Source: Sipunculus nudus
Lineage: Eukaryota > Annelida > Sipuncula > Golfingiida > Sipunculidae
Direction of reading: 5' to 3'
Length of the DNA stretch: 64,000 nt
Assembly: GCA_026874595.1 (NCBI GenBank)
Contig: CM049307.1
Location: 61,966,370 to 62,030,369, forward strand
The notes beneath the pieces were generated by a model. That model had not been told where the DNA came from, searched no databases, and worked only from the letters and a program-made list of their open reading frames with translations. The position numbers were made by a program, and so were the translations under genes. Each line of letters opens with the position of its first letter. The stretch's first letter is position 1. Of this stretch, positions 1 to 64,000 are shown one piece after another.

Positions 1-2108
1 ATTTTTACATCATGTTAATTTAGTTGAGGTCATGATTATGGACTGTTCTGGTTACTAAATATGTAAAATGTGATGGTATTTATGATTACCATGCATGCTT
101 ATAACACTCACAATCAACAAGGTAACCTTGACCATGGTGGGCCTTTCATTTTCAGGAAGATAAATGGTGGAAACCTTATATCAAGAACAAAGTATGAAAC
201 ACCATATTTTAATTATTATTTCAGGAAATGTCAAATGCTTACACATACACTTTTAGTTACCTTAGCACTGTAATGCAGGGTTTCTCAGCCATTCTGGAAA
301 TAAAAAAAAATCCTTGAAAATGAGATCTGCTTTTTCCAGTAATGGAATTTGAGAAAAATCAGGGACAAAGTGTGGGACATTGATAGGGCATAAAGGGAAA
401 ATGGTAAAAAATTTACATTTTGTATTTTTTTTTAAATGTATCTGCTCGAAAAATGGCTATGGTAGCTTCTAGCTTTGGCCTGTTAAGAAGGTAATAATTA
501 TAATTATGGAAATTTATTGAAAACCAGGAAAAAATTAGCTAATTTTGTTTGCTGAGAACCCAGTATTGGTTGCTATAGTGAAGTAAGGGTTATCATGATA
601 TCATGATAGTTGCCATGATACCATGACACTATGCACTTAAGACCTGTAAATATTCTCTGCCCTCCGTCACCATCGAGTAAAATCTTCTTTCTCAGCCCCA
701 GGATGTTTTTATTTTTACCATTGATAAAGTAGCAATACCAGCTTTCTCTCAAATATTCATGATTTTTGTATTGCTGTGAATCCCTGTACTAAAATCATTT
801 TGATCATGTATGCTGGCTCGTGTTGGAATGTATGTTAAGGCCAAAAGATGTAGCAGCATTAAGAATATGATGAGCAAGTCGTGTGAAATATCAAATCCTA
901 TTATGTAAGATATATGTAATCAAATCAAGCTTTCAGAATATTTGTTAAACTGTATATAGTAATAAACATGCTTGAATAATAAGATAAACTGAATCTCTTA
1001 TCTGTTTACTGATATGCATGCCGCAAAATATGCAACTTAAATGCTCTGTGTCACTATCATTATGTTCTACTTTTGTCCTTGTGGTGGGTGTGGTGTATCA
1101 GCAGTAACTTACTTTGAAACTCTTTTATTTAATCCTAAATGACCAGGTTTCCCCGAGTTTATCCAGGACACATACCTTCCACTAAGTCCAGTTGTTTGAT
1201 ACATTAAATTATTTTTAGAAACTCTGTAAATTTTGAGACTTTTATCCTCAGTCTGACAACTTTTGTGTTTGTGGGTGACAAATAATCATTGATCCTGGCA
1301 GTCAAATGTAAATGTGACTTCATAAACTGGATAGAGCAAACATAATAAGTTTCAAGTCACTGGTAAGATATTTATAGTCAAGCCAGATCATCTATAATAG
1401 CACTTGCAGACTACTTCATTGAGCCAGTCTGGTGTCTGTTTGATAAATAATGAACAAGGCAATTGAACCAATCAAATGACTCTTGTTAACTTCTTCTACA
1501 CATCAACTGACATGCATCTGTTGCTATTTTAAGATCAAATGTTAGGCATTTCAAGAAGGGAATAAGTAATCTGACCAAATGAATAAAAGCTTGTAAACAT
1601 ATCCCATTTCCAATGCATGTATTATTCTGGCAGCATGTGAACAGTTTTGACTATTGCATATTTTTTAGATTTGGTTCATTGGATTTAATTGGCAGCAATT
1701 GGCAGTCTTCTTCATTATACATGAAATAGATGTCAGAACAGCTCAATAAATCAAGGTCACTGACAGAGTAGCTGCCAAAGCCTAGATATTAGGGAGATGA
1801 GCTAGATATTTCAAGGCATTTAGTTTTTTTGACGGATTCTTCAAAATAATGTGGTAATTCTGGAAAGTGCAGTTAAATTGTTGAGTGTTGAAATTCTAAA
1901 AATATTTTTTATTGGCCTAAATTGTGCCATACATTACATTAATATTTTATCGATAATCTCATACTAATTATTCATATATATATCTAAACACTGCCCTTAT
2001 TGATAACTGATCACCAAACCCCAGGGAAATAATGTTAACATTTCTATTGAGCGCCAGCCCAAACTAAAGGTGTTGTAGTTATAACCGACTGCTACATACA
2101 TTATTGTA
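1..2108. other. Non-coding flank, nothing recognised
   Basis: AT-rich single-copy-looking sequence with many stops in all frames. A short imperfect repeat of atcatgata lies near 595-630. I see no exon-like ORF with splice sites. Confidence 0.4.
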
Positions 2109-3607
2109 TCCGCCAAAATGAAGTTTTGCGGATACTATGTTTTTGACCAGGTTCCGCCGCCGCTGCGTTTGTTTCCGGAGAACTCCTCTGAGACTACTGG
2201 ATGGATTTTTCTGAAACTTACACGAATTATCGGGTCACATGTGAACTGGGGCCTAACCAATTGTCCTTGACCTCTGACCTTTCCTCTCTGCCCATCGTCC
2301 ATTTGTGTGTCTGTTTCCACACATAAACCCACATATCTCGGAACTGTTTGACCGATCAGGAAAAAAAATTGGTACAAATGTAGCCCTTGGAGAGCTTTAT
2401 AACATACACAAAAAATAGTGGCGCCACCTGCAACCATGCTTGCACAGTGTCCTTCTGTTCATCTGCCTTGGGTTAAATTCACTCATATCTCCGCATGCAT
2501 ATTCATCCTGGATAGCTTTCTTGATTTTATGACAGGTGGCGCCACCTACATTCACTTTCAAGCTGCAGACATCCATGCTTATATCTCCGGACTGGTTTGA
2601 CATATCTTTCTGAAAATTTGCACGTGTATAGATCTCACATAGCTCGTTATCATACACAAAACTGGTGGCTCCACCTGCAACCATTTTTGCACAGCGTCCA
2701 TCTGTTTGTCTGCCATGGAATAAAATCACTCATATCTTGGCAGTGGTTTCACATATCTGCCTAACATTTTGCAGGTTTATACCTCTGGGACTGCTTTCTT
2801 GATTTATGACAGGTGGTGCCACCTGCATCTGTTTGTCTGCCATGGAATTAAATCACTCATATCTTGGCCTTGGTTTCACATATCTGCCTAACATTTTGCA
2901 GGTTTATACATCTGGGACTGCTTTCTTGATTTATGACAGGTGGTGCCACCTGCATTTTAGTTTATGCTGTAGACTTCCAAGCTTGTATCTCAGGAACCGT
3001 TTGACTGATTGGGCCAAAATTTTGCATGTGTATAGATCTCACATAACTCCTTATCATACACAAAACTGGTTGTGCCACCTGCAACCATTTTTGCACAGCT
3101 CCTCCAACTCGGTAGTAGTTTGACATATCTGCCTAACATTTTGCAGGTTTATACATCTGGGACTGCTTTCTTGATTTATGACAGGTGGTGCCACCTGCAT
3201 TTTAGTTTATGCTGTAGACTTCCAAGCTTGTATCTCACCAACCGTTTGACTGATTGGGCCAAAATTTTGCATGTGTATAAATCTCACATAGCTCTTTATC
3301 ATAAACAAAACTGGAGGGGCTACCTGCAGCCATTTTTGCACAGCTCCTGTCTGTTTGTCAGCTGTGGGCCAAAATCAATCATATCTCAGAAGTGGTTTGA
3401 CTTATCTGCCAAAAATTTTGCATGTGTATACATCTTGGTTAGCCTTCTCGATGTTTTTGCAGGTGGCGACACCTACATACACATTTCATGCTAATATGCA
3501 ACACACCTCACTATTTCCCCGTGCCACTCCATCCATGCCTCACTTCATTTGTTCCAGTCTAATTTTGGCGGATACACATAGTAGCTTGTCGACTACCCGT
3601 CTTCTAG
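2109..3607 (+). mobile_element. Helitron-like non-autonomous element, family A, copy 1
   Basis: Starts with TC after a host A (A|TCCGCC) and ends with CTAG before a host T. The first 30 bases form a stem (TCCGC...GCGGA) followed by TATGTTTTT and a CCGCCGCCG tract. The interior is a degenerate tandem array of roughly 130-250 bp segments around the palindrome GGTGGCGCCACC. Several ORFs here come only from this repeat. No transposase is present. Confidence 0.7.
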
Positions 3608-4257
3608 TTATACAAAGGGATGATTGGATATTGCCAGATAACCCATTCTAATATCATACTTCATATTTGATATATCAGTTTGTGAGTGATTTTACCTTAT
3701 TAGCATAAGAACAAAGTCAGTATTGCCTACTGCAGGAACAAAGTTCTTTGATAACTTATTTTTATATGTGACAAAGATGTCTTCAAGTGCAAAATATTTA
3801 ACAGGTAATATGCTGGTACCAGTACATGTCAGCCTCATGTTAAGCACTTGTTCTGGTAATTGTGTTTAAGAATATAAGTAATTACATATTTTCTTTTCAC
3901 AAATAAGTAGAATATTTGGCAGGCTGCATAATCAGGTGACAGATAGTTTAGGTTATATATATGTACATGTGTTGGTATGATCATATTACCTGTTAAATAT
4001 TTTGCACTTGAAAGACCAGTATAGTTTTATTTTTTAGTACAATAGTTTGTACTTTAAGTGCACCCACTTGAACCATAGTTACTGATGGATTGTGGTGCAA
4101 TTAGCCCTGTGCAAAACAGTGTAAAAATATATAAACATGAACCCCATTTTTTTCCAAACTTCAGCACTAAAAATCTATTATCCTCAACTCCATGATCTAC
4201 CTAATTTTCAACAGGGTTCCTGCACCTCTTGGCAAAGCAAATTTAAGACCAGCTGAC
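3608..4257. other. Spacer, nothing recognised
   Basis: AT-rich, with no exon-like ORF. A segment near 4210-4250 (cagggttcctgcacc, then aaatttaagacc) resembles the edge of an older MITE into which the element at 4258 inserted; the other edge is not clear. Confidence 0.3.
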
Positions 4258-4747
4258 CAGAGTTGGGGCCAGGTACAAGTAAAAGTACCTAGGTACAGGT
4301 ACAGGTACTTGTGAATAGGCCAGGTACAGGTGCAGGTATAGGTACTTGATTTTCACAGAGTACCTAGGTACTGGTACTTTAGAATGTACCGAGGTACAGG
4401 TACATTTATTTAGGATCACTTCAAACAAGTTTTTACAGATAATAATGGTGGCATAAATTCACGTATTTGCAAGTTAACACTGCCTGTTTTCGATCAAACA
4501 ATATTGAAGTAATTTGCAAAAGAATATTAATTAAAACTTACTATTATAATACTCAAAGAGAAAAAACAAACTTAAAAAAAAGTAGATATGAAAATGTAAC
4601 TGGAGTACCTTGTACCAGGTACTGATACTTTAGTTTCAGGTACAGGTACAAGGTACTTCCTACTCCTGACCGGCAGGTACAGGTACAGGTACTCTGAAAC
4701 TTGTACCTAGGTACAGGTACAGGTACAAGTACCTGGCCCAAACCCTG
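4258..4747. mobile_element. hAT-type MITE with perfect 8-bp target duplication
   Basis: 490 bp. Ends are inverted: left CAGAGTTGGGGCCAGGTAC, right complement CAGGGTTTGGGCCAGGTAC. It is flanked on both sides by the identical octamer cagctgac (4250-4257 and 4748-4755). 8-bp duplications and CAG-type ends are typical of hAT transposons. Subterminal regions are arrays of the hexamer AGGTAC/GGTACA. No coding capacity. Confidence 0.85.
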
Positions 4748-6160
4748 CAGCTGACAGAAAATTTAATAGAATTCTTAAATGGCCCTACACTTCTTTAAAA
4801 CTACTGAAGATCTTGGGGGGAACTTTTTTCTACAAGTAACCACGGCAACTTCCTCTAAACAGTCTCAAGCTTCAGTTAGACCACTGAACTGTTTGTGCAC
4901 ATTCATTATATCAGGATGGGTAAAATCAAATTTAAGACCTTTTTAAAAGACATGTCAGGATCCCCGGCACTTTTACGGCCTTTTCAAAGCCTTAACAAGG
5001 GACCCATGGGTCGCTGTGCTCAGCTGAAGTTGACCTTGAAGGTAAAAATCTAAAATAATATCAAATGGAGATAAAGTTTAAGAGGAAGAGGTAATAAAGG
5101 CCATGGTTGGTTTATATGATTAGTTTGTATTGATGAGCAAGAAATTGTTGCAAATAATATATTGTGACCTGACCATGTGTTTCCTAATGTTGAAACTGAA
5201 GCATGTGAGCAGTTTGTGAACAAATGATCTGTACTATTACCATGATCATTAGTTGGCTTTTTGATTAACTGTTGACATTTCAGTAGTTTACACATTTGTT
5301 TAATTGAATCTTTTCTTTTGTATAATATATATTATTAAATATATATGTATTTTTTATGAAATGTATACAGTTGAAATATAACTAATTTACAACATAAAAA
5401 AGGGCAAACAAAGCCTGATCTGAGGCAGAAAAATAATAAACAAATGTTTGTATTAAATCCTCATTTTTTTATCACATCAATTTTTTTTTAATTTAAGTTT
5501 ATATTTCTATACATTTCCAATATAACATATATATCTTAAAATAAAAGTTGATTCATAATTCTCAATTGCATCATCATAAATCTCAATCTTGTTAGATAAC
5601 ACCACATCATGCATACAAATGTTTATTTATTATTTACTTCAAAAATATATCTATTAAATGTGCAAAACAATTAATATCTAAAAATAATACTTGATTTAGA
5701 TTTTACAATTTTTAATTGTGTCTTTATTTATCCAATATGTGCTTCATATTTTATAAATTTAAGCATACTGATGGGTTCAATTATATTTGTTAAAATCATT
5801 TAAAAGAAAATTAATTTCTTTAAAAATGCTACATTACACAACATTGCATCTTCTGGATTACACCTTGAATTACTTTTTCAAGGAAAGTTTTTGCATATCG
5901 GAGTGGAAACAGCAGTTCAATTAAGGAGATATAGTGAAAACAATAACAATTATGGCATAACACTTGGTGGGTTGGGTTTGCGCGAGGGGGGGGGGGTGAT
6001 TGGGGTGTTGATATGAGAATAACTGTACACTTGTCACAGCAGGGGATCTCCCCCAGTGACTGTAACAAATCGGCATAGCTGACTTCCAGTGACCTGGAGT
6101 GGGACCCTGCATCTGTAATCAAAGGAAATAACTACAATAGACCCTCAAGAAAAATGCAAT
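4748..6160. other. AT-rich spacer
   Basis: Very AT-rich from about 5300 to 5830. A G-run sits at 5985-5997. No exon recognised; ORFs at 5829-6122 have no family resemblance. Confidence 0.3.
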
Positions 6161-6880
6161 AACTAGCTTAATTTTCAAGCTTTTTATTTTCAAATTTAAA
6201 CAAATTAAATATTTATGTTTACATGCTGTGAAAATTAAATCAATGGTATTTACAGGAAAAAACGTGCCATGGTCAAAGTTGGGCAAAATTTAAGGTACTG
6301 ATTTTATTTTTATGCTAATAACTTAAAACATTTACAAAATTCAGATCTAATTTTGGGTAAACAATTGAATCTTAATTAAACATAGGTTATATACTTGGGG
6401 AAAATAGACTATAGTTTCAAAATTTTTCATGTTAAGTGAGTAAATATTTTTCCTGATTTTTAACAAAGTCCATTATGTTCGGGCACATAACTTAGAGAAT
6501 TTATACTTAACAGACTTAATTTCTGGCATGTTCATAGGAACTATATAGAGGAATATTTATGGTAAATATGAGGAAAAACAGTTGAGTGGTTTTGATATTA
6601 GGCAGTCCTGAAGTGTGAAAATAGGTTTTTAATAAAAAATTGAGGTTTTTCCCTAATTTCTCAAAGGAACGAAGTCACAAAGACCCAGTTTTCTGCTGTG
6701 TAGTAGATCTTGGGGACATCTAACATTATGCTGAATTTTGAATTCCTAGGTCTTACAGTTTCAAAATGTGCCACATCTACGGATGGACGGACGGACGGAC
6801 AACGGACAATGGACCACGACTATAGCTCAGATGACTTATAGTCAGCTGAGCTATTCAGTTCAAGCTACATAGCCCATCTG
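6161..6880 (-). repeat. Dispersed repeat family C, copy 1, with hairpin head and GGAC tract
   Basis: 6225-6640 is clearly similar to 18950-19345 (shared gccatgg-caaagttgggcaaaattta, gttaagtgagtaaatat, cagtc-tgaagtgt). The right end has (GGAC)n at 6782-6808 and then an inverted stem TAGCTCAG...CTGAGCTA (about 6824-6853). Read on the minus strand this is stem, TATAG, GTCC tract, body, the same plan as families A and B. Confidence 0.55.
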
Positions 6881-7941
6881 AGTTATCCCTATTACTGCTT
6901 ATTTGCGGGTAACTAAGGTGGGACAGTTTAAGGCCTGGGGGGTGGGGGGGGGGAAGAATATTTCTCTTGTGATCGCTCAGTAATGGCTTACCTTTAGTTC
7001 AGAGAGTTCAGATTAATATATATATATATAGCTGAGTGATAGACAGAAACAAACAAAGTTTAAATTAACAGAAGACATGTTTTCAGTACATGAAGTTGAC
7101 AGATAAATCTGCAAGAGGCTGTCACTGGAAAGCCAAAGGTACACAGACCTGTACATATGAAAACAGTATTAGCTTCAGCAGAGAGTGTGAACAGTACACT
7201 CAACAGATCTGAATCACTCTAGATGGTTAAACATTGGATGCAGTTGATTGCCCTCAGGTGGTGCACAAGCAGGATACGTTTGGGCAGCAAGGTAGAGTCA
7301 ACCTTGTTTTGATGGCTGGCTTACAAAGAAATTTATTGGCTGTTTACCAGTATTTTATCACCTCACTTCAATTGTCAGAACAAATTGCAGATAATGAGGT
7401 CAGAGGTCACAAGACTATAACAATGGGCATATTACCTGTATGCACTTTGTAGGAAACTGATGATCTATTAAAAACCACACATCATTTATTAATTCACATA
7501 TGGATATGTAATACATCTCATTTTTCACTTACTTTTCCGCTTTGATGCACTATTATGAAATGTAGCTCACAGCAGCAAATGAATACAAAGTCTGAGTTTG
7601 AAAAGTCAAAAATACTGACTATTTAATTTTAAGCAACTGATGCATGGAACATACATAGTTACCACATGGCAAAGATGAGACAAAAGTAAAAGTCTGCTTG
7701 AAATACATATGTAAACTGAGAGCACTCAGCGGTACAGTAAATTGTAAACAAGGCCTACAGGCCTAATGCGAACCTGTGCAATGAGATTACACCAGGTAAA
7801 ATGCTTCAATGCTGGACCATTACTTTTCAAGAACATGTGTAACATGTATATGAACAATGCAAGTACTAAACACTTAGAACAAAAAACAATTAAACATATA
7901 TCACTGCTGCAATTCTGGCATGGGTGCACACAACACAAAAA
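6881..7941. other. Spacer, nothing recognised
   Basis: Contains a G-rich run at 6938-6953 and a short (TA)n at 7018-7030. No exon-like ORF. Confidence 0.3.
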
Positions 7942-9155
7942 CTAGAATATGGGTAGTCAACAAGCAACTACTTGTATCCACCAAAATCAGAGTAGGAAAG
8001 GTGAAGTGAGGCATGGGTTGAGTAGCAAGGGGGAATAGAGTGAGGTGTGTTGCATAATAACCTGGATGTTTGCAGCCGAAATGTGTATGAAAAGAGCTAT
8101 GTGAGATCTATAATCATGCAAAATTTTTGCCAAATCGGTCAAATGGTTCCTGAGATATGAGCTTGGATGTCTGCAGCGTAAATTTGAATGAAGGTGGCGC
8201 CACCTGTCATGAAACAAGAAAGCTGTCAAGGATGTATAAACCTGCAAAATTTCAAGTGGATAAGTCAAACCACTGCCAAGATAGGAGTGATTTTATCCCA
8301 AGGCAGATGAACAGATGGATGCTGTGCAAAAATGGTTGCAGGTGGCGCCACCAGTTTTGTGTATGATAAAGAGGTATGGGAGATTTATAAACATGCAAAA
8401 TTTTGGCCCAACTGGTCAAATGGTTTCTGAGATATGATCTTGGATGTCTGCAGCTTAAACGTTAATGTAATGCAATTTAAGGCAGATATGTCAAACCACT
8501 GCCGAGATATGAGTGATTTTATCCCACGGCAAACTAACAGACGGACGCTGTGCAAAAATGATTGCAGGTGGCGCCACCAGTTTTGCGTATGATAAAGAGC
8601 TATGTGAGATCTATAAACATGCAAAATTTTTTACCAATCGGTCAAATGGTTCCTGAGATGTGAGCTTGGATGTCTGCAGCTTAAACGTGAATGTAGGTGG
8701 CACCAACTGTCATAAAATCAAGAAAGCTGTCTAGGATGTATACACATGCAAATTTTCAGGTGGATAAGTCCAACCAATGCAGAGATATGAGTGTTTTTAT
8801 TCCAAGGCAGATGAACAGATTGACGCTGTGCAAAATGGTTGCAGGTGAGGCCACCATTTTAGTGTATGTTATAAAGCTTTCCAAGGGCTACATTTGTGCA
8901 AAATTTTTAGCCTTATCGGTCAAACGGTTCCTGAGATATGTGGGTTTATGTGTGGAAACAGACGCACAAATGGATGCTGGGCAGAGAGGAAAGGTCAGAG
9001 ATCAACCAAAAATGAGGGCGCAGCGGTTCACATGAGACCAGATAATTGGTGTAAGTTTAGGAAAAATCTGTCCAGTAGTCTCAGAGGGGTTCTTTGGAAA
9101 AGAACACAGCGGCAGCGGCAGAACCCGGTCAAAATTATAACCACCAAGGTAGCGA
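7942..9155 (-). mobile_element. Helitron-like family A, copy 2, with divergent head
   Basis: Minus orientation. The 3' end is CTAG at 7945-7942, preceded (on the minus strand) by the hairpin GTAGT-GC...GACTAC. The body has the same GGTGGCGCCACC repeat modules, at about 8195, 8341 and 8568. The 5' end keeps TTTTGACCGGGTTCTGCCGC, but the outer head is replaced by an ACCTTGGTGGTTAT-type stem similar to family F, so the outer boundary is uncertain. Confidence 0.6.
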
Positions 9156-12100
9156 CTAATTTTAACTTTGCTGTATTATGCTAATTGTTTGAAAGAAAAG
9201 ATTATCAAGTGCAGGTCCCTTAACCCTCAGACCTTAATCCAATGACCCAAGCCATCTTAGCCTTATTCATCAACTGTCTCATTCTAAACCTTTAAAGGTA
9301 ATTATTCACTTGCCGCAATGTGCAAGATCTTGAACATCAATCAGTTGATTTTAGCTTAATACAAAAGTTTATAAGTAAAACCACTCCAGCTTACACACTC
9401 AGTGTTTCATTTCCACCTGCTTTACATATTGTTTTGGTTGTGTTTTGATAAATACAATCCAAGCATGTGTTTACTAAAACATGATGATATTGTGCATGCA
9501 GGAAAACTGCAATAATGGAACAATAAATTAATGTGGCCATCTGGCCACAGCCCAATATATAAATCCCTAATTCCCATAAGTTTTCAATATCTTACTTCTC
9601 TTTTCCCAAACCTCTTCCACAACAGAAGTTCAAGAAACAACTTTGTGAGTCATAATTATCCAAATAAAAGGCTGTATCCACACTTTTCTGAATCAGATAA
9701 TACTCAACCAGTTTATTTTACTCTAAAAAGTAGTACTGTAGTTTGCTTTACAAAAGCCTAGATCAGTTTATTCAATAGTAGGCGAGTTTGCTGTCCGCAT
9801 TTGGTTGTTAATCCAATTTACTGAGCTGCAGAAGGTGAAATGGGTCAAATGGTAGCAAATCTGGCTTCACACAGACAAGAAATGTACAGAATTCTGTTCT
9901 AGTCTGTCAGTTCCGTGATTCTGTCTACGTTTGCGGAGAATCACTGGCTCTACTGTCAGTTGGGCTTTCATATATCGATTTTGTAAAATCTGTGTCAATG
10001 CAACAAGGGCAAACCTTTTCTTATCAATTATTTAACTATGTGCATATCTAAATCTGATGTATAAACAATAAATTAAAACAAAATATTGTGATGTTCTTTA
10101 TTGAGTGTATATTACCATCATACAGACATGATCACCAATATTCACACAGCCAGTTTGACCTAAGTAATAAGGCTGATTGCCATAAATTATCCTTGGTGGC
10201 CCTGAGGTCGCTGAAAAAAACTTGTACCCCTTCTGGGCCAAATATTTTAAGGATAAAATTTATCATCTTGTACACACGTAAATACGGTACTTGCCAGTGT
10301 GCAAGAGGAACCAGTTTACTGTACACACGTAAATACAGTACTTGCCAGTGCTGAAGAGAAACCAGTTTACTGTAAGCTGGACTAAAGTTGAACCGGACCA
10401 CTGTAGATCGCCTTTCAGTGTGATGATAAGCATACCCATCGAGAGTAAGTAAACAGGTTTAGTATAATCTGATTCCGATGCAAACCAAGTGTGAATACAG
10501 CCTTATTTGCACAAGACCTTCAAGCAGACAACAGTTCACCCAACTGATGTGGATTAATGGCCTAGTGAGGTTAGAGTAAACCAATTCATGATCTGGATTA
10601 TTTGCTAGTGCAGATACAGCAGAAGATTAAAGCTACTGGTTTTGAGGTTTTGCCTGGGTGAGGGTGCAAGACGTCTGTGTCACCACCTACATATCTCCCT
10701 AATTATGTGGCAGTTTGTGGTGACATCTTTAGTAGAGTACCCTTTTATGCCATGCATCATGTTCATCTTGCAGTTCTTCATTTTACCATGTATACTTTAC
10801 AATATCATATTGATATATACTGACATCATGCATCAAAGGATTTGCAATATATCATGTATATTCTATTGCATCACATATTATAATTAACAGCCTGTCATGA
10901 AAACAAGTGTATAACAGTAAAATCTACACTTGAAATGTTACCTTTTGGTATTAACTGACAGCTACTGCACTTAAAAAAAAACATTTAGAATAAACCTAAA
11001 GATATACCGCATACACATACATTACCTGAAACGTCTGAGGTATAACAAAAAGGAATACTAAAAAAAACTGTTAACATCAAATGCATTATATTTGTATTAA
11101 CATCTAAGAAAAGACATTTAGTGGAGTAGTCAGGGTAAAACAGCAGTACCTTATTTGCAAACCACATATTTAAATATATATTTAAATATACATTGACATT
11201 TATGTTATGTATATTATGAGATCTCACTATACCCTAACAGGCTACAAAAAATATAGTACTCTGTGAGGCAGCCTACAACTGAAGTGTTTCTTTATAAATC
11301 TATGATGCTAACTCTTTCATGATTGTTGACTAGGAAGACTGTAAAAGAAACTACACAATAAGAAAAGGCAATTTATATAAACTCTCATCAACTCACAACA
11401 TGACAATTACATATAACTACAGTCACAACATATCTGCAGGCTCTGCAATGAGAATAAGGCATCTTTCTTTTGCAAATATTTTTACAAGAATTGTCAAACA
11501 TACATAGGTTAACTATGACAGGAGTTCCATGCATGGATGTCCATGTAATATCCCAAACTTATTTTTTAATTATTAAACGCTGAGTATATTAAGAACCATT
11601 AGTCACTTTTATTGTGTTTATTATGTTTTAAAGAGTAATTACCACATACTATAACTTGAATGGCACACCATATTTTGTGCTTTTATGTGTTAGTAAATTC
11701 TGTTTTAAAATAACATTTGTAAAATATAGTAGGAGTCATTTATAGGCTGGCAACATATATCATAGCTTATATGTATATCTGTTTTTAAGAGTATTCATCA
11801 AGTAAGGGCTCAAATAAAGTATCACTGTGTCATGGTTTACTATGTGTACAAAATCTTTAAAATAAATGTACTGTGACTTTAAAGAACAAAAGGCTCTCAA
11901 ATGTCATGTTACCATGCATTCTTTGTGCTGTATGGACTCAAGATATCCAATATATGACCATATATGGGCTTCGGATATGACAGTACCTGTTCAAAATGGA
12001 GAAAATAAAGGCAGTAATGATTTCCTGCAACCATACATATGGTAAAAGTGAAACACTCTGATGTCATTAGCCAAACCATCAAGATTTATCATCAGGAATG

Positions 12101-12779
12101 GCAATATACAGAATTTCAAGACAATCCAATGTCACTGAATGTTGAAATGTCAATCAAACTTGTATAATCTCTCACCTTAGGATCCTAACTTTTGACCCCG
12201 ACATCTATAACTGGGGTTATAAATACACATGTTATAGGCATAGTCCACCTGGTATGAAATATGTTATAAAAATATTTAAAGTCTTGTGTCAGCTTGATCT
12301 CATGCCTTTTCTGATGGACAAGAGTAAACTAATGTCTACATCTGCACAATACAGTTACATCAGCAAAATTATATGCATTTCTCTTTGTATTCAAACCTCA
12401 CTTGATGAACATTAAAAAAATTATGTATTATAATTTCTTTACACATTTAAATATAATAAAAATGATGGTTTCATGGCTGCATTGGCTGTTTGATTGTATA
12501 CTTAAATCTGGCCTTGCAGCTTTAAAACTAACCTAGTTCTAGTACACTTTGCCCAAGGTAGCTACATCACTCATTATGTACCTACCTACTTCTCAATAAA
12601 TAATTATGGTAAACTTGGCCTAATGAACACTGAGAATTTAATTCTACAAATACAAGTCATTTTAATTCATATTTCCCAAAATATAATATAAACATCTGAT
12701 ATTCTCTTAGTGAACTTGGCAAGATGACTGTTTATGGACCCAACTCAACGCCGCTCAAAAACTGACTGCTTCATGCAGA
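9156..12779. other. SAMD8 3' flank, probably including its 3' UTR
   Basis: No exon-like ORF. The 3' UTR of SAMD8 (minus strand) must lie in the upper part of this stretch. Several AATAAA/ATTAAA-type hexamers occur on the minus strand, but none can be chosen with confidence. Confidence 0.3.
10270..10377. repeat. Two-copy tandem duplication, 51-bp unit
   Basis: The block tacacacgtaaatac, then gtacttgccagtg and ccagttta, is repeated with a 51-bp offset (10271 and 10322), with few differences. Confidence 0.75.
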
Positions 12780-13108
12780 CTAATGCACCTTGACTTTGCT
12801 TCGCAAATACTTGGCTATAGTGTACAACACATCTACAGGCCATGCAAACTCATTAGGGATGACACCCTGTACGCTGGACTCAAAATAAGAGAACAGGGGG
12901 AACCATATGCGGGTCCGTCGTCCGTCAGGCTGCATCAGGGCTTTGTTATTGGCAAGAGTATGGTAGTAGAGGAAAAGTCGAGAGGTTATGTAGTATGCGA
13001 TGAATACGTCGATGGAATAATGCTCATGAGCAGCGAGAATGAAGAAAATCCCAAACATGTTCATGACCCACGTGGTGGTGTGTAACCAGTGCATGCGACG
13101 AGGGGAGT
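12780..13108 (-). CDS. SAMD8: SAMD8 terminal coding exon 5 (His/Asp catalytic pair, C-terminus)
   Basis: 329 bp. Acceptor CTTTGTTTCAG. Residues 314-422 and stop TAG at 12782-12780. Contains HEHYSIDV with His343 and Asp347, the last membrane segments and the cytosolic tail ([21 protein letters not shown]...). The residue before His343 is Glu342, as in SMSr; SMS1/2 have Asp. Confidence 0.95.
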
Positions 13109-16100
13109 CTGAAACAAAGAAGGTTTAAATATGAGCAATTGATAACATTTTAACACCGGAAACAACTAAAGATTTTAACATCTGAAATTAATGTTTATCA
13201 ATTATCATTTGAAAACAATCATACCAAAGATCTCTTTTATTATAAGACTATTTAATATTATTCAATCTACTAAATACAGTTACTATTTTATTGGTATTTT
13301 TATTCATCTGTATGCATATGTAAATATGATTTTAACAATATACATGTAAGAAAATATACCAAACCACTGCTCACATCACCACAATGGATAAAGATACCAA
13401 TAATATACAGAAATTCCATACATACCAATATATCAATTTTATATTGTAAGAATACTCAGTTGTATATGATTAATTTTTTTACTAATTGATTAATTAATAC
13501 AATGCCAGCCTAAACAGAAAACATTTCCACTAGTTTTAAAATATGTTAATTTCCAGCATAACACAAGTGTGACATTACCGTAATGTCTACATTAGTTTGT
13601 ACCATGCATTACTTCATACACCCTATTTTCTCCAAAAAGATATTTTTATAAATAGTCTGTAATAATTGGTACATGTAAATGCTGGCGCAATATTAGGGGA
13701 TTCCCCTTGACAACATCCAATATGACTAGACTATAAGAAATGTGCCAGCCATGTTTTATTTAATCCTTACAGAGTCATTTTATGCATATCTTCTAGTTTC
13801 ATGTCTTTCTTTATTTATTTACCAATGTCACAGCATTGGAAGAGATTATGTAAAATAAAATACATCTGAGTTCAAGACTACTTCACTTTATGGATTCCTG
13901 AGACAGTGGATGAATCACAGATGATTCAGCACATCAAAATTAGTCTAGTTGAAACGCCATATTTTATAATTTAAATTATTTTCTTAAGTAAGATGTTTAT
14001 TATAATGTACTTTGCCAAGAAATAGATATGTGAAGCGGACATTTCTGGAACCATGAAAAGGGGCAGGATAAATCCAAGCACAAGCGCTTACATTCACATA
14101 TGAAGAAGTTGAGCAGTGTGACTGCGACTGTATGACCACTGAACATGTAGTCACCACATGTCCGCACTCCCTGAATGCTCATCCCTAGACCTTTGGATAT
14201 CGTTACAGCTCTAGTCATCTTGGCCCACAAGTCACCATATGGCTGAAAATAATTAAAACACATTTATAAATCATTAGGACATTTTCTGACAGTGCAGGTT
14301 TTGAGCTTTGTATTCACTAACAAAGAAATGAAATACAGAGTGTTAAAACTACCATTTTGTGTCTCCAGTCTCTTCCAGCAACATCAGGAAAATAACATCA
14401 GTGTTGTGCCAATTAATGGATTATATCAATGATTGGTCGGGTTTTTTTTAATTAATCAATTAAATCATTTGCATTTGTGCATATCTGATCACAAACAATT
14501 ATGTAAGCACATGCAAAATAGTCATATTATCGAGAAAACAATTTTCTAATTGTGTCGGGGATATATAAAAGACAGGGCACAAACCAGTGAACAGCAATAA
14601 AACCTAACTTTGTGCAACATAGAATTGTAAAAATTCTGGCCATTACATTGGCCTTTCAGGATAATATAAAAGTAAGACTGAGTTTATACGGTTAATATTG
14701 CAGGTATAATTCTATACAATAAATTTCATGTTAATATAGATGGTACATTGATCATCGGTCGTCTTTTATCTTTCAGTCACTGAATATGATTTGAAAAACA
14801 ATCCCTACCACTAGATAACAAGCTGCAATTTGCCACTGTAGCAGTTTCAAACAAATGATGCTGTGACAAATTCACTAAAATTTTAGTTTTTAATATGTAA
14901 ACATTTAAAAATGAAAATGTTTCAACAAAATTGTCAATTTCATTTAATATGTTAAAATAATACTGTCAGGCTTAGTGCATTTAGGATATGAAGTGTTTTG
15001 GTACTTTTGCAGTTAAGCAGACATTCCAATAAACCAAGTTTCGATTAAGTATATATATACTTTTACCTGAGGCTTGCAATCCAGATGATGACCAGGTACT
15101 GATAGTGACGTGATGATCATGGTGAAAGCTCTAAGTAGAAAGATGGTGCCAGCCAGACAGCACAGGCGCCGCAGAATGATGAACCTGAAGTACAATATCA
15201 CAGAGAATGCTTTAAACAAGAAGATGGTGAAAGCAAGACAACATACACTGCAGGATTATGAGCCTGAAGAACAAGACCATAGTGCTCTAAATAAGAAGGT
15301 GGTGCCAGCCTGACAACAGAGGCACTGCAGGATGATGAACCTGAAGTACAACATCATAGTAAACGCTCTAAATAAGAAGGTGGTGAGAGCAAGACAACAT
15401 ACACCGCAGGATGATGAACCTGAAGTACAATATCACAGTGAATGCTCTAAATAAGAAGACGGTGACGGCAAGACAACATACACCGCAGGATGATGAACCT
15501 GAAGTACAATATCACAGTGAATGCTCTAAATAAGAAGGTGGTGACAGCAAGACAACATACACCGCAGGATGATGAACCTGAAGTACAACATCATAGTAAA
15601 TCCTCTGTATAAGAAGGTGGTGCCAGCCTGACAACATACACTGCAAAATGATGAACCTGAAGTACAATATCACAGTAAATGCTCTAAATAAGAAGGTGGT
15701 GCCAGCCTGACAGCAGAGGCACAGCTGGATGATGAACCTTAAGTACAATATCAAAGTGAATGCTCCAATCAAGATGATATATATTCAGCATTATTTCACT
15801 ACAAAATCACAAATTAGTTTATTTACACGAGTTCCATAAAATACCAGAATAATTTACATAGCTTACAATAAAGCCCATACATGTTGGATCAAAAATCATT
15901 TCAAATGCAGTCTATAAAACAATGGAAACTTTCAATTAATGGCCATTGGTTGGAGCTGCATTTTTCCCTTTGAATGATAATGCCTGTAATGGGAGTGGTT
16001 ATGAAACACAAAGCCTAAATTCCTAAAGATAATTTAATATCCAAGTTTTGGTCCTTAGGGGTATTTCCAGTAATTATCAGTAATACCCAGTAATTATAAA

Positions 16101-19100
16101 CTAAAGATCAGGAGGTCATTCCGATTTCAGACTGAATTCTTTAATGGCTAATATGCTGTTTACATACATTAACATCATTATATATTTCAGGGTTAGCATT
16201 TGACCTAGGTAAAATCTGTTTTTCCCCCAACCCAGTGGATAAACCTGGGTTAAAAGTATTTTACCCATTCATTACCTAGGGTTTTGCCGAGTTTATCATC
16301 CAAGCTTCTTCAATGTTCATATGCTTTTATCAAGTAAGCAACACACCCATTTTCTTTCTGTTTTGGCAGCAGAAGTTATACACACATTCTGGGAATACTG
16401 GTGGCAAGCAGACTTGCTCTAGCCACAACATCCCTGTTAAAATGATGCAATTTACCACTGACACTTCAACTCATTTTTGGCTATGCAGAGCACATAACTG
16501 TACTCATTAGGAATTTAGTGTAAAACCAGGATTCCTGGGCAATACCTGGGTAAAACCTAATCTACCCAGCCCAGGTTTTATCCAGGTGTTACCTGGGTTT
16601 TACCTATGAACCCTGATTTATCTAAACAGTCTTATGTCATACTCACCTATGATTGTGAAAGAACAAAATAATACCAAGGATACCGAAGAGTACCATCCCT
16701 GTCACTTCACACATGACGAACGCCCATGGAATGTAGGGAAGGTTATCTAGCACTATGTCTGGCAGGGGAGGGTACTTCTTCATATCTGGAACACGGTCGT
16801 GACATACAGCCATAGCCATAGCTGTGATCAGAAAGACACCATAACAGTAAAGGCCACTTATAACTAACTTGGTGTACTCTGGTTTTAATGCTGTGCAGTA
16901 TTTACCAGAATAATCGTCACCATTATCACAGGTATCAATATAATCAGATGAGGTAGAGAGTTCGCTGTCCAGTCGATGGACCTTTTTCCGCCTGATATTG
17001 GGAACTGTAAGGTATCCTCCAGAGCTGGAAACTGTGGGTGGTGCATGCAGTAATTCTTCTTCCATAAAACTGACGTTTTCCCTCTGTAACTGAGTAATCT
17101 GGCGTGATAAACGTTTTATGTCACCTAGGGAGGTCATGGACAAAGGAGAGCTCCGAAGATCATTTTCTGTCATCATGAGTAAGACGGATCCATCCACTTT
17201 GTGACTGGAAAATAGTGACACCAAATGACCAAACCCTTTACTCTCCATCCACTGACCAACGTCCTGCACAGTCCACAATGTGACATCATCAGGACTTTCT
17301 AATCTTTTTCTGCAACAGGAAATTTGACAAGCATTAGTACTCAAGTCAATCAATGAAACCCTGAAGATAAATATTTCCTATAATCTGTTTAAAGTACACA
17401 TCTGTACTTGAAACCTTATTTTTCAAAACTTATTGATTTTGCAAATTCATATCTGAAAATTGCTACACAACCCACAGTAGGACAGACTCTACCTATCAGT
17501 CCAGGGCCTGAAAATTGGACAATAGAGCAGAGCCTAACATTGTGGGCTGCATGTAAAATCCCATAAAATGGCACATGTAGTTAAAGGAAAGGACAAAGGA
17601 AAAAGAAACAGATGAATCCAGCCAATGCAAGTATAGCAAAGGCAGATACGGCAGACAGAAAGTGGGAATTTCTGTGGAAGGTTAAGATATCACATACAGT
17701 GTTTTGCTCCAGGACATTACATGTTCTGAAGAGGCACTGGCAACAATACATAATATTGGCTCATGGAGTAATATTTGCTCATAGTAAGTCAACATACCTG
17801 TCCAATGTGCATAGAAGAAATGAAAAAAAGCACCATGTGGATCCTATGTACGTAGTGACACTTAGGATGGGGATGTCAGAGCAAATTCCTAATACTGCAT
17901 GAAAAGAAATTATCCATAAGACACAGTACCTGGTACTAAATTTTAACAGTGCAAACCTAATGGTAGAGGAAATACTACAATACGCACCTGTGGTTTAACC
18001 CCAACACAAATAGAAAGGGAATTTGGAGGAAGCAGGGGTAGAAGTGTGAACTGGTTCAGTTTTGCATGTGAGGTTTGCCAGGAGACATTAATCTGAATAT
18101 CTGAAAATGGCCAAACAATCGGGGACGAGGGAATTATCTTGAAAATTGATGAATTGAAATTTGCCAAACAGAAGTACCATCAGGGTCATGTTGTCAAGGG
18201 GGAATGGGTTTTTGACAGGCATGAGAGGGACAATAAAAGATAGTTTTCATGTTCACAGTTATCATGTAACAGCTGATACAGCCATGAGTCTTAATGTCAT
18301 TAGTCAAACATATTGACATATTTCATTTTTTTTTAAATTTTGTAATAAACATTAACCAACAAATTAAACTCCTGGAAAAGACTTGGAAATTTAGATTAAT
18401 TTAATATAATCAACTGCATCCTTGTCTATCATTAACTTGCTTCACATAATCCCTAATAGTAAACAACAATTTTATTTAACTATTTATTTTTCATTTTTAT
18501 GATTGAAATGAAATATACCCAATAGTGACTGCATGGTGTCATTTGAAATACATTTTCAGTCATCCAGGGAAGATCCATAAAACTAAAGTACATGCAAAGT
18601 TATTCCCTGTTACTCATTATCTATAAAATTCCTTTTCCATCATTTTTTTCTTAAAGTAATTATTATAAACCAATATTTTTTTTTAAATTGATTATTGTTA
18701 TGTCCAAAACAACTACTAGAGGATGGGAGTTGGACAGTTAAACCCAGCTAGAGCAACCCAAAAGCTGGCTGGGTGCAGAGTATGCCTCACCTAAAGCATG
18801 CATAATTGGCCTGAAAGGTCAATAAGGTGACATATAGGCTTCACTATAGCCTAGGTATGACATGGTCTCATAAAAACTTTAATAAAAGCTACAGTTTTAG
18901 GTCAATTCCTTCTAAATTTCAGAATTTAGAAGCTGAAATCCTTATGTGTGATATGAAAATTAAATCAACAGTGCTTACAGGGAAATAACATGCCATGGCC
19001 AAAGTTGGGCAAAATTTATGGTACTGATTTTATATTAATTCAAATAACATATTAAATTTTAAAAAAATAAGATCTAAATTTTGACATACAACCGAATTTC

Positions 19101-20164
19101 GATTAAATGAAGTTATATCCCTGAAAAACAGACTCTAGTTTCAGCAATTTTTTTGTTAAGTGAGTAAATATATTTCCTGTTTGTTTTACAATTTGCATCA
19201 TGTTTGGGTATATAACTTCAACAGATGATGCAATACTGACCTAATTTTTGGTGTGTACATAGGACAGGTACAGAAAAATATGCAATATGAATACTATGAT
19301 CAAATTTAGATCAGTGGTTTTGATATAGGCAGTCTTGAAGTGTAGCAAGCGCATATAAAGGTGATATATCAATATTTTAGTACATGTAAAGTTTATTTCT
19401 ATATATGAATGGGCTCTCCCCGCCTAACTTTCGGACTTCATCACAGATGATTCAATGGAGTCTGTACGTGTCGGACTAGCAACTAGAAGGAGTGGTATAA
19501 GTGGAGTATAGACCCAGTGGTGGCTGTTGTAGACACAGAGCAACAGGCCCCTGCCTTCATTTATTTAGAGGAGGGGAGTAGGCTACACCTGATGTTGGGT
19601 GCCTATCCCAGTGCCCCTGTGCTATTGTTTCAAGCAGCAGTGTACATGCATGCATGATGTGTTACATCATCACTGGTGCATGGTGTGAGTGTCCTGTAAC
19701 TGGACCACTAGGTACACACAACCACGGGCTACAGGCGGTATTGTTATTAAGGTAACACACTGGGTTTTTTCTGCTGGCCAGGCGCATGTATCACATTTCA
19801 GCTCGGTGTGCCAGTAAAAAGTTGGCAGTGATGATGTAACACTGCAGTGCACACGGCTAGCCTGAAACAATGATTAGCCAATCGTCCAGGGCGTAGCCAC
19901 AGGCTTAATGTACTCAAATTGGGTACATCATCGTCGACTGCATGCGCTCTTGTCCGCTGGATAAATGAAGGCAGGGACCTGTGGCTCTGTGTTTACAACA
20001 GAGCCACAACTGGGTCTAAAGTGGAGTACAAATAGACGAGACCTCCCCCCTGACGTGTGTGGGCGATAATAAGAGAAAATCTATCAATGGTATAAAATCG
20101 ACTAAATATGTTACAAATAATGAATTTCCAAGCACTTTTATCGTGTAAATACTTACTCAGACAT
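12780..20164 (-). CDS. SAMD8: Sphingomyelin synthase-related protein SAMD8 (ceramide phosphoethanolamine synthase), five coding exons
   Basis: Joined exons 20164-20157, 17309-16647, 15184-15067, 14242-14092 and 13108-12780 give 1269 nt, 422 residues plus stop; human SAMD8 is of similar length. All splice sites are GT/AG and the phases agree (2, 2, 0, 1). Residues about 9-75 form a SAM domain ([11 protein letters not shown]...). Six hydrophobic segments follow, at about 151-172, 194-220, 226-252, 301-312, 324-341 and 347-363. The SMS-family catalytic set is His300 ([10 protein letters not shown]), His343 and Asp347 (HEHYSIDV). The motifs SLSVPG and [10 protein letters not shown] are SMSr-like; SMS1/2 have HDHYTVDV there. 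By family knowledge the enzyme sits in the ER membrane and transfers phosphoethanolamine to ceramide, making ceramide phosphoethanolamine. The start ATG has an in-frame upstream TAG at 20197-20195. Gene identity is very secure; the substrate is inferred from the family. Confidence 0.95.
13109..14091 (-). other. SAMD8 intron 4
   Basis: AT-rich intron with no recognised element. Confidence 0.7.
14092..14242 (-). CDS. SAMD8: SAMD8 coding exon 4 (first catalytic histidine)
   Basis: 151 bp. Acceptor AATTATTTTCAG, donor T|GTAAGC. Residues 264-313 plus the first base of Tyr314. Contains [10 protein letters not shown] with the catalytic-site His300 and the start of TM4 ([10 protein letters not shown]). 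Confidence 0.94.
14243..15066 (-). other. SAMD8 intron 3
   Basis: AT-rich intron. A short segment at about 14405-14475 (gccaattaatgga, then aatcaattaaatca-ttgca) is shared with 56015-56090, so it is a dispersed repeat fragment. Confidence 0.6.
15067..15184 (-). CDS. SAMD8: SAMD8 coding exon 3 (TM3, SLSVPG motif)
   Basis: 118 bp. Acceptor TTGTACTTCAG|GTTC, donor CAG|GTAAAAGT. Encodes residues 224-263, reading [18 protein letters not shown] and then the family motif [11 protein letters not shown]. The acceptor plus about the first 50 bp of this exon has been tandemly copied into the intron just upstream (15185-15770). Confidence 0.93.
15185..15770 (-). repeat. Tandem array derived from SAMD8 exon 3 and its splice acceptor
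   Basis: Seven extra copies of a 77-80 bp unit lie directly upstream of exon 3. Each copy holds about 30 bp of intron end (TGATATTGTACTTCAG) and about 50 bp of exon 3 start (GTTCATCATYCTGC... to TTTAGAGC). Copy acceptors, given as the first exon-like base, fall at 15263, 15340, 15419, 15498, 15577, 15656 and 15736; the real one is at 15184. The donor side of exon 3 is not copied. Confidence 0.92.
15771..16187 (-). other. SAMD8 intron 2, remaining part
   Basis: AT-rich; nothing recognised between the exon-3 array and the MITE. Confidence 0.4.
16188..16615. mobile_element. hAT-like MITE next to SAMD8 exon 2
   Basis: Ends CAGGGTTAGCATTTGACCTA and (complement) CAGGGTTCATAGGTAAAACC. Subterminal ACCTGGGT/ACCCAG repeats are palindromically arranged. 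Flanking octamers atatattt and atttatct match at 6 of 8 positions, consistent with a decayed target duplication. It lies in intron 2, 31 bp from the exon 2 donor. Confidence 0.55.
16647..17309 (-). CDS. SAMD8: SAMD8 coding exon 2 (SAM domain, TM1 and TM2)
   Basis: 663 bp. Acceptor TTTCCTGTTGCAG, donor AG|GTGAGT. Encodes residues 3-224: the SAM domain, a short coiled stretch ([15 protein letters not shown]), a hydrophilic linker, and the first two membrane segments around the conserved [13 protein letters not shown] loop. A MITE ends only about 30 bp beyond the donor (see 16188-16615). Confidence 0.95.
18830..19345. repeat. Dispersed repeat family C, copy 2
   Basis: Similar over about 400 bp to 6225-6640 in the same orientation, with many substitutions and small indels, indicating two old insertions. 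The hairpin and GGAC end of copy 1 is not present here. Confidence 0.6.
19484..20040. repeat. Inverted-repeat element (MITE-like) in SAMD8 intron 1
   Basis: The left arm at about 19495-19570 (gacccagt, tggctgttgta, cctgccttcattta) is complementary to the right arm at about 19960-20040 (taaatgaaggcaggg, tacaacagagcca, actgggtc). A second inner inverted pair holds TGTTACATCATCACTG (about 19660 and 19835). More GC than its surroundings. It ends about 115 bp from SAMD8 exon 1. Confidence 0.6.
20157..20164 (-). CDS. SAMD8: SAMD8 coding exon 1 (start codon exon)
   Basis: Only eight coding bases, ATGTCTGA, before the strong donor GTAAGTATT. Phase 2 joins exon 2 to read M-S-E-K-R-L-E-S. An in-frame TAG 11 codons upstream argues against an earlier start in this exon. 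The exon extends upstream as 5' UTR, of unknown length, into the GC-richer stretch around 20165-20350. Confidence 0.85.
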
Positions 20165-21084
20165 GGCCAGGCTCAAACAATCTCCCACTGCTCTCTAAAA
20201 CGGGCTCTGCTAGCCGGAACTTGACAGGTCTTGTTTAAAGTGAATCATCTGATCAAAAATATAACCTTTACCGTAACGTTCCCACAAAAGTACGCACATG
20301 AGGGTCCATCCCACACAGGGATACGCGCCCCCTTCCAGCGTGGCAAACATGAGTACTTCGGTAAATCAAATGCTAATTTCACGTATGGAGATTAGATCAT
20401 GCGGACAGTTTCATATCTAACATACAAGACATTACAAATAATTTAAAACAAAACAGATAATTTTCATTATATATATATATATTTTTTTTCCTATATGGGC
20501 TGGGATACGTACAACTTATAGGTCTAGGCGTTTTAGGAACCTGACAACAAAAAGCTATTTTTTACTGGTGTTTTTTAAATCCGCTTACAAGAAAAATAAA
20601 TTGTTTTTAATGTATACTTACAGAAAACTTAGATCTAAATAAATACATATTTCTCATGTAACAACGGTTACATATTTTAGCCTCACAGATCTATAATAAA
20701 TTTAAACATTAAAATTAAAAGAAAATAACGCAAACCTCGATACAATTTAATACAGAGACAAAACCACAAAAAAAACCCTGATTTTCCCCTTCTGAAAATC
20801 TTACAAAAGTGGCGCTCTTTTTAGAATATCAGTAGACAAATATGACGCATTGAAATATTTCTTATCAATCGTTGGGCTACCATTAATGAAAGGATAGCCT
20901 AGATCTGACTTGTACCTTGCATATTTGTAAAAAGGCAAAGGCATTGAAAACTATTACCTAAATTTTAAAAAGGCATATTTTTCCTTTTTAAACAAAAAAA
21001 TTGCATGCATCCATGCGCATTTTGCTCCTTTCCTATGCTGCCACCTAGTATCAGACAAGAACACTGACTGAACATGTTGTTGTA
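20165..21084. promoter_or_regulatory. SAMD8 5' UTR and presumed promoter region
   Basis: The stretch just upstream of the SAMD8 ATG (to about 20350) is richer in G+C and CpG than its surroundings (GGGGGCGCG, ACGTTACGG), as expected near a transcription start. I see no convincing TATA box at a fixed distance and cannot place the start site. From about 20450 it becomes AT-rich, with a (TA)n run at 20470-20482, and shows nothing recognisable up to the Helitron-like copy starting at 21085. Confidence 0.35.
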
Positions 21085-22261
21085 TCCGCAAAAACAGAGT
21101 TTTGCGGATACTATGTTTTCAGCCGACCGCCGCCGCCGCCGCGTAGGTGTCCGGAGAACTCCTCCGTAACCGCTGGGCGGAATTTTACGAAGCCGGGATT
21201 ATGTTCCGTCACATGTGAACTGCTGCGCCCCGATTTTGTTTTTACCTCTGACCTTTCCTCTCTGCCAAGCGTCCATTGGTGCGTCTGTTTCCATACATAA
21301 ACCCACATATCTCGGGAACCGTTTGACCGATCAGGAATAAAATTTTGTACAAATGTAGCCCTTGGATAGCTTTATATCATACACAAAAAATGGTGGCGCC
21401 ACCTGCAACCATGTTTGCACAGTGTCCATCTGTTCATCTGCCGTGGGATAATATCATTCATATCTCGGAAGTGGTTTGACTAATTCACCTGAAATTTGGC
21501 ATGCGTATACATCCTGGATAGCTTTCTTGATTTTATGACAGGTGGCGCCACCTACATTCTAGTTTACGCTGCAGACATCCAAGCTCATATCTCGGGAACC
21601 GTTTGACCGATTGGGCCAAAATTTTGCATGTGTGTAGATCTCACATAGCTCTTTATCATACACAAAACTGGAGGGGCCACCTGCAATCATTTTTGCACAG
21701 CGTCCGTTTGTTTGTCTGCCGTGGGCTAAAATCACTCATATCTCTGCAGTGGTTTGACATAACTGCCTAAAATTGTGCAGGTTTATACATCCTGGACAGC
21801 TTTCTCGATTTTTTGGGCAGGAGGTGCCACCTACGTTTATGTTAACGCTGCAGACATTCAGGCTTATATCTCAGGACTGGTTGGACATATCCCCTGAAAT
21901 TTTGCATGTGTATAGACCTCACATAGCTCGTAATCATACACAAAATCGGTGGCGCCACCTGCCATCATTTTTGCACAAGTCCTTCTGTTTGTCTGCTGTG
22001 GGTTAAAATCACTCATATACATGTAGTGGTTTGACCTTTTGCCTAAAAGTTTGCATATGTATACAACTTGGACAGCTTTCTGGATTTGTGGTAGGTGGAG
22101 CAACCTACATACACATTTCGGCTGCAGACATCCATGCTAATACTAGTATGCAACACACCTGACTCTGTTTCCCCTTGCCACTCAATCCATGCCTCACTTC
22201 ACCCGTTCCACTTTGATTTAGGCGGATACACGTAGTCGCTTGTCGACTACCCGTATTCTAG
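21085..22261 (+). mobile_element. Helitron-like family A, copy 3, most intact
   Basis: 1177 bp. 5' end A|TCCGCAAAAACAG with stem TCCGCAAAA...TTTTGCGGA, then TACTATGTTTTC and CCGCCGCCGCCGCG. The 3' end has the hairpin GTAGTCG-CTTGT-CGACTAC followed by CCGTATTCTAG|T. 5'-TC, a subterminal 3' hairpin about 7-12 nt before CTRR, and insertion between A and T are the classical Helitron signature. No Rep/helicase ORF. It lies about 0.9 kb upstream of SAMD8 exon 1. Confidence 0.8.
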
Positions 22262-22587
22262 TTTTATATTGAATATGATAAGATAACATGAAGATTCAGA
22301 TAGGGGTGACCCATAAGATTCAGTGCCTTATGTTACCGAGTAATATAGATAATTTGTATTTCTATTCTACTCATTTCAGTCAGCTTAAAGCAAATTTTGA
22401 TAGGAAAATATACAATATTTCATGAGTACATTTCGGGGATTTTTGACCTATAAGATCCTGTCAAATGTCACAAATTTTCGAATTCGCAAGAGATTATGAT
22501 ACAAAAATTTTTTGTTTCAAATTTCAGGAAAAATATGCCTCGCTTGAAAGATATCGCGTTCATTCTGTGATAACTGGCAGTGGTATG

Positions 22588-24077
22588 GTGGCTGATTTAG
22601 GACACAGAAAAAATATTTATCTCGAGATGTTAAGTTGAGATCTCGAGATAAAATTTGAATGAAAAAAAATAAGTCCATGTGGGCGTTTTATACGAACCAT
22701 TTGATGCTTAATTGAGGTAAAGCAAAATAGAGGGACCGACTCCGATATATGACGTATGTCAAATAAACATAATCTATTGACCCTTTCATAAAAACGAGCC
22801 AGTCCCACAGCATATATAGGTAGTGTTTTTTTGTTTGTATCCACATGATTTTAACATGGATCGAAGTGGTGGATGGGGTCGCTATATGGCCACCGATGGT
22901 AACAGAAACACTTCCGGCGAAGACAAGTAGCCTATAGATAAATGCTAATACGTCAAAGTGGCGTTAGAAGAACCTTTCGCAGCAAGGATTACCTTCAGTT
23001 CTTTAATTTGTATATGCAGAGTTAGTCGGTATCACAAAAATTCTATAAATAAGGTGAACAGTGGCTTTAAGTCCAAAGCAGACTCGGAGCATTTTGCAGA
23101 AGGAAAACCATTATGATCGAAATATTTAAACGGTTTATTTATGGATAAAATTAATTTATGATTCGGATAGGTTGACGCAAGGTAATCTGAGATATAGTTA
23201 AAGCTATAGTGGGTCCAGACTGGGACTTTAGGGGCTGTGGCACCCCTCCCTCCCCCTTCCCCCCACCTCCCATCTCGCGTACCTACCAGAAAACACAGTT
23301 TTCATTTTTATCATATTTTCATTTATGATGGTCAAATACGTATGCCATAAAACAAACCACAATTTCAATAAAAACAAAAGCTGAAAAATTTAAAAAAATA
23401 GCGTGGTTCTATACCAAGCTCATATCTATCTGTATGTTTAAAATAATAAGGTCCCCACCATGCATATATGCAGACCTAAACATTTATATTTGAGTGATTT
23501 CTCAGCAATGACTTCGAATCCGCCGTTCAGGTTGAATCTGTTCCAATTTCTTTAGGCTTTGACATCTTCCTTTCGGATATGAATAATTTAATATTGGATT
23601 TTATATTGAACTTTTCTTCACCTCGCCCTATCCTAGGGGAAATACAAACCTGATTGATTTTCACAGAATTTTATTGTATTATCGTCCATTTAAACACAGA
23701 ACACATGGTCTTTGTTTTTATAATTGCAGTATAAAGCAATCCTCACGTATTTTGTCCCTTTACCGTTGTTTTTCTTTTATGATCGGTGGTCATTTTTGCG
23801 AACCCACACCCCGATCCATGTTATAAACACATGGATACAAACTAAAGGCACAACGTGTACCCCGTGGGATTGGCTTATTTTTATGAAAGGTTCAATTGAG
23901 CATCGAATGGTTCGTACAACGCCCACGTGGACTTATTTTTTTATTGAACTTTTATCTCGAGATCATTTTTTTTCTGTAGCAATTTTTTGTGTGAAATAAT
24001 ATGTCGAGTTCTCGAGATAACATCTTGAAATCTCCAGATAATTACTTTTTAACTTGTGTCCTAAATTAGCCACTGTT
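22588..24077. mobile_element. Long-terminal-inverted-repeat (foldback) element
   Basis: About 1.49 kb with inverted arms of about 320 bp: 22588-22910 pairs with 23763-24077. Matching outer blocks are GGCTGATTTAGGACACA and its complement tgtcctaaattagcc. Inner blocks are ATCTCGAGAT palindromes, aataagtccatgtgggcg against cgcccacgtggacttatt, and taacatggatcg. No transposase ORF and no clear target duplication, so the class is unknown. Confidence 0.75.
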
Positions 24078-24349
24078 AAGATATGAGTTAAAGGATGAAT
24101 AATATTTAAATTAGAGTCATGAACTTAACTCTGAAAGTGGCTTTGACCTTCAATATTTTCATATAAGGAGTAAAACATTGTTTCTCAAGTGGAAAGATGT
24201 ATCCTTCTGAAAGTCAAAATGAAAGATGTCAGATGATAAGTTGTCGCAAGAGTTTGAAAAACATGTGACCCTCAAATCTGCTAATATATAGGATTTCATG
24301 AACCCCATATTTGTTGAAGTATCATATTTTTTTATTCAGATTTGACACG

Positions 24350-24620
24350 AACAATATTTCCACCAATATCTTGGAATTGTAAAGGCAGGCTGCACATCAA
24401 ATATCAGATTCAGGGATGCCTGCTTTTGCCGATCAGCAAAACCGACAGAACACTCAGCCACATTTGCACCAGATGATCTGGAAACTCTTTCATTCGCTGA
24501 AGGCGGTCTTGCCAGGGATGCGTCTGGTAATCTGCTGCCTGTTGCATCTGACGAAGGATCGACTGCCATCAATGATGAGAGATCGGTGTGTGCGGAGCAG
24601 CACTCTATAAAATTTTATTA
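24350..24620 (+). other. Unassigned exon-like ORF segment
   Basis: GC-richer than its surroundings. On the plus strand one frame stays open for about 88 codons (24351-24619; ...FRDACFCRSAKPTEHSATFA...), just after a polypyrimidine-AG at 24326-24341. The minus strand also has a 78-codon ORF here. I recognise neither protein, and the plus frame has a TGA right after the acceptor-like site. It may be a decayed exon or chance. Confidence 0.2.
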
Positions 24621-27600
24621 ATACTAGCATGTTCTCAATTATATAACTTTTTTTATTTCACATTCATTGAAAGAATATGAGCATGGATAATATTTGTTAT
24701 GTATGTGGTTTCAGTGCTACATTTTCCTTAAATTTTCCCTTTTTTGTACTACTTTTTCGGTAATTCCTATCCTACTTTTTGTCCTATTTTTTCCGAAGGG
24801 CATGCCTGCTAACCTGATATTTAAAATATGTTTTTTCTACAGCTATTTCAACAGATCTGTTACAAACATTTACACATTTTCCATAACTAGTTGGTCAATG
24901 AGTATACACGCATGTACATATCCATTCAAAGGCACAAGTTTATCAACAATTGCTGCTTTTAAAGACTTGTATTTTTGACACGCGTGTTTTTCATAGAGTT
25001 CAGTGTTACCTTTCAAACCAAAACTTCAATGAAATAGTCTTGATCCTTCATCCCCACAACATAAAAATATACAAATTTCACTAAGCGCATGGAATGAACT
25101 TTTCGTCATTTTAAGTTAGGATCTCAGGAGGCCCATCTTGCATATTCAAAATTCTGTGTTAAAGTTTAGGAGACGGCTTTTATTTGTGATTTTGAAAAAA
25201 AAAGTTTGTATAAATTTGCAAAATCAATGAGTGCAGAAAAGTGAAAGCCCACACTAGCCCTATCATATATAACAAACAAAATGAAAATTGGTAAAAACAT
25301 AAAGGAGAAGAAGCATTTTTTTAAATTTTGAAATAATTTGCATAAATTTGCATAATTTATGATTTACAAATAGGACTCACAGCATCAATATACATCTGTA
25401 GAACAGTGCATTTTGTATTAAAGCATGAAATTGATTTAGGTGTTAAATGCAGGCAAGTGTTCATATTATCTGTATATTAACAAACGGTGCCACTTAACCA
25501 TTGTCTTGCAACTTCTTCGCGGCCTAGAAATGCCTGCATGTGTTTTGAATTGTTTGGTTTCAAATGTATCCAAAGAGGGGTAATTTTCCAAATTTTCTCA
25601 CAAATCTTGATGAATTTTACATAATTTGAAACTATCACAGCTATGCAGGTGAAACCAGCCAAAAAACAAATCCGGCTGAAATTGAACAGATTTGTCCTAA
25701 ATACAAGAACGGTTGATATGTAAGGGGGTAAAGTTAAGGTCCTCACCCCAAGAATCTTACAACTATACGTAAAGTTTTACTTGAGGCAAAATTTATAAAA
25801 GACAATTTTTCAGGATTGTCTCCATGTAGTGTCTTTAAATTTTGTGCGCTCATATACTAGTATTATGGATATCTTTATTCATAATACAATTCAACTGACG
25901 CTTTCTTAAAACATTTTAATCATCATAATATTTGATATCCAGCAATTAAATAACAAATCACAAAAAAAAAACTAATTTGCCTGAATTCCTCGGGAATTTT
26001 CAAACGAGTAAATATCAGGCCTCGGTTTCAAAGGTATATGTAGTTCAAAACATGGCATGGGCAAATGAAAAGTTGAACTGGTTTTTCTTGCAAAAACAAA
26101 CACCAGGAAATCTTTAAAGTATTATAAACACACAAATGGATTTACATGATGCTTTTATTAACATCAACAATTTCACAGACAAAATATGTACGGAGATGGC
26201 TATATATAGTACACTTATTCAACTACACCTACACAGCTAATAAAGTGACGTATTATATGATGCTGGAATGTGAGACATACAGTACATGAATTTGTACATG
26301 ACACGAAAATAAAATGTATTTATACTTTGTTCATACCATTTCCTTTTACAACCAAGTGCGGAACTAACTGCACTGATAAACACCAGCTGTATTTAATCCA
26401 TGATTTTGTTCTCAATTATCTTGTTTTAGTAGATAATGGTTATAAATTAAGCATATAAACGTGAGGACAAGTACACAAATAAATACTGCAATTCCTGTTG
26501 TCGTTTCATATCTTTTAACCCTTCACAAATTTAAATATAAAATAGGTAACGAGTTGCTCACCAGGTGGCACTAGTTCTCATTTATGCCAGATAATTTTTG
26601 TTTTGGCTCGGCTATGGAATATATTCTATATATACATATCAGAATTTCAGATAACACATATCGACTGAGAAGCCCCTGTGCCTTTGTAAATGACCAAACT
26701 GTGCTTATAAACAGCAGCTGCATTTGACATATGATGGTGTTCAACAGAAAACCTTATTTTAAAAGCAGATTATGATTATTATTACAATGCATATCCAGCA
26801 GAGAAATCTACACAAACGAATACTGCAGGTTGTATACTCCTGTACATATATTATCCAAATTACCTTGATCAAGAAAGTTCTGTTTCCTTCCATGCCTGTT
26901 TGTGTGTTGGTCTGTCTAGCAGGATAATTAAAAAGTGTCAATTATTTTTCCATGATAGTTTGTGGAGGGTTGGGACTTAGACCAAATAAGATCACATTAA
27001 AGTTTGGTGCAGATTTGCATAAAGGGGCAGATCTAGTAGAATTTGGCGTTTCCACTGAAACCTCTTCTTGGATTTAGGAATAAAACAGGTTATAATTTGC
27101 TAATTACTCACCAGATGGTGCTGCTTGTCACACAAGGCTCTGTCCTTTGCTGGTGGACATGAACGTGTGCTTGTTATGATGTTGTGTATGCATGTTTGGA
27201 ATTGATGTATACCTTCATATAAAACATGTTCAGTGGGGTATATACTGACATTTTTCAAGAACTACAATTCTGTGAAACTTTTCAACATGCAACATTTTCA
27301 TACATAAAGGCTGCATGAAGTATAAATTTTAGACCAAAAAAAAAAAAAAAAGGGTATGGTTCTCAGGCACTGCCCGCGTCAATTTTAACCCCCCTGCATT
27401 AACACGTTTTATTTTGATTTTCATCTTTCAAGAAGATAAAAAATACAATTTTGATAAGATTTCCTATGTTATGTAATGCTTTTGCCTGTTTAGCAATACA
27501 ATTCTGTTATTTTCATGCTTTTCCCTGATCTTGACATTTTTATTGACACATACAAAAAAAGGTAAAAAAAAAAATTGCCTGCCCACACTTGTTTCTGAAA

Positions 27601-28035
27601 AAGAGTGCCTAAGAACCATACCTTTTTTTTCTTACTGAAAAGAATATATGAACAGTACTTAGTGTGTTTAAACATCCATAGCTTAGAAATGGCTAAAAGT
27701 ATGTGGCAGTGGATTGAAAATGAACACTTTATTATGCATGTACATGTAGTTTGATCTCTGCACTTTGTAACAACTAAGTCTTGCTGTTTTGTTCAAACCT
27801 TTAAAACTATGTTTCATCTCCTCAGTATTAAATACAGTAAAACCCTGATAATTCGGCACCTGGTGTAATAAGACACATACCAACAAATTTATAATGTCCT
27901 TATCAGGCAGTTTGTACAATTCAACTACTGCACCTTTATAGAGATCCTACATCCCATATAACAAGTCATATCATGATTGCCAATATATTTCAACCAAAAA
28001 ATTGGATATGCCTGAATAATTACACTGAAACAATG
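24621..28035. other. Intergenic, nothing recognised
   Basis: AT-rich, with stops in all frames. It lies between SAMD8 exon 1 and the TBC1D16 stop. No exon or repeat structure was recognised apart from an A-run at 27335-27351. Confidence 0.35.
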
Positions 28036-28705
<670 letters not shown>

Positions 28706-28739
28706 CCATTCTGGTTCATTGTTTATAGATGGAAAGGGT

Positions 28740-28905
28740 ATACACAGAAAGGGTATAGCCTACACAGAAAAATTGTTTCACTGCCGCTGGGATTCAAACC
28801 CATGATCTTCAAAATTCTGGTGTGGCTGACAAGTGATTAAGCACAAATCCAGAATTACAAATGCACATTTCCCATATATAACAGCACAATTAGGGTAAAA
28901 TATAC
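28740..28905 (-). repeat. Possible tRNA-derived SINE or tRNA relic
   Basis: On the minus strand ATGGGTTTGAATCCCAGC (about 28788-28805) closely matches a pol III B box in a T-arm context. It is preceded by an acceptable but weak A-box region, and the TA tract would be its 3' tail. No intact cloverleaf could be drawn. Confidence 0.3.
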
Positions 28906-31294
28906 CCTGAATGTATTTTTCAAAAGTGAGCCTGATCAATAGATGTACTAAGTAAGTACATGTATATGAAATGTAATGTGAAGATGCAATTATCTTTTTC
29001 AAATTTGATTCTAATTTTCTTATAGACATGATTCACAATTCAGTTAATAAAGTTAAATGAAAGGCTGCCAAGTTTGAATTCAGAGCCTTTGAGCATCTTT
29101 ATGTGTTGTTCAAAATTCAAACCTTTTACAAACCTGTTCATTGCTCCAAAAAAAACTCTATTCTGTATTAATTGTTCAAATGTTTATCAACTTGCTGCTT
29201 CATTTAAACCATCACATCAGTGGACTACATGGACCAACACTGAAAAAATGTGTATGCAAAAGAAGGAACCGTACATATATGAGGGAAACAAGAGTATGAA
29301 ATAGATTGGTTTGGACATAATACTTGATGATTTTGTGCTTTCTATAATAATGTAGACAATACAAGTTATCATCTTTCCTTTTTGGCATTTATTGTTCAGA
29401 CACATCCTGTTGTGGAGAAAAATACTGACACTCTTGACTGCCAACTGAGTATATATGATACAAAAATAAAATGAAAAAAGTGCATTAGAGGCAACAGATC
29501 TGAGCATACAATACATTGAACTATTTCTTGATAAGTTACCCTAAATTAGCTAAATAATGCAGTCAGTGGGTCTGCTCTAAGTAATTTGAAAGAGCTAAGG
29601 CCATACACATATGATAAATTTTATGGATATCTCGCTCCCATTTTCTCACAGATCAATCTTTTTTCCCCATATGAATACCAGGTCCTTGGTAATCATGCTA
29701 ATTTGTGCTATGGCACACATTAATTAAAAGAAATCTTAAAAAGTATGGAATGTGGACTAAATTTTGTGTTGATTAACACACGGTTTCAAGTTGTGAAGCA
29801 ATATTTTGTATAATCTAAGCAAAGTTGCAAAATTCTACATACTGTATCTTGACGGGTAAATAATAAAAATATAAAATATAGGCCCTCCTGGACCAAGTTT
29901 TTTGTTATTGGAGTCAGTTGAACAATTATTTTTTTTATGTGCCTAAGTGACAATCATTTTTACACAAATTCATTAGCTAATATTGTCCTAAGATTTGTCT
30001 CTCATCCTTGATATAAGCACTGATAATGCATCCATCTTGCAGTAAGAATATACAGTCATTTTTTTCAGTTGGTTAATCAAGTTATGCTATGGGCAGACAC
30101 CTGATTTTTAGCATGACTAGTAAAAAACACTTGACACTTGATACACACAAATAGCCAGCTTAATCACTGACTTTTAAAATTGGGAACATTGTGTTTGAGT
30201 TGTAACATATTCTGGCAGTACTTGCATCACTAGTGTTAAACAGTTTGAAACATTCATCAAAGTGGAATATTCAATCATACCATAACCCAAGAACTGGTCA
30301 GCAACACTGCAGCAAAGTGAAATGTAAATTGAAGGTGTAAAACTGAATAAAAGCATACTGATACAGAACCCTGATTAATAACTGGTAAATCTGATACATA
30401 GTAAATCTTAGACATGAGAGAGGCAGTCTGACACTGAGCAAGTAATTGATTCAAATTAAACAGGAAAATGCAATCCTGTCTTGACATCATGAAAGTGCTT
30501 GTACATGCTGCCATCTGGAGGTAAGAAGAGAAATTAACATGCAACCTGTCACTGCAGACCTGGATACCTTTGTTGATACAAAGCAATTTACAGAATATAC
30601 CTCAGATCTACCTACCTGGGGAAAGTCAGCCTTCACTGCATGATGCTTCAATCTGACTGGAATACCAGTCATAACTACTTCATACTCACAGCAGACTGAG
30701 ATTTTCTTTACCTCATTTTAATGCTATCACAACACACACTAAATTCAGTATTTAATCAAGCTTTTACAAATTTCTTCTGGACTTTTTCATATAGAGAGGA
30801 ATGTGATACAGCTGAGAATTAAATGATGAATTTAACAAATTCACCTGCATGCCAAACTTCCTGCCACGTTCCCTTTGACATTACATCATCCCGACTAACT
30901 GTTCTGGAAATTTCCAAGAAAAAAATTCATACCTTATCAGCATGCAGCAGCTAGAATCTTTGATACATGGCCGCATTTGATACTGCTCATACAAGGCAAA
31001 GATTAATACATCAAATACATTTAAACAGATATCTGTTAAAATATAGCCTGATTTAGATTAAATATAACATCTACCGGTAAATAATTCTAAATATACATGA
31101 GCTGGCACAGGTATTTGGGATTTGTACATCACATAAATTATATTATCTATTAATAACTAATGACTAGTCACACTAAGTTTTATGGCAAAGTGAATATCGG
31201 TATGATTTATACATGCAGGTAAAGGATGAACAAGGTATTACTGTGAATCATGGGTAATGAATAATTTATCTGTTCATTATGGCAGCTTTCTGGT
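28906..31294 (-). other. TBC1D16 3' flank, probably including its 3' UTR
   Basis: No exon-like ORF. The TBC1D16 stop is at 31295 on the minus strand, so the 3' UTR occupies the upper part. The polyadenylation site cannot be chosen. Confidence 0.35.
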
Positions 31295-31489
31295 TTATAT
31301 GATGGTTTTGCGGGCTGGACTCTTTGGTTTTCCTCCATACGGGCACTGGTCATCTCCGTGGTTCCCATCACACTCCACCGTGGGAGCATACCCACTATCC
31401 CACATCCCTGCCCCGCACAGACTGCACAGGTCACGCAGTGTGCAAGGAATCTTGTCACGAGTCCGGAACTGGTGCAACATACCTCTTGC
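31295..31489 (-). CDS. TBC1D16: TBC1D16 terminal exon 9
   Basis: 195 bp. Acceptor TTTTTTATTGCAG. ARGMLHQFRTRDKIPCTLRD, then LCSLCGAGMWDSGYAPTVEC and CPYGG, ending KTII and TAA at 31297-31295. It is shorter than the human tail, which continues after CPYGG. Confidence 0.94.
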   Translation of the reverse strand, partial: ARGMLHQFRTRDKIPCTLRDLCSLCGAGMWDSGYAPTVECDGNHGDDQCPYGGKPKSPARKTII

Positions 31490-34400
31490 CTGCAATAAAA
31501 AATAAAACATTTTTAGATTGAGAGAGGTATCTCATATTATGAAATGTGACTTCATACATTTTGCGACAAGTAAAAATGACCCATGGCATGGCCCAAAAAA
31601 CTCAGCATAATATTATGTGTAGAATCTGTACACCTTTTGTCACAATCATCATTTGATTCTTATATTCAGCTTGTAGTCAGTTTGAAATTGTTATATACTG
31701 TATTACGATCAGTAATCAGACCAGTGCTGACATCTATTGACAGAATAAAGAGTTCCAAGACTGGACAACTCACTGAGTACCATTGGTAACAGTTTTCTCA
31801 CATTGTTCAGAATTTTTCTTTCAAGAGATTCAAGTCCTCATTTGACAAATATTTGAGTGAGAAAAACTGTGTCTTAAATGGATTCTTGAGGGAACAAAAA
31901 TACAAATGGTCACCTTCCTTACTTGTAGCAGAACAACTTTTCTTTTATGATAAAATTTTATATTTGATCTATACCTGCCTTATAGTAAAGAGTGGGATTG
32001 CATGTAATGAGAATTTGTCTGACCTTGCGGAGGACGACCTCTCCGTTCATATGCATGGACAGGCTACTGAAGTGGAACAGCATCTCATCGGCTGGCAGGT
32101 CCTGCTGAACGACATCTTCTCCGTAAACCGAAATGATTGCCAGTACAACAAATAGGTGGAAGTAGTCTGTCTGGTAGTGAGCCCAGCATGCCTCCCAGAT
32201 ACGCAAAGCCTCGGGAGCTGGGAATTCTCGTTTAAAACACAACAGAATCCACCTGAAGGAACAGAACAAAATCATAAATAATGGCCTAATGAAAAACCAA
32301 ATCCACCTGAAAGAACAGGATGGTTTATTGCTATTTTGCCAGATTCACTGTTATATTCCCAGATTCCCTGTTATTTTCCAAGATTAACTCCTATTTGCCA
32401 GATTCACTGTTATTTTCCAGACTCATTGCTATTTTCCTAGATTCTTTGCTATATTTTAAAGATTCACTGCTATTTTCTCAGAATCATCGCTATATTGCCA
32501 TAATCATTGTTATTTTCCCAGATTCAATGTTATTTTCCAGGATCATTCCTATTTTCCCAGAATCATTCCTTTTTTCCCGGATTCACAGGTACTTTTGAAG
32601 ATTTGCAGTTATTTTTCCAGATTCATTGTTATTTTCCCAGATTTACTGCTTTTCACCCAGATTCACTGTTATTTTACCAGTTTAATTACTTATTATCAGA
32701 TTAACTGTTATTTTCCCAGATTCACTGCTGTTTTCCCAGATTCACTGCTATTTTCCCAGATTCACTGCTATTCTCCCAGATTCACTGCTATTTTTCCAAA
32801 TTCATTGCCATTTTCCAAGATTCATTATTTTCCGAGAATCACTGCTATTTTCCCAGATTCACTGCTTTTTCCCAAGATTCACTGCTATTTTCCTAGATTC
32901 ACTATTTTCCCAAATTGCTATTTCCAAGATTAACAGCTATTTTCCCAGATTAACTGCTATTTTCCCAGATTCACTGTTATTTCCCAGATTCTCTGATATT
33001 CTCTCATATTAACTACTATAACCCAGATTCACTATTTCCCAGATTCACTGTTATTTTCCAAGATTCACTATATTCCAAAATTAACTGCTATTTCCAAGAT
33101 TCACTATTTTCCCAGATTCACTGCTATTTTCCTAGATTCCTTGCAATTTTTCCCAGATTCACTACTTTTCTCCAAGATTCATTGCTATTTTCCTAGATTC
33201 ACTGCTATTCTCCCAGATTCATTGCTATGTTCCCAGATTCACAGTTTGAATAAATAAGACACTGATATAACAATCAAGATTAAAACAAAATCATACCTTG
33301 TGAAATATTTCAGTAAAAAAAAGACAACATTTTAGATATCAACTATTGCAGATGAGGTATTTAGCAGTGTGAAGGATAATGAACATGTTTAACCTTAACA
33401 CAGAAAAACATATGCTATTTTGGGTACTGGTCTTATTAAAAAATACATGATACATAAGTATCAACAGAGCTGCTGTGGCAAAGCATCATATAACATTACA
33501 CTGATATATCATAATATATAATGGGTCTGAGTCGGCTGTTTAGTCATAAAACACCAGTGTCCCCAGGAGATCCATCGTGAAATAGTAGCCCACTATGAAT
33601 AAAATGTGTATAATAGGCTTGGTTCAAATGCAAATGCGTTTAATTACATTTCAAAATGGCACATTTGTATTTAAATTCAGAGCTACTGATAACTCTGCAA
33701 ATGCATATACATATGAGAATGATAATCTTAAATTATCAAATACAAACATATTACTTGAGTCCCATCTTGCAATGAAAAGGCAAGACAGTTTCATAAGAAT
33801 AGTGAAATAAGTTTCCAATATGCTAATCTACCATATTGACTGGTTTCAGAACCATGACATTATTCATTACATTATGCACACACACCTTGATATACTAATG
33901 CATCTGTGAGTGCACTGTATTTGCATTTGATAAATAATATAATATTGCATTTGATAATATTTAATCATTTTTCCATCTGATCTGAAATATGCATTTTTAA
34001 ATGTGCTGAATTGCATTTGAACCCTGGCCTAGTAAACAAGATTTCTTTACTGATAATTTTGCCGTTCATATTGTGTATAATTTTGCTTCTGATAATTTCT
34101 ACATTCATACCTGTGGCAGAACAAGAGAGCCATCCCATCCTGCATCTTCATCAGATGCTTGTAGAAGCGAGGCAGCATGATACGAATCAGCTCACCCAGG
34201 TACATCTGAAAGTACAACATGACATCATAGTGACAGAGGATAAAAAGTGCAGAGGGTCTAGTCTGGTAGCAATAGTCACTGATGCATAAAAATATTTATA
34301 TTACTTATTATAACTGACTGTGGCATTCAACCATTGGCATATAAATCCTATGTGGCCAAGCCAGTATTTGGTTTTGAACTGTCACCAACCATGTCCTAAG

Positions 34401-37400
34401 GGGGGTCATTTTCCATAATTAACCATAAATCCTGAAAATGTTGACATTATTTTGCAAAGTGGCTACCGCATATGCTATTTATCAGAAACTATGCCAGTGA
34501 ACTCGGCTCATGTCAGCTCAACCAAAGAAAGACCCTGTTCTGCACAAACTCAACCGAAGTCCTGCTGGCCTATCCTAATGCAAGAATGGGTAAATATGCT
34601 TGGGTGTACAATCGACCATGCCACACCACTGAAGGTAAAGCAAATAAATTAAAATTTTTTTTTTCAGCTTAAAAGAGGGCACCATCTTTGGAAAAAAATA
34701 AAATCATAACAATATACATTTAACACAAATGACTGAACTGTATTTTAAAATGCAATTTGAGCTTTAAGTGAATTACGAACATTTATTTATTTATTTAATT
34801 TTTCATTGACCATGTACTGGCAGATCTTAGCTTTGGGACTTTTTTGTTTTACAAGTCTACAAGGTTATAAAATGTTACAGAATTCCTTCAGAAAAGAAAC
34901 CCACTCCTTTACATGAAAACAAAACAGCCACTGACAAAAGACCCTCACCCTGCTACCATCTGGAGAGTCAAGATTGTACTACAAATTTATATTTTTTTAA
35001 CCATTTGAATTTTAGAATCAGGATTTAAGATCCAGATCATCTTCAAGGAGGCCTGTAATGCTGTAGAGACCTGCCTTGTGTAAAATTTTTAAGTGGAAAC
35101 ATACTAAAGTTTATGAGTCACAGGTGTGGGACAAACAAATATGCACACATAAATACATATATACAGACAGACCTAAATGCAATTCTTATGTCCTTCTGGG
35201 GTCAGAGGTCATATAATATATATATCATGCATGGTGTCACATGGATACCAAGGCCCAGGCATAAGTAGTATGACACGTCATTCAAGGCTCGTGTCAATGC
35301 CCATAGGCAATATGGTTTGTTCATTTTATTTTCAACACAGTGAGCTCATATCAGCACGGCACTCAGTGATGTACTGCAACAGAAAAAATTGAAAAGCTTC
35401 ACAATGCCTGTTACATCATTGTGCTCTAGGACACACTGCCAAGGAATGAAACTGACAACATACTGGGACCCTGGATATATGAAGGTGCCATTGTGTATGC
35501 ACTGCTGAACTGTGTTTCACTTTACGAGTACTTCATGAAAACAGGCAACTGTATACTGTTGATTGTTTTCATAATATGTGTGGTCATTTTATAAAAACAT
35601 GATGAACCGAATTTTTCAGTATCACCTTCCCTATTGGCCTTCAGGCAGCCTTATCACCCTGTGGGCCTCAGGCCCATATGGCTGCCAGAAGGCAATTACG
35701 GAGGTAATACCGAACAAGCTGGTTAATAACATATAAAACAGTGTGGTGTTCAACATACCAGCTGCCTGTCCATATCAATGTCTTTTGGTGAACTGACAAA
35801 GATGGTTCGCTGCATGAGACCCACAAAGCACCAGTAGGCATCAGCCTCTCTCTGAACCTCCGCCAGTACTGGTGACAACAGGTCGGACATCTCCTGACTG
35901 TAACCTAACTGTGGATTGGCTACAGCGTAGTTCAGTAAGATGTTCCTGCAAGAGCAGAGAGATAACTTATATTTTTAATAATGGAATGTTTTTAATTTGA
36001 TAATCTCAATATTGATATTACTATATATTTAATATAAAATATTAATTAAATACTTAAGCTTGGTATTACAATGTGCACATGGCCCTGAAAATAGGGAAGG
36101 TGTTACCAATGCTACACAAATTGAAAGTAAAGCATTGACAGATATACGGCTGTACATTATTAACAGAGGTCACCCAAGGGTCACAATACTAAACATACAG
36201 ATTGCAAGAAACACTAGAGGTCTATGGCAACAGTTCCATGAACAAGAATGTTTTTCAGTTCTTAAAAAGTTGAAGGTTCATTTACTGTAAATTCAATTAT
36301 TTAAATACAGACAGTCTTAAACACTGTAACAACATTTCAGTTGAAAGGTAACAATGAGTAAACAGTGTTGACAATGATGTATGATGCCACGACTTTAAGA
36401 AACCATTCTTTGTTCCAAATGATCAATGGTTACACAAATGAACAATGACCTTCACTCATATATACACTCACTGAAGTACTTCAATGTGAGGATTTCCTTC
36501 TCCCTTGAAGTACGGATGGCTCCGGTCTGTCCGGACAACGTCTTTCTCTACAGTACACTGGATGCTGCGCCAGAACCTCTCCTGTTCTTCTGTACTCATG
36601 AGGTCTCTGTCAAGTAAAATCCAGACTGGTCAGCAAAGACTCAAGCAAGAATATCATGCATAATCACATCACTCCTATTCTGAAAGACCTACACTGGTTG
36701 ACTATTCAGAGCTGACTTGACTTCAAGGTACTGAAACACACCTACAAGGCTCTACATGGCAGGATATATGCAGGATATGCTCTCTAGCTAGAATGTTCAA
36801 GACTCTCATTCTAGTCACTCAGAACTGCTACCTATGGCAAAGATGTTTTAGTTGGAGCGCATCTAGTCTGTTGAACAACCTACCAATCCATTTCAGAGAG
36901 GCCTTCTTGGTTGACTCTTATAAACATTCCTTTGAGACATTTATTGTACAATAAGTCTGAATTATAGTTTTCTTTTACTAGTATCATTTAGTATCTATTT
37001 CAGGGTTAATTTCTGTATTTTTTGGTGTACTTTATGTTATGAAAACAGCACTACATAAATGTGGTTCATAAATAAAGAATATATATAAAAAAGAGCTGTT
37101 AAGGGAAAGTTGTTGCTGGAGATTCTTTGTAATGTTAATTCTCTAAATTCTTTATTTTGCCAATGCCACAGGTTGATAACGCCATCTGTTGACTAAATCC
37201 TATACACAAAAACCTGTATCAATCAGGACTCAATTTTTCCTTCCAAATGATTGTCCTCTGATAGAAATTTAAGTTTGGGAAGATAATAAAATAACATCTA
37301 CTGGCCTTGGTGAACTAATAACATCCAGAATGTTTGAATAAATATGCAAATGTCCTTTATGTTTTAAAAACAATCTGAAATCTCAGACAGTTTCATTAAA

Positions 37401-40400
37401 GTACCTTTGTTTTCGTATATTCTGGTATTCAATGTATTTGTCATTGCGGATCTGTTCACGCTCCTCGTACGTGGATTTGTATGGGTAGTAGTGCAGGAGG
37501 AACGGCCACATTTCATGTCTCAGGCCCGGGTCTATCCCAGCAAAGAATACTGCCTGAAAGATATAATTATAACAGTCTGTCAGTTGTTCATCAGCTATAT
37601 ATAAATATGTACAGGTAAGGCTTAAAAGAAGACTGGGTCCTCAAGCACTTCAAAAATCAGTGTGGCAGGGACAATTTATTTTGAAATTTTTCAATAAAAA
37701 TTTCATTTAATCAGGGGAAAACAAAAAAAAATTACAGAACTGTTTGATAAACAGTTAAACACACATCTTATCAAAATAAAAATAAAATTTTTTTGAAAGT
37801 TAATTATTTTATTTTCTTCAAAGAAATGTCTGAGGATCTGGAGCTCAAAACTGGGAAATTTCTGAATATTAAAATTTGTTATTAAGTATTACAATCTGTA
37901 TTTGTGTAATCAGATATCCATTTATTTCAGCCTTGAATTAATCTTACCACAGTATATGACTTCAGTTTTCAATGTTTTCTGCATACTTACAGAAAAAGGT
38001 TTACAAATAATATCTGAAGTACAGACATAACATTACAACATAAGTTACTTAGACTGGTTGCATATTCCCCTTCAGTCAAATGTTAACACCACAGATATAT
38101 GGTTTTTATTACTCTCTCTTTCCACTAGAGACAGCTGCTATGTAAACACAGGCATTGAACTTTGACCTTCTTTTACATAAACCACACATACCATCTGTAG
38201 AAGATTAAAAGTTTATGTATAACAACATGAATCTTATACTGAAGTGGGTTCCACTGATATAATAAAAAAGAAACATACAAATTACGATCATAAAAGTTCT
38301 AACATGTTTTTTCATTCAGTGTGATTCCTGCAGGAAGTGTTAACACTGACAGACGTGGAAATAATGTGAAAATGAGAGACCTGTGGTGGAAATTGAACAC
38401 ACTTATCTAAGAACTACAATATTTGCTGTGGTAATGATGCTAAAAAGTTCCTTAATGTTACCTTTCTGAGGGTGAGGTCATCTTCGATTTGACCTTGATC
38501 GTTCATATGCTGTTTCCATGTGGTATCGTTGACCATTTCATAAGCACCTTCCTCCGGGTGTGCCTGGTCATCAGGCAGGTATGGCCGGATAACAGAGAAC
38601 TGTTTGCACCTCATAGGGTCATCTTTACGTCGTTTGCTCTTACCCTGGGCAAGGAAGTTCCAGTCACTGAGGCACTCGGCCAATTTGTCCAGTCCACCAT
38701 GGTGAAAGTACAAAATCTTATACTGACTCTCCCGGCTAGCGATGACTAGTTGGCCTCGTGTGCAGCTGTCGTTGTTGTAAAATAGTCGTAGAGATCTCAT
38801 CTGACCTGAAATGATAAAATTATATAGAACTAATTAAAAGTGGCTTTGTTGTTGATGGGACAGTGAAGCATACAAGCAATACTCTTAAATAATGTGAAAT
38901 TAGAAATAACATGGGCCTAATATTGGATTTTCGATGGGTCATTAACCCTCATAGGTGTCAATCTTCAGTAAAATTTTTATGGAATTTACTTGAATGATTC
39001 TTGAGATAATGCATGCAAAAGGATTTCAAGTTCTCCGCCTCGTGGCCATATTGGATTTCTGATGGATCTGAATCTGATAGTGCACATCCCCTCATGGGTA
39101 TCAGTCTTTGGCAAAATTTTCACAGCAATTGCGTGAACAATTTGAGATAATGCCCATGAAAGGAGTTCCAAGCTCACTGCCTGACAGACATATTGTATTT
39201 CAAATGGTTCTGAAGTTTACATCCTCTCACTAGCTTCAATCTTCCCTAACATTTTCATGGCAATTGCTTGAATGGTTCTTGAAACAATGCATGCAAAAAA
39301 ACCCATGGACAGACAGATAGAAAGCCTGATTACTATATATAGGGCGCCAACCAAGGAGTGACCTTAAATAAGGCTTTAGCAGCATCCTGAAGTGATGTGA
39401 TGGTGTAATACTGAGTGACTCATTTCTCTGAGTGACTTTGTGGCATATATCACAAATTTCAGCATTCCAAATATATGTGACTGAAGTGCTTGGGTATATC
39501 AATACAGAGTATCAGTTGCAATCAGTAACACTCTAAGCTGATGTGTGTTTACAGCACTGGATATCACCTAAGGTAGTACTGCACTGAGCATTTCTTTAGA
39601 AACCTGTTAAAAATTGTAAAAACAGCTTGACATTTTTATCTTATATATGACATTTCTTTCAAGAACATGAATGGGAGAAATATTTCAAACTGTTAAAAAA
39701 GATGTGCATCTTGGTGTTTGTTTTTACTGGTGGGTCACAGAGATGATCGTGTGCTGTAATAAAAATGTTCTTTGGTGGAACTGCTGTGAAACAGATAATA
39801 CAATTCTTACTTACCCAGATCAACAGAAAAGACCCCACAGACTTGCTCTTTGGCACTCTTGGTTGGTGTTTCACCAGCATTGCGACCAACTTTGACAGCG
39901 TTTTCCGGAAATGTCATGTTATGAGTCATGTTGAAATCTGGAGAACCTGGAGTGTCAAGAAACTGGTGATGGACAGGGGAACTGCTGGCGGAGTCTGATG
40001 AGTATGGTGTCGGAGGATGTGAATCTGGACCCGAAGTTGGTGTTGACGACAATGAATCTGTAACATCTGTCACCGAGATGTCTGGTGTTGTCACATTAAT
40101 TGGGTAAGATCCATTCACGGAATTCAATTTAAGATCTAAAGACTGTTTGAGTTTCTCAACACTATTTGACCCATTTATTTTTTCACTTGCTGCATTTGGT
40201 GCACATCCAGATGTTGAAGGCTGAGATTTTGTCAGGTCAGGATCGTTTGCCTCTGTGGCGAGATTCTGTATGTTTTTCTGCAGTTCTTGCAGCATTTTGT
40301 TATAGCGCTCACTGCCAGGACTAGGGAATGTGGAGTCTGAGCTGAGACTCATGCTGTCAGCGTCGGTGCTCATCCCACTGCTGCCACCAGTTTGTGATCC

Positions 40401-43400
40401 TGATGCCTCAGCATGACCCAAAACTTTATCCTCCCTTTGTTCATCAAATGGTGAATCCTCAATTTCCTCTGTCACAACCATCAAGTTATCACCCTCCATT
40501 TCAATGCTGACAGAGCGATTTGAACCAGTTCTCTCAGACGTTGATCTCTCACGAAATTTTTCATTCACTTTGTTCTGTAACAGGGCAGTGAGCTGCTCCT
40601 CTGTGGGGGGACTTTCACATGATGAAGACTCACTGTCATCCTGTTCGCATTCTGGATTTGGCCTCTCTTTGGTTTTGGCGATTAAGGGATCATTCTCACT
40701 AACAAATTCGTTTTGACTTCTGCCATTGGAATGTTGATAGTCCATTTTCTGGCTAATGCCTGACGACTTTGGCTTGCTGTAAGTGGGAATGATACTTGAC
40801 TTGTATATGTCAGAAACATCCTCTGGGCCAATTCCAGAATCAGCTTGAGACTTGAAACTGTTGTTGTACTTGTCTGATGTCATATCATAGTTACTGGAAA
40901 CATCAGAGCTGCAGGTGCTGGTTTCATCTTTACTGAGCCTCTTTTTGGTGTGTATCGGAATGCCGCACTCCTCATAAACACCAGGACTAGATGTGTCATT
41001 GGTGGACGATAATGGAGAGGATACACCATCTTCGTTCCTCTTAATATATTTTGACTCAATAGGGGGCGGGTTTGATTCAGTGGGAGAAGAATCGGCACTC
41101 TGGGATTCCTCAAGGGCATACTCTTGGCGGGGTGAACGACGAGGGCTGATTCTTGGGCTGATCTGACCATGGTTAGGACTATTTTCAATACTGCGTGGAT
41201 TCTTCTGTAGGGTTGAGTTGGGGATCCATGTCAAAATTAGAGTGTTCCCTAGAACCTGGAATACACGAACAAAGGCTGAAGTATTTCATGTAAACCTATT
41301 AACATATATAATTTCAAAGGGAAGGCTTACAAAATGAAGACTGATGATGAACTCTAGGCTGATGTCTCTCCCTGGTGTACATAAAGTTAATTAAAATATG
41401 CATAAATATAAAAATATTAATGAATGCTAACACCCAAAAACATGAAGGATGCCTGCTAGCATGTACAGACAGCTGCATGCATCAAACAGTGAAAGACGCA
41501 AGATGAACCAGGTAAATCATAAAATGGGTGAATAATAGAACAACAATAAAAAAAAAATAGATTGGAATTGTAAATGTATTCTCCTTCCTTTGTCTATGCT
41601 TCTCACAGTCCATAACAGAACATCTTGGGATTTGCAACATGGATCCAAGTTTGAAACCCACCTTACCCTGGTCTTATTGGTCTGAACCTTCTTGGTCCTG
41701 TGCCAAATGCCTGGTGGTAATACCCAGCATACCATGTTATTGCAAGCATCAGCTACATGAAAGGAGTTAGGTAACTACTGCTGTATGCAACTGCTGTAAA
41801 AAAAGGAGTTTACCTCAATCAGCCCACATGTTTGTGTGTGGCTCATATGGACTATGTATATTAGCATATACCATGGTATTTGCACTATTTGTATCTGTCA
41901 GGAGGGTATACATTCATCCCAATTTGTGTTTGTGTGTGTGTTTGTTAACAACATAACCAATCATGAATGGAATCTTATGAAATTTTCAGGGCGTTTCTGG
42001 AAAGGGCCAATAAAAAAATGTACATGATCCGAATTCAGGAACATCATCAAGGAATATTCACAAATGTACAGTCACTTATGCACGAATGAACCTGGGAATA
42101 TGGGCCGTATAAGTGAATGCAAACATGGGTTTGGGGGCATCCCACAATTGAGACCCCCCCCCCCACATGGCGGAGGCTTGCATTAATTAGAATGCAGATT
42201 TCTAGTTGCAGATTAAACTTTCAGGGCTTATTTAGGATCTACTTGAGTTTATATTTATAGTCAGCTAAGCTGACATTTAATTTTCTAAAAATACAATAAG
42301 CATTCAACTACCTACTCAATTCTAAAATTTAACATTGCTGTACCTTACCATCAATAAAATTAAAATATCTATCTCATATTTTACTGCTGCTGTCAGGTCA
42401 TGCTATTCTGAGCATCTAAATATATAATTTATCATACAGCACTTATCTGACACTGCACAATGGTTTATTAGGTCTGAGTTCATGAGAATGAATGTTAGCA
42501 GAGTAAAATAAATATTGCAAAGATCAATAGAAATGTTGTGTTAGTAGTGCTGTATGGGTTACATATTTAAGGCAAATTGTAAAATGCTTGGCTGGGTGCC
42601 AATGTAGTGGTTATGGCACCAGGAGGGTGCCCAAGAGACAAATATGACTGGTCATAAAACCTCCCAAGGACCAAAAACAGTAGAAATGACAAAAGGATGG
42701 TCATGCTATGAGAGTGGCCCTAAGGCATGGTTTCACTACACTGCCAAACATCCAGACCTCTAAGATATTACCATAAATATGCCAACTAAGAAAAGTTCTC
42801 CCTGATACTGGAAAGTGAACTTTTTCCAGATGTATAACACTGAAATTTCCCAGAGTAATAACTCATGACTGTACAGAATTGGTAGACTGTAGTTGGCTAA
42901 CCAACCATTTGTGCAAAGGACAGGTCAGTTTTCTTTCATACTCTGATGCTTTATGTTTTCTGAATGAATCTTTTAAGTAGCATTCAATGTATCACCAGAG
43001 CCAGAGTACTGCATCAATGAACACAGGGCTTAGAAGTACATAATCCAAGATTTATAAATCATTAAAGATACAGATGGTGGCTCCCCTTACAGTTCGATCG
43101 ATAATGGAGTTGAGTTCCCTGACTAAGCTAGAGAAGTAAATTCAACAGAATAACACTGTTGCCATGAATAAAACAATTAATGGGCCCCTTTTGACTCTTA
43201 ATAAAATCTCTCTGCAGGAGCTGTGAGGGACCACGGTGAGGAGGGCATGAATCATACTTGTCTGCATGAATTACAGCCCCTAGCTGCCTGCTTACTTCCT
43301 TCATTTTAGGAATTATAATATCTATAGAAACAACAGTTGGTGGCCTGTGAGGGTCACTATCAACTAACTACAAATTTCTTGGCATCTGAGATCCCATAAT

Positions 43401-46400
43401 ATCCCCAGACAATTAATGCATATCCCCTTCAAAAACTAGAATACGGGTAGTTGACAAGCGACTACGTGTATCCGCAAAAATCAGAGTGGAACGGGTGAAG
43501 TGAGGCATGGATTGAGTTGGCAGATTTGATCTTAAGTAAAGGTCAAGGGCACAGGTTTCAAACTCTTTCAACAACTTATCACCTGAAAATTTTCATTTTG
43601 ATTTTCAGATAGATCCATCTATTATCTTGAGAAACAATATTTTTCACCAAATATGGAAATATTCAAGGTCAACCAAATCTCATAGGCCAGGTAATGACCC
43701 CAATTTATATATAAGTCATCCCATAACCCATATCTATGTACATACATAATATGAAAGAAATCTGTCCATTAGTTTTTGACAGTACTATCAAGTGGCAATG
43801 ATGGGGGTATTAACAAGCACAAAAATATGAAAGGACAAAAAAGGTGCCTACTGTCTCCCACAGAAGACAAAGCTTTCAAAGATCTCTTTTAATTTGACCA
43901 ATTTGATTTTTGGACCAATCCATGCCTCCCTCATTGAGTTATTTAAGATTTTGTGGGATTTCTTGAAATATGGAAATTTTTAAGGTCAAGGCCACTTTTA
44001 TAGTAAAGGTCATGATCCTAATTTATATATATACGTGATCCCATAACCCATATCTATGTACATGCATAATTTGAAAGAAATCTGTCCATTAGTTTTCGAC
44101 TTACCAGTATAATTCTCACAGTAATGTCAAGTGGCAATAAGGAGGGTATTAAAAGGTGCAAAAACAAGAAAAGGATAATAGGTAGTGCTACCAGTTTCTG
44201 GTACATGACAATGCTATCCAAGATCTTTGGTCAACTTTTTTTTGATCAACCAATGCAAGATTTCTTGAGACATTTAAGAATTTGTGTGATTTTCCCTAAA
44301 AATTGACCTATTCAAGGTAAAAGACACTCTCCTAGTAAAGGTCATGACCCCATTTTAAATAGGCTTTGTCTTATCACCCATATCTAAGCATATGTCAAGT
44401 TTGGTAAAGATCTGTAAAATTTTTTAGAGTTATTATGCAGACAAAATTTATCTGTGCCGACAGCGTAACACTCATAAAACCAAAGTATCTCCTCGAGTTT
44501 GTCTGGGGATAAAATAATGGTTTTAATCATAAAGTAAGCACATCACATTATCATAATAAGAGCTACTAATGCTCAACAATTAAGCCAGCCTCCCATCTAC
44601 CTATTTTGTGTTTAGGCTGACTTTTTAAACCGGCCAGATAAATCTGTAAGTCTCACCAGCCCACACACCTAGCGATTTTTCCTGCAGACTGCCAATTTCT
44701 CCGGTCACTTTGGTCACTTCTGGTTTTGTCTCCAGGATTGTTATTGCCATAAAGAATGATAAAAAGAAGGAAAGGCAGGTTGCAAATCAGCTGTTTTTTT
44801 CAGTTCTGTCATCACATCTACCAGAAAGAAATTTCCAGCCACATGAAAACTGTCAAGGATTTTTGCAGCCTATTTTGCCTGCCAGATTTTTTCAAAAGAT
44901 CTGGCTGGCAGCACCCTCCTATCAACCAATCTTACCAATTTTTCAGGATGGCAAAAAAAATTGGCCAGAAAAATTGGTAGTGTCAAACCTTACTATTATG
45001 AATGATTGTGCCGACATGAGAAGTCTGATAAAAGTTTTGCCTGTTGATTTAGATGTGGTACATTTGCAGCTAAGGATCTGTAGCCTAGGTCTGTTGATTA
45101 AGATGCAGTGGTTCCTGCATGAAACATCAAGTTATTGTATACATTATAATGACAAACATCATATAAACATATACAGGACTTCTTTGTGAATTAACAACAA
45201 ATTCCTGAACTGGAAATTTTAATAGGGACTTAGTCAAGATTTCTTCTTCTAATTGGGCATAAATAATGGAATAATGAAAATACTAGAATGGTGGGAAGTT
45301 AACCTATGGTGTTACCTATCTTAAATGCAATTTTTTCTCCATGAAAACTAACTGACACTTCAGGTTTCAAATGACTGACATGTACCGTAAGCCAAAAGGT
45401 ATAAATTCAATAATGCTGAGAGTTTTTGCTGAGATGAACAGCTCGCCGATGAAAATGTCACTTGACATAATTTCATGTGAAATTTTTACCACATAACCAC
45501 TGTCACACTATGACAAAAAATAAAGAAAAACTTTTTTTATTGTTATGAACAATGTTATGAACTGGTTACTTGCTTATATCATTATTCTTTAGTTTTGATG
45601 CATAAATATTAACTAGACATTTCTTGGCACTGCAGGTGCCAGAGTATCCCCAGACATAGTAGCCCCCCCCCCCCCTTTAAGAATAGACCCCCATTTTTAG
45701 CAGCATATACTGACACTTGGCATATTTATTGTTTCTTCCATCTAACAATCCACAATCTTGTTGAAGATGTTGGTCCTGTGACCTTGATCTTTTTAAAGAT
45801 GTGTCCTGTGACCTTGACCTTTGACCTCATGACCCCAAAATCAATTTGGGTCTTGCTTTTCCAATGGGACATATGCAAGTCAAGTTTGAAATCTATACAT
45901 CAATAAAGCAGGAATTATCATCCAGAAACTAATTTTTGGACATATGGCTCCTGTGACCATCACCTTTGACCTTGTGACCTCAAAATTGATAGTGTTCTTC
46001 CTCTCTTGGCAGGAGAACTACATGTGCAAGACGAAAGATCTGAGATGAAATGTGTGGCTGAAAATGCATCCACATCTTTTTAAAGATGTGTCCTGTGACC
46101 TTGACCTTTGACATCATGACCCCAAAATCAATTTTGGTCTTGCTTTTCCAATGGGACATATACAAGTCAAGTTTGAGATCCATACATCAATAAAAGCAGG
46201 AATTATCATCCAGAAACTAATTTTTGGACAGATGGCTCCTGTGACCTTCACCTTTGACCTTGTGACCTCAAAACTGATAGGGGTCTTCCTCTATTGGCAG
46301 ATGACTTATATGTGCAAGATGAAAGGTCTGAGATGAAATGTTTGGCTGAAAATGCATCCACAATCCTTTTAAAGATGTGTCCTGTGACCTTGACCTTTGA

Positions 46401-49400
46401 CCTTATGACCCCAAAATCAATTGGAGTCTTGCTTTTTCAATGGGACATATATAAGTCAAGTTTGAAATCAATACATCAGTAAAAGCAGGAATTATCATCC
46501 AGAAACTAATTTTTGGACAGATAGCTCCTGTGGCCTTGACCTTTGACCCCAAAATTTATATGGATCATCCACTATTGGCAAGTGAGCTATATATTCAAGA
46601 TGGAAGACCTAGGATGAAAGTTTGGCTTAAAATGCATCCACAGTATCTTTTAAAATGCCAGTCCAGTGACCTTGACGTTTGACCTCATGACCCTAGAACC
46701 CATAGGGTTCTTACTTTAGTGGTGGGCCATACATAAGTCATGTTTGAAATCCATATGGCTATCAACACTGGAGATATCATAAGAGGTGTGTGATTTTCAC
46801 CATATATGGCAATATTCAAGGTCAAGGCCACTATCATAGGAAAGGTCATGACCCCAATTTAAATAAACATCATTCAATAACCCATATATACCTATGTATA
46901 TGCATAATATAAAAGAAATCTGTCCATTAGTTTTTGACTTATAATGCTCACAGTACTGTAAGGTGGCAATTTTGGGGGTATTAAACGGCACGAAAACAAG
47001 TAAAGAATAATAGGTGGCACCACCAGTTTCTGGAACATGACAGCACTATCCAAGATCTTCCATCAAGTTGATTTTGGGATAAATCCATGCAAGATTTCTT
47101 GAGATATTAAAGAATTTGTGTGATTTTCCCCAAAATTGGACCTATTCAAGGTCAAGGACACTCTCCTAGTAAAGGTCATGACCTCATTTTATATAGGCGT
47201 CGTCCTCTTACCCATATCTATACATATACCAAGTTTGGTAAAGTTCCGTGAAATATTTTTTGAGTTATCATGCCAACAAGATTTATATGCGGCGGCGGCG
47301 GCGGCGGGGGGAACGGTATGAAAACATAGTATCCCCTGACTTTGTCTGGGGATACAATTATATATTTTAAATATAATACACTTGATTTTCACATAATATT
47401 ACTATGATATACTGTCATTGTAAGTGACCAATGTAACGTTTGATTTCTATCCTACATATTAACTTTTCCTTTATGTAAAATAAATTAAAATTACGTTTCT
47501 CATGAAGGCATTATTAGGTGATACTGTCTTCTAAATTGAGAAGTTATTATTGGTTTTGTTACCACAGCTGCATGAGCTGATATAAGGCCCACATCAAGAG
47601 GTTGAAAATCAACACAGCACAGAGCCACTTAATTAAACCATTCATCATATGATAAAGAGACAACAGGCCATTGCAGCGACAGTGAATGGTCCCCCAGGGG
47701 TATAGTCGAAAACTGAGACCTCAATCAGGATTTAATATATCCGAGTTTGAGGTGGCATATACCGCCCTGCGGCTGAAATGTCCTCTCCTCTCCTTAGATC
47801 CATCATATCTCCTGCTGCCAAAACTGGTCCGTGTTATATGGGCTATTGTTAGAAAATCAATAATGTTGGGGCCAGGTTTTATACCAGTGGTTCTAAGCAG
47901 ACTCCTGCAGGCTGACAGCATCTGTTACAGTCTGTTCGTTCTAGTCCAGCTGCTGGGTTGGTTCTGATTCTATGATGCTGGTGAAAAACTGTTTTTTGCA
48001 TCTGATGAAGCAGTGACGATGGGTATGTCACATGGAGGTTGTGATAGGGTTATGGGCTTTCTTAAATTAGAAAAAGCTCTGGGTTGATGTGAAATATTTA
48101 ATACTGACAGCCATTTATTGCACAATGTCTTGTTTATTAAAGCACACATTGGCTTATTTTAAACATCAGCCTTTTCTCATTCACCACACAGTTATTTAAT
48201 TATTTGTGTAAAACAAGCAGAAATTTATATGTTATAACCAACATTATTGATTTAATTTAATGATTTAGTATATGTACAGTGCCTTTATTAAGCATACATG
48301 CTTAGAATATTGGGCTTTATAAATTTATATTAATAATAATAATAATAATTCATCCCTTTAGAAAATAATAATAAAATGAATAAATCAAGAAACATAATTT
48401 GTTGTAATTCAGTTGTCAAATTTTTGGAAATGAGCTTGGTCCTATACTTTTGGTCATTGGAACAAAGACCAGCAGAATAATCGTTTCAGTATTTTGATTA
48501 AAACAATGTGACAAATGGGTCATGATGCCAGGCTGAAACCTGACTGACAGCACTGTTTAGATATTTAAATTCTTTTATAACTGATGAGTGTTTAGAAATG
48601 GTAGTTAAATCATGTTCCATTAGTGTAGGACGAAAGCAACCAACGATTGATTATTAATCAGTTATATCTACCCATGTAATATTTTACAGAATTAACCCAC
48701 AAACTATAATTGACCACATGTTCCTTGTCTCATTGTTCAAGTGCCTCTAACAGATGTCAGTACCACTGACAGTTACTTGCTGGGAGATAAAAGTACAAAC
48801 AGATGAAAAAAAAAACTGCTATTGGATCTTGATAATTTGTAAATTTATGAAATAAACCCTTCCTTGCTTCAAGGCACACCTCTTTAAACAATTCCTCTTT
48901 TTTATACATACTGTAAACAGACAAGCCAACAAACATAAGGAAAATATAACCTCCATCCCAGGCTTCTGGCAGAGAAGAAAACAATACCACTGGAACTGTC
49001 CCTTCATCTGGATGCACTACAAAATTTACCCTCCATGGCCTGTCCAATCCTTACACAAAACTTTATGGAAATCAGATAAATGGTTTTAATGTAATCCAGC
49101 TAACATTCAAACCAACCAACAGACAGACACATGTTAAATCTTAACCTCCTTGGTGGAGGTAATAAAGCAATATTGAACTAGAATATGGGTAGTTGAGAAG
49201 CGACTACGTTGATCCGCCGAAATCGGAGTGGGACGGGTGAAGTGAGGCTTGGATTGAGTGGCAAGGGGAAATAGAGTGAGGTATGTTGCATATTAGCATG
49301 GATGTCTGCAGCTGAAATGTGTATGTAGGTGGCACCACCTGTCACAATATCCAGAAAGTTATCCAAGTTGTATACAAGTGCAAAATTTTTATAGGCAGAT

Positions 49401-52400
49401 AAGTTAAACCACTGCCAAGATATGAGTGATTTTAATCCCACGGCAGATAAACAGACAGATGCTATGCAAAAATGGTTGAAGGTGGCGCCACCAGTTTTGT
49501 GTTTGATGAAGAGCTATGTGAGATCTATAAACATGCAAAATTTCAGGAGGATACGTCAAACCAGTCATGAGATATAAGCCTAGATGTCTGCAGCCTGAAC
49601 TTGAATGTTAGTTGCGCCACCTGTCATAAAATCAAGAAAGCTATCCAGGATGAATACACATGCAAAATTTCAGGTGGATCAGTCCATTCACTGCGGAGTC
49701 TCACAGCATAATCCTAATAAACATAAACCCAGAGAGACTATGTTTGTGCAGGGCCAATCCTGTTGCAGGACTGACATGTCTGACCACAGTGACTGGCCAT
49801 CTCCTGCCTGCCAGCCATGCAACCAGCAAACATTCATACTGGGTAACTCAATACCAGAAGGCAAGGATAAATGGTAATTCTACATTTGCTTCTGGCCATT
49901 GTGGGGTGTAGGGAATCAACAAAATACCTGCCAAAGTCAATATCTGCACCCATCACTCTGAGTGCACTCAGCCTACTGAGTGGTATTAGACTGATCACCA
50001 GAACAAGTCTCCTGCCAACAATGTTTATACCAAAGGTTACTGTTACAACACCCTTATCCACCATCTGCAAGGAAGTTACATGTTTATTTCCTTGGTGTGC
50101 TGGTTGGTTTGTCTGTTACCAACTTAAGAGTTAGGGTATCACCTCAGTTTATAATATTTTGTAGGTAATCTCGATCATCATAAATTTTAATCCATAGGAT
50201 GATATACCATTATGATACAGGGCGATTCCTTTCTCCCGGAGTGGAAACTGCCCATTCATAGGTATTAGGGGCAGCATTTGTTTAGCAACTGACCAGGTGA
50301 ACCATTGTTTCTGATTAACTGAAGCATGAACTGAGTACAAAATAATGTGAAAGCTTGATCAGGGGATACAGGCAGGGGTATCCAGGAAGTTGTTTCACTA
50401 CACATATCTAGTTTTCCAATATTATGTTTCTTTCAAATTTATTTTTTAGCCATTAAACGGCAGCTTTTATCACAGGTCATATGGCTATTTATGATAATAT
50501 AAAATAAACATAATTACTTTGTGATAGTGTTGACTATTGGCAGTTTCTGAGGAGCTGCAAAAACAATGGCCTCATTTGAAATGACCACAGCTTACCTGTC
50601 CATACCTGTGATATTATTCTGAGAGACATACCAAGTGATGTAATAAATGTGGCATGAAAGTGATGCATACAAATACCACTGTGATATCATGCATCATCAA
50701 TCCAAATTTGTTTCTGTTTCCTCCTTGGGCCCAGGCAGGTGAACTTTAGTGTATATTGCGAAAATTTTTATTAAAAAAAAGATAGATAGGGGTAGAGCTC
50801 ATGTTCATTAGGAAATTAAGATGAGACCAATCATCATTTGTCTCGCAGTTAATTAGTACCAGGCAGAATCTACTGGGACTTATATTTCTGGTATTCATTA
50901 AATGTTATCTCATATCATTAATTTAATCTTTTCAATCACATTACCACTGAGGTACAAAAATTATATAAATATTTTCAAATTCCTTTCCCCTCAAACATAA
51001 GTCTAGTTCCTAATTATAGTATCAAAGTGGCTATCTTGCCTCTGTGTCAATCACTTTGATCACAGGTTAGGCTCCACATCAAAGGCCATTAAGATTAAAG
51101 TGTCCTGGGTATGTTTAAAAAAAGTTCACTTTTAAATAATACACCTGTATGAAATAAGTACTAAAATATCTCTACTGATAATCACACTCAAAATAAACTT
51201 AAAATGTTGTTTGAACTCCAAAATTTGAGGTCTGCAGCATTATCATTAGAAAATGATCTTTAGTTTTGTATGTGTTATATATCTCGAGTAATCAGGAGAA
51301 ATATAATAATAATAATAATAATAATGTTAATAAATAAAAGTCTATTGCTCTAAACACTTTATAATAAGAGCATTAAGAGCAAATGATATGTTTAAATTAA
51401 TAAATTATGCCATAAATGCCAAATTATGCCAAAATATTGTTGGTTCAGTTAGAACTGAGCAGTTGTGTTCATTACTGTTCTGACATAAAGTAGAAGTTAA
51501 CAGATGTTACATGAAAAGGTTGAGCATTCTGAGCATTTTACTGTATCTCTTAAAAAATACAGTGAAACCTCATTGTGTGGAAGTTGAAGGGACCCAAGGT
51601 TTGACACAAGCAGGTTTTACTTGGTTATAATTTAACTAGAGTTGTCCGGAATATCGAGTCTGTAACTTCAACATAAGCGGGGTATTCGACTTAAGTGAGT
51701 TTGACACATTGAGGTTTCACTGTATATCTTAGGCAAAAAAAATTAAAAGGTTGGGTTCTCAGGGACTCAGGCGATGGTTTTTTTTTTTACCTTTCATGTA
51801 TGTTTTGATAAAAATGTCATATGATCAGGGATAAGCATGATTATTACAGAAAAATTTTAATATCCACGTAAAAAGCACTACATAACAAAAGAAATATTAC
51901 AAAAATTGTATTATTTTATCTTCTTGAAAGAAATTTCTGAGTAGCTGGAGCTCAAAATTGATAAGTTTCTATTGAAAATCAAAATAAACAATTTTGATGG
52001 GGGGGGGGATAAAATCAATACGTGCGGTGCCTGAGAACAATACCTTTTATTTGTTTTGGCCTTAGATGTCTTAAGGATAAAATTATGCTATTTTGTCCTC
52101 TAAAAGCAAAATCTTTATAAACATGCTATTTTAGCATGCATCATTTTTGTGCCATCTGAACAGGCAGACTGATGAAACTTTGTGGTGGCTGCGTCACATC
52201 AGGTCTCTGCAGGAAGGACAAATAAGTCTCCCCTACACTCAGTATGAAAACTGATTCAGTCCTGCCACACATTCAAACCATATATCATGTTCTATTTGAC
52301 TTGTGTTTTCCAGTGACTGAGCACTGTTTGATGATTGTTCATAAAATGATATATGAGTGTTTGTTTTACATCAGATGCAATCCCACCACAATGCTACTGA

Positions 52401-54228
52401 TTCAATAAAGGGCGTCCAAAAAACCCAACACTCCTAAATAAACATAAATATGCAATGTAAGCTGCATGATATCAAATTGTGATCTAAATTAATATTGTAA
52501 ATAAAACATATGTTCAGTAATGAAGGACATTAATAACTAATTCCCCCTTCTGTTTGTAATCAACCTGGTGAAATAGCTAAACATACCAGCCACAGCAGCT
52601 TGTATGAACAGACCACTATCAGCAAGTTCAAGAACATTTATAAATGTCTCAGTCTGACTGCCTGTGTGGGCAGGTGGACTCACTAAGGACATATGGCCTG
52701 TTTTACATCTAGCGCTGTATGTTTTCATAGTTCCACTGCTGTTAGGAGCTTCTCGTTCACCAATTAACCACATCCCCATCATATAATTATCATTCAGGAC
52801 TGCACTATCTTGATGAAGGCAACTATATCTGTGCAAGACAGAGCAGGGATAATCTAAAAATATCTTGGGTTTGCTGCACCAACTAGTCTACAGATTTTGC
52901 ATTTTCATTTTACATTAATTGTCAGAGACATCAACAATTATACTGATTCTTGACAGAGCCATCAGTAGTCACAGTGAATTTAAATTTAACATACTTACCC
53001 TATCATAATGGATGCTGATGAATCAAGGTTAAAACGCTCACAGATAAAATACTGATTACAGTACAACTAACTTTATAGTTGACTCAAAAGGCATAATTAT
53101 TCTGTATCTGCCTGTACAAGACTAAAACAGCTATATCACCTACAATAAATTCATACCTTATGGATAACATATCCCTTGGCTTTTGTCTATGGATGTTTAG
53201 TATGAAAACCTGGCACTTAATTAATCAATACATACCCATCACCAGATATATCAGTTGCAGCAAAGCAAATACCTCAGTAAGAATGATCAATAAAACATGG
53301 GATGCTACATTTTAACTATTATCATGACTGATCAGTAAATCATTATTCCATACCATGTTCATCAATCCAAAGGTGACTATTACATTATTAACTATAACAT
53401 AACTGTTAAATTATTTAGTAAGAAGAGATTAAATTTTTACTTGGAAGTTATAAGGTATGCTATTGAATAGCAGTTTTTTAAATTGGCAGAACTAATTTTG
53501 ATGCAAAATGATGAATCTCAACACAACCTCAGAGAATGATGCACTGCCTGGAATGAATTCAACAAACATAGCAGATCATGTGACATCACTGTGCTTAGTA
53601 ACAAACCCCTCATTCCCAAAATGCAATCGACAAGTATTACAGGTTATGTGATGTCACTGTGTACAAAGAAAAACTACCTAAGAATGAAATCAACAAACAT
53701 AGCAGGTTGTATGCATCACTGAGCACAGTGATAACCCCCTCCCCCCCCCCCCCCTATGAAATCAACAAGCATCATGGGTTTATGTGATGTCACTGTGAAC
53801 AGTGATGCACTGCCCAGAAATGAAACTGACAACCAGGACCTTAGTTTGGTGAAGGTACCAATGCATGTGTTCACTTCAGTACAGTGTGAAAATATGGTGA
53901 TTATACATGGTTAGTTGCGTTAATAACATCTGATATGCTGCCCACAGGTCAACATGAAGGCAATACGGTACCAAACAAGTCAGTAACTTACATATAAATA
54001 CAGTCTTACCTCATCTTCTTGAGACCTGATATTAAGGTATCCAGGATGATGCACAATATCAGTGCTGAGGGCTGCGGGGGGATGTACGCACACATTGTTC
54101 TTACAGAAGATGATCTCTCCATCCAGGGGCGGGGGTTTGTTGGATGACGGGCTGCTCAGGCCGAGAAAGTTAGTAGCTTTACGAAAGAAGCTGCTGAAGG
54201 CCATGGTATCGAGCAACGGCAAGTCCAT
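31295..54228 (-). CDS. TBC1D16: TBC domain family member 16, Rab GTPase-activating protein, nine coding exons
   Basis: Exons 54228-54010, 41255-39815, 38805-38462, 37553-37405, 36606-36472, 35945-35759, 34205-34111, 32252-32024 and 31489-31295 join in frame to 2994 nt, 997 residues (human about 767; the excess is in the Ser/Pro-rich second exon). Conserved blocks: DGEIIFCKNNVCVHPP near the N-terminus, CGVFSVDLG and MRSLRLFY, a TBC domain at about 669-935 with the Arg-finger motif VEKDVVRTDR (Arg743) and Gln-finger GYSQ (Gln780), ALRIWEACWAHYQTDYFHLF, and the C-terminal CPYGG. By family knowledge TBC1D16 stimulates GTP hydrolysis by Rab4A-type endosomal Rabs. Odd point: the residue after the Gln finger is Glu, where homologues have Gly. 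The start may instead be the second ATG at 54204, which has the optimal context ACCATGG (989 residues). Confidence 0.95.
32024..32252 (-). CDS. TBC1D16: TBC1D16 exon 8, end of TBC domain
   Basis: 229 bp. WILLCFKREFPAPEALRIWE and ACWAHYQTDYFHLF are almost identical to the vertebrate protein. Ends MHMNGEVVLRK with donor AAG|GTCAGA. Only about 70 bp separates its acceptor from the 20-bp minisatellite at 32320. Confidence 0.95.
32320..33242. repeat. 20-bp minisatellite in TBC1D16 intron 7
   Basis: About 45 variant copies of CAGATTCACTGCTATTTTCC fill more than 900 bp with small indels. The three plus-strand ORFs here (Phe/Ile/Ser/Leu-rich) are translations of the repeat. It starts about 70 bp from the exon 8 acceptor. 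Confidence 0.92.
33243..34110 (-). other. TBC1D16 intron 7, remaining part
   Basis: AT-rich; no element recognised. Confidence 0.5.
34111..34205 (-). CDS. TBC1D16: TBC1D16 exon 7
   Basis: 95 bp. Acceptor GTACTTTCAG, donor CACAG|GTATG. Encodes MYLGELIRIMLPRFYKHLMK and then MQDGMALLFCHR, matching the human block that ends FCHRWLLLCF across the next junction. Confidence 0.93.
34206..35384 (-). other. TBC1D16 intron 6, first part
   Basis: AT-rich, with a short (ATTT)n at 34781-34796. No element or exon recognised. Confidence 0.45.
35385..35750. repeat. Dispersed repeat family D, copy 1, beside exon 6 donor
   Basis: Shares blocks with 53505-53995: atgaaactgacaac, gaaggt-ccat-g, aaggcaat-acgg, and taa-aacatataaa-acagt. 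It ends within about 10-20 bp of the exon 6 splice donor at 35759. Confidence 0.5.
35759..35945 (-). CDS. TBC1D16: TBC1D16 exon 6, Gln-finger exon with Gly-to-Glu change
   Basis: 187 bp. NILLNYAVANPQLGYSQEMS, then DLLSPVLAEV and YWCFVGLMQRTIFVSSPKD. Gln780 is the catalytic Gln finger. The next codon is GAG (Glu781), where the family motif has Gly (QGMSD). Acceptor CTCTTGCAG, donor CTG|GTATG. Confidence 0.93.
35946..36471 (-). other. TBC1D16 intron 5
   Basis: Intron of about 0.5 kb, AT-rich, nothing recognised. Confidence 0.6.
36472..36606 (-). CDS. TBC1D16: TBC1D16 exon 5, Arg-finger exon
   Basis: 135 bp. Gene-frame translation RDLMSTEEQERFWRSIQ, then CTVEKDVVRTDRSHPYF. Arg743 in DVVRT is the catalytic Arg finger of the TBC family. 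Two AGs are possible at the acceptor (ACAGAG); only the first keeps the frame. Donor CA|GTGAGT. Confidence 0.93.
36640..37085 (+). pseudogene. LINE reverse-transcriptase C-terminal relic (CR1/Jockey-like)
   Basis: In broken plus-strand frames I read HITPILKDLHWLTIQS*, then LDFKVLKHTYKALHG and later SSLLNNLPIHFREAF and SYKHSFETF. These match the typical end of non-LTR retrotransposon ORF2 (HITPILK-LHWLPV, YKALHG, WN-LP). The 3' tail has GCACTACATAAATGTGG, then ATAAATAAAG and an AT-rich end. Stops and frameshifts make it dead. It is antisense within TBC1D16 intron 4, close to the exon 5 acceptor. Confidence 0.7.
37405..37553 (-). CDS. TBC1D16: TBC1D16 exon 4, start of TBC domain
   Basis: 149 bp, split between reading frames of other ORFs but open in the gene frame: AVFFAGIDPGLRHEMWPFLL, then HYYPYKSTYEEREQIRNDKY. 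The Arg/Trp-Pro-Phe-Leu-Leu block is the first TBC helix. Acceptor CTTTCAG, donor AAAG|GTAC. Confidence 0.94.
37554..38461 (-). other. TBC1D16 intron 3
   Basis: AT-rich, with no recognised element. Confidence 0.6.
38462..38805 (-). CDS. TBC1D16: TBC1D16 exon 3
   Basis: 344 bp. Acceptor ATCATTTCAG, donor AAAG|GTAACA. Residues 554-668: GQMRSLRLFYNNDS..., SRESQYKILYFHHGGLDKL and LPDDQAHPEEGAY match the human pre-TBC region. It ends LTLRK at phase 0, just before the TBC domain. Confidence 0.95.
38925..39352 (-). repeat. Dispersed repeat family E with internal tandem units
   Basis: Three degenerate units of about 130-150 bp, each with tcaatctt--caaaatttt-atgg, caattgcttgaa-g-ttcttgaga, aatgcatgcaaaa and ccatattg-atttc. 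It ends in a (GACA)n tract (39305-39320) and TATATATAGGGCGCC, again a hairpin-like terminus. It lies in TBC1D16 intron 2. Confidence 0.5.
39815..41255 (-). CDS. TBC1D16: TBC1D16 exon 2, large Ser/Pro-rich region
   Basis: 1441 bp. Acceptor TTCGTGTATTCCAG, donor CTGG|GTAAGT. Residues 74-553. Begins VLGNTLILTWIPNS, matching the family, then about 430 residues of low-complexity Ser, Pro, Asp and Glu sequence that is probably disordered, then CGVFSVDL at the end. This exon accounts for most of the extra length over the human protein. Confidence 0.95.
41256..43367 (-). other. TBC1D16 intron 1, 3' part
   Basis: AT-rich, with an 11-C run at 42154-42164 and a GT-rich run near 41930-41942. No exon recognised. 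Confidence 0.45.
43368..44509 (-). mobile_element. Helitron-like family B, copy 3, degenerate, with nested family A fragment
   Basis: On the minus strand it starts A|TCCCCAGACAAACTCGAGG (44509) and ends at a decayed CTAG (gtag at 43371-43368) after ATCTCAGATGCCAAGAAAT. An internal segment of about 320 bp (ggtcatgaccccaattta, then cccataacccatatc, ctgtccattagtttt) is present twice. The family A 3' end (43436-43521) is embedded near its 3' end. Confidence 0.55.
43436..43521 (-). mobile_element. Helitron-like family A, copy 4, 3'-end fragment
   Basis: 86 bp with CTAG at 43439-43436, the hairpin GTAGTCGC...CAACTAC and the sequence up to ATCCATGCCTCACTTC. The rest of the element is missing. Confidence 0.65.
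44510..45612 (-). other. TBC1D16 intron 1, spacer
   Basis: A plus-strand ORF of 159 codons lies at 44710-45189, with a repeat-like internal phrase (ccagattttt, ggctggca). I recognise no protein family in it and see no supporting splice sites, so I treat it as non-coding. Confidence 0.35.
45613..47352 (-). mobile_element. Helitron-like family B, copy 1, with AGGTCA half-site arrays
   Basis: 1740 bp. 5' end (minus) A|TCCCCAGACAAAGTC with stem to GGGGATACTATGTTTTC and a CCG tract; 3' end hairpin TGGCACC-TGC-AGTGCCA, then AGAAATGTCTAG|T. Inside are about three intervals of a 282-289 bp tandem unit (anchors at 45810, 46097, 46386 and 46668). Each unit carries AGGTCAAAGGTCAAGGTCA or a variant. A 13-C run lies at 45663-45675. 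It sits in TBC1D16 intron 1. Confidence 0.78.
47353..48239 (-). other. TBC1D16 intron 1, GC-richer patch
   Basis: 47690-47970 is richer in GC and has ORFs on both strands (93 codons plus, 66 codons minus). No family or splice-site pair recognised. Confidence 0.25.
48240..48352. repeat. Retroposon-type 3' tail with (AAT)n
   Basis: Sequence of the type gcctttatta, then gggctttataaatttat, followed by (AAT)n at 48331-48350. This resembles the 3' end of LINE/SINE families with trinucleotide tails; the body is not recognisable. Confidence 0.4.
48955..49166 (-). repeat. Repeat family F, hairpin-headed
   Basis: On the minus strand it starts TTACCTCCACCAAGGAGGTTA, a stem ACCTCC/GGAGGT, followed about 20 bp later by GTCTGTCTGTTGGTTGG. 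This head type is a recurrent repeat terminus in invertebrate genomes. The left boundary is uncertain. Confidence 0.5.
49178..49705 (-). mobile_element. Helitron-like family A, copy 5, 5'-truncated
   Basis: CTAG at 49181-49178, the 3' hairpin, and the first repeat modules with GGTGGCGCCACC at about 49482. The 5' head is absent. It lies next to the family F head. Confidence 0.65.
49706..52586 (-). other. TBC1D16 intron 1, mid part
   Basis: 49720-50130 is slightly GC-richer with short ORFs on both strands, unrecognised. (ATA)n at 51304-51325. The rest is AT-rich. Confidence 0.35.
52587..52828 (-). other. Candidate unassigned exon
   Basis: A 242-bp minus-strand segment lies between a good acceptor (CTCTGTCTTGCACAG) and a good donor (GCTG|GTATGT). 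It is open throughout in one frame: YSCLHQDSAVLNDNYMMGMW..., ...SGLFIQAAVA. Length modulo 3 is 2, so it cannot be an in-frame cassette between TBC1D16 exons 1 and 2, both phase 0. I do not recognise the protein. It may belong to a nested gene, be a poison exon of TBC1D16, or be chance. Confidence 0.3.
53505..53995. repeat. Dispersed repeat family D, copy 2, with tandem units, beside exon 1 donor
   Basis: Four degenerate units of about 75-80 bp (atgaaatcaacaaacat, agcaggttatgtgatgtcac, tgtg-acagtgatgcactgcc), then a single-copy part shared with 35385-35750. A 14-C run lies at 53741-53754. The end lies about 15 bp from the TBC1D16 exon 1 donor at 54010. Confidence 0.6.
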
Positions 54229-54263
54229 CCCGGAGGCCGTCAGAACCTCTCTACATCATGGGT
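54010..54263 (-). CDS. TBC1D16: TBC1D16 first coding exon with 5' UTR part and a two-codon uORF
   Basis: Acceptor TTTCTCCTGTAG ends at 54264, so an upstream non-coding exon must exist; I could not locate it. The exon begins with ACCC then ATG ATG TAG (54259-54251), a minimal upstream ORF, 22 nt before the first candidate start at 54228 (GGGATGG). A second in-frame ATG at 54204 (ACCATGG) aligns better with the human start. Coding bases 54228-54010 give 73 residues including DGEIIFCKNNVCVHPP. Donor GAG|GTAAGA. Confidence 0.88.
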
Positions 54264-54372
54264 CTACAGGAGAAAAAAATAAATCATAGATTATATATTG
54301 GTGAATGAAAAACCTCAAGTTCTATCCCCTGGGCTGTCAGAACCTCTCTTCATCCTGGGTCTACAAGGAAAA
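54218..54372 (-). repeat. Tandem duplication of the TBC1D16 exon 1 start, 97-bp offset
   Basis: 54313-54372 repeats 54218-54275 (gtcagaacctctct-catc, tgggtctaca). The upstream copy keeps an acceptor-like CTTGTAG|ACCC, but its ATG is changed to ATA and the short uORF is lost. Confidence 0.75.
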
Positions 54373-57300
54373 ATGGAATATATATAATACACTAGATGAA
54401 CTAAAAATATCAAGAAGAAAAGTAACAAGAAGAAAAGGTAGAGGAAGGAAGTTCACAAATAAGGTCACACAAAGGAGCAGCACACTGAAAGTCACAGGAA
54501 CTGAAAAGTGATAAATATAAGTCCCAACAAGCAAATTTACAGAATTTTTGTCCCCTGCTTCTGCCTCTTGTTATTTTAACTTCCTGTGATCTTCATGCTT
54601 GCCTTCCCAATATGTTTTAGTTTTTATTTTTCCCCTGAAGATATCTCCTCATGTAATAGTGCCTGTGTTTAAGTTTTCATTGTCCCCTGAAGATGTCTCA
54701 ACATGTCATAATTTTTTTTGTGAATTGGGAACAAAAGGGACATTTTTTGTTTGTTTGAAGAGCTGGTGATAATAAATGTTTAGACAGACACTCCAAAACC
54801 AATCCCAAGCAAAGTATGCATGAGAGCAATCACTGACCCAAATTTGAATGAAATCAGATTATATTTAGGAAAGTTACTGCATGTAAAGAAAACCTGACGG
54901 ACGGACGGACAGACAGACAGACAGACGGACAGACAACCCCAAATCAATGTCCCCCATTGCACAGAAGCGGGGGCAAAATGACACAAAGTTGAGCAGGCAA
55001 AATGTCATGAGAAATTAAGTCAAAATTTATATCAGGCAAGCGCTAAGCAGAAAAAGACATCATTTTTTCCTACTTTAAATTTGTTTTATTCTCAACTGTT
55101 ATCATGTCAGTCTCCCCTGTCCCCCATTTGTTTCAGGAACTATAGTGTAAGTTGAGCAAAGGGTGTATGATATATATACAGTTATAGGCTATATTAGCCA
55201 AGTTAGCCTCTTGACATGCAGTTAATTCTGGCTATTCAGTCTTGTATGCAAGGTCGAAATCAAAAGTCTGTTAACTGAAGAATACATATATATAAGCAAA
55301 TCAGTGTATAAAACATGATTTCTTCCATGAAACTTATTCTTTTACAGTTTTGAACACAACACTTTTAAAACTAACATTTCATTCCAAAATGGTAAAAAGT
55401 AAAATTTCTAAAGGATATGATTTTGCAAATGCTGTCATAAATATTTATGGTATAATTAATGAATTTGAAATATATTTTCTCATTTTAGTAGTTTAATCTG
55501 CAAAGTTTTACCCACCATATACCCCAAAGGAATTAAATGACTTCTATTATGAAGAACCACGCTTTTGAAGAATTCCTATAATGAACATAACTAAATACAT
55601 GTGAATTCCTAAGATATCTTTTACCTGTATAATATCCTTTGAATCTTTTCTTTACTATGTATACATGTACTTGTTACTTTTTATAATACAACTACACATC
55701 TGTCAGCTTATGAAATCTATAATCACCCTGTGTCCATTTCTTTGCTTATTAAAATATCTACAGGGTGACATGTGAAAACATGACATGTGATGTAAGTGTT
55801 CACAAACAAGGTTCCTTATTAAGAGGTGTCCCCAAAAGGTAACACCTTATAAATCAACATGTCAGTGAGTTTGATTCTCTAATCATGCATGTTCGGTCAT
55901 ATCTCATTGTTTTGGCAGCTGTCAACTTTACATTTAAAATTACCACTACATCTCATGTGCAATTACTTATAATAATTAAGGTAAAGGTAAACTGGATTTA
56001 TAGTAGTGGTTTGCCAATTAATAGATCAAATCGATGATTGGTAGTTTTCTTTCATAATCAATTAAATCGATTGCATTTTTGCATAATAGATTAACGGTGA
56101 CCCATGGGTCATGATGCTCAGCTAACTAATAAGACATTCACAAAACAAGTTTTATCATCTGAATGCCAAATTTTGTAGGTGGTATTCCTATTCAACTGAA
56201 GCTTATCTTGGAGGATTTGGGTAACAGAGACATAATTAAAGGTCTCTCAGGAGATTTAGGACCTCCTTGGATGTCAAGTAAGAAGATTCTAGGTGCATTG
56301 GTTACAATTTGTGCCCTGTTAACAGACAACCATATCTCTGAAGGTATCAAAAATAGAGAAAAAAATGTGTAATTTTTTTTTTAATCTAGGTGGCACCACC
56401 AGTCTGCAGGAACTTGTGAAACACTTCATGATCAATATGTGGAGCATGCTTTTTATTCTGTTTATCTGTCCATCTGTATCCTTCAATTGGCTGAAATGGT
56501 GCATGAACAATTAATTAACCTTTGTTACTACAATGGGCTAACTTAAAGAACTGAATACATATTTCAGTTGCCTTTGATTTGACAGAGGAAAAACTCAGAC
56601 AACTTCACTGCAACTTTCTTGTGCTTTTATGTGGCCTTCACCCATATTTTGTATGCAATGTCTCCATCACATGACACCTTGTGGATAACTAGATATCTAT
56701 TATATTCTTGTCACACCAAAGTGCACTACCTTTCTGCATCTACTAATATCTGAAATTTAGAACTTAATCCTTTTTTTGGCAAAATCATCTGGACCTGGAG
56801 TCAATCTTTTCTCATGAACCATCTGTTTGACCTCTATCCTTAGTCCAGGTAAACAAAAAAACAGATACAGGTGATTAAATTGGTTTAAAATGTTGTGGTT
56901 TTCACCTTCAAAATTATTTAATAAGGTTGGAGCCATACTCCCCTGAGCACTTACACAAAGTACCTTTTAAAAAGGATATATACTTAACAGATTGTTGTTA
57001 TGACCGATAAAGACACGACAGGTAATAAACTACATCCATGTTGTGTGACTATGAGCTATTTCATGTTAATTACAGCCTTTGAATCTTAAAATAACCTTTA
57101 AAATGTGTACTTTTGGGTAGAGTTCCTAAATTTATGGAAATTGGTTACCCAAGAATGCCACAAACTTGAAACATCACATAAGATTATAACTCCTGTACTA
57201 AATGCTGTGATAAAGGTTAGAATAATTATATTTTACACTGAACTGCACTTTATTCTTATTTTTTTCACTGACATTTGTCTGACAAACATGGAATCTGTTT

Positions 57301-57734
57301 TCAAAATAAATATAAAGTGGACTTTGCAGTTTGCTGTTTAAGGGTAAGAAATAGTTGAAAAATCCCTTAAGAAATGATCAAGTGATTGTGTATGACACAA
57401 CTGTATGCAAACGTTATAACAGAATGTAGGTGACCCTAGTAAATTTGAAAAAAGTTGGGTATGTATGGTCTGCATGCATGCAAACTTTCATGACATTTTA
57501 TTCACTAATACTGAAGAATGTACTGGCATAAAAGTAACACATAAATTATCAAGAAATAGCTGTTGCTTTGCAAAAGTGACTGCAGAAATTTTCATTTGTT
57601 GTGCAAGTTTAGCCTCTGAGAGATGATTTGGGCCAACTTTGGGGCTATGAATAGTGTTAGATTTCCATAAAGTATTTGAATTAATTAAAGTTTTGAAAAA
57701 TATTCAATACCAATCAGTAGGGAAGCAAGTATAA
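54373..57734. other. TBC1D16 upstream region (5' flank or 5' UTR intron)
   Basis: No exon recognised. Contains the hairpin-headed repeat at 54780-54980, a dispersed fragment at 56015-56090 shared with SAMD8 intron 3, and an AGGTGGCACCACC palindrome-type motif at 56389-56401 related to families A and B. Confidence 0.4.
54780..54980 (-). repeat. Hairpin-headed repeat with GACG/GACA tract (family G)
   Basis: (GACG)n(GACA)n at 54895-54936, followed by a stem tcccccattg...gcgggggca (about 54950-54976). Minus-strand order is stem, then GTCTGTCC tract, then body, the same plan as the other families. Confidence 0.5.
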
Positions 57735-60700
57735 CTAGACATTTCTTGGCACCGCAGGTGCCAGAGTATCCCCAGACATAGTAGGCCCCCACCCCCTTTA
57801 TAAATAGACCCCCATTTTTAGCAGCATATACTGACACTTGGCATATTTATTGTTTCTTCAATCTAACAATCCACAATCTTGTTGAAGATGTTGGTCCTGT
57901 GACCTTGATCTTTTTAAAGATGTGTCCTGTGACCTTGACCTTTGACCTCATGACCCCAAAATCAATTCTGGTCTTGCTTTTCCAATGGGACATATGCAAG
58001 TTTGAAATCTATACATCAATAAAGCAGGAATTATCACCCAGAAACTAATTTTTGGACAGATGGCTCCTGTGACCTTCACCTTTGACCTTGTGACCTCAAA
58101 TTTGATAGTGTTCTTTCTCATTTGGCAGGAAAACTATATGTGCAAGATGAAAGATCTGAGATGAAATGTTTGGCTGAAAATGCATCCACATCTTTTTAAA
58201 GATGTGTCCTGTGACCTTGACCTTTGACCTCATGACCCCAAAATCAATTTGGGTCTTGCTTTTCCAATGGGACATATACAAGTCAAGTTTGAAATCCATA
58301 CATCAATAAAAGCAGGAATTATCATCCAGAAACTAATTTTGGGACAGATGGCTCCTGTCACCTTCACCTTTGACCTTGTGACCTCAAAATTGATAGGGGT
58401 CTTCCACTCTTGGCAGGTGAACTATATGTGCAAGATGAAAGAACTGAGATGAATTGTTTGGCTGAAAATGCATCCACAATCTTTTTAAAGAGGTTTCCTG
58501 TGACCTTGACCTTTGACCTCATGACCCCAAAATCAATTCAGGTCTTGCTTTTCCAATGGGTCAAATTCAAGTCAAGTTTGAAATCCTAAATCAATAAAAG
58601 AAGGAATTATCATCCAGAAACTAATTTTTGGACAGATGGCTCCTGTGACCTTCACTTTTGACCTTGTGACCTCAAAATTGATAGGGTTCTTCCTCTCTTG
58701 GCAGGTGAACTATATGTGCAAGATGAAAGGTCTGAGATGAAATGTTTGGCTGAAAATGCATCCACATCTTTTTAAAGGTGTGTCCTGTGACCTTGACCTT
58801 TGACCTCATAACCTCAAAATCACTTTGGGTCTTGCTTTTCCAATAGGACATATACAAGTCAAGTTTGAAATCCATACATCAATAAAAGCAGGAATTAACA
58901 TCCAGAAACTGAATTTTGGACAGATGGCTCCTGTGACCTTCACCTTTGACCTTGTGACCTCAAAATTTATATGGGTCTTCCACTCTTGGCAGGTGAACTA
59001 TATGTGCAAGATGAAAGATCTGAGATGAATTGTTTGGCTGAAAATGCATCCACAATCTTTTTAAAGAGGTTTCCTGTGACCTTGACCTTTGACCTCATGA
59101 CCCCAAAATCAATTCAGGTCTTGCTTTTCCAATGGGTCGAATACAAGTCGAGTTTGAAATCCATACATCAATAAAAGAAGGAATTATCATCCAGAAACTA
59201 ATTTTTGGACAGATGGCTCTTGTGACCTTCACCTTTGACCTTGTGACCTCAAAATTGATAGGGTTCTTCCTCTCTTGGCAGGTGAACTATATGTGCAAGA
59301 TGAAAGATCTGAGATGAAATGTTTGGCTGAAAATGCATCCACTCTTTTTAAAGGTGTGTCCTGTGACCTTGGACCTCATAACCTCAAAATCAATTTGGGT
59401 CTTGCTTTCCCAATGGGACATATATAAGTCAAGTTTGAAATCCATACATCAATAAAAGCAGGAATTATCATCCAAAAACTAATTTTTGGACGGATGGCTC
59501 CTGTGACCTTCACCTTTGACCTTGTGACCTCAAAATTGATAGGGGTCTTCCTCTATTGGCAGATGACTTATATGTGCAAGATGAAAGGTCTGAGATGAAT
59601 TGTTTGGCTGAAAATGCAGCCACATCTTTTTAAAGATGTGTCCTGTGACCTTGACCTTTGACCTCATGACCCCAAAATCAATTTGGGTCTTGCTTTTCCA
59701 ATGGGACATATATAAGTCAAGTTTGAAATCCATACATCAATAAAAGCAGGAATTATCATCCAGAAACTAATTTTTGGACAGATGGCTCCTGTGACCTTCA
59801 CCTTTGACCTTGTGACCTTTAAAACTGATAGGGGTCTTCCACTCTTGGCAGGTGAACTATATGTGCAAGATGAAAGATCTGAGATGAATTGTTTGGCTGA
59901 AAATGCATCCACAATCTTTTTAAAGAGGTTTCCTGTGACCTTGACCTTTGACCTCATGACCCCAAAATCAATTGGAGTCTTGCTTTTTCAATGGGACATA
60001 TATAAGTCAATTTTGAAATCATTACATCAATAAAAGCAGGAATTATCATCCAGAAACTAATTTTTGGACAGATGGCTCCTGTGGCCTTGACCTTTGACCT
60101 TGTGACCCCAAAATTTATATGGATCATCCATTATTGGCAAGTGAGCTATATATTCAAGATGGAAGACCTGGGATGAAAGTTTGGCTTAAAATGCATCCAC
60201 AGTATCTTTTAAAATGCCAGTCCAGTGACCTTGACCTTTGACCTCATGACCCTAGAACCTATAGGGTTCTTACTTTAGTGGTGGGCCATACATAAGTCAT
60301 GTTTGAAATCCATATGGCTATCAACACTGGAGATATCATAAGAGGTGTGTGATTTTCACCATATATGGCAATATTCAAGGTCAAGGCCACTATCATAGGA
60401 AAGGTCATGACCCCAATTTAAATAAACATCATCCCATAACCCATACCTATGTATATGCATAATATAAAAGAAATCTGTCCATTAGTTTTTGACTTATAAT
60501 GTTCACAGTGCTGTAAGGTGGCAATTTAGGGGGTATTAAACGGCACGAAAACAAGTAAAGAATAATAGGTGGCGCCACCAGTTTCTGAAACTTGACAACC
60601 CTATCCATGATCTTATTAACTTGATTTTGGGATAAATCCATGCAAGATTTCTTGAGATATTAAAGAATTTGTGTGATTTTCCCCAAAATTGGACCTATTC

Positions 60701-60929
60701 AAGGTCAAGGACACTCTCCTAGTAAAGGTCATGACCTCATTTTAAATAGGCGTCGTCCTCTTACCCATACCTATACATATACTAAGTTTGGTAAAGTTCC
60801 GTGAAATATTTTTTGGGTTATCACGCCAACAAGATTCATATGCGGCGGCGGCGGCGACGGCGGCGGCGGCGGCGGCGGCGGTGGCGGGACCGGTATGAAA
60901 ACATAGTATCCCCCGACTTTGTCTGGGGA
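57735..60929 (-). mobile_element. Helitron-like family B, copy 2, expanded AGGTCA half-site array
   Basis: 3195 bp. Minus-strand 5' end A|TCCCCAGACAAAGTC, stem to GGGGGATACTATGTTTTC, then a long CCG tract. 3' end hairpin TGGCACC-TGC-GGTGCCA, AGAAATGT, CTAG|T. The internal 282-290 bp unit has nine anchors (57931, 58213, 58502, 58789, 59078, 59365, 59647, 59937 and 60227). The five extra units relative to copy 1 explain the 1455-bp length difference. Confidence 0.82.
60840..60887. repeat. (CGG)n tract near the family B 5' end
   Basis: About 15 CGG triplets with single interruptions (GAC, GTG). The poly-Arg ORF on the minus strand is a translation of this tract. The same position in copy 1 holds about 6 triplets (47289-47307). 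Confidence 0.95.
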
Positions 60930-62079
60930 TACAATAAAGATGTACTAGCTACCATACAATTAATATAAAATATTTCATATTTTAACTCATGGAAGAAGGA
61001 GAACCTGATATTTTGGTTCCGGCATTGAGCTTTCACTTTTTTAAATAATAATATTTAAAAGTTGCAACTGATGAATTTACTGATTACAAACTTAAAACTT
61101 TGATCCAATTAAGAACTTATTTGTGAAAACGCTGTGTGATCAATCAGGCTGCTTTCAAGAACAAACACAAACTGTATTACAAATAATTTTCAGTGATAAA
61201 TATCAAACCAATATAACTTTTGTGTGACTTAAAACCACATCCTAATGAATGATATAACATGAACAGTTTATTTTAAAAAGCAGAATAGCATATTTTGAAA
61301 ATGATCCTCACCACCATTTTTTGTGAGTATATATATGGGCTGGACAAAAGTTGCCTGTTCAATGTTCTAGACAACAGATAAACCCTCCATGAACAAATCT
61401 CCTTCATCTTGATATTGGCCACATCCTGCAAGCCACATTGCCCAGAACCTGGACACTGTGTGGTATACGACTGTAACAAGATAGATCACCTCAGGGGGAT
61501 TTTCTTTATCCTTTTGCTCTGGGAGTACACTCCTCTGAGCTCTCTGGTTTCCGGAGTCAGGAACCATAATCTATCCTTACATTAACCCACTCTTGTCTCA
61601 CCTTGTTTTGTTTGGGATCTTTAAAGTCTGCTTCTCTTAAGTTTATTCCAGGACCACCATACCCTGTCTACCGGGTTTGTTTTTTCGTGATTACATTTTG
61701 GACAATAAAACTAAAAACTATTTTTCAAAAGGCAGTAAGGGCAAGGAAATGTGTAATTAATTTAATTAATATCCTAGTTTCTCTTAAATTCCTTTCAATA
61801 CTGCCATGAAATATGAAAAATTTCATATTTTTTTTATCTGACAAAAAAACAATCTATCAAGAAGTTTGACACTGGGTTAATAGGACAATTAACAATTAAC
61901 TTTAAAGTTGGAAGTGAAAGGTTAAAGCAAACAGCTCTATGATTTCTAAGATTATCCCCAGGTCTATGCATGAAAAGGATTAAGTTCAGAAGAACATTAT
62001 AAAATAAACAAGTGCACCACAAACATGCATAATTCGCCCATTGTGTATCTGGTGACCTTTGACCTCATTACATGCGTGA
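60930..62079. other. Spacer upstream of TBC1D16, nothing recognised
   Basis: AT-rich, with short unrelated ORFs and no splice-supported exon. A 5' UTR exon of TBC1D16 could lie here but cannot be identified. Confidence 0.3.
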
Positions 62080-62545
62080 ATTTTTATGAGAAGGTAATTC
62101 ATATGAGAAACTCTATTGGTAAATATAAATAATGAGTTTTATGAAAATCCATAGGATTTTTGGTAAGTTACCAAGGTGCCTCCATAAGGCAGGGACCTCA
62201 TTCAATATGCATGGATTTTGCTGGAAATAGAACTTATAGGTGAGATATTTTATTGATTAGCATTTCTGATGAGTTTTATCAAAATCCTTCATAAGTTATC
62301 GCAGTGACACCACAAGGTAGCCTTGTAGTGACCCGTTACTTTATTAACTATGTGTGGATGTTGCCAATAATCGAACTCGGGCAAGATAATCAGTAAATAA
62401 GTAGTTATGGTAAGTTTCATGAAAATCCATCAAAGCCCTGTCAAGTTATCAGGGTACCGGTAATACTAAAAGTTAACAGATGGATAGATTGATGGACATT
62501 AAATGGGTATACCATAATACTCCTGTCATATGATGGGTGTATAAA
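62080..62545 (-). repeat. Degenerate tandem repeat with palindromic end (family H)
   Basis: Three diverged units of about 140-150 bp (atgagtttta-gaaaatcc, ataagttat-, ggtgcc/caaggta), a GATGGATAGATTGATGGA tract, and a terminal stem between gggtataccataata and gatgggtgtata. Confidence 0.45.
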
Positions 62546-62940
62546 AAAATCAACATTCAATTGTCAATTCCGGCAAACATATTAGTTGTACCCTTTAGAA
62601 AATAATAATCTGGAATCCACAATATGATGATCAGAAGCTTATCCCAGATAAGTTACAAAGAGTATGTTGCAAAATATTGCTGATTCCTGAAAACCGCCTT
62701 TACATACCCTCATACAAACACACCAAGGAATGTCACATTATGGTGTATTTTATGCTATAAATGATCTAAATAAGCCTTGATGGTTGGCTCAGCAAGACAA
62801 CACAAGAGGATGCCCTCAGCAGCATAGGCAATTACCTTCACTGAGCTCAGTTATATACACAGGATAATATCCAGGCCATCTGATGGGTATTTATTACCCC
62901 TCCTGTTAGAATATTTGGCACATACTCTTTTTGAAATGTA

Positions 62941-63080
62941 ATATAAGAAACAACAATTAATCACTATTTAGTATGAGGTACAGTGGCTTTAGTGGACATT
63001 CAATGGAATAATATAAGAAACAACAATTTATCACTATTTAGTATGAGGTACAGTGGCTTTAGTGAACATTCAATGGAATA
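62941..63080. repeat. Two-copy tandem duplication, 70-bp unit
   Basis: 62941-63010 and 63011-63080 are nearly identical (start atataagaaacaacaatt, end gacattcaatggaata or gaacattcaatggaata), so the duplication is recent. Confidence 0.92.
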
Positions 63081-63118
63081 ATATTGATACGAATGTGGGG
63101 TTGGGGAATGTCCCCACC

Positions 63119-63796
63119 TGTATCACATACGGTTGCTGATGTGCGTTGCAGACAATGTTCCAAGACTAGTTTGATGATAGAAGTCTTTATTCAATAGCAA
63201 GCGATCTGGGACAGTCTCTCTCTCTGAGAGAGCCGCCCAGCCTCCCTGAATCTCTCTCTGACTCTCCGCGCACACTACAGATAGTTTTGTTACAGAGCTT
63301 TCACGTGACATATGAGACATTCATATCCATATTTCTGCATTTCGTCATAAAAGCTAAACCTTATTGGATGACTCAAAGTAGGTCACAATTACATCAGAGT
63401 TATAAGTGTTCCTCCTACCTTTCGTGAGATCTGATTGGACAAAAGTTCTATGGAAAATCCCAAGTCTGACCTGACATACATCCAGTTATAGACTGACCTA
63501 CAAGTCCTATTTACAGACTCATATAAACATAATCTGCCTGCCTCATCATAGAAACCAATTTAGAGCTAATTTGGGAGAGAACATTTAGGCTCTACAAACA
63601 TACTGAATTGCCATTAGATACTTGGTCATCTGATGAACATTAATTTCCTTTGGCTCTGTCTGAATATCAGAACAGACTGAAACCAAGATTGATTTTTATT
63701 GTTTCTGAATGATTTTAGATCTTAATTAATGAAATATTGAAATATTCCTTTAAATATGTGTTAAGTCACATATACACCCTTTCTCACTCCATAACA
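63119..63796 (-). mobile_element. LTR-like segment, minus orientation
   Basis: On the minus strand it begins TGTTATGGAG just after a purine-rich AGAGGGATA, contains GCTTGCTATTGAATAAAGAC (a typical LTR polyadenylation context) and ends GTGATACA. TG...CA ends and the AATAAA support an LTR of about 680 bp. No matching second LTR or coding domain is inside the window, and the flanks (GGATA, GGTGG) do not match as a target duplication. Confidence 0.35.
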
Positions 63797-64000
63797 TATC
63801 CCTCTGGTATTCAGAATGAGGCTCCGGCCTCATCGGCTAAGTCAGAGAAAAATGAGTTATTTCAAGAAGGATAACCGGAATGTAGATGACAGAAATACAT
63901 AATGTGTAAAGATCAAGACTGCATAAGTCTGAATTAACTGCGAGAACAGTAGCCAGAATGTGAATGAACTTGCTGGCACTAGTGACAGTGTGTTGGATAT

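Follow-up and report, generated by a model that had tools for sequence, protein, structure and literature searches.

The SAMD8 gene in the window (the whole 64,000-nucleotide stretch of DNA analysed here) carries a tandem array directly 5′ of its exon 3, which is very probably a minisatellite of the mirage type, laid over the boundary between intron 2 and exon 3, grown at the exon edge and for the most part without present effect. Seven extra units and one partial unit were found on the minus strand, and each full unit joins the end of intron 2 (~26–29 nt) to a stretch homologous to the start of exon 3 (~55–63 nt). The array leaves eight splice sites of almost the same sequence next to one another. 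The array, its eight acceptor AGs, the reading frames, the match that may have seeded it and the identities between its units were read directly from the DNA, and the history and present behaviour of the array are argued from them.

SAMD8 is a lipid-enzyme gene for sphingomyelin synthase-related protein (SMSr), and its exons 2–5 lie on the minus strand of the window. When these four exons were joined as the gene model, using the acceptor at 15184, they gave 419 residues with matches to the PAP2_C and SAM domains, and the product matched the solved structure of SMSr (PDB 8ijr) with an E-value of 9.7e-131. Because the joined exons match SMSr and the alignment runs without gaps across the exon 2/3 junction, it is the acceptor at 15184 that yields the enzyme. 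Exons 2–5 of SAMD8 are intact. Intron 2 is 1462 nt long, and by the coordinates 909 nt of it separate the exon 2 donor from the most distal acceptor; intron 3 measures 824 nt. Among the best-scoring candidates in its own 1.43-Gb assembly, SAMD8 was found at this locus only, together with two weak SAM-like matches (E 1.07 and 4.83). Several CCCAGGTA-like words, which are CAG/GTA donor-like motifs, were also seen by eye, uncounted, within intron 2 shortly past the exon 2 donor (window 16200–16600, minus strand).

Tandem Repeats Finder placed the array at 15122–15765 with a period of 79, 8.1 copies and 83% matches, and its score of 807 compares with a best score of 50 among 200 shuffles of 15067–15770. 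The first-pass annotation had proposed seven extra copies of the intron 2 tail and the exon 3 start directly upstream of exon 3, and the tandem array is real, confirmed with small corrections. The units are 77–81 bp long rather than 77–80 bp, and the division of each into ~30 bp of intron and ~50 bp of exon became the slightly shorter intron part and longer exon part given above. Among the lengths by which distal acceptors would extend exon 3, six (79, 156, 235, 314, 393 and 472 nt) agreed with the annotation, and the longest is 553 nt instead of 552 nt. The features are listed in Table 1.

Table 1. Features of the SAMD8 locus in window coordinates. Differences are counted against the real acceptor over 23 nt; the stop-to-donor distance is measured in the lengthened exon.
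Feature	Positions	Strand	Length	Acceptor before	Extension (nt)	23-nt differences	Stop to donor (nt)	Remarks
SAMD8 exon 2	16647..17309	-						SAM domain and first membrane segments; donor at 16646
Left partial unit	15738..15777	-						old intron 2 tail, no exon part; ends in acceptor-like CTTAAG at 15738
Unit 1	15657..15737	-	81 bp	15737	553	3	448	most distal
Unit 2	15578..15656	-	79 bp	15656	472	1	448	
Unit 3	15499..15577	-	79 bp	15577	393	3	462	
Unit 4	15420..15498	-	79 bp	15498	314	1	383	
Unit 5	15341..15419	-	79 bp	15419	235	1	304	
Unit 6	15264..15340	-	77 bp	15340	156	3	192	in frame, then TAA
Unit 7	15185..15263	-	79 bp	15263	79	6	148	nearest; tail is the real exon 3 acceptor
SAMD8 exon 3 proper	15067..15184	-	118 nt	15184				exon part of the unit derives from the first ~63 nt (15184-15122)
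SAMD8 exon 4	14092..14242	-						
SAMD8 exon 5	12780..13108	-						coding part to stop codon

The left partial unit (15777–15738) matched a unit profile built without that sequence (E 2e-4); Tandem Repeats Finder draws the array edge at 15765. When further decayed units were looked for 5′ of the array, none was found past the partial unit. At a spacing of 81 bp, which is the likely ancestral unit length, no gaps are needed to align unit 1 with exon 3; five units share one common 2-nt gap, and unit 6 has a 4-nt gap. Pairwise identities among the extra units range from 77 to 96%, with units 3–5 closest to one another (90–96%), and exon 3 is the most divergent member, with 63–73% identity to the extra units. 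These identities bear on whether the array could be an assembly artefact or a haplotype mis-join. While tandem arrays can be assembled wrongly and one assembly was examined here, all seven units differ from one another, some with indels of their own. An assembly error is hard to accept because repeating one allele would give identical copies, and we regard it as exceedingly unlikely. Among the best-scoring candidates, the array was found at one place only in its own 1.43-Gb assembly. A 20-nt acceptor word, allowed up to two mismatches, was found at 22 places in the assembly; seven lie in the array, and each of the 15 outside it carries two mismatches.

The left flank of the array, which is the old intron tail, agrees with exon 3 in 15 of 19 positions (counted by eye) when set at the array's own offset of 81 bp. 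The score of this match was reached by none of 5000 shuffles at the fixed offset and by 2 of 500 shuffles at any offset. A second offset gives a match between the flank and exon 3 with the same score (12 of 13 nt, reached by 19 of 2000 shuffles), and the seed is therefore not unique. The simplest account of the origin would be a chance imperfect repeat, in which the resemblance of the old intron tail to exon 3, 81 bp apart, may have led to slippage or unequal exchange. The first copied unit would have been 81 bp long, with ~26 nt of intron tail that carried a branch-like motif and the acceptor and with ~55 nt of exon. Later unequal exchange would have enlarged the array and partly homogenised its inner units.

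The same length of 81 bp could also point to an older event, an in-frame duplication of 27 codons by which the intron tail itself was derived from exon 3, took on the acceptor role later and gave rise to the present array. In the exon frame, the tail translates as RAFTVIL and exon 3 as RAFTMII, with several third-position differences, and open frames cross the boundary. However, the comparison covers ~6–7 codons, and no clear exon-like body was found before the intron tail of the partial unit, where gapped matches were equalled by 172–457 of 1000 shuffles; this is what one would predict for a tail that had formed the end of the intron from the outset. We consider derivation of the tail from exon 3 very unlikely.

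AG is kept at all eight acceptors, as CAG in seven and as AAG in one, and the next two bases are GT in seven and GC in one. The acceptor motif had been annotated as CTTAAG in one copy, which was found at 15737, and as CTTCAG/GTTC in every other, which does not hold for the 15263 copy, where it is CTTCAG/GCTC. All seven distal acceptors lead to a stop codon within the lengthened exon, before the exon 3 donor, and the products have 237–295 residues as compared with 419 when 15184 is used. The 156-nt version starts in frame and then ends at TAA, as had been annotated. Stop codons so placed before a donor are usually targets of decay. The earlier statement that no copy has the exon 3 donor also stood: the canonical donor GT[AG]AG, as in the potato case discussed below, does not occur in the array, though the weaker donor-like GTATGT occurs in five of the seven units. 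Tandem exon duplication or mutually exclusive exons were considered and rejected, since the units stop ~55–63 nt into the 118-nt exon, lack its donor and run into stops. YTNAY is a branch-point-like motif and a crude guide only. It lies at −20 in six of the seven distal sites and at −29 in the 15263 site, and the real acceptor at 15184 has none closer than −44; by this crude count, the distal sites look no worse than the real one.

A bank of poison acceptors would draw on several of these features. The distal acceptors would be used to a controlled extent, the stop-containing transcripts would lower SAMD8 output, and copy number would set the level. Besides the complete retention of AG and the motif at −20, three of the seven distal 23-mers are one mismatch away from the real site, and the stops in all seven extended forms are positioned as decay would need. 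To these observations we set the variation among the copies. The seven units hold 45 changes from their consensus in 553 cells, and the probability that all 14 AG bases survive at that change rate is 0.305; complete retention of AG is thus expected even in the absence of selection. Within the 23-nt acceptor zone, 10 changes were counted as compared with 12.8 expected, a value as low in 21 of 81 circular shifts, and the zone is not significantly conserved. Closer to the junction, the last 11 nt hold 1 change as compared with 6.1 expected (4 of 81 shifts as low) and the zone from −11 to +12 holds 6 as compared with 12.8 (3 of 81), which is a weak hint of constraint and the kind of mild conservation that poison acceptors would leave; all of these tests are rough in that the units share history. 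Furthermore, the mirages described in amphioxus left regular splicing undisturbed (PMC3087553). Considering both sides, we judge a poison-acceptor bank to be quite improbable. A wider version would make the array a copy-number-tuned rheostat of poison acceptors that lowers SAMD8 output, with acceptor and donor arrays recurring genome-wide as a heritable, fast-mutating layer of splicing variation. If true, each added unit would act as a strong competing acceptor that yields a decay-prone transcript, and SAMD8 output would fall with copy number; we hold this to be highly unlikely.

The first-pass annotation had offered neutral growth from the exon edge and a bank of decoy acceptors side by side. 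The decoys found no positive support in AG retention or in the 23-nt zone and keep the hints from the junction zone and from YTNAY. Neutral growth fared better, as the copies vary at all codon positions, every distal acceptor leads to a stop and the array resembles a published, tolerated class. The changes at codon positions 1, 2 and 3 number 10, 17 and 18, respectively, and because all three positions vary, the copies do not appear to be maintained as coding sequence.

For a mirage-type minisatellite of this kind, the spliceosome would take the exon-proximal acceptor at 15184 in most transcripts, and transcripts from distal acceptors would carry an early stop and be removed by decay. We took 15184 as the main acceptor because the exon lies between two long introns and is shortest, at 118 nt, when this site is used. 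In human data, competing acceptors at least 20 nt apart are taken as selected at the first step, and long introns (>250 nt) on both sides reduce the preference for the upstream acceptor; the part of the report cited here gives no numerical reversal for acceptors, and its authors conclude that exon definition favours the sites closest across the exon (PMC9225289). Carried over from another animal, exon definition would thus point to 15184. The array is most likely harmless, and would be neutral by default.

As a control in the same genome, the same repeat finder was run on 90 of the 138 kinase-domain matches listed, namely 30 loci that the search cut out, including two on the small contigs C69 and C118, and a further 60 retrieved by position. 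Four arrays were found within 40 bp of a matched kinase exon, and one of the three inspected by eye has a splice junction. Junction-bearing arrays therefore number 1 in 90 in the kinase sample, to which the SAMD8 array is extra, being outside it. The junction-bearing array lies in a kinase gene on the minus strand (L062/L094, G000:C4:93857159-93861743) and consists of ~70 copies of a 65-bp unit that carries a splice donor. Each unit comprises the last 18 nt of the kinase exon, the donor AAG/GTAGAT and an intron piece of 47 nt. In the fetched part, 41 donor words were counted with a search word that itself requires GTAGATAC; GT follows AAG in 36 of them and AAT in the other 5. This array matches at no other place in the assembly. 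The kinase donor array is the mirror case of the SAMD8 acceptor array. At another kinase locus (L054, G000:C9:48357459-48359743), a 40-bp unit repeated 15 times starts right after the donor of the kinase exon and is intron only, with no exon part seen. At a further one (L040, 1906-1943), a 19-bp repeat in two copies lies within the kinase match itself.

Other repeats were noted in the window, namely two arrays of a related 288–289-bp unit at 45787–46755 and 57908–60314, rich in TGACCTTGACCTTTGACC-like words, and an array of ~47 copies of a 20-bp unit at 32329–33242 with 74% matches. A Pfam scan of five other ORFs of the window gave no family. Elsewhere in the assembly, contig C60 (L023) holds an uninterrupted, bacterial-looking COX1 of 577 aa, with similar COX1 matches on other small contigs, and contig C123 (L022) holds bacterial-looking cytochrome oxidase genes, a 494-aa oxidase frame followed by a second frame. 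We take the former frame to be a cbb3-like oxidase and the latter to be CcoO-like. The assembly seems to hold bacterial contigs.

The locus amounts to a natural competition experiment, in which a single exon, in a gene found at one place in the genome, is preceded by eight nearly identical 3′ splice sites. It offers a clean test of how exon definition chooses one site among equals, with a donor mirror array in the same genome, and it likewise allows a test of the proposed role of mirages as raw material for new introns.

Repeats at exon edges have been described in several systems. In genes of human segmental duplications, internal tandem repeats occur at exon–intron boundaries with units of ~30 bp and 4 repeats on average (PMC2812944). 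As at SAMD8, these are minisatellite expansions at an exon edge, and in human they sometimes alter gene structure or make new introns; the cases presented in that report belong to recent primate paralogues, whereas SAMD8 was found without a second copy. In the potato RdRp gene, an intron was gained by tandem duplication over an intron–exon boundary (PMC4974935). The duplicated piece there likewise consists of the 3′ end of an intron and the 5′ part of an exon, with branch site, pyrimidine tract and acceptor. In the potato account, however, a single duplication recruited a GTAAG donor and the new intron was seen by RNA-seq, in contrast with the seven extra copies at SAMD8, in which no GT[AG]AG was found.

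The closest counterparts are the tandem repeats over intron–exon boundaries in amphioxus globin and Adh3 genes, named mirages (PMC3087553). As described in that paper, BflGb6 repeats the 3′ end of an intron and the 5′ part of exon 2, its two haplotypes carry six and three units, and these units of 150–160 bp are 81–100% identical, the inner ones homogenised and the edges not. In BflGb9, the 3′ exon boundary is duplicated, and Adh3 units are 10–72 bp long. The SAMD8 array shares with these examples a minisatellite-like unit spanning an intron–exon boundary, in the same arrangement as BflGb6, and AG/GT splice signals in many units (AG in 8 of 8 at SAMD8). Homogenisation of the inner units with the edges excluded is also common to both, judged at SAMD8 from the identity table. 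It differs in its units of 77–81 bp and its seven extra copies. Variation in copy number and undisturbed splicing are reported for the amphioxus mirages, while the SAMD8 array is known from the sequence of one assembly. Either exon boundary can be repeated in mirages, and the genome that carries the SAMD8 array has both an acceptor array and a donor array. As mirages are already published in amphioxus, the SAMD8 array is a further case of a described class of repeats, and, should its host lie outside the cephalochordates, it would extend the known range of mirages past the amphioxus examples considered here.
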